From a virus: a stretch of 24,618 nt of DNA. The notes under the pieces are model-generated. The model did no database searches, was not told where the DNA came from, and saw only the letters and a program-made list of their open reading frames with translations. Of the stretch, positions 1-24,618 are shown one piece after another (position 1 is the first letter of the stretch; every line of letters begins with the position of its first letter). The translations under genes and the position numbers were made by a program. The DNA lies in IMG/VR virus record IMGVR_UViG_3300048505_000131, positions 1-24,618 of that record. One strand, 5' to 3'.

Positions 1-125
1 TCAGGCGCCTGCTCATTGCGCAGACCAAACTCCGCCATACGGTGTGTCAGCGTGCCGGCCGCGCTTGCCTCGCTGCTGTCGCGCTTTGCGTCAACACTCA
101 TCGGCACCGACGCGGCGCACATCAT
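1..125 (-). CDS. Partial leftward gene, product unknown (runs off the window)
   Basis: An open frame of 41 codons runs leftward from an ATG at 125 to the edge without a stop. It starts 16 bases after the stop of the nuclease gene, so it could be the next gene of the same leftward operon. In-frame ATGs also occur at 122 and 101; the reading from 101 begins MSVDAKRDSSEAS and then has TLTHRMAEFGLRNEQAP. No clear Shine-Dalgarno precedes any of these starts, so the true start is undecided. The visible part is hydrophilic and I do not recognise it. It could be a chance open frame. Confidence 0.4.
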   Translation of the reverse strand, partial: MMCAASVPMSVDAKRDSSEASAAGTLTHRMAEFGLRNEQAP

Positions 126-141
126 CCAGCGCGTTGCCGCG

Positions 142-564
142 CTAGGAGTTATCGAACTGTGTGCCATCCATATTCTCCCTAACCATTGCAGCCCATAATT
201 CGGGCTGAACAATCGCCACCACGCGATGGTCGTGTATTTCAAAGATGTTGTTTGCGAGCGCCCACGGCTCAGCAATCATGACGCGCCAAGGCTGGCGGTC
301 GACACGAAACCAGACAGCCGGCTGCAAGTCTTCTTTTAAGGCTTGCCGCACCGCTTGGTTCCAGAACGCCTCGCGGTCAGTCTTCGTAATTTTTTTGTAC
401 AGCTTTACCTCGACAGCCCAGTTGGGGATGCCGATTAGGTCATAGCCGCCGACGGCAACTTGGCTGAGATTGCGCTGCGGCTTGAAGCCGAGAAGCTCTT
501 CTATCTCGCGCGCAACTTCCTGCTCGCCGCGCCGTCCCTTGCTGCGTGAATTAATTGATGTCAT
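142..564 (-). CDS. Hjc-like PD-(D/E)XK nuclease (putative Holliday junction resolvase)
   Basis: This is a 140-aa protein with the core of a PD-(D/E)XK nuclease. The N-terminal motif SRSKGRRGEQE carries an acidic residue at E14, GGYDLIG supplies the catalytic D42, and VEVK supplies E52 and K54. The spacing and the N-terminal K-G-x-x-E pattern resemble archaeal and phage Hjc-type Holliday junction resolvases, which cut branched DNA during recombination or before packaging. The gene lies 9 bases after the excisionase-like gene, on the same strand, so the two are probably co-transcribed. A 21-bp inverted repeat (AGCAAC-N9-GTTGCT, 565-585) spans the junction. The nuclease fold is fairly secure. 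The resolvase role is inferred; a nicking or repair nuclease is the alternative. Confidence 0.72.
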   Translation of the reverse strand: MTSINSRSKGRRGEQEVAREIEELLGFKPQRNLSQVAVGGYDLIGIPNWAVEVKLYKKITKTDREAFWNQAVRQALKEDLQPAVWFRVDRQPWRVMIAEPWALANNIFEIHDHRVVAIVQPELWAAMVRENMDGTQFDNS

Positions 565-573
565 AGCAACACT

Positions 574-762
574 CTATGCGTTGCTAATTTTAATGAGCTT
601 TTCTTCCTCGTATGTCTCCACCTCGTTTAGGTGGTACAATACAGATTTGCCAACTTTTATAAAATTGGGGCCTTTTCTGACATTCCGCCAGTTGCTAAGC
701 GTTTTTGGTGTTAAGTGCCAGCGGGCTGCTAACTCTTGGGAGGTAAGAAAAGGCGATGACAT
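574..762 (-). CDS. AlpA/excisionase-like HTH protein
   Basis: This 62-aa DNA-binding protein carries a MerR-like winged helix of the HTH_17 type. The motif LTSQELAARWHLTPKTLSNWR (roughly residues 6-26) is followed by a wing containing KGPNFIKVGKSVLYHLNEVETY. Proteins of this size and fold act as phage excisionases or AlpA-type regulators, bending DNA at attP and steering the integrase toward excision. The start is supported by a strong Shine-Dalgarno (AGGAGA) just upstream. It lies between the repressor and the nuclease on the same strand, with its own promoter-like sequence and operator in the 66-base gap to the repressor. The HTH is clear; the excisionase role is inferred from size and the nearby integrase. 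Confidence 0.75.
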   Translation of the reverse strand: MSSPFLTSQELAARWHLTPKTLSNWRNVRKGPNFIKVGKSVLYHLNEVETYEEEKLIKISNA

Positions 763-774
763 TCGGTGTTCTCC

Positions 775-793
775 TGTTGTGATTAGAACAACA
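775..793. promoter_or_regulatory. Operator 1 (TGTTG-N9-CAACA) at the excisionase promoter
   Basis: The site reads TGTTGTGATTAGAACAACA, a perfect 5-bp inverted repeat with a 9-base spacer. It lies immediately downstream of a leftward -10-like TATAAG (795-800), covering the probable transcription start of the excisionase gene. It is one of seven sites with the same architecture in the window. A repressor bound here would block transcription of the excisionase and nuclease. Confidence 0.65.
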
Positions 794-794
794 C

Positions 795-821
795 CTTATA
801 TGGTGATTTTAACCTCGTCAA
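795..821 (-). promoter_or_regulatory. Candidate promoter for the excisionase-nuclease operon
   Basis: On the minus strand TTGACG (821-816) is followed 15 bases later by TATAAG (800-795). Both boxes are good sigma70 matches, but the spacer is shorter than the usual 17. The -35 box lies just past the repressor stop codon, and the operator at 775-793 directly follows the -10. Confidence 0.45.
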
Positions 822-828
822 TACCCGC

Positions 829-1098
829 TTAGTCCTTATTTGTGTCGCCGTTTGTATTTTTAGGCATTTCTATGCCGGCCGTCTCAATGTTGAAGCACCG
901 ACAAATCTGGTGCAGGTCAACATGCAAGTTACGCGCAAATGCCGCGGCTTCTGCGAGCGACACAGCCCGCTCGCCATTCAGGCAGCGATTAATTGATGAA
1001 ACGTCCAGCTTCATGATACGGGCTAACGCCCGCTGAGATAGCTGCCTATCTGCTAAGCGGTTCTTAAACCAAATGGCGTCTGGTTTATCCTTTGCCAT
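829..1098 (-). CDS. Xre-family transcriptional repressor (CI/Cro-like)
   Basis: This 89-aa protein has a lambda-repressor-type helix-turn-helix at about residues 18-45: RQLSQRALARIMKLDVSSIN, then RCLNGERAVSLAEA. It ends in a short polar tail with no visible S24-type peptidase domain, so RecA-stimulated self-cleavage is unlikely by the LexA route. The start at MAKDKPDAIW is chosen because an AAGGGG sequence lies about 12 bases upstream and because the longer upstream reading is unlike the family. It sits in the lysogeny block opposite a divergent rightward operon, with TGTTG-N9-CAACA sites on both its flanks. It is the only classical repressor in the window and the natural candidate to bind all seven operators. 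The fold call is strong; its identity as the immunity repressor is inferred. Confidence 0.78.
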   Translation of the reverse strand: MAKDKPDAIWFKNRLADRQLSQRALARIMKLDVSSINRCLNGERAVSLAEAAAFARNLHVDLHQICRCFNIETAGIEMPKNTNGDTNKD

Positions 1099-1113
1099 TA
1101 CATTTATTCCCCT

Positions 1114-1128
1114 TGTCAATTTTTGACA
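1114..1128. promoter_or_regulatory. Perfect palindrome in the repressor leader
   Basis: TGTCAATTTTTGACA is a perfect 6-bp inverted repeat with a 3-base spacer, 15 bases upstream of the repressor start. A further half-site, TTGACG, lies at 1130-1135. It differs in sequence from the seven TGTTG-N9-CAACA operators, so it may bind a different regulator (a Cro-like or host protein) or act as an RNA hairpin just before the ribosome binding site. Confidence 0.45.
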
Positions 1129-1132
1129 CTTG

Positions 1133-1161
1133 ACGATAGCACCCTGTTGTTCCCAGAACAA
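1133..1161 (-). promoter_or_regulatory. Candidate repressor promoter
   Basis: On the minus strand TTGTTC (1161-1156), a 17-base spacer and TATCGT (1138-1133) make a weak sigma70-like promoter for the repressor. Its -35 box lies inside operator 2. This arrangement would let the repressor regulate its own synthesis. Confidence 0.35.
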
Positions 1162-1163
1162 CC
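1145..1163. promoter_or_regulatory. Operator 2 at the repressor promoter
   Basis: TGTTGTTCCCAGAACAACC contains a perfect 7-bp inverted repeat, GTTGTTC / GAACAAC, around a CCA centre (1146-1162). It is the most symmetric of the seven sites and matches the TGTTG-N9-CAACA frame except for its last base. An additional half-site GAACAA follows at 1165-1170. Confidence 0.65.
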
Positions 1164-1179
1164 CGAACAAACCATAAAC

Positions 1180-1208
1180 TTGCTAATTGCTGCATGTTGC
1201 GATATTCT
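1180..1208 (+). promoter_or_regulatory. Candidate rightward promoter for the DUF3310 operon
   Basis: TTGCTA (1180-1185), a 17-base spacer and TATTCT (1203-1208) form a moderate sigma70-like promoter about 20 bases before the DUF3310 start. Operator 3 covers its -10 box. Confidence 0.4.
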
Positions 1209-1213
1209 CAATT
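1195..1213. promoter_or_regulatory. Operator 3 at the DUF3310 promoter
   Basis: TGTTGCGATATTCTCAATT keeps the left arm TGTTG and three bases of the right arm (CAA) with the 9-base spacer. Its left 12 bases are identical to operator 5 at 17617. The TTGCGATATT core also occurs, inverted, in operator 7. It overlaps the -10 box of the rightward promoter. Confidence 0.55.
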
Positions 1214-1228
1214 ATTGGAGAAAACATC

Positions 1229-1522
1229 ATGCGAGAAAGTTACGAGGCATTTATGAAGCGAACAAGCCGGGAGGCCAAAGAGGAGTGCGATTTGGTTGAG
1301 GAGCCAGCGCACTATGCGGGGCTGCCGATCGAGCCGGGTAAATTTATATTGGTCAACGGCCTCAGTTTTGTTGCCGGCAACATTGTTAAATATGCGTGCA
1401 GGGCAGGGCGCAAACGGTATGACGGCATGAGTGCCGTCGACAGCGAAATTACCGACCTCAAAAAAATTCAAAAGTATTGCCAGATGCGTATTAACCAACT
1501 GCGGGGGGACGACGTTGTCTAA
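1229..1522 (+). CDS. DUF3310 (SaV-like) protein
   Basis: This 97-aa protein matches the DUF3310 pattern common in tailed phages: PAHYAGLPIEPGKFI near residues 26-40, then LSFVAGNIVKYACRAGRK (46-62) and a C-terminal helix DLKKIQKYCQMRI. The family has been loosely called nucleotide kinase-like, but its biochemical role is not established. The start at MRESYEAF is chosen because TTGGAG lies at the right distance upstream. Its stop overlaps the next start in a TAATG, so the two are translationally coupled. It is transcribed away from the repressor and is probably under operator 3. Confidence 0.75.
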   Translation: MRESYEAFMKRTSREAKEECDLVEEPAHYAGLPIEPGKFILVNGLSFVAGNIVKYACRAGRKRYDGMSAVDSEITDLKKIQKYCQMRINQLRGDDVV

Positions 1523-1863
1523 TGGGAAGCCGTTTGTCACATTTCAAAAATTTTGCAGGAGCATGTGGCGAGAAAATTGCACAGAGCGCCGCCGATATAA
1601 TGAGACGACTAGTGACTTTATTACCTACAGCGCCGATAACATTTCTTGGCTTCGCAATGAATATAAGCACCGCTTTAGCAAGCATAAGAGACAGCGGCGC
1701 GGTTAAGCTTCTTGCGCTATTAAGTAGTTGGCTATTTTTTGCTGTTTGGTACACGCTCGTCGCGCTGTGCCTTTTACCGATTGCTTTAATAACTGGCATA
1801 CCTGCGGCGTTTTGGGCAGGCGGCGGCGCGGGTATTTTGTTTGCTATTGCCTTTTACCGGTGA
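1522..1863 (+). CDS. Small multi-pass membrane protein, function unknown
   Basis: This 113-aa protein has an amphipathic or basic N-terminus of about 35 residues. It is followed by strongly hydrophobic stretches around residues 35-50, 66-90 and 88-110, including the glycine-rich GIPAAFWAGGGAGILFAIAF. Two to three membrane helices are likely. It starts in the TAATG shared with the DUF3310 stop. I recognise no family. Position beside the repressor and attP would suit a lysogenic conversion or superinfection-exclusion role, or simply a membrane-anchored partner of the DUF3310 protein, but nothing in the sequence decides this. Confidence 0.6.
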   Translation: MGSRLSHFKNFAGACGEKIAQSAADIMRRLVTLLPTAPITFLGFAMNISTALASIRDSGAVKLLALLSSWLFFAVWYTLVALCLLPIALITGIPAAFWAGGGAGILFAIAFYR

Positions 1864-1869
1864 TATAGA
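1841..1869 (+). promoter_or_regulatory. Candidate promoter reading into the tRNA remnant
   Basis: TTGCTA (1841-1846), a 17-base spacer and TATAGA (1864-1869) preceded by TG (extended -10) form a promoter-like sequence at the end of the membrane-protein gene. It points rightward at the tRNA-Lys fragment starting at 1953. After integration it would lie upstream of the rebuilt tRNA. Each box matches consensus at only four of six positions, so this is tentative. Confidence 0.3.
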
Positions 1870-1901
1870 CTGCCCACGTTTCGGCTGAGGAAACAGGCAA
1901 A

Positions 1902-1923
1902 AACTTACCCAGGGGTTACCCAG
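1902..1923 (+). repeat. Direct repeats left of the att core (possible integrase arm sites)
   Basis: AACTTACCCAGGGG at 1902-1915 is followed at once by a partial copy, TTACCCAG, at 1916-1923. The same 14 bases recur at 2132-2145 on the other side of the tRNA fragment. Repeats flanking a core in the same orientation are what arm-type integrase binding sites look like. I see no excisionase footprint to add. Confidence 0.45.
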
Positions 1924-1952
1924 TAAATTGCCAACACGCTGAAACCCTTAGT

Positions 1953-1994
1953 GGGCCCGTAGCTCAGGTGGTAGAGCAACTGACTTTTAATCAG
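1953..1994 (+). other. attP core candidate: 5' half of a tRNA-Lys(UUU) gene
   Basis: From 1953 the sequence follows a tRNA-Lys gene: GGGCCCG acceptor strand, TAGCTCAGGTGGTAGAGC D-arm, then an anticodon stem CTGA / TCAG closing the loop CTTTTAA with anticodon TTT. After the anticodon stem the match stops. No T-arm or 3' acceptor strand follows, so this is not a functional tRNA. A tRNA fragment about 160 bases upstream of a tyrosine integrase is the signature of an attachment site. It is unusual in carrying the 5' half rather than the 3' half. Confidence 0.7.
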
Positions 1995-2064
1995 CCCCGT
2001 CGATATTCCCTCAACACCCCCATACATCCCCGTAGCTATGATTTGCGCTGCGATTTTCTCAAGG

Positions 2065-2083
2065 TATTGTGTTTACATCAACA
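2065..2083. promoter_or_regulatory. Operator 4 at the integrase promoter
   Basis: TATTGTGTTTACATCAACA fits the seven-site pattern with one mismatch in the left arm (TATTG for TGTTG) and a perfect right arm CAACA. It overlaps the -35 box of the integrase promoter. Confidence 0.5.
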
Positions 2084-2100
2084 CCCACAATCCCTATAGT
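2072..2100 (+). promoter_or_regulatory. Integrase promoter
   Basis: TTTACA (2072-2077), a 17-base spacer and TATAGT (2095-2100) each match the sigma70 consensus at five of six positions. Transcription would begin near 2107, about 45 bases before the integrase ATG. Confidence 0.55.
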
Positions 2101-2114
2101 TCCCTATATGGGAA
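2091..2114. repeat. Tandem TCCCTATA repeats and palindrome at the integrase start site
   Basis: TCCCTATA occurs at 2091-2098 and again at 2101-2108, exactly one helical turn apart. The second copy is the left half of the inverted repeat TTCCCTATATGGGAA (2100-2114). The cluster covers the -10 and start site of the integrase promoter, where a protein could control integrase expression. Confidence 0.4.
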
Positions 2115-2131
2115 TTTGGAGATTGTCCCAC

Positions 2132-2145
2132 AACTTACCCAGGGG
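2132..2145 (+). repeat. Second copy of the att-flanking direct repeat
   Basis: AACTTACCCAGGGG repeats the sequence at 1902-1915. Here its AGGGG also serves as the Shine-Dalgarno of the integrase gene, so a protein bound to an arm site would overlap the integrase translation start region. Confidence 0.45.
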
Positions 2146-2151
2146 AAAGAT

Positions 2152-3321
2152 ATGAAAGAGTATAAAACTGATAAGGTTGTTCCGCGCCTAAAGATACGCA
2201 CCGGCGCTAAGCGCAACAGCACCTATGTTTACCAGTGGAGCGAAGCCGGCCGTGCGCGGCGTATATCCTTGGGTCGCGTCGGCGCGATGACACTTATGCA
2301 GGCGCGCACGATTGCAAGAGAGCATGACGCGACACTTGCCAGCGGCGGGTCACCAGCCAACCGGCAGACTGCTTTGCGCCAAAATGCAACCCTCGCTGAT
2401 GTGTGGTCAGCCTGGTGGGCTGACCACGGCAGCAGCCTAAAGGATGCAAAAACAGCGCAAGGCTTTTACACAAATCACCTTTGCGAATATCACAATAAAT
2501 TGCTTAGTGAGATTTCTAACAATGCGATAAGCGCAACGCACCGACGAATAACCAAAGACGGCAAGGCGACGACTGCTAACCGCGTGCTGCAATTGCTTAA
2601 CCAGCTTTTTAGGTTTGCCATGTTTGATGACCGCTTCGATTGTGAGCGCAACCCGTGCGAGGGCGTGCGCCGAAATACTGAGCGGGCGCGCAAGCGCTAT
2701 CTAGACGCTGACGAGCGGCAGCGCTTTTTTACTGTCATCCAACAGCGCGCGCCTCAGTCTCCAGCCGGCGCAGCGTTTCTCATGCTTCTTATAACTACTG
2801 GCGCGCGCAAGAGTGAGATAGCCAATATGCGTTGGCGCGACTTGCGGGGAGATAAGGTTGTCTTGCAAAAGCACAAGACTGAGAGGCTAGGGGAGCGCGT
2901 GATACATTTGAGCCAAAGCGCCTTAGAGATTATCCGCGACTTGCCTCGCACTGACTTGGACGCGCCCATTGTTGGTATTAGGTCGCCGCGAGGATTTTTT
3001 GCGCGCTGCTGCGAGGACGCCGGCATCAAAGACTTCCGAATGCATGACTTACGGCACAGCTTCGCGTCGATCGGCGTAACCGCTGGCATGACATTGCATG
3101 AGATAGGCGAATTGCTGGGACACGCAAGCCCGCAGACGACAAAGCGCTATGCGCATCTTATGGAAGATGCGGCACAGCAGCGTGTCAATCTGATTGGTGA
3201 CTTACTCGCGGAGAAGCCCGCCGGCAAGGCCGCGCAGGCCGCCGGTCAAGCCGAGGCCAGTGCCGGTAGCCACTTGGCGGTTGCGCATCAGCGTCTCATT
3301 AAGCCGAGCGATGCGGTCTAG
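2152..3321 (+). CDS. int: Tyrosine-family integrase (site-specific recombinase)
   Basis: This 389-aa enzyme would integrate the phage at the host tRNA-Lys. The N-terminal 65 residues look like an arm-DNA-binding domain (YVYQWSEAGRARRISLGRVG). They are followed by a core-binding domain (about 75-180) and the catalytic domain. All active-site residues are visible: R219 in TTGARKSE, K242 in QKHKTE, H298 and R301 in MHDLRHSFAS, H324 in LLGHASPQTT, and the nucleophile Y333 in KRYAHL. The ATG at 2152 is preceded by AGGGGA; earlier in-frame starts lie in the promoter. The last 40 codons, an Ala/Gly-rich tail beyond the catalytic fold, overlap antisense with the end of the ejection-protein gene. Function is secure. 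Confidence 0.95.
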   Translation: MKEYKTDKVVPRLKIRTGAKRNSTYVYQWSEAGRARRISLGRVGAMTLMQARTIAREHDATLASGGSPANRQTALRQNATLADVWSAWWADHGSSLKDAKTAQGFYTNHLCEYHNKLLSEISNNAISATHRRITKDGKATTANRVLQLLNQLFRFAMFDDRFDCERNPCEGVRRNTERARKRYLDADERQRFFTVIQQRAPQSPAGAAFLMLLITTGARKSEIANMRWRDLRGDKVVLQKHKTERLGERVIHLSQSALEIIRDLPRTDLDAPIVGIRSPRGFFARCCEDAGIKDFRMHDLRHSFASIGVTAGMTLHEIGELLGHASPQTTKRYAHLMEDAAQQRVNLIGDLLAEKPAGKAAQAAGQAEASAGSHLAVAHQRLIKPSDAV

Positions 3322-5277
3322 CGCGCTCAACTGAGCGGCTGGGTTTTGCTCTGTTAACACGTCAGTGACTGCGTCGGCAGTGTTTCTGCCTCGCTGTTGA
3401 GTAAGGGCGCGCTCAGCCAGCCTCATGCCTGTGCCAGCCATATCTGAAAGCCTCGTCAAACGACTAGGGGTAACTTCACCAGCGTCGGTAAGCTTCTCAG
3501 CCGTATTAGAGCCGCCCATCACGCGACCCTTGGTCAGCGACATTTCACGCTCACGCTCTAGGCGCCGGACAAAGCGGGTAAGGGCTTCCGGGTCATCTTC
3601 AAACAAAATCTCAATGACCGCGTCATCTTTTTGCGACTTAGTCACCGCTTTGACGGCATTGCGGCCACGGTCAAGCGTGTCAAGCCGGGCAACCATCTCA
3701 TCTAGCGCACCAAGACGCAGCGCGTCTTTTTCCGCTTGCGTCATGCCCTTTAAGGATGCGCGCAATTCATCAGCCCGCAGGCCGCCGCCTTTTACTGCCT
3801 TGCGACCTGCCTGCTCGGCGGCCTCGACAGCAAATTCGTCTGCTGTGATTTTAAGCACGTCGCTATAGTCGTCGCCGACTGTAGCTTCGTTTTTCAGGCG
3901 GTCAGTAAATGCGCCAAGGTTTTTCTTGTCAGACGCAACGTCAAAGCCCTGCCGCTTTGAGCGATACAGGCGACGCCCCTCAAGGCGCTTGATGTCGTCT
4001 AAAACTTTCAGCGGCAAGCCGCCAAACACCTCTCCAGCTTCATCAATCAACATTGCCGGATTTTCTGGTAGCCGAGACATTATTTTGGTCGTGTCTTCGC
4101 CGCGAGCCAGCGCCTCATTTATCGCGCGCTCGCGCGCCTTACGATATGCTGAGGCATAATGTCTGTTTTGCACAACATTGCGGATAACCACATCATCGAC
4201 AATATTCTCATTAGCAGCATAGGCGGCCTTATAGAGGTTGCCGACAATTGGGTCGGCGCCTTGCAGGTCAACGAGGTTGTCGACCACTGCGGCGGCGTTT
4301 GCGTCTGCCGACTGAGGGCGAGCGTTTTCGAGTGATTTTTGTATGCGGCCGGCCTGCCCAATAACTTGCTGGTCGGGCGACAGCGCGCTCGGCGTGACCG
4401 CGCTTGTGCCTTGCTGGCGTACTGTCAGGGCGTCGTCGATACGGCCGGATGCGCCAGATGATACGGTGCGTGCGCCCCGTAGCAGGCGGCGCAGGGCATC
4501 ATTGCCATAGTCGACAAGCATTTCCTGACCGACATCTCCGGCAGCGGTGTCGGCTGCCTGATTTTGTAAGACTGCAGCGCGCATGCTGGCGGCGTCAACG
4601 CTGTCGTCAATCATTGCGTCGCCTACGCGCATGTCAGCGCGTTGCGCCGGGTTTCTGAATGCGCGTTGCAACCCGCGCGCCGCCCCATAGCCGGCAGCAC
4701 TTACGGGCGCTGCAATAGCCGCGCCAATCCCAGCGCCTTGCAGTCTGTCACCCAAACCCTCGCCAGCGCCAAACCCAGTAGCGGCACCCTGAGCCATGCC
4801 ACCTAATACGGCAGTCCTCATTGGCGCGCGAGCCGCAACATTAGCGAGCCGCGCGCTTGCGCCAATTGCGCCGACGGGCGTAGCAAAGCCGCCAGCCACG
4901 TTTGCTGTTAAGGCGGCGGCTGTTGCGCGCTGAAAGTATGCGTCTCGGTCGGCGCGGATTTTTGTTACCGCGTCGTCGTAGCTGTCGTCAGAAAAAACGC
5001 TGCGCACCAAAGCCTCAGCCTCGTCGGCGCCTTCAAAGGCGGCGCCGGCAAAAAGCTCGCGGGTAAACGCTGCGGCGCCCTCAGTCGGCACCTCGCCATA
5101 TTGGCGATAGTACTGCGCCGATGGGCGCAGTTCGTCATAACTATCATAGCCGTATTTTTTTGCGACAGTGTCAGCGGCTGCAAACGCGCGGAGCGCAGCC
5201 GTCTCATTTTGCTCTCCAGCCTTAGCCGCCTTGCCGGCAGCAATTGCCTCGTCCAGAATAGTTTTTAAGTCAGCCAT
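3202..5277 (-). CDS. Large internal virion / DNA ejection protein
   Basis: This 691-aa protein is the last of three long helical proteins that close the late operon, the position of ejection proteins in podophages (T7 gp14-16 and P22 gp7/16/20 analogues). Residues 1-110 are charged and helical. Residues about 115-205 are rich in Gly and Ala with glycine-zipper-like stretches (VAGGFATPVGAIGASARLA and GAGIGAAIAAPVSAAGYGAA) that could insert into the host membrane. The remainder is charged helix, ending GLTGGLRGLAGGLLRE. No enzymatic motif is visible. It follows the previous gene by 2 bases. The final 120 bases overlap the integrase gene tail to tail. The ejection role rests on composition and position, not on a named domain. 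Confidence 0.65.
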   Translation of the reverse strand: MADLKTILDEAIAAGKAAKAGEQNETAALRAFAAADTVAKKYGYDSYDELRPSAQYYRQYGEVPTEGAAAFTRELFAGAAFEGADEAEALVRSVFSDDSYDDAVTKIRADRDAYFQRATAAALTANVAGGFATPVGAIGASARLANVAARAPMRTAVLGGMAQGAATGFGAGEGLGDRLQGAGIGAAIAAPVSAAGYGAARGLQRAFRNPAQRADMRVGDAMIDDSVDAASMRAAVLQNQAADTAAGDVGQEMLVDYGNDALRRLLRGARTVSSGASGRIDDALTVRQQGTSAVTPSALSPDQQVIGQAGRIQKSLENARPQSADANAAAVVDNLVDLQGADPIVGNLYKAAYAANENIVDDVVIRNVVQNRHYASAYRKARERAINEALARGEDTTKIMSRLPENPAMLIDEAGEVFGGLPLKVLDDIKRLEGRRLYRSKRQGFDVASDKKNLGAFTDRLKNEATVGDDYSDVLKITADEFAVEAAEQAGRKAVKGGGLRADELRASLKGMTQAEKDALRLGALDEMVARLDTLDRGRNAVKAVTKSQKDDAVIEILFEDDPEALTRFVRRLEREREMSLTKGRVMGGSNTAEKLTDAGEVTPSRLTRLSDMAGTGMRLAERALTQQRGRNTADAVTDVLTEQNPAAQLSALDRIARLNETLMRNRQVATGTGLGLTGGLRGLAGGLLRE

Positions 5278-5279
5278 GT

Positions 5280-6233
5280 TTAATTAAACTCATCATAATT
5301 GTTGTTAATCAGGTTCCCTTGGGATGCGCGGAGGATGCCAAAGTCTTGTGGGCTGTACCTATCTATCTGCCTTGTTCCAAACTCTGGAATAATATCCAAG
5401 GCCACCTCATCGCCGTAGTATTTTGAATATACGGGCCGACGGGAGTTTGCTAAGCCAGCATAACTGTTTTGGACAATTCTCATTGCCTCGCCGGCAATAT
5501 TTAGGACTTCCGCGCCGACTACGTCAGTGATTTCGCCTTTAGTTGCCTGGGTAAGTTTGTTTTTCAATCCCTCAACCTCGCCGAAGCTGCTAGCAAACGC
5601 CGCCCTCTCGCTATCCCTAACAACACTATCATCCAACGCTTTAATTACCTTAATCATCGCCGCATAGGCTGCGCCGCCTGAGCCGGTAGCGATTAGGTTT
5701 TTAACAGCGTCATAGTCTGCATAAGCCTGTTGAAGTTTTTCTGTCTGCTTCTGCCACTTAGCGGATTCACTAAACACAAAGTCACCAAGCTCGGCTTGCG
5801 TCTTTGGCTTAAAGGCACCCATAAATTTCGTGGCTTGCTCTGGCATGCCTTTCTCAAAATACCAATCGGCTGAAGCCATAGCCCACTGGTTATAGTCGCC
5901 GCCAAAATCAGAGAAAGACGGCGCGCCTTTGCGCGCTGCCGACAAACTCTTCTGCGCCTCGTTTGCGCGGCGCGCTTGCTCTAGCTTTAGGTTGTTCAGC
6001 TCAGCGGTCTGCTGGGCTTGTAAGCTTGCCTGATACCCGGCCTGCGCCTTGCCCAAAGCATTAGCAAATGCTTGACCAGTGCCTTGGTTTGTCGCCGCGC
6101 CAGCCAGCAGCGCTTGAGCTATGTTTAGGTACGACTGCGAAACTTGGCCACGCTGCTGCGGCGTCAGCTCCGCCTCTTTGTCAATTGGCATGCCCGCGAG
6201 GGCGCCGCCCAATCTTTCTGTAAAGCTAGCCAT
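5280..6233 (-). CDS. Internal virion / ejection protein
   Basis: This 317-aa mostly helical protein is rich in Ala and Gln. The N-terminal third (QALLAGAATNQGTGQAFANA followed by a Gln-rich helix to about residue 95) is typical of podophage internal proteins. The middle contains SADWYFEKGMPEQATKFMGAF, and the C-terminus is polar and Asn-rich. It starts in a TAATG shared with the preceding gene and is followed after 2 bases by the 691-aa protein, so the three ejection-type genes form one tightly coupled block. I do not recognise a named family; the role is inferred from neighbours and composition. Confidence 0.6.
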   Translation of the reverse strand: MASFTERLGGALAGMPIDKEAELTPQQRGQVSQSYLNIAQALLAGAATNQGTGQAFANALGKAQAGYQASLQAQQTAELNNLKLEQARRANEAQKSLSAARKGAPSFSDFGGDYNQWAMASADWYFEKGMPEQATKFMGAFKPKTQAELGDFVFSESAKWQKQTEKLQQAYADYDAVKNLIATGSGGAAYAAMIKVIKALDDSVVRDSERAAFASSFGEVEGLKNKLTQATKGEITDVVGAEVLNIAGEAMRIVQNSYAGLANSRRPVYSKYYGDEVALDIIPEFGTRQIDRYSPQDFGILRASQGNLINNNYDEFN

Positions 6234-7174
6234 TAAAAGCCTCCAAGTAAGCCGCCAGCGAGAACAGCGGTCATTGGGTTTGTTAAGCTTAGGGCTGACG
6301 CTATGCCTGCGCCGGCAGCCGCGCCGCCCAGCGCGCCGGCCGCGCCACCGCCGCCCGGCGTGCCCGTGCTGGTTGTGGTGCTTTGCATTGGCATTGTCCC
6401 CAGCACGCTGTTAAGCAGGTTGATGCCTTGGATGGGAAAGTTTTGCTCCTCATAGAAGTTTGCAACATTCTGGTCTAGGCCAGCTTGCGCGAAGCGCTGC
6501 CGAGCGTCGCCAACACCGGCGAGCGCATTGAGTTGGCTTGTCTGGTCAGCCAGCGCCATGCCCGCAAGTCGCGAATTTGCGTCCATGAAGTCCATTGAGC
6601 CGCGCTGATTCGCCAAGTCGGCGTTTGTGGCAAGGCCAATATCTCCGCGAAGCAGGTTCATGCCCTGACCATAGGCTTGGTTGTAAAGATTTGCAGCGGC
6701 GGCCTGCTTTCTGTCCAAGTTTTCAGATTGCAAGACGGCGTCCTGAACAAAGCGCCGGTCATTGCCGAATGCGCCCTGCTGCAACGCCCGGTCACGGTTG
6801 GCTTGCGATTGCTTCTTGTATTCTTTGTCCAAGCGATTAAACGTGGCGTCTATTACGTTCTCAGTGAACGGGTTCATATAATTCTGCACATCCCGATCGA
6901 GAACCGAGCGCGCTGCGACTGGCTGAAACTCCGAATTTAAGTTGTCATACAAAGCGCCTCGCGCGTTATTACCAAAGGCGTCAGAAAAATTTCTTTGCAC
7001 CTGCTGTTGCGCAAGTGCTTGGGTGTCGTCAAACGCCGCCAGCCTGTCTCCGCGATAACCCTGAAACTTCTTGTCTGCCTGTGTCTCGGCGCGGTCATAC
7101 ACGTCCTGATACATTGCCATCAATCGCGGGTCAATTGTCGTACTCGTCGATTGACTTGATTTTTTCTTGCTCAT
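6233..7174 (-). CDS. Internal virion / ejection-type protein
   Basis: This 313-aa protein has a helical body and a C-terminal tail of Gly/Ala-rich hydrophobic sequence (GGGGAAGALGGAAAGAGIAS, then LTNPMTAVLAGGLLGGF). That tail could be a membrane-active segment. The body contains NYMNPFTENVIDATFNRLDKEY and QQGAFGNDRRFV. This 'YMNP-T-VID… GAFG-R' pattern recurs in marine podophage structural proteins encoded just before ejection proteins. It begins at a TAATG overlapping the stop of the GNAT-like gene. It is probably one of the proteins expelled with the DNA, though a tail-needle or plug role cannot be excluded. Confidence 0.6.
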   Translation of the reverse strand: MSKKKSSQSTSTTIDPRLMAMYQDVYDRAETQADKKFQGYRGDRLAAFDDTQALAQQQVQRNFSDAFGNNARGALYDNLNSEFQPVAARSVLDRDVQNYMNPFTENVIDATFNRLDKEYKKQSQANRDRALQQGAFGNDRRFVQDAVLQSENLDRKQAAAANLYNQAYGQGMNLLRGDIGLATNADLANQRGSMDFMDANSRLAGMALADQTSQLNALAGVGDARQRFAQAGLDQNVANFYEEQNFPIQGINLLNSVLGTMPMQSTTTSTGTPGGGGAAGALGGAAAGAGIASALSLTNPMTAVLAGGLLGGF

Positions 7175-7563
7175 TACCTTAGTTCCTTCATGTATGAGCT
7201 TTCTACTTCAAAGCCCAAGTCTTTTAGGTGGCCTTCCCAGCCCTTACGCCCGATGCCGGTAATCGCTGAGCAGCCCAGCACCGTTGCAAAATTCTCAATG
7301 CGTGGCAGAAGCGAAAGGCAGTCGCCTATCTTTCCGGCCACCAAAAACACATTAATCGCGCGGGTGCGCGGATATGTGATTACCTCTGTCAGCGCCGCCG
7401 TGTCTCGGTGTGTCCAAAGCTGAAGCTCACCATTTAGCACCATGCTGCGGATGTCATCCAGCTCATAGCCAAAACTCTCGTCGAGTGCCGCCTGTATCTG
7501 CCCTGAGTAGGCGTCAAACTCTGCCCCCAATTCTGCATATGTGTCGCGTTGTGCTGAACTCAT
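7174..7563 (-). CDS. GNAT-fold-like virion-associated protein
   Basis: This 129-aa protein resembles the small GNAT-like proteins found beside podophage ejection genes, the best known being T7 gp13. Visible marks are a strand GELQLWTHRDTAALTEVITY followed by AINVFLVAGKIGDCLSLLP and the C-terminal GRKGWEGHLKDLGFEV, which parallels the last helix-strand of acetyltransferases. A canonical acetyl-CoA loop (Q/R-x-x-G-x-G/A) is not obvious, so it may be catalytically dead. The start at MSSAQRDTY is preceded by AGGGGA; the longer upstream reading overlaps the previous gene. It is coupled to the next gene by TAATG. Confidence 0.55.
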   Translation of the reverse strand: MSSAQRDTYAELGAEFDAYSGQIQAALDESFGYELDDIRSMVLNGELQLWTHRDTAALTEVITYPRTRAINVFLVAGKIGDCLSLLPRIENFATVLGCSAITGIGRKGWEGHLKDLGFEVESSYMKELR

Positions 7564-7577
7564 TATAGCAAATCCCC

Positions 7578-7802
7578 TTAGATACTGGTAGTGGTTAGGT
7601 TGCCAGACGTGTCGACGCCCAATTTCCACTGGCCGCCGTTTGCGTCTATTAGAATTATTTCTGTGCCAGTCTCGCCATTGGTGAAAAAGCGCTCGCCTCG
7701 GTGTAGTACACTGTCTGACAATTGCGCTATGGCGACGCCAAGCTGATTGACCTGGTCTCGCTCATAGGTTGGCGGCGCGGATGGTATGGCTGGCCTAGTC
7801 AT
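7578..7802 (-). CDS. Small tail-associated protein
   Basis: This 74-aa protein starts MTRPAIPSAPPTYERDQVNQL and ends in a strand-rich segment, NGETGTEIILIDANGGQWKLGVDTSGNLTTTSI. The opening, a short proline-rich leader followed by an amphipathic helix, is common in small genes beside gp10-like hub genes. The C-terminal 'W-L-V-D-T-S-G-N-L' echoes the end of the fibre protein at 12196-12741 (MELDTSGNLKVTGD), suggesting a shared fibre-like fold. It overlaps the hub gene by one base (TAATG). Function unknown. Confidence 0.55.
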   Translation of the reverse strand: MTRPAIPSAPPTYERDQVNQLGVAIAQLSDSVLHRGERFFTNGETGTEIILIDANGGQWKLGVDTSGNLTTTSI

Positions 7803-9319
7803 TATCTACGCCCCCGCAGCGCGCCCTCAAGGCGCACCTGCCCAAGCTTCCACGACCTGTCGGTGACGCCCTCAACTGTCATCTGCACTTGCCGCGCACT
7901 AAATCGGCAGTCGGTGTAGCCGTCGGCGTCAATGTTAAAAGTGCCAAGGTCATACTCAGTGCCGAGCGGCGTCTGCCGCCCCTTAAATGCAAACGACACG
8001 CAGCCGACTGAGCTACTTTCTTCGTCTGGTATGATGCGGTTAACATATGCCACCCGGTCGCCATTGCCGACCTCGATTGGGCCGGTCTTGCAAAATGGCT
8101 TGCGCGTGCCGACGCCAGATGACGCGCTCAGCGTGCCGCGCTCATGCTCATAGAGGAAGCCGTCCTTGTCACCCGCTAGCGGCACGTCAAACGCGCCCCG
8201 GTCAATCCACGCGCCGCGCTCAAGCTCACCCACGCTCCACACCTTCTCTTGGTAGTTATAGATGACATACTTACTGTTTCGGTCATCCTCAGTGGTTGGG
8301 AAGAACCACCAGATTTCTGAGTTTACGCTATTCGAGCCGCCACACACCAATTCATGCGCGTCGTCGTTAAGGTTGTCATAAATGAAGTCGTGAACCTCGC
8401 ACGGCAGCTGCCGGACAAAGCCGTCATAGACGACGGGCCCGTTTTCGCTAAGCCAAGCAATAAAGTTTCCAGTTGGCACGATGCAGCGCGGGCTGAGCGG
8501 GCCGCACGCGCTGCCGACTTTTTGCACGCCGTAGGCGAGGGGAGCGCCGACATAATACATGCGGTGGACATCCTCGTCGGTAAACAAAAGCATGTCGGTT
8601 TTGTATCGGACGCCAGCCATCAGGCTGCCCTGCGTCTGCAATATGATTGAGCCAGCTAGGTTAGTAGCAGACGGCGTCCACGTCGTGGGCGCCTCTTGGT
8701 CGCTAAACTGCACCTTGCGTGGGTCGCCGCCCGCGCCCAAGGCTAGGACGTGGCGCTCATTGGTTACTGCGACGGCGGTGTTTGCCAGTGGCGCGTTTGT
8801 CAGCACCGCGCCCGCAGCGTCTGGCGTAGAGCCGCTGTTGGGTTGCCAGCGGTAAATTTTGCCGTCGCCTGACGAGCAGAAAAGCAAGTCCTCACCAAAG
8901 CTGTCGAATGTAATGTTTATTGCCTTTTTCTTCAGCCCCGACACCGTCCGGGCGTCGCCGAAGCTCTCCTCGCCATATGGGCCAGCGCCAAAGCCATAGG
9001 CTACGTTTCCTGCACCACTCGCTCCGACAAAGCCGGCTGGCGTAGTGTCGTTGAAGTTTGACAGATAGAGCGTGTGGATTTTGTCGTCTGTGGCGACTGC
9101 AAGAATCGGGTCAAAGTCATTGTCTCGGTAGGCAAACATTTGCCGCACCGCGCCCCCCGTCAGAGCCGTGCCGCTTAGCAATTGCCACCCGCCAATTGGC
9201 TCAAGGTGTCCCTCTTGGAAGCGCACCAGGTCGCTGTCGACCCAGCGGCCCTTGGTTGAGTATTCTGTGCCATTAGCGACAACGCCGGCTGGGGGTGTAA
9301 TTGGCAGAAGCTGTCCCAT
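7802..9319 (-). CDS. Tail hub / packaged-DNA stabilisation protein (P22 gp10-like)
   Basis: This 505-aa beta-rich protein opens with GTEYSTKGRWVDSDLVRFQEGHLEPIGGW. That signature belongs to the large group of podophage proteins that plug and stabilise the connector, related to P22 gp10. The body shows repeated beta-propeller-like blades, for example DLLFCSSGDGKIYRW, HVLALGAGGDPRKVQFSDQ, DMLLFTDEDVHRMYY and GNFIAWLSENGPVVYDG. The ATG at 9319 is chosen because it overlaps the upstream stop in TGATG; the TTG one codon earlier is less likely. It would sit at the head-to-tail junction below the adaptor. Family-level recognition is good; exact equivalence to gp10 is inferred. Confidence 0.75.
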   Translation of the reverse strand: MGQLLPITPPAGVVANGTEYSTKGRWVDSDLVRFQEGHLEPIGGWQLLSGTALTGGAVRQMFAYRDNDFDPILAVATDDKIHTLYLSNFNDTTPAGFVGASGAGNVAYGFGAGPYGEESFGDARTVSGLKKKAINITFDSFGEDLLFCSSGDGKIYRWQPNSGSTPDAAGAVLTNAPLANTAVAVTNERHVLALGAGGDPRKVQFSDQEAPTTWTPSATNLAGSIILQTQGSLMAGVRYKTDMLLFTDEDVHRMYYVGAPLAYGVQKVGSACGPLSPRCIVPTGNFIAWLSENGPVVYDGFVRQLPCEVHDFIYDNLNDDAHELVCGGSNSVNSEIWWFFPTTEDDRNSKYVIYNYQEKVWSVGELERGAWIDRGAFDVPLAGDKDGFLYEHERGTLSASSGVGTRKPFCKTGPIEVGNGDRVAYVNRIIPDEESSSVGCVSFAFKGRQTPLGTEYDLGTFNIDADGYTDCRFSARQVQMTVEGVTDRSWKLGQVRLEGALRGRR

Positions 9320-9543
9320 CAATCGTCGTCCTTTCTCGCTAGGCGCTCCAACTTGCGAGCCACCTCTTCATTGTGTAGCCGGAAGAGGTCAGAAATCTTT
9401 GCCTCTGCCTGCTTAATTCGTTCGCCTAACCGATCGATAGCCGTAGCCATGTCACCCAAGTGACGGCTCACATACCAGACCAGCAAGATGACGCCAGTCA
9501 CCTGCGGCCAGTAAGTCACGATAAAGTTCTCGGCTGGCTGCAT
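9319..9543 (-). CDS. Small membrane-anchored coiled-coil protein
   Basis: This 74-aa protein has a single transmembrane helix near residues 8-25 (YWPQVTGVILLVWYVSRHL) followed by a charged coiled coil to the C-terminus (IDRLGERIKQAEAKISDLF, then EEVARKLERLARKDD). The topology resembles an i-spanin or a small holin-associated protein, but it lies among tail genes, far from the lysis cassette. An in-frame ATG at 9555 would overlap the upstream cupin-like gene by 11 bases; neither start has a strong Shine-Dalgarno. It is coupled to the hub gene by TGATG. Function unknown. Confidence 0.55.
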   Translation of the reverse strand: MQPAENFIVTYWPQVTGVILLVWYVSRHLGDMATAIDRLGERIKQAEAKISDLFRLHNEEVARKLERLARKDDD

Positions 9544-9544
9544 C

Positions 9545-10234
9545 TTAATTACCATCGCTGACGTCAATCAGCGCGAGACGAGACTTAGTCTGCACATATT
9601 TTTCTAAGTCTTTTTCGCTAAGACTGGAAAGCCCTGCCCTGGCGGCAGCGCGCTGTCGGCGGTTTATTCTTACTTTCCCAGCCTCATCATATACAAGCCA
9701 GTATGGCATATATTTGTCGCCAATAGCAGACTGATAGTCCTTGTATGTAAACTTTCTTTGCGACTTGTAACAATGCCCCAATGCGGTGCATTTATTACAC
9801 AAGCTGGCACACGCAGATGGCTCAAACCCCCAATTACGCTTTCGGAAACCGTGTGCAAATAAGCTGTAGGTTTTGGGAATAGCTTTCCCTATGAAGTGAG
9901 GCGTTTTAATTGAACGCGGCACAATGCTGCCAACACCGCGCCACTTTGGGGCATTGCCCGGCGTGTGTTCGTCATACCCACCAGACAGGACAATGCTGAC
10001 ATTAGACCACGGGTGCGTGTGATAGTTGCCACCGTCAATGCCGTGGTCTGATTGTGGGATATGATGCAGCCATATATTAGGTAAGCGACGCGGCTTGGCT
10101 TTACCTAAGTCGACGTCTAATTCGTCTGGCTCAACACCTAAAAGGTAATATCTGAGAAATATGACACCGCCAAACGCATCCACATACGCTTTGCATCTGC
10201 CTGTCTTCTCAAGCCAATTAAGCAGCCATTTCAT
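9545..10234 (-). CDS. Cupin-like protein with a C-terminal cysteine cluster
   Basis: This 229-aa protein is not a typical tail component. Residues 55-135 fit a small phage-encoded cupin family: NIWLHHIPQSD, then HTHPWSNVSIVLSGGYDE with H72, H74 and E89 as possible metal ligands, R-G-VGSIVPRS, TPHFI with H113, TYSLFAHGFRKRNWGF. Related proteins typically read 'LHDHPW … L-GGY-E-T'. Immediately after comes CASLCNKCTALGHC (142-155), a C-x3-C-x2-C-x5-C cluster that could bind zinc or an iron-sulfur centre. The C-terminus is basic. It starts in a TAATG with the preceding gene. An enzymatic (oxygenase or sugar-modifying) or metal-binding role is possible; the substrate is unknown. Confidence 0.6.
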   Translation of the reverse strand: MKWLLNWLEKTGRCKAYVDAFGGVIFLRYYLLGVEPDELDVDLGKAKPRRLPNIWLHHIPQSDHGIDGGNYHTHPWSNVSIVLSGGYDEHTPGNAPKWRGVGSIVPRSIKTPHFIGKAIPKTYSLFAHGFRKRNWGFEPSACASLCNKCTALGHCYKSQRKFTYKDYQSAIGDKYMPYWLVYDEAGKVRINRRQRAAARAGLSSLSEKDLEKYVQTKSRLALIDVSDGN

Positions 10235-10848
10235 TACTTACTGACCCGCACAAATAAACAGCGACTTTCGGGTGTAATGACGACACTATCGCTTGTCAGG
10301 TTAAAGACCTTGTGGGCTTCATAATCTGTGCCGCCCACGCTGACAGGCGATGAGCAATAAACATAGCAGTTCGTTCCAACCCTATCGACCGTTACGGCTG
10401 CGTCAGAATGGATGTATTGCGTCGACCAGTCTGTAGGGTCGGTCAAGCGGCTAATGCAAACGACATCACTGCCATCGCCACCTAGCTGACCTGTTGTTGA
10501 AAGTGGCACATACTCAAACGGGTGCGACACCCAATCGCTGTGGTTATAGTCACCATCTACAGTTGCAGTCACTTGTCTGTTGTCCAAATCTTTGGTCACA
10601 GTAATGTCGGGTCTTGCAATCATAGCTTCCCAATCGGACATGCTTGCGAGAACTGCCGGGTCGTCTGCCTCAGCCCAACCCCAAGTCACAGACATTTTGC
10701 CTGAGACGGGGAAAAGCGACCCGCCGCCAGACATTATGCCAGCGTGTTCTGGGTGCAACACTTTGGCTTCGTGATGCACAACATCTTGAGGTTGCATCCT
10801 GTTGAGCGAGTAGTTTGTCATCAGACGCGACACTGTTACCTCTAGCAT
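10234..10848 (-). CDS. Structural protein of the fibre region, function unknown
   Basis: This 204-aa protein appears beta-rich, with segments such as GKMSVTWGWAEADD, RQVTATVDGDYNHSDW, NCYVYCSSPVSVGGTDYEA and SVVITPESRCLFVRVSK. It begins with LEVTVSRLMTNYSLNRMQPQ. The start at 10848 is the first ATG after the preceding gene's stop region and overlaps that gene's end slightly in another frame. The start at MTNYSLNR, nine codons on, is an alternative. It lies between the adhesin pair and the cupin-like gene and is coupled to the latter by TAATG. I recognise no family. Confidence 0.5.
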   Translation of the reverse strand: MLEVTVSRLMTNYSLNRMQPQDVVHHEAKVLHPEHAGIMSGGGSLFPVSGKMSVTWGWAEADDPAVLASMSDWEAMIARPDITVTKDLDNRQVTATVDGDYNHSDWVSHPFEYVPLSTTGQLGGDGSDVVCISRLTDPTDWSTQYIHSDAAVTVDRVGTNCYVYCSSPVSVGGTDYEAHKVFNLTSDSVVITPESRCLFVRVSK

Positions 10849-10867
10849 CCCGTCAATATTTCTTGCG

Positions 10868-11233
10868 CTAGATAGTGTCGGCACTTTCTTGCTCCTCTGA
10901 CAAAGATGTCTCTCGGATGGTTGTTGCCGCGCTAGGCGGTGTAAGCTGCGCCTCATCATACTCAAATGACTGACCGACAAAGGCACGCAAGTCTTCTGCG
11001 CGGCTATCGTCGCCCTCATATGTCTCTGCAACGCGGATGTCCGAGCAAATGGTCGGTGCTAACTTTGCAATTGTATCCAAGATTTCCTGCGCGGCTACAT
11101 CTCCGTATGGCACTACATCAAACGCCAACGACTGATAATCCGCAGCTTCGTGGTTTGTCTCATCAGATGAGAAGCTAACGAGAAGCTGATTGCTTTGTTC
11201 GAGATAGCCCGAAACGTGTATTTTATATTTCAT
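10868..11233 (-). CDS. Conserved small protein next to the adhesin gene, function unknown
   Basis: This 121-aa protein begins KYKIHVSGYLEQSNQLLVSF and contains EYQSLAFDVVPYGD-like sequence (DYQSLAFDVVPYGD) followed by a helix QEILDTIAKLAPTICSDI. It has an acidic C-terminus. I recall similar genes beside fibre genes in marine phages, without a known role. A chaperone or attachment partner of the upstream glycine-rich adhesin is plausible from position only. The start at 11233 is supported by AGGTGA upstream; the 8-base gap to the adhesin stop suggests coupling. Confidence 0.55.
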   Translation of the reverse strand: MKYKIHVSGYLEQSNQLLVSFSSDETNHEAADYQSLAFDVVPYGDVAAQEILDTIAKLAPTICSDIRVAETYEGDDSRAEDLRAFVGQSFEYDEAQLTPPSAATTIRETSLSEEQESADTI

Positions 11234-11241
11234 GTCTTCAC

Positions 11242-12183
11242 CTATGATACGCCGCCGAGGCGCGTCCCTGTTGTTGACCAAGTAATAAATAAATTTCCGA
11301 CAGCATAATTACCGCGCGTTCCGCCAAAGCCGGGGTCGCCCTCAACAAAACTCGGCCCTACATTGGAAGCGCCGACAGAGCCGTTTGCTCCCAGCCCTCC
11401 ACCATTACCACCTGCCGTTGGGGTTGGAGTTCCTCCAGCACCACCCGCAGTAGCAGTGCCGCTAGAACCATTTTGCCCCGGAAAATTACCAGCCGTTGCG
11501 TTAATTGCAGTGCCGCCAGTGCCGCCAGAGCCGCCGTTTACGCCAGCACCACCACCGCCGCCGCCGCCGCCATACACGGCAATACCCTTACTACCTCCAA
11601 CGGCAGCAGCACCACCACCGCCGCCACCGCCACCGCCAGCAAACGTGCCGTTGTTATCTATAGTTGTAGCAAATTGCGCGCGAAAGGCATTCCCACCAGC
11701 CGTTCCGTCTGTTCCGTCAGTAACTACAAAACCCGTAGCATTACCATCCCCTCCGTCACCGCCATTGCCGCCCTGACCCTTAACTAAACCGTTGTTGATA
11801 ATGGTAATTGTGTCGCCACTTGCCCAGCCCGTGCCTGTATCTAGGGCAACCGCTGCCGTGCTAGTCGTGCCAACGGTGGCGCCGCTGTTAATTGTCAGCG
11901 TGACATCTGTCACGCCAGCCACATAGCTTGCGCCTTTGTTACTAAATATATTGTAGTTACTTTGGTTGGACGCAATCGTAAGGCTTAGGGCTGTGCGGTT
12001 GACCGCCCCATAAAAGTCGCCCATAGAAATTGCGCCGCTTGTTGGCACGTTGCCGTTTCCGGCGGCGTCCGGCACCTTACCGCCGCCCTTGTAAAACTCG
12101 GACAGGCTGTGGGGTGTGCTGTCGGAAAATTCGCCAACGATGTCGGTGGCAAATGATAGCGCGCCAGAGGATTTAACAGCCAT
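11242..12183 (-). CDS. Glycine-rich tail adhesin / receptor-binding protein candidate
   Basis: This 313-aa protein has a compact N-terminal part (SFATDIVGEFSDSTPHSLSE, then PTSGAISMGDFYGA) of the kind that docks marine phage fibres. A beta segment follows (LTINSGATVGTTSTAAVALD, DTITIINNGLVKG). From about residue 135 to 280 the sequence is mostly glycine, with runs of up to nine Gly and repeats of GGNGGDGGDGNA and GGGGGGAGVNGGSGGTGG. Such sequence matches the glycine-rich domain of phage tail-tip adhesins, where polyglycine-II helices pack into a receptor-binding sandwich, as in T-even gp38-type adhesins. The C-terminus closes with a beta segment, NLFITWSTTGTRLGG. A strong GGAGG precedes the start. 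Adhesin function is inferred from composition and location. Confidence 0.7.
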   Translation of the reverse strand: MAVKSSGALSFATDIVGEFSDSTPHSLSEFYKGGGKVPDAAGNGNVPTSGAISMGDFYGAVNRTALSLTIASNQSNYNIFSNKGASYVAGVTDVTLTINSGATVGTTSTAAVALDTGTGWASGDTITIINNGLVKGQGGNGGDGGDGNATGFVVTDGTDGTAGGNAFRAQFATTIDNNGTFAGGGGGGGGGAAAVGGSKGIAVYGGGGGGGGAGVNGGSGGTGGTAINATAGNFPGQNGSSGTATAGGAGGTPTPTAGGNGGGLGANGSVGASNVGPSFVEGDPGFGGTRGNYAVGNLFITWSTTGTRLGGVS

Positions 12184-12195
12184 GAGCCGCCTCCA

Positions 12196-12741
12196 CTAAA
12201 TAGAGCCAAATGCGGTTACGTCGCCGGTAACCTTTAGGTTACCAGACGTGTCGAGCTCCATCTTGGCGGTGCCGCCGTATTTAAAGATGAGCTTGTTGCT
12301 AGACACCTCAAACGACCAGTCGCCTGCCGTGTTGTCTAGGGCGATATTGCCCTTGACCAGCACGTCGGCCTCGAATGTCGCGTCCTTGTCGTCGGCAATG
12401 GTGAGCGCAGTCGCGTGAGCGTTTACGCTTGAGCCGGTAGAGCCAGCGCCGTCTGCGACTTGAACAATAACGGCGCCGCCTGTGCCCGTGCCTGTGCCGG
12501 CGCCGCCCTTCAAGGTAAGAGCCGTGCCGGACTGGTCAGTGCCCGATGCGTCGGCCGGCTCAATGGCGTCAGCCGCAACCTCGTCGCTTGCGTTCCGGGT
12601 GACCAGCGTGCCGCTGCCCGTTGTCGCAAACTTGCCGTCGATCGTGTCGAGGTTGTTGTTAATCTTGGTTCCCCAAGTGTCGTCCGACCCGCCGATTTCT
12701 GGCTTTGTCAGACTAAGATTGGTGGTTGTGGTATCTGCCAT
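12196..12741 (-). CDS. Tail fibre protein
   Basis: This 181-aa fibre protein opens with TTTTNLSLTKPEIGGSDDTW and GTKINNNLDTIDGKF. This motif is widespread at the N-terminus of phage tail fibres, where it attaches the fibre to the tail. The middle is Gly/Thr-rich beta sequence. The end, NKLIFKYGGTAKMELDTSGN and LKVTGDVTAFG, is the usual beta-helical stalk end found in many marine phage fibres. It lacks an intramolecular chaperone or a large receptor-binding head, so the downstream glycine-rich protein may supply the tip. AGGA overlaps the stop of the previous gene and precedes the ATG. Fibre assignment is firm. Confidence 0.8.
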   Translation of the reverse strand: MADTTTTNLSLTKPEIGGSDDTWGTKINNNLDTIDGKFATTGSGTLVTRNASDEVAADAIEPADASGTDQSGTALTLKGGAGTGTGTGGAVIVQVADGAGSTGSSVNAHATALTIADDKDATFEADVLVKGNIALDNTAGDWSFEVSSNKLIFKYGGTAKMELDTSGNLKVTGDVTAFGSI

Positions 12742-12750
12742 TTTCTAGTC

Positions 12751-13416
12751 CTATGCTGAAATCCAACTAGCGTCTGAGCCAGTTTGGCTTGTGTACGCCA
12801 CTGTCGCGGCGTCGGTTACGTCCGACCAGTCGCCGGAAATAATGTCGTCGCTATCCCAGAAGAAGCGAACATTTGCGGCAGCAGACGAGGGCTGCTGAGC
12901 GCTAAACGAGAACTCCATAGTCCTTGTCAGGCCAGCCGGGCCTAGCGTCTTAAAAGTTGATGAGACTGAGACAGTCGCGCTGGCGTCAAAGAGGCCAGTC
13001 AGTGCGGCGCTGACGTTAGATGCCTGAGACACGCTGGCGCCTGCCGGCTGAATGCGCGTCACCGCGCCCGACGTAGCTGACGCGCCGCTTGCCGCTGCGC
13101 TGACCTGACCAACCCGGAGCGCTGCGGCGGCTGCTGCCGACGAGGCTGAGGCGCTCGCGTCTGCCGAAGTCAGCTTTGCTATTGACGACGACACACTCGA
13201 CGACGCCGACACTTGCGATGAGGTAGTAAAAATCTCAATAACATTCGCGGAGAGTGACGACGACGCCGCAATCTGACTGGATACTGTAAACACCTTGGAC
13301 AGGCTCGCCGACGCCGAAGACGCCTGCTGCATAGACGCGGCAAGCGTTACGGCCTCCATCTGACCGTATGCTAGGGTGCCATATTGGCCGCCACCATATC
13401 CAATGTATTGCGTCAT
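12751..13416 (-). CDS. Ser/Ala-rich tail protein with 20-residue repeats
   Basis: This 221-aa protein has three parts. A Gly/Tyr-rich start (YIGYGGGQYGTLAYG) is followed by a Ser/Ala-rich middle, residues 27-146, built from six consecutive units of exactly 20 residues. Examples are SQIAASSSLSANVIEIFTTS, SQVSASSSVSSSIAKLTSAD and ASVSQASNVSAALTGLFDAS. Hydrophobic residues recur at unit positions 3, 9, 13 and 16. The C-terminal domain contains MEFSFSAQQPSSAAANVRFFWDSDD. Such periodicity suits a fibrous beta-solenoid or stacked trimeric stalk. It overlaps the upstream stop by one base. I know no named family; a tail fibre or whisker role is inferred. Confidence 0.6.
   Translation of the reverse strand: MTQYIGYGGGQYGTLAYGQMEAVTLAASMQQASSASASLSKVFTVSSQIAASSSLSANVIEIFTTSSQVSASSSVSSSIAKLTSADASASASSAAAAAALRVGQVSAAASGASATSGAVTRIQPAGASVSQASNVSAALTGLFDASATVSVSSTFKTLGPAGLTRTMEFSFSAQQPSSAAANVRFFWDSDDIISGDWSDVTDAATVAYTSQTGSDASWISA
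12979..13338 (-). repeat. Six 60-base protein-coding repeats
   Basis: Six in-frame units of 60 bases encode the 20-residue repeats of the tail protein (residues 27-146). The units are degenerate in DNA sequence but keep exact length, so the period has been maintained at the protein level. Such arrays can gain or lose units and change stalk length. Confidence 0.6.
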
Positions 13417-13805
13417 TAGGTTAGCTGTATATCCAAGTCGCCGGCTGGGATGCGGAGCACGTCGCCGGTGTTAATTGTCTTGCTGGTCGATACCGCCGCA
13501 TATGCGAGCAGGTTGCCAGAGGTCAGCGCGTCAAAGACGCCGACGTGGGTAATTGTCCCCAGGTCTGCCGTGGCAGTCGGGTAGTCGATCGCGGCGCTGT
13601 TCGTCGCCTCAGTCGGGTCGGTGCCGCTCACCGTAAAGGTGGCAGTCTGGCGTGCGTATCCGCCGCCCGATACCTCAGTGCCGCCGCCCGTGTCTGATGG
13701 GGCTGCCGTAAAGAGGCCAACATATAGCGTGCTAGGCGCAGAGTAGGCGTTCCCGCCAAAAACGTGGTCAAGCACGGCGTCTTCCAAGTAGTTAGTAAAG
13801 CTCAT
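13416..13805 (-). CDS. Small virion structural protein (Gp80-like family)
   Basis: This 129-aa protein belongs to a widespread phage family whose pattern is clear here. The opening is SFTNYLEDAVLDHVFGGNAY, then APSTLYVGLFTAAPSD, a GGGYAR motif, THVGVFDALTSGNLLAYAAV and a final GDVLRIPAGDLDIQL. Members occur among tail or head-decoration genes of many tailed phages and are often annotated as minor tail or fibre proteins; the exact role is not settled. The start is preceded by AGGACA. The stop overlaps the next start in TAATG. Recognition of the family is good; function is uncertain. Confidence 0.7.
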   Translation of the reverse strand: MSFTNYLEDAVLDHVFGGNAYSAPSTLYVGLFTAAPSDTGGGTEVSGGGYARQTATFTVSGTDPTEATNSAAIDYPTATADLGTITHVGVFDALTSGNLLAYAAVSTSKTINTGDVLRIPAGDLDIQLT

Positions 13806-13806
13806 A

Positions 13807-14460
13807 TCAATTTGTCCTATAAATAACCGTGCGGCTGCTGTTGCCGCCGTATGTGCGACGGCGCACCGTCAGGCTGCCGCCAGCAAACCGCGCACGGTCT
13901 TGCTCGTCGGCCAAATTTTGCAGTTGCGATTGGTACAGGCCAACCACAACCGGCAGCCGCTCGTCGTCCATTAGGAAGACAAGCGCTTGCTTGATTACCC
14001 CGTAGAGATACAGGTCGGGATATTCCTCTATCAGCCAGTTGGTCAGATTGTCTGAGTGCAGGGCTGGTATCTTATAATAATATGTGAGCTCAACCGTTTG
14101 GCCTGACGAGGGGCGAGGCACAAGCTCAAGAGTGTCGCCGACGATGGCGTAAAACTCCGGTATGCCGGTAACGTCGCCGTTGGACGCGCGATACTGGTCG
14201 GCAGTCTCAAGGGACACCTGACGCAGCAGCTTTATTGGGTCGGCGTTAAGCTGCACGTTTACAGCCTCAAGCCAGTCGAGCGGCAGATTAGTAAAGTGGC
14301 TGTCGACGGTGGCCGTGACGCGCCTCACCATCTTGCGGTGGCGGATAGTGCGGTTAAACTCTGCCTCGGCATTTTTGATAAACACGTCCATCTGGTCGTT
14401 GTCTATGTCCTGCCGATTTAGGTAATTTGAAACCTGAGTGCGGAGCGATGTGTAATTCAT
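13807..14460 (-). CDS. Head-tail adaptor protein (P22 gp4 / SU10 adaptor-like)
   Basis: This 217-aa protein has the layout of podophage adaptors that bind beneath the portal ring. A helical start (SLRTQVSNYLNRQDIDN and FIKNAEAEFNRTIRHRKM) is followed by a beta domain (ATVDSHFTNLPLDWLEAVNV, GIPEFYAIVGDTLELVPRPS, TVELTYYYKIP). A helical close then contains EYPDLYLYGVIKQALVFL and NLADEQDRARFAGG. 'Y-IPALHSDNLTNWLIEEYPDLYLYG' spans a pattern often seen in this family. The ATG at 14460 overlaps the upstream stop (ATGA) and has GGAAGG upstream; a TTG at 14475 is rejected. Position between capsid and tail genes fits. Confidence 0.75.
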   Translation of the reverse strand: MNYTSLRTQVSNYLNRQDIDNDQMDVFIKNAEAEFNRTIRHRKMVRRVTATVDSHFTNLPLDWLEAVNVQLNADPIKLLRQVSLETADQYRASNGDVTGIPEFYAIVGDTLELVPRPSSGQTVELTYYYKIPALHSDNLTNWLIEEYPDLYLYGVIKQALVFLMDDERLPVVVGLYQSQLQNLADEQDRARFAGGSLTVRRRTYGGNSSRTVIYRTN

Positions 14461-14765
14461 ACCCGGCCTTCCCAAACACGAAAATCTCGGTGGTCACTGT
14501 CATTAAGCCAGCGACGCCAAGCCTCTTGGTCGTTAGCCCAACCCTCTCGGATTGCGCGCTCATAAATAGCGACTGGCACGGTGGCGACATGCTTTAGGTC
14601 GCCCCCAGCCTTGTGGTTTTCGCGGTTTATCTTATTGGCGCGCACAATGGGGTCGACGTTCTGGTAGGTGTGGACGTGAAAGGTGTCCTTGCCGTCCAAG
14701 TCCTGAGTGACAACTTCGCGCACGATGTGGCCTCGCGCATCATATAAAAACTTTGTCGTCGCCAT
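14457..14765 (-). CDS. Conserved head-region protein, function unknown
   Basis: This 102-aa protein lies between the major capsid gene and the adaptor. It begins ATTKFLYDARGHIVREVV and has a C-terminal part (VATVPVAIYERAIREGWAND and RRWLNDSDHRDFRVWEGRV) resembling small phage proteins encoded after the capsid gene whose ends read 'KRWLN … FR-G'. The start at 14765 is the ATG after the capsid hairpin; a longer reading would begin inside the hairpin and is rejected. No strong Shine-Dalgarno is visible. Translation of the adaptor is coupled to it by an ATGA overlap. Confidence 0.6.
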   Translation of the reverse strand: MATTKFLYDARGHIVREVVTQDLDGKDTFHVHTYQNVDPIVRANKINRENHKAGGDLKHVATVPVAIYERAIREGWANDQEAWRRWLNDSDHRDFRVWEGRV

Positions 14766-14798
14766 ATTACAAACCCAAAGGCTAGAGCCGCGAAAGGC

Positions 14799-14820
14799 GG
14801 GGCCGGCGCGGGCCGGCCCC
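14799..14820 (-). terminator. Strong GC hairpin after the major capsid gene
   Basis: On the transcribed strand GGGGCCGGC pairs with GCCGGCCCC around a 4-base loop, 9 bases after the capsid stop codon. A short T tract (CCTTTCG) follows, too short for a textbook intrinsic terminator. It would act as a partial terminator or 3' stabiliser, raising capsid mRNA over downstream tail mRNA, as at the T7 terminator after its capsid gene. Confidence 0.55.
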
Positions 14821-14828
14821 AACCAGAC

Positions 14829-15761
14829 TTAGGAGGTGGTCAAGTCAGCCACGATGCCGTGGGCTGCCTCTTCGTGCATGCACACGCCCCACTCAGCCAT
14901 GATGGCTTGCGTGGATGCGTCGCCGGTCTTGCCGAGCTCATATGTCTCAAAGTCACGCAGATATGCGACAGAGACGAAGTTCGGGTCGAGAACCAGCGCC
15001 GAGCGGCCGCGCGAGAAGCGTGACGGCTGAATAGCTAGCTGTCCGAAGTCGGACGCAAAAATTTCCACGCCAGCCTCGATTGTGTTGGCGTCAATCATCT
15101 GACGTGCAGACGCGCGGCCGGTAAAGCCAGAGATTTTCTGCTTGTTGAAGCCGCCAACAACTACGACGCTTGGGTCTGCGCCGGCGTCGAAGCACTGCTG
15201 CAAAACATCCTTCAGCATCGCCTCAGTAAACACGCGCTGCGTGCCGTCTGTGACTGCGCCGGAGCTGTTTGCGCCAGACGTGCCGCGAGATGCGTTGGTT
15301 GAAATCCAGCTCTCAACACCGCGAGTGGCGCGAGCTGTGGTGGCGTCGCCGGCAGTCTTGTTTTGCTTGCCGCAGATAGCCGTTTCCATGTCGCGCTTAA
15401 TTTCTTTTGCACGCATTGACATGCTGTAGGCCAGTTGGCTGTTGCCAGCGCCGGCAGGATTAGAAGCTTCCTGCGTGCCGGTTACAGTCGCGTCGCGGCG
15501 GTTGATTTGACACACATTGCTTTCGCGAGTGGTAGGCGTGGTGGCCGTTTGCGACAGGGCATCGCCCTCAAGCACGCCCGTCGCCGAAGCGGCGGCCAGC
15601 GTGTCAGTCTGCCAGTCAAATGTCACATTGGAGACATTTTTGCGGCCGGCAGCCGTCATAACGGGTGTGTCTACGGGCGCTATCGAATAGATTACCGAGC
15701 TCAACTCTTCACGGTTAGCCGTAGCTGAGTAGGTATCAAAAGCGTTAGTTACTTTTGCCAT
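14829..15761 (-). CDS. Major capsid protein (SU10-type HK97 fold)
   Basis: This 310-aa protein matches the SU10-like (DUF5309) branch of HK97-fold capsid proteins. Marks are ANREELSSVIYSIAPVDTPV near the N-terminus, TFDWQTDTLAAASATGVLEG, NVCQINRRDATVTGTQEAS, the long spine-helix region AYSMSMRAKEIKRDMETAIC, and DPSVVVVGGFNKQKISGF. The end is AIMAEWGVCMHEEAAHGIVADL. It forms the icosahedral shell around the scaffold. The Shine-Dalgarno AAAAAGG overlaps the scaffold stop, 7 bases upstream of the start region. The downstream hairpin fits high expression. There is no sign of a protease gene or an N-terminal delta domain. Confidence 0.9.
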   Translation of the reverse strand: MAKVTNAFDTYSATANREELSSVIYSIAPVDTPVMTAAGRKNVSNVTFDWQTDTLAAASATGVLEGDALSQTATTPTTRESNVCQINRRDATVTGTQEASNPAGAGNSQLAYSMSMRAKEIKRDMETAICGKQNKTAGDATTARATRGVESWISTNASRGTSGANSSGAVTDGTQRVFTEAMLKDVLQQCFDAGADPSVVVVGGFNKQKISGFTGRASARQMIDANTIEAGVEIFASDFGQLAIQPSRFSRGRSALVLDPNFVSVAYLRDFETYELGKTGDASTQAIMAEWGVCMHEEAAHGIVADLTTS

Positions 15762-15767
15762 TTTATT

Positions 15768-16805
15768 TTACCTTTTTGCGTTTAGTAGGTTTTCAAATAC
15801 GGCAGTCGCGTCATGCACACTGCCAGACTTAGAAAGGCGCTCCTTTGCGACCCGCGTCCTGCTTTTCCGCCTCACATTTGATGTCCCAGCTTTTGCGGTT
15901 TTCTTAACGGCCTGCTTAGGCTTCCGCTTGTTCGCCTGGCTCGCCATCATTGCGTCTCGCAAAATCAGGATTGCCCGGCTGTCGTATACTTCGTTGAGTT
16001 CGGCGTCAGTGAAGCCTCGGCTCAGCGCGTATTCGCGGATTTCTTGGCGCTCTTTTGTGGCGACTGCCTCATCTTTCCATGCGGGCAGGGCGTCCATCAG
16101 GGCTACCGTCTCCTTTTGCAGATGGTCAGCCAAAAGCTGTTGCTGTTCGGCCTGACCTGTCTGAGCGAGGCGCTCCTGCTCCTGCTTGACTGCATTAAGC
16201 TGCGCCTGACGTTGGTCTAGGGCATCCTTTTCAAGCATATATTGGAGCGGATCGCTTTCGCGGAGCTCGTTAAGTCGCTGCAACTCTTCCGGACTGGTGG
16301 CAGTCTGAAGTTGTTGCGCTAGCTGGGGCAGTAGCTCAGCATATTGCATCCGCTCTTGCCGCAACGCCTCCAACTCTGTCTCAGAAGCTTTACGCTGCTC
16401 AGCCAGAGCCTGAGTTTTTTTGGTGTAGTCCGACTGCCGCAAATAACTTTTCTGCAACTCGTCGAGGGTGACCTCTACCTGCTGCCCATCCATATCAAGC
16501 TGGATAAGCTGCTCACCGGGTTCCTCGTCGGCGCCGACATGGTCTTCAGCGTCGTCCTCATCACCAGACAGCTCCTCCTCAAAGTCTTCATCGTCCTCAA
16601 AAGTTTCGTCGGCCTCGTCGGCCTCAACTTCCTCAGCCTCAAACTCTTCGGCCTCGTCGCTATCTTGAAGCGCCTCTGTCGCATTGTCTGGCTGGTTATC
16701 CGCATCGCGGGCCGCAAGAAAACCTTCAAAGGCGTGTGTTGATTTTTCTTGTTCGTTTTGCAGGTCAATCGGCTTCTCGCCGGTGTTGGTGTCTGCTTCT
16801 GACAT
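15768..16805 (-). CDS. Capsid scaffolding protein
   Basis: This 345-aa protein sits directly upstream of the capsid gene. Its N-terminal third is extremely acidic (residues about 45-95 are mostly Glu and Asp). It is followed by QLDMDGQQVEVTLDELQKSY and a long Gln/Glu/Leu-rich coiled coil to about residue 240 (DQRQAQLNAVKQEQERLAQT). The C-terminus is strongly basic (QANKRKPKQAVKKTAKAG, NVRRKSRTRVAKERL) and would bind the capsid protein. This acidic, coiled-coil, basic layout is the classical scaffold design. GAGG lies upstream of the ATG. The 'VTLDELQKSYLRQSDYTKK' stretch recurs in scaffold proteins of many podophages. Confidence 0.85.
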   Translation of the reverse strand: MSEADTNTGEKPIDLQNEQEKSTHAFEGFLAARDADNQPDNATEALQDSDEAEEFEAEEVEADEADETFEDDEDFEEELSGDEDDAEDHVGADEEPGEQLIQLDMDGQQVEVTLDELQKSYLRQSDYTKKTQALAEQRKASETELEALRQERMQYAELLPQLAQQLQTATSPEELQRLNELRESDPLQYMLEKDALDQRQAQLNAVKQEQERLAQTGQAEQQQLLADHLQKETVALMDALPAWKDEAVATKERQEIREYALSRGFTDAELNEVYDSRAILILRDAMMASQANKRKPKQAVKKTAKAGTSNVRRKSRTRVAKERLSKSGSVHDATAVFENLLNAKR

Positions 16806-16833
16806 TGATTATACCTCAACAGTAGATTTAAAA

Positions 16834-17115
16834 CTAGCCCCGCTTGGATTGATTTGGCGAGTGCCAATTCTTAATCTTCACGAGGCGATTTTGGCTGATT
16901 GCTCCAGCCTCTATGACAATGCGCAATTGGGTGCGAACCTCTTCAAGCACATTGACAGCCGTGTGGATGCGCTCCCGCGCACCAGTTTCTTCTGGGCGCG
17001 TGTTGCGCCACTCATTCATAAAGCCAAGCTCGACCTCGGCAATTGCCGTGCGGAATACGTCGCTGTCGAGTATGCGGCGCGCCTCTTCGGCTCGGCTTTG
17101 TTGTTCGTCTGACAT
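16834..17115 (-). CDS. Conserved small head-region protein
   Basis: This 93-aa helical protein has the layout RAEEARRILDSDVFRTAIAE, FMNEWRNTRPEETGARERIH and VNVLEEVRTQLRIVIEAGA. Short genes with a similar pattern ('A-RIL-S-F … W-T-P-E--RE') lie upstream of scaffold genes in many podophages; their role is unknown. It abuts the previous gene exactly (TAAATG) and precedes the scaffold by 28 bases. I assign no function beyond a likely head-assembly association. Confidence 0.65.
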   Translation of the reverse strand: MSDEQQSRAEEARRILDSDVFRTAIAEVELGFMNEWRNTRPEETGARERIHTAVNVLEEVRTQLRIVIEAGAISQNRLVKIKNWHSPNQSKRG

Positions 17116-17598
17116 TTACAGAAGCCCCAGATTGTTGCGATAGCCAGAAATGCGCTCAAGCAGGCCGGCCGGCATTGTGTAGAGGGGCTGCAAGGGCGCA
17201 GCCTGTATATTCCGATCGACGGGTAGGGCTTCCGGGTAGGCTGGCATCTCAGGCTCTTCCAGAAACTCGGCGCCCATAGCCAAAGCGTTTGCGACGCCAG
17301 CCATGTCGGCCATGTCGGTCATCGGCCCCATAGCAACCAAGTCGGCCTCGCCAGCAAGCGGCGCCTGACCCATCTCCATACCCATGCTAGGCACTGCTGG
17401 GCCCATAAAGTCTGGCACGTTTGGATTGCTGGGCATTGATACGCCCATCGGTATTGTCGGGCGGCCAATAAACGGCGTGACCGGAGTAGGCAGATTGCGT
17501 GCATAGGCCATGCCTCCGCCGGGCGTCATAGTCGCGGCATAGCGCGCCGCCTCTTGGGGGCTCGCGCCCATTGCCATTAGTTGCTGATAATTATACAT
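17116..17598 (-). CDS. Met/Pro-rich protein, function unknown
   Basis: This 160-aa protein has a short helical start (YQQLMAMGASPQEAARYAAT) followed by a Met/Pro/Gly-rich, probably disordered region (TPFIGRPTIPMGVSMPSNP, VPSMGMEMGQAPLAGEADLV). The end is AGLLERISGYRNNLGLL. 'MAMGASPQEAARYA' resembles small linear-motif proteins in marine phages, but I know no role. It is the first gene behind the internal promoter at 17624-17652 and leads the head-assembly genes. Confidence 0.55.
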   Translation of the reverse strand: MYNYQQLMAMGASPQEAARYAATMTPGGGMAYARNLPTPVTPFIGRPTIPMGVSMPSNPNVPDFMGPAVPSMGMEMGQAPLAGEADLVAMGPMTDMADMAGVANALAMGAEFLEEPEMPAYPEALPVDRNIQAAPLQPLYTMPAGLLERISGYRNNLGLL

Positions 17599-17616
17599 TG
17601 CCTAAACCATTTCTCG

Positions 17617-17635
17617 TGTTGCGATATTAGCAACA
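17617..17635. promoter_or_regulatory. Operator 5 at the internal late promoter
   Basis: TGTTGCGATATTAGCAACA is a perfect instance of the TGTTG-N9-CAACA operator, with the inverted repeat extending to 6 bp (TGTTGC / GCAACA). It covers the -10 box of the leftward promoter in the 54-base gap. A separate perfect palindrome, ACAACATGTTGT, lies at 17638-17649 between the two promoter boxes. Confidence 0.6.
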
Positions 17636-17652
17636 ACACAACATGTTGTCAC
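17624..17652 (-). promoter_or_regulatory. Candidate internal promoter for the head-assembly genes
   Basis: On the minus strand GTGACA (17652-17647), a 17-base spacer and TAATAT (17629-17624) make a moderate promoter in the largest gap between late genes, ahead of the Met/Pro-rich gene. It would let the scaffold, capsid and tail genes be transcribed separately from the portal and lysis genes. Confidence 0.4.
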
Positions 17653-18105
17653 CTATTTGTTCCCTAGTAGGAATTTTACAGCCTCATCCCATGTGACTTG
17701 CTCGATGTCGGGCTGTTGAAATGCGCTAGGGCGCAGCTTTACTGTCTTTCGATTGCGCAAGCTGTGCGCTGTCTTAAATATCACTGAGCGCTCCGGCACA
17801 GCGACCAACGCCACGATGTCGACTTTATTTGTGTCGATGTGGTAGCGCTTCTTAGAGCCAGATGACGTGCAAAAGTTGTACACTTGGCGCTCCTTGTCTG
17901 CGCCAGTCTTGTGCGAGCTCTTTACTTCAAGGCGCAGCAATCCAAGGCGCGGGCAGTTCGCGATAATGTCGTAGCCGTTGCGGTCGACAAACATAGCGTC
18001 GACGCCGCAGCTTTCCTCTAGCGCGATAGCCGCCAGCAATTCCCCAAGACGCCCTTTTGACCGGGCGTCAATAGCTCCATAGCGCGGGGCGTCGCAATTG
18101 CTCAT
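17653..18105 (-). CDS. PD-(D/E)XK nuclease in the late operon
   Basis: This 150-aa protein contains a second PD-(D/E)XK core. DARSKGRLGELLAAIALEE carries E22, RNGYDIIANC carries D46, and LRLEVKSSHK carries E60 and K62. It shares the RSKGRxGE … GYD-I … EVK frame with the nuclease at 142-564 but is otherwise different. The start at MSNCDAPRY overlaps the endolysin by 38 bases. A longer reading would lie wholly inside the endolysin gene. Late expression beside lysis and head genes suggests processing of replicated DNA, such as trimming branches before packaging, or breakdown of host DNA. The nuclease fold is likely; the substrate is inferred. Confidence 0.65.
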   Translation of the reverse strand: MSNCDAPRYGAIDARSKGRLGELLAAIALEESCGVDAMFVDRNGYDIIANCPRLGLLRLEVKSSHKTGADKERQVYNFCTSSGSKKRYHIDTNKVDIVALVAVPERSVIFKTAHSLRNRKTVKLRPSAFQQPDIEQVTWDEAVKFLLGNK

Positions 18106-18502
18106 AACCCGCCAACCCTTTCCGAGGTATTGCGTCCAAGTGGACAAAGCGCTTATTCCATGCGCCCTTTTGATTAACGCCATAGGCCGTCCAAAAGCCT
18201 TGCTCCATGGCCGCGCCGATTAGGTCTTGCGCATCGGCGCCCGCGCAGACGATGTCTACGGCCATGCCGGTGTTGTGTGCGCCCGGCTTATTGCCGGCCG
18301 CTATCTTGGCGGCCTCAATAGGGTGGGACGCGCAGCGGTGGGCTGATGAGACGACAAAGTCAAAGCTGTCGGGCAGGGCGTCTTTTAGCTCTTGCACCGC
18401 CAAGATGACCTCCGGCTTCATCCGCATCTCGCCATTGCATTGGCCGCACTTGCACGCAAAGTCTGCCGGCTTAAAGGCAAGGTCTTCCCAATTGATGTTC
18501 AC
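18068..18502 (-). CDS. Endolysin, M15-type peptidase
   Basis: This 144-aa zinc peptidase cleaves peptide cross-links of the cell wall and ends the lytic cycle. The M15_3 zinc ligands are visible: H76 and D83 in GAHNTGMAVDI, and H121 in FVHLDA with D123 beside it. SSAHRCASH (52-60) corresponds to the family's SGYRS segment. The N-terminal FACKCGQCNG is common in phage enzymes of this type. The GTG start at 18502 overlaps the 3TM holin stop in GTGA and is preceded by CGAGGAAAAAA; no signal peptide is present, so release depends on the holins. Confident family call. Confidence 0.9.
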   Translation of the reverse strand: MNINWEDLAFKPADFACKCGQCNGEMRMKPEVILAVQELKDALPDSFDFVVSSAHRCASHPIEAAKIAAGNKPGAHNTGMAVDIVCAGADAQDLIGAAMEQGFWTAYGVNQKGAWNKRFVHLDAIPRKGLAGYEQLRRPALWSY

Positions 18503-18897
18503 TTTTTTCCTCGGATGGCGCCGACCACCGACGGCGCGACATTCTTGAGTGAAGACAGACCCCACACCGCGCCGTTCATTGCGATGAACACCTGCACCAT
18601 CCACGCCGGGACATATTCCAAGTTTTCAAAAATGCGGCGCCCATATTCTGGCGCAATGACAGTAATAACAATCGGCGCGGTAAACATGGTGTAAGAAAAC
18701 CAGCGCAGGAATTTGTCTTTGTCCTGCAACTGCGCCATCTCCCAGTCGCTGTTGGCGTCGTGCTTTGATTGCGCCAGCCGCGCCTTGTTCTCAATAACAG
18801 CCAGGTCGAGCTTGTGTTTGGCGGCCGACTTCTCAGCGCGCTTTTCTACAACTTGACCGGCGAGCGATGCGATAGGCCCCAATAGTGCTTTAAGCAT
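18499..18897 (-). CDS. Holin of the 3TM / gene-transfer-agent type
   Basis: This 132-aa protein has a short hydrophobic start (LKALLGPIASLAGQVV) and a charged helix (AEKSAAKHKLDLAVIENKAR). DKFLRWFSYTMFTAPIVITV then leads into a membrane helix, and a second helix runs from YVPAWMVQVFIAMNGAVWGL. The order matches the 3TM holin family used by alphaproteobacterial phages and gene-transfer agents to release endolysin. It overlaps its neighbours on both sides (TAATG and GTGA), immediately before the M15 endolysin. The call is strong from pattern and context. Confidence 0.8.
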   Translation of the reverse strand: MLKALLGPIASLAGQVVEKRAEKSAAKHKLDLAVIENKARLAQSKHDANSDWEMAQLQDKDKFLRWFSYTMFTAPIVITVIAPEYGRRIFENLEYVPAWMVQVFIAMNGAVWGLSSLKNVAPSVVGAIRGKK

Positions 18898-19118
18898 TAG
18901 TTGTGCTCCATAATATATTGGTCATAGCGTCTTGCTACGCAAATGCGCCGCTCCTCGCTTTCCTCCACATAGCCAAATTGGTGGCACAGCTTCACCGCCC
19001 ACTTTAAGCCCTGCTCCTCGACAGTCTCCGGCCGCCAGCTTTTTGGGATGTTGCGGCTGTAGCCGCACCCAGAGACAACGAGCGAAAGAGATATGGCGAG
19101 TGCGAGGCTTTTAATCAT
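18897..19118 (-). CDS. Small lipoprotein of the lysis cassette (o-spanin candidate)
   Basis: This 73-aa protein has a lipoprotein signal peptide, MIKSLALAISLSLVVSGC. The lipobox LVVSGC places the lipidated cysteine at residue 18. The mature part is about 55 residues with two more cysteines and no helix for the membrane. It lies between two holin genes, with ATGA and TAATG overlaps. Outer-membrane lipoprotein spanins are this size and location, but no matching inner-membrane spanin with the usual coiled coil is beside it and the mature part is not proline-rich. It may instead be a lysis accessory or immunity lipoprotein. Confidence 0.65.
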   Translation of the reverse strand: MIKSLALAISLSLVVSGCGYSRNIPKSWRPETVEEQGLKWAVKLCHQFGYVEESEERRICVARRYDQYIMEHN

Positions 19119-19285
19119 GGGCGAAACTTTTTCAGAAACTCTTGAACTGTGTCGGTTTCATAGATGCGGATGCCAAACCAGATGGCGGTGAACAGCGCCG
19201 ATATTGTTGGGAGAAATTCCATAAAGGCCCCTGCGGTTGTCACGACGCCTAGCGCGTCGCCCAGTGATTTTGCTTCTTCGCTCAT
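19115..19285 (-). CDS. Small holin (class II-like)
   Basis: This 56-aa protein has one or two membrane segments between residues 10 and 40, GVVTTAGAFMEFLPTISALF and TAIWFGIRIYE. A short cytoplasmic tail follows (TVQEFLKKF). The 'W-x-x-RI-E-x-TVQ' ending is typical of small holins in marine podophages. The start at 19285 has a strong AAGGA Shine-Dalgarno (TAAGGAAAGCAAA) and lies 10 bases after the stop of the 553-aa gene; a longer reading overlapping that gene is rejected. It is the first gene of the lysis cassette. Confidence 0.7.
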   Translation of the reverse strand: MSEEAKSLGDALGVVTTAGAFMEFLPTISALFTAIWFGIRIYETDTVQEFLKKFRP

Positions 19286-19295
19286 TTTGCTTTCC

Positions 19296-20957
19296 TTAGA
19301 AAATGCCCGGCTGCTGCTCTTGCTGCGGGTCTTGGAGTAAGCCATAAGTGAGTGCGCCGCCGGCTGCTGTGGTCGGCACAGCCAGCAAGCCCTTATTGTC
19401 GATAAAGTCCTTGAGCATATCCTCACGACTAATGCCGCGCTCGTCGGCTCGGTTGTCCAGCGTGCGCCGGAATAATTCCATAGCCGTGCCTTGGCTTTCG
19501 TCGGCGAGGTTAGTCATCTCGCCAGCGCCCATCCACAAGCTGGCTTGGAACTGTGCCGGCGTCATGTCATAGCGGGCAGCCACGTTTTGAGCCATCTGCT
19601 CAAGCGCCTGATACTCATTTGCCTTTGGCGTGTCGCGCCAAGCCTGCGGTATGTCTTGAAAAAGTTTGGTATCTGTAATGATGCCATCATTAACCATGTT
19701 GGCTAAGTTTAGCTCCCGCACTTCTTTGCCATTTACTTTTCGGGTGCTGATATAATTGTCAGTTGATTTCTTGCCGTAAGCTTTACGAATTTTATCAAGA
19801 TTTTCGCTAGACAGCTTGGCTTGGGCGTTAAGCATATCTACGCCGCCATCAGACATTGCCAGCATGCGCATAAAGTGGATGTCAGCCGCGATGTTCTCGA
19901 CATCGCCAACCAAGCTATTAGCAAACCCCTTAACCTTTGGGTTGGCTTTTAAAAATTCTGAGCGCTGCGCACCTTTGTATTCTTCCGGTGGTGTTTTTGC
20001 CCAATTGCCTTTTTCTTGGTTCAGCACGTTGCTAGCCATATTGCGCTGCTTTATGTGACCATATCCGTAATTATCTGGCATGTTTGGTATATCAATACCA
20101 AGCTGTTTTACGGCGGCGGCTGGCGTCACCCCCTTTTCATTAACTAAAGTTGCCACCGCAACCCGCTGGTCAGCGTCGAGTGCGCGATAGATGCTAGCCA
20201 TTCGGATATTTTGGGGCACTTTAGCGCCTGTGGATGTCGCACCAATCAGATTTATATAATCTGTGTATTCGGCGGTGCCGCGCTCCTCGCCTAAGCGAGA
20301 CACAAACCAGTCTCGCAGCTCCTCAGTGTTGTACCAGTCTGGCCCACCAAGCTCGATGCCCTTTTCAATATAGCCGTCGAACTGTCGCACAATTGGGCTG
20401 TTTGGGTCTTCAGTGGCGCGCAGCAAGCGCTGCATGCCGGCGGGTACGCCACGGGCGGGCGTGTATCGCTCGAATGAGCCGCCAGAGCGGTCAGGCGCAG
20501 CGCCACGATACATTGCATAACTTCCGGCCGGCTCATTTACTGAGCCAACATCACCGCCAGAATTAACCAGAGGCGGGCCGGGCGGGTTGTTGTCGCCGAT
20601 GCGTGCAATGCGTGCAGCGCGAGGCGCCTTCAATGCCCCGGCTGCGGCTGGGCCTACAACCGGCACAGCCATAGCGGCATCGCCCAGCAGGCCAAGCCCC
20701 TGAAAGCCGGCGTCGAGATACTGACCCTGCGCAATGTTTTGACGCAAGCTTGGCAGATTTTGTGTGGGATTAAATGGGTCAGGATATTGTCCGAGGGCAT
20801 CAGCCGTACCTGCGCCCGGCGCAAGCTGACCGGCAAGCAGGCCAGCCGTCTGGGGGTTGCTGCCTATATATGAGCCGACGCCATATACGGCGTCGTATGC
20901 GTCTCTAGCCGCCTGACCTAAGAGGCCGCCAACAGTTTGACCATATATGCTAGCCAC
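19296..20957 (-). CDS. Large late protein, function unknown
   Basis: This 553-aa protein has an Ala/Gly-rich N-terminus with two weakly hydrophobic stretches (TAGLLAGQLAPGAGTADALG; GLGLLGDAAMAVPVVGPAAA), a Pro/Gly-rich linker near residue 125, then a mainly helical body. The body includes PNSPIVRQFDGYIEKGIELG, TGAKVPQNIRMASIYRALDA and NYGYGHIKQRNMA. A last hydrophobic segment is TAAGGALTYGLL. The body reminds me of conserved phage proteins of unknown function (a DUF7178-like pattern, from memory). It starts at a GTG that overlaps the stop of the small basic gene. It is possibly a virion or polyvalent protein injected with the DNA; no catalytic motif is visible. Confidence 0.6.
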   Translation of the reverse strand: MASIYGQTVGGLLGQAARDAYDAVYGVGSYIGSNPQTAGLLAGQLAPGAGTADALGQYPDPFNPTQNLPSLRQNIAQGQYLDAGFQGLGLLGDAAMAVPVVGPAAAGALKAPRAARIARIGDNNPPGPPLVNSGGDVGSVNEPAGSYAMYRGAAPDRSGGSFERYTPARGVPAGMQRLLRATEDPNSPIVRQFDGYIEKGIELGGPDWYNTEELRDWFVSRLGEERGTAEYTDYINLIGATSTGAKVPQNIRMASIYRALDADQRVAVATLVNEKGVTPAAAVKQLGIDIPNMPDNYGYGHIKQRNMASNVLNQEKGNWAKTPPEEYKGAQRSEFLKANPKVKGFANSLVGDVENIAADIHFMRMLAMSDGGVDMLNAQAKLSSENLDKIRKAYGKKSTDNYISTRKVNGKEVRELNLANMVNDGIITDTKLFQDIPQAWRDTPKANEYQALEQMAQNVAARYDMTPAQFQASLWMGAGEMTNLADESQGTAMELFRRTLDNRADERGISREDMLKDFIDNKGLLAVPTTAAGGALTYGLLQDPQQEQQPGIF

Positions 20958-21111
20958 GCTTCTTGCCCTTCGTTTTTCGTTTTGCTGTTTTGGCTGCCGC
21001 CTTAAATGCCTTGGCGGTTGGCGCGCCCTTAGTGCCGGGCTTGCGCATGCGCTCTTTGGAGCCGGCCTTAATTCTTGCCCGCTTTTTTTGGATGTTTTTG
21101 TATAAGCTCAT
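20950..21111 (-). CDS. Very basic 53-aa protein
   Basis: This short gene encodes SLYKNIQKKRARIKAGSKER and continues with Lys/Arg/Ala-rich sequence to KRKTKGKKRG, with almost no acidic residues. Similar 'MSLYKNI-RRKK' peptides sit behind portal genes in marine podophages; I know no function. Its ATG overlaps the upstream stop (ATGA) and its TAG lies inside the start of the 553-aa gene. Such a charge suggests nucleic-acid binding, perhaps packing DNA in the head. Confidence 0.65.
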   Translation of the reverse strand: MSLYKNIQKKRARIKAGSKERMRKPGTKGAPTAKAFKAAAKTAKRKTKGKKRG

Positions 21112-21245
21112 CGGCGTTTGCCTTTCTCAAGTTTTTTGCGCTTTGCAATCGTGTGCTTCATCGGCTTTTGCAGTTCGCGGGTGTGCTCGCGAATAGCGGC
21201 GACTGCCCGATCGATAATCTCTTGCTGCTCAGGCGACACATTCAC
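21108..21245 (-). CDS. 45-aa helical basic protein
   Basis: A GTG start overlaps the stop of the 95-aa gene (GTGA) and opens NVSPEQQEIIDRAVAAIREH, then LQKPMKHTIAKRKKLEKGKRR. Its stop overlaps the next ATG. The gene is supported by these overlaps on both sides and by filling an otherwise empty gap. It forms an amphipathic helix followed by a basic tail. Function unknown. Confidence 0.6.
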   Translation of the reverse strand: MNVSPEQQEIIDRAVAAIREHTRELQKPMKHTIAKRKKLEKGKRR

Positions 21246-21529
21246 GACCACTTCACCTTGTCAGCCCAATACGCGGCAGACATCTTGCCCTTCGCGATAT
21301 TCTTTGCGTGGCGCGCCTTAAAGCTGCGCCGCTTATCCTTCATCGCCTGGCTTTCGCTCTTCTTAGGCTTGCCGGCTGTCTTCGCGCCCTGCTGACCAAA
21401 GCGGATGGTCTTAACCTCTTCGCCTTGCTTAGCCACCACAATGTGCGACTTGTTTGGGTGGCCGGGCGTGCGGCGCGGCTTGTTGTAGCCACTAACTTTT
21501 GCGCGCTTTAATCTGCTGTCCTTGCTCAT
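21242..21529 (-). CDS. Conserved basic 95-aa protein (DUF6321-like)
   Basis: This protein begins SKDSRLKRAKVSGYNKPRRT and includes PGHPNKSHIVVAKQGEEVKT, IRFGQQGAKTAG, FKARHAKNIAKGKMSAAYWA and DKVKW. This exact order ('NKPKRTP-HP-KSH-VVAKEG … IRFGQQG … RR-SFKARH … MSAAYWA') is familiar from many marine phages, recalled as DUF6321. It is strongly basic. The start directly abuts the portal stop (TAAATG). Its role is unknown; constant linkage to the portal and a basic charge suggest a packaging or head-interior function. Confidence 0.75.
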   Translation of the reverse strand: MSKDSRLKRAKVSGYNKPRRTPGHPNKSHIVVAKQGEEVKTIRFGQQGAKTAGKPKKSESQAMKDKRRSFKARHAKNIAKGKMSAAYWADKVKWS

Positions 21530-23626
21530 TTACTGGGCATATCCTTGAACCGCTTGCAGCTTGGCAGCCTGTCTTATTGCTTCCTTGTCGCGCTCAAGTA
21601 TCGACTTGATTTCCGCGACATTGATTTGCGCGCCATATCGGGCTTGCAACTCAGCAATCTTGAGCATGGTTTCGGCCTCAAGCTCATCGCGCTTGCGGTC
21701 GTCCTCAATGAACATTTTCTCGCGTGCCAGTTGGTTGTCGGCGCGCGTCTTCTCGATTTCGGCTTGCGCTACTATCATCGCCGGGTCAGGCAGCGGCGCT
21801 TGTTCCGGCTCAGCAAATGCCTCGGACGGCGGCATCTGCGTATTCATAAATGTGTCGACATCCTTAAAGCCAGACAGCTCGACGATGCGCGCCAGCGTGT
21901 TGGCATATTGCTGCGGCGTGACGAGCGGATTATCTAAGCCCATCTGCTGCATGACCATTTCCTGCTTGCTCGACAGCATTGTCAGGAAGCCAACCTTTTC
22001 AGCATCGCTAGAGCCGGCGAGGGCGACATTCACAATCAGGTCCTTGTCGGTGTCCCACAGGCGCGGGTCGACTGGCACAAACTCATTGCGCAGCCGGAAC
22101 ACGTCGCCCCTGTCCATGTGTTTAATAGCCAGACGATTTACTAGGCGGAAGAGCGCCTTGAAGCCAGTCTCAGCCAAGTTGCGGGCGGTCACCTCAACGC
22201 GGCCCTGCGCATTGCTGATGGTGTTTGTGATTGCTGCCGCCGTCGTGCTTTGCATGCTCTCAGCGTTTAGGCCGACGCTGGCCTTGCTGACGCCGGTGCG
22301 GTCTTCGCGCAATTGGTCGAGATAGTCGATAACGGGGAAGGCGGCCTGACCAACAAATGGGACAGTAAACGGCTGCACGGCGCCGGGCTGGCGCATGCGG
22401 ATAGGCTGGCCGACATCTGTGTTAAGCACGTCGTCCATATTGACTTGCCCCTCGACTACGCCATAGCGCGGAAACACCGAGTGTCCGAGGCTGTCCAGCG
22501 TGTCGCGGATGATTTGGCTTTTAGCCAATTGCAGTGGCTTCACATAGTCGGCAATGCAGCCGCCGATTGCGGTGTGCGGCTCCGGGTCGGAGCTAAACAT
22601 AACAATCGGCAAGTCGTCCCACGCCTCGACATTGACCACATTGTGGGCTGTACCAATTGAGCAAACGCGCAAGCGCTCAGCATAGCCGTCGCCGTCCATG
22701 TCATAGCGCAGGAAGTGCTCAACATAATATACGCTTTGGGCGAGCTCGTCGGGGCGGTCATTATAGGTGATATCCTCCAGCGGGTTGCGGCTCAGGCGCT
22801 CGCGGTTGCTGTCTGTTGAGAGCTCGTCGCTGATGCCGGCATAGTCGACAACCTCGTCATAGTCATAGCCCATGGCGACAAGCTCATTGACTGTCTTTGT
22901 CGATCGGTGGGCAACATAAGACGCCGTCTCCATGTCGCGCGCATTGCGGGAAATCAAAACCTCTTCCGGCGGCAGCGCCTCGATAACGATTTGGTCTTTG
23001 CTGCGCGAGCGGCGCACGGTCACGTCAATGCCGACGGTGATGTCTTCCTCGACTGTCTCGCCTGTCTCCGGGTTGACGGCTTGCACGGCCTCGACCCTGT
23101 CGACGCGCTCCATAATTTCATTGTCGGCATCCATTTGCAGAGCCATGACCTGCTGCTCGTCGAGGTCGGTGTATTCGTGCGTCGTCACCTCATACTCATC
23201 AGCAAAGTACGCCTTCACATATCCGGCCTTGCGGATGAGTGCATCCTTCAAGGCTGCGTGAATAACTTGATAGCCATTATTTTTTTGGATGAGGTGGTTG
23301 ATGTATTCAGTCTGCTGCTGGGCGACGGGGATGTCTTCGGGGCCGTTAGGCACAAACTCGCAGACGCGGTTATGGCCGAAGAAGATGCGCATGAGTGACG
23401 GCATCATAAAATTGACTGCGTCGCGCACGTCGGTGCTTACAAATCGCGAGTGGCCCTCGACAACCTCTTCGGGCATCGTGCCCTTATAGTATTCGGTTGC
23501 CTCGGCGCGCTCATGGCCCAAGCTGTCGATGAAGTCTTCGGCGTCATCAAACTCCGATTGTATTACTGCGCTGAGTTCGGTCAGGTCGACCTCCGGCTCG
23601 TCAGCCGGGCTGTTGTCGTCATGCAT
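21530..23626 (-). CDS. Portal protein
   Basis: This 698-aa protein forms the dodecameric ring through which DNA enters and leaves the head. Typical portal features in order are DVRDAVNFMMPSLMRIFFGH, EYINHLIQKNNGYQVIHAAL, IEALPPEEVLISRNARDM, YVKPLQLAKSQIIRDTLDSL, DRTGVSKASVGLNAESM and NLAETGFKALFRLVNRLAI. The C-terminal 80 residues form a charged coiled coil. It is of the P22-like, podophage type in size and motif order. The ATG at 23626 is chosen because the promoter -10 lies at 23665-23670, leaving a TTG at 23662 upstream of the transcript start. It is the first gene of the late operon, without a terminase gene before it. Confidence 0.9.
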   Translation of the reverse strand: MHDDNSPADEPEVDLTELSAVIQSEFDDAEDFIDSLGHERAEATEYYKGTMPEEVVEGHSRFVSTDVRDAVNFMMPSLMRIFFGHNRVCEFVPNGPEDIPVAQQQTEYINHLIQKNNGYQVIHAALKDALIRKAGYVKAYFADEYEVTTHEYTDLDEQQVMALQMDADNEIMERVDRVEAVQAVNPETGETVEEDITVGIDVTVRRSRSKDQIVIEALPPEEVLISRNARDMETASYVAHRSTKTVNELVAMGYDYDEVVDYAGISDELSTDSNRERLSRNPLEDITYNDRPDELAQSVYYVEHFLRYDMDGDGYAERLRVCSIGTAHNVVNVEAWDDLPIVMFSSDPEPHTAIGGCIADYVKPLQLAKSQIIRDTLDSLGHSVFPRYGVVEGQVNMDDVLNTDVGQPIRMRQPGAVQPFTVPFVGQAAFPVIDYLDQLREDRTGVSKASVGLNAESMQSTTAAAITNTISNAQGRVEVTARNLAETGFKALFRLVNRLAIKHMDRGDVFRLRNEFVPVDPRLWDTDKDLIVNVALAGSSDAEKVGFLTMLSSKQEMVMQQMGLDNPLVTPQQYANTLARIVELSGFKDVDTFMNTQMPPSEAFAEPEQAPLPDPAMIVAQAEIEKTRADNQLAREKMFIEDDRKRDELEAETMLKIAELQARYGAQINVAEIKSILERDKEAIRQAAKLQAVQGYAQ

Positions 23627-23645
23627 GTCTGTGCCCAATTCGGAT

Positions 23646-23664
23646 TGTTGGTATACCGACAACG
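23646..23664. promoter_or_regulatory. Operator 6 at the portal promoter
   Basis: TGTTGGTATACCGACAACG fits the operator pattern with one mismatch at the last base (CAACG for CAACA). It starts immediately after the leftward -10 box and covers the transcription start, the classic position for a blocking repressor. Confidence 0.55.
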
Positions 23665-23693
23665 ATTATACAGTGAAAATCAGCCTTTCTCAA
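23665..23693 (-). promoter_or_regulatory. Strong late promoter for the portal operon
   Basis: On the minus strand TTGAGA (23693-23688), a 17-base spacer and a perfect TATAAT (23670-23665) form the best sigma70-type promoter in the window. No phage RNA polymerase gene is visible here, so host polymerase is expected to read it. Confidence 0.7.
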
Positions 23694-23695
23694 TG

Positions 23696-23710
23696 CGCAA
23701 TACCGCAATA
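23696..23710. repeat. Tandem CGCAATA repeats upstream of the portal promoter
   Basis: CGCAATA occurs at 23696-23702 and 23704-23710, one base apart, just upstream of the portal -35 box. A third copy lies in operator 7 (23782-23788). The position suits an activator or additional operator half-sites. Confidence 0.4.
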
Positions 23711-23769
23711 AAGCATGGGTTTGTGCGGGTTTTACTAGGTAAAAAAAAGACACAAAAGGGCGTATTAGG

Positions 23770-23788
23770 TGTTGTGAATATCGCAATA
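23770..23788. promoter_or_regulatory. Operator 7 at the rightward early promoter
   Basis: TGTTGTGAATATCGCAATA has a perfect left arm and one mismatch in the right arm. Its AATATCGCAA core is the inverse of the core in operators 3 and 5. It overlaps the -35 box and spacer of the early promoter. Confidence 0.55.
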
Positions 23789-23800
23789 GTGCGCTATAAA
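23772..23800 (+). promoter_or_regulatory. Rightward early promoter
   Basis: TTGTGA (23772-23777), a 17-base spacer and TATAAA (23795-23800) lie about 30 bases before the first rightward gene. With the portal promoter it forms a divergent pair within 169 bases. Confidence 0.6.
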
Positions 23801-23831
23801 ATAAGGGTCAAAGAGAAAAGGAGAGTTTGAT

Positions 23832-24119
23832 ATGAGTAATCCAAAGCAAAAATTTTTCGACGAGTGCATCGAGGACATCAAAGATGAAATTCCTAGCGAT
23901 TGGGAAGACATCAGTTGGCTTGGTGATGAGTGTCCATCTTACAAGGCTAATGGCCTTCAAATTTGGATTGACCATCCCGATGAAGAGCAACGCAGCACGA
24001 TTTCCTCTCTGCGTTTTGGCATCAGCCGCATTAACGAGCATGGCGAATTTGTCGAGGAAATTGCCGAAGAGGCGTATTTCAGTGTCGTTTTGGAAATCGT
24101 AAATGAGGCAGCGCAATGA
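23832..24119 (+). CDS. Small acidic early protein, function unknown
   Basis: This 95-aa protein is strongly acidic, with about 23 Asp/Glu against few Lys/Arg. It begins SNPKQKFFDECIEDIKDEIP and continues SDWEDISWLGDECPSY, and later EHGEFVEEIAEEAYFSVV. It is the first gene of the rightward operon, with a strong AAAAGGAG Shine-Dalgarno. The charge and first-early position recall DNA-mimic anti-restriction proteins such as T7 Ocr, but there is no sequence match to claim. The stop overlaps the next ATG (ATGA). Confidence 0.6.
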   Translation: MSNPKQKFFDECIEDIKDEIPSDWEDISWLGDECPSYKANGLQIWIDHPDEEQRSTISSLRFGISRINEHGEFVEEIAEEAYFSVVLEIVNEAAQ

Positions 24120-24295
24120 CCGACAAAAACAAGCCACCAATTGATGAAGCCAGCGACGTTGTGTTCGAGATGATTGACGGCGTCGTGCATATCATCGACC
24201 TCGAAAAACACGGCAGCGTCGCCGACTATAAGCGGCGCCGCATCGACCCGCCGCACGGCCTAACCGACGAAGAGGAGTGGGACGCTTATGGATAA
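24116..24295 (+). CDS. 59-aa protein, function unknown
   Basis: A short gene opens with an ATGA overlap on the preceding stop and encodes TDKNKPPIDEASDVVFEMID, then GVVHIIDLEKHGSVADYKRR and a C-terminal DPPHGLTDEEEWDAYG. It is polar and mildly acidic. It overlaps the next gene by 8 bases in another frame. The tight overlaps on both sides are the main support. Function unknown. Confidence 0.6.
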   Translation: MTDKNKPPIDEASDVVFEMIDGVVHIIDLEKHGSVADYKRRRIDPPHGLTDEEEWDAYG

Positions 24296-24617
24296 TACCG
24301 CAACACTATTTGACGAGGGCTGGCGCGAGCGCGCGTCGGTATTCGCCAACGACTTGCCTGTCTATTTGTGGCGCTTTCTTACGGGCCAAACATATGTCGC
24401 AAGCACTCTGCTCTTTGGCAGCGTCATCGACGGCTGGCAGCACTTTGAAATCCGCGCCGAAACGCGCCGCGACCTCGACGAGGCTGTCGACCGGTGGTGC
24501 GAAAAGCACGGCCACAAAAATGGGCGGGTTGACCGGCCGCGCCTTATCAAAGGCCGCTGGGTTTGCCGCACTAAATGCGAAACCGATAAAGGAGAATTTT
24601 ATGAATATCGCAGCTAG
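24288..24617 (+). CDS. 109-aa early protein, function unknown
   Basis: This protein begins DNTATLFDEGWRERASVF and contains LPVYLWRFLTGQTYVASTLL, FGSVIDGWQHFEIRAETRRD and VDRWCEKHGHKNG. The end is rich in Arg, Lys and Cys. It has three tryptophans in short aromatic motifs but no domain I recognise. Its start lies within the previous gene (8-base overlap) and its stop overlaps the following gene by 17 bases. Confidence 0.55.
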   Translation: MDNTATLFDEGWRERASVFANDLPVYLWRFLTGQTYVASTLLFGSVIDGWQHFEIRAETRRDLDEAVDRWCEKHGHKNGRVDRPRLIKGRWVCRTKCETDKGEFYEYRS

Positions 24618-24618
24618 A
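24601..24618 (+). CDS. Start of a further early gene (runs off the window)
   Basis: An ATG at 24601 preceded by a strong AAAGGAG Shine-Dalgarno opens MNIAAR before the edge. The ribosome site is good enough to call a gene start although only six codons are visible. Nothing can be said about its product. Confidence 0.5.

Follow-up and report, generated by a model that had tools for sequence, protein, structure and literature searches.

In the 24,618-nucleotide stretch of viral DNA analyzed here (the window), the 5' half of a tRNA-Lys(UUU) gene lies beside a tyrosine integrase gene. We consider it very probable that this half is the attP core of a temperate phage, that recombination by the integrase takes place within the anticodon stem-loop of tRNA-Lys(UUU), and that the junctions proposed in the initial annotation result. 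The core was recognized from its sequence, from exact matches to host tRNA-Lys genes, and by a half-tRNA detector. It occupies positions 1953 to 1994 on the plus strand (GGGCCCGTAGCTCAGGTGGTAGAGCAACTGACTTTTAATCAG) and, as had been claimed, corresponds to nucleotides 1 to 42 of the host tRNA-Lys(UUU), comprising the acceptor 5' strand, the D-arm, the TTT-containing anticodon loop, and all but one of the five bases on the 3' side of the anticodon stem. It stops one base before the anticodon stem ends, with its anticodon end nearest the integrase gene (int). In the proposed model, homology to the host would lie on the side away from int and, because the tRNA points toward int, this side is the 5' half. 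Integration would leave the host promoter and the host 5' half in front of int, so that the near junction would read host promoter, 42-nucleotide half, CCCCGTCGATATTCC, and int, while the far end would hold a complete tRNA-Lys whose 5' half comes from the phage and whose 3' half comes from the host. The rebuilt tRNA-Lys would then sit behind about 150 bp of phage arm DNA, which would have to supply or transmit its transcription.

The integrase gene (2152 to 3321, plus strand) matches Phage_integrase, Arm-DNA-bind_3, and Phage_int_M (PF00589, PF13356, and PF22022), all above cut-off, which identifies a tyrosine integrase with an arm-binding domain. The distance from the core end at 1994 to the int ATG at 2152 is 158 bp, in agreement with the 160 bases initially given. 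A repeat search found the 14-bp sequence AACTTACCCAGGGG to the left (1902) and to the right (2132) of the core, and only three plus-strand copies of TTACCCAG in the window, the third of which, beyond those in the two 14-bp repeats, is at 1916. We regard these as putative arm-type integrase sites, the left group (1902 to 1923, plus strand) combining AACTTACCCAGGGG with TTACCCAG at 1905 and 1916 and the right one (2132 to 2145, plus strand) consisting of AACTTACCCAGGGG. To the left of the core are phage-type genes, including a PDDEXK_15 gene, an HTH_17 gene for a small DNA-binding protein that may be an excisionase or Cro-like (574 to 762, minus strand), a Cro/C1-type HTH regulator that is likely the repressor (829 to 1101, minus strand), a DUF3310 phage protein gene (1214 to 1522, plus strand), and a gene for a small hydrophobic protein (1522 to 1863, plus strand). 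Because of these genes and of the 14-bp repeat on both flanks, the core is an attP rather than an attL. If the window instead represented the left junction of an integrated prophage, the DNA left of 1953 would be host DNA and the 5' half the host's own; such a junction would indeed show a host promoter, a 5' half, and int, as in the tRNA-Arg island described below, but the phage-type genes in the left 1.9 kb, the match between the putative arm sites left of the core and the right one, and the different upstream sequence of empty host sites make this highly improbable.

The head genes encode an SU10-type major capsid protein and a portal, the latter with relatives that include Sinorhizobium phage phiM5 and pelagiphage HTVC106P; hence this is a tailed phage, and the virus contig is probably a fragment of its genome. 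No phage matched the window as a whole by megablast, and an exact-pattern search of IMG/VR, in which the D-loop bases of the 42-mer were allowed to vary, returned no match. Two palindromes, TTGTTCCCAGAACAA (1147 to 1161) and TGTTGTGATTAGAACAACA (775 to 793), flank the Cro/C1-type regulator gene and are likely repressor operators.

The exact 42-mer forms nucleotides 1 to 42 of an intact tRNA-Lys(UUU) gene in 3 of 385 sampled alphaproteobacterial genomes, all from one family of 28 genomes (1.1 to 2.0 Mb), in which we found 14 zero-mismatch places in 13 genomes. So long an exact match (42 nucleotides), in the register of a tRNA gene, far exceeds what chance would give. Identity to the host stops after nucleotide 42, where the intact gene runs on as TGGGTCGAAGGTTCGAATCCTTCCGGGCTCACCA, and in hosts with intact sites it extends leftward no more than 3 bp past the tRNA; upstream of empty host sites, the sequence is unlike that of the window. 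ARAGORN found no complete tRNA in the window and called tRNA-Lys(ttt) when the 42-nucleotide phage half was joined to the host 3' half. It is very doubtful, then, that integration kills tRNA-Lys function and that the phage relies on a separate tRNA. This lifestyle, tRNA-dependent lysogeny, is known from mycobacteriophages, targets tRNA-Lys-TTT there (PMC10865867), and resembles the present case in that part of the tRNA-Lys supply is moved to the phage. However, in those phages the homology to attB is only about 8 to 17 bp, a whole tRNA gene is encoded, and the host tRNA is not rebuilt, whereas here 42 bp are shared, the window lacks a tRNA gene, and the join rebuilds tRNA-Lys.

The earlier claim that a complete tRNA is rebuilt at the far junction behind phage DNA is borne out in two genomes of the host family, G411 (L295/L299) and G407 (L298/L300), and in a related island. 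In the two genomes, positions 1801 to 1994 of the window recur with 3 and 2 differences per 194 bp, respectively (98.5 to 99% identity), the host 3' half follows directly, and ARAGORN recognizes the joins as complete tRNA-Lys genes. The segment contains the P-arm side of attP (1801 to 1952, plus strand), with the arm sites and the truncated 3' end of the 1522-to-1863 gene, which persists from 1801 onward beside tRNA-Lys. The layout and a rebuilt tRNA-Lys behind this phage's arm were therefore observed directly, and the loci are read, from their sequence, as remnants of integrated relatives that kept the predicted far junction. Alternatively, the 194 bp could belong natively to the host and have been picked up by the phage through imprecise excision, in which case the two loci would not be old attachment sites. 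Host or cargo genes do lie about 12 bp upstream of the segment, and neither a near junction nor further window-phage DNA beyond these 194 bp was found at the loci, whose assemblies are fragmented. Yet the 3' end of a phage gene lies in the segment, as do two arm-type sites with a third copy on the other arm of the phage, and a closely related locus (L302, in G410) lacks the segment, which makes capture of host DNA unlikely.

The search for junctions in alphaproteobacterial genomes that the initial annotation had suggested thus yielded the far junction in G411 and G407 but no intact lysogen of this phage. An intact prophage with both junctions was absent from the genomes searched, host family included; a search of the host family with P0001 gave no match, and an integrase scan of reference genomes recovered relatives at up to about 35% identity, those with a call carrying mostly 3' halves. 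In the comparison of L300 and L301 (both G407) with L302, a 2.2-kb segment encoding an MDR-type oxidoreductase and a second protein adjoins tRNA-Lys; it lies in opposite orientations in two contigs of the G407 assembly and is absent from G410, and the host tRNA-Lys site looks like an island hot spot.

Both junctions can be followed in a more distant relative. In a second alphaproteobacterial family of 110 AT-rich genomes (about 0.9 to 1.6 Mb), which by our reading is SAR11-like, elements with integrases like that of L036, a viral contig carrying a tRNA-Val 5' half, are located at tRNA-Arg(ACG). One contig (C15 of G451; locus L238) contains both ends of a 9.75-kb island. At the near end, the host promoter (TATAAT, −13 to −8) is followed by the 42-nucleotide half (396 to 437), 152 bp, and int at 590; at the far end (10145 to 10221), a complete tRNA-Arg lies behind element DNA, and a 23-bp arm repeat is common to both ends. 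The integrase of this island shares only about 30% identity with the L036 integrase and falls far from the window integrase in the tree. The claim that a host tRNA promoter and a half tRNA face int at the near junction is accordingly upheld in this island, and by analogy the near junction and the crossover region, visible only in a relative, may be expected to be similar for the window phage. A perfect palindrome, GAACATTGTATGTTC, is located at 10096 to 10110 of L238, between the arm repeats and the rebuilt tRNA-Arg, and is possibly an operator over an element-borne promoter.

Native DNA precedes the tRNA at 22 of the 30 tRNA-Arg loci read (the native −10 motif being present at 21); at the other 8 it is replaced by element DNA that lacks a TATAA motif within 22 bp. 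Loci of both classes share a homologous host flank on the downstream side of tRNA-Arg, and the complete tRNA-Arg gene is single copy in every genome matched. The G458 island (L274) further records the origin of the two tRNA parts. Its near-end half reads GCGCCCG...GCGCATGA, while in its rebuilt tRNA GCGCCTG...GCGTATGA leads into the host's own 3' half ...CTCGGGCGC; since the single-nucleotide polymorphisms (SNPs) differ between the near-end half and the rebuilt tRNA, the rebuilt 5' half is element borne. The hybrid gene has a T-G pair in the acceptor stem, and the SNPs put the crossover in this relative, as distinct from the window phage, between about nucleotides 29 and 44. The integrase gene has been lost from the G458 copy and some others and is truncated in G430. 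With its empty sites, full islands, int-less islands, and 500-bp remnants, the tRNA-Arg family offers a set of natural experiments in which an apparently single-copy tRNA gene has been put behind the DNA of a mobile element without loss of the host.

As for how int is transcribed, transcripts from the host tRNA promoter could run on into int, as neither the window nor L238 has a terminator-like sequence on the coding strand from the half tRNA to int; RNA folding of the leader from core to int revealed no unusual structure (z = −0.26). There is close to an even chance, however, that the layout has no regulatory meaning, int being driven in both states by a promoter of its own, with a host-promoter transcript that ends early or is unstable, a reading compatible with our explanation of the junctions. 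A promoter-like TTTACA-17-TATAGT sequence between core and int (2072 to 2100, plus strand; 10 of 12 positions, with about 0.7 such matches expected by chance) is weak evidence for such a promoter of int. Against this stand the missing plus-strand terminator and the precedent of ICEKp1, ICEclc, and ICEEc1, in which int in the integrated state is transcribed from the host tRNA promoter after 3' integration (PMC13023037). In those elements, as would be the case here, int is preceded by that promoter on the same strand, although a full tRNA with its own promoter kept precedes int there and only a half tRNA does here.

We tentatively hypothesize, at somewhat less than even probability, a reciprocal promoter swap, in which the element gains the host tRNA promoter for int and the host tRNA gains an element promoter together with the 5' half. 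A phage promoter would then serve the rebuilt tRNA; sigma-70 scans called none directly before the 5' half in the window or the tRNA-Arg island. The sequence GCTGAAAC (1938 to 1945, plus strand; −15 to −8 from the tRNA start) is a candidate −10-like element for the rebuilt tRNA. It contains a TGAAAM hexamer, which the scans left uncalled and which lies at −13 to −8 in the window, in the tRNA-Pro phages, and in the tRNA-Arg island, the same offset as the native TATAAT in the tRNA-Arg family; that TGAAAM acts as the −10-like element of the promoter is a lead only. In two remnants (L247 and L269) the element is gone and tRNA-Arg still lies behind the element's last 49 bp, which are kept at 44 and 46 of 49 positions (pooled, 90/98), versus 18 and 16 of 26 for the adjacent arm sites (pooled, 34/52; Fisher P = 9e-5, calculated against one reference and uncorrected for shared ancestry). 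A working replacement promoter would be expected to outlast the decay of the arm sites in this way, and the pattern suggests that these 49 bp act as the tRNA-Arg promoter. If the swap is true, the element-borne promoter and 5' half of an apparently single-copy tRNA would remain in use even after loss of the element.

The general mechanism is already known, and the window phage represents an uncommon but known arrangement. Of the 3,919 islands in Islander, 159 have a 5' tDNA fragment, about 4% of mapped tDNA islands, and 3,760 have a 3' fragment (PMC4383910). These 5' islands resemble the present case in their tyrosine integrase, their crossover within a tRNA gene, the displaced 5' fragment upstream, and the rebuilt tRNA downstream; that work lists islands and, in the passages covered, leaves promoter exchange and the position of int behind a host promoter untreated (PMC4383910). 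Archaeal integrases of the pTN3 type likewise use the 5' half and part the rebuilt tRNA from its promoter, a situation that according to a review is seldom met in bacteria (PMC8371274, PMC5495485). The attP of pTN3 and TKV4 of Thermococcales also carries a tRNA 5' half, with 41 bp shared; however, their suicidal integrase has attP inside int, and the rebuilt tRNA uses the int promoter, whereas the window integrase is not of this type, as attP lies outside an intact, unsplit int, 158 bp upstream, and int would be at the other end from the rebuilt tRNA. What is added here is the documented exchange of the promoter region at an apparently single-copy tRNA, the SNP proof of a hybrid tRNA, and the repeated switching of halves inside one integrase family.

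The last of these emerged from a survey with a structural detector of tRNA halves, covering about 150 related integrase loci in viral contigs and genomes. After removal of near copies, 93 integrases were left, 50 of them with a 3' half on the strand opposite int, 5 with a same-strand 5' half, 1 with a same-strand 3' half, 1 with a complete tRNA, and 36 without a call. The layout initially described as unusual is thus the minority type among these integrases, most of which carry the 3' half, but it is not without parallel, given the known 5' islands at about 4% of those mapped. In nearly all called loci the anticodon end points toward int and the homology runs away from it; the exception is the L068/L071/L212/L213 group, whose same-strand 3' half runs toward int. 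Members of the 5' type are the window (Lys), the L036 family (Val; 17 contigs), L052/L053 (Pro), and the integrase of the G451 island (Arg). The first genome matches of the L036 integrase were tried as further members and rejected, L228 having a 3' half and L229 a full tRNA.

The integrase tree requires at least four changes between 5' and 3' halves; therefore, the layouts have arisen or been lost repeatedly, and since one integrase lineage includes both, the choice of half is a flexible trait rather than a fixed rule. The L213 integrase, for instance, is 59% identical to that of L052 and is accompanied by a tRNA-Val 3' half. Further, L212/L213 and L036 carry complementary halves of the same tRNA-Val(UAC), which overlap in the 7-bp anticodon loop TTTACAC and, for L213 and L036, together match a real tRNA-Val gene at 75 of 76 positions. 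This overlap points to the anticodon loop as the probable exchange region. In the window, homology ends at nucleotide 42, and in L036 and L052 it ends after the loop; the anticodon stem-loop is among the sub-sites of tRNA genes already known for crossover. Two other loci deserve mention. In L023, a related integrase near which no half was called is preceded, at about 540 bp, by a complete tRNA-Lys(TTT) (3389 to 3463, minus strand), and the locus is a candidate for tRNA-dependent lysogeny outside actinobacteria. L030, a single viral contig, has two tRNA-Lys 3' halves about 1 kb apart on the minus strand (3408 to 3448 and about 2450), perhaps nested or duplicated attachment sites.
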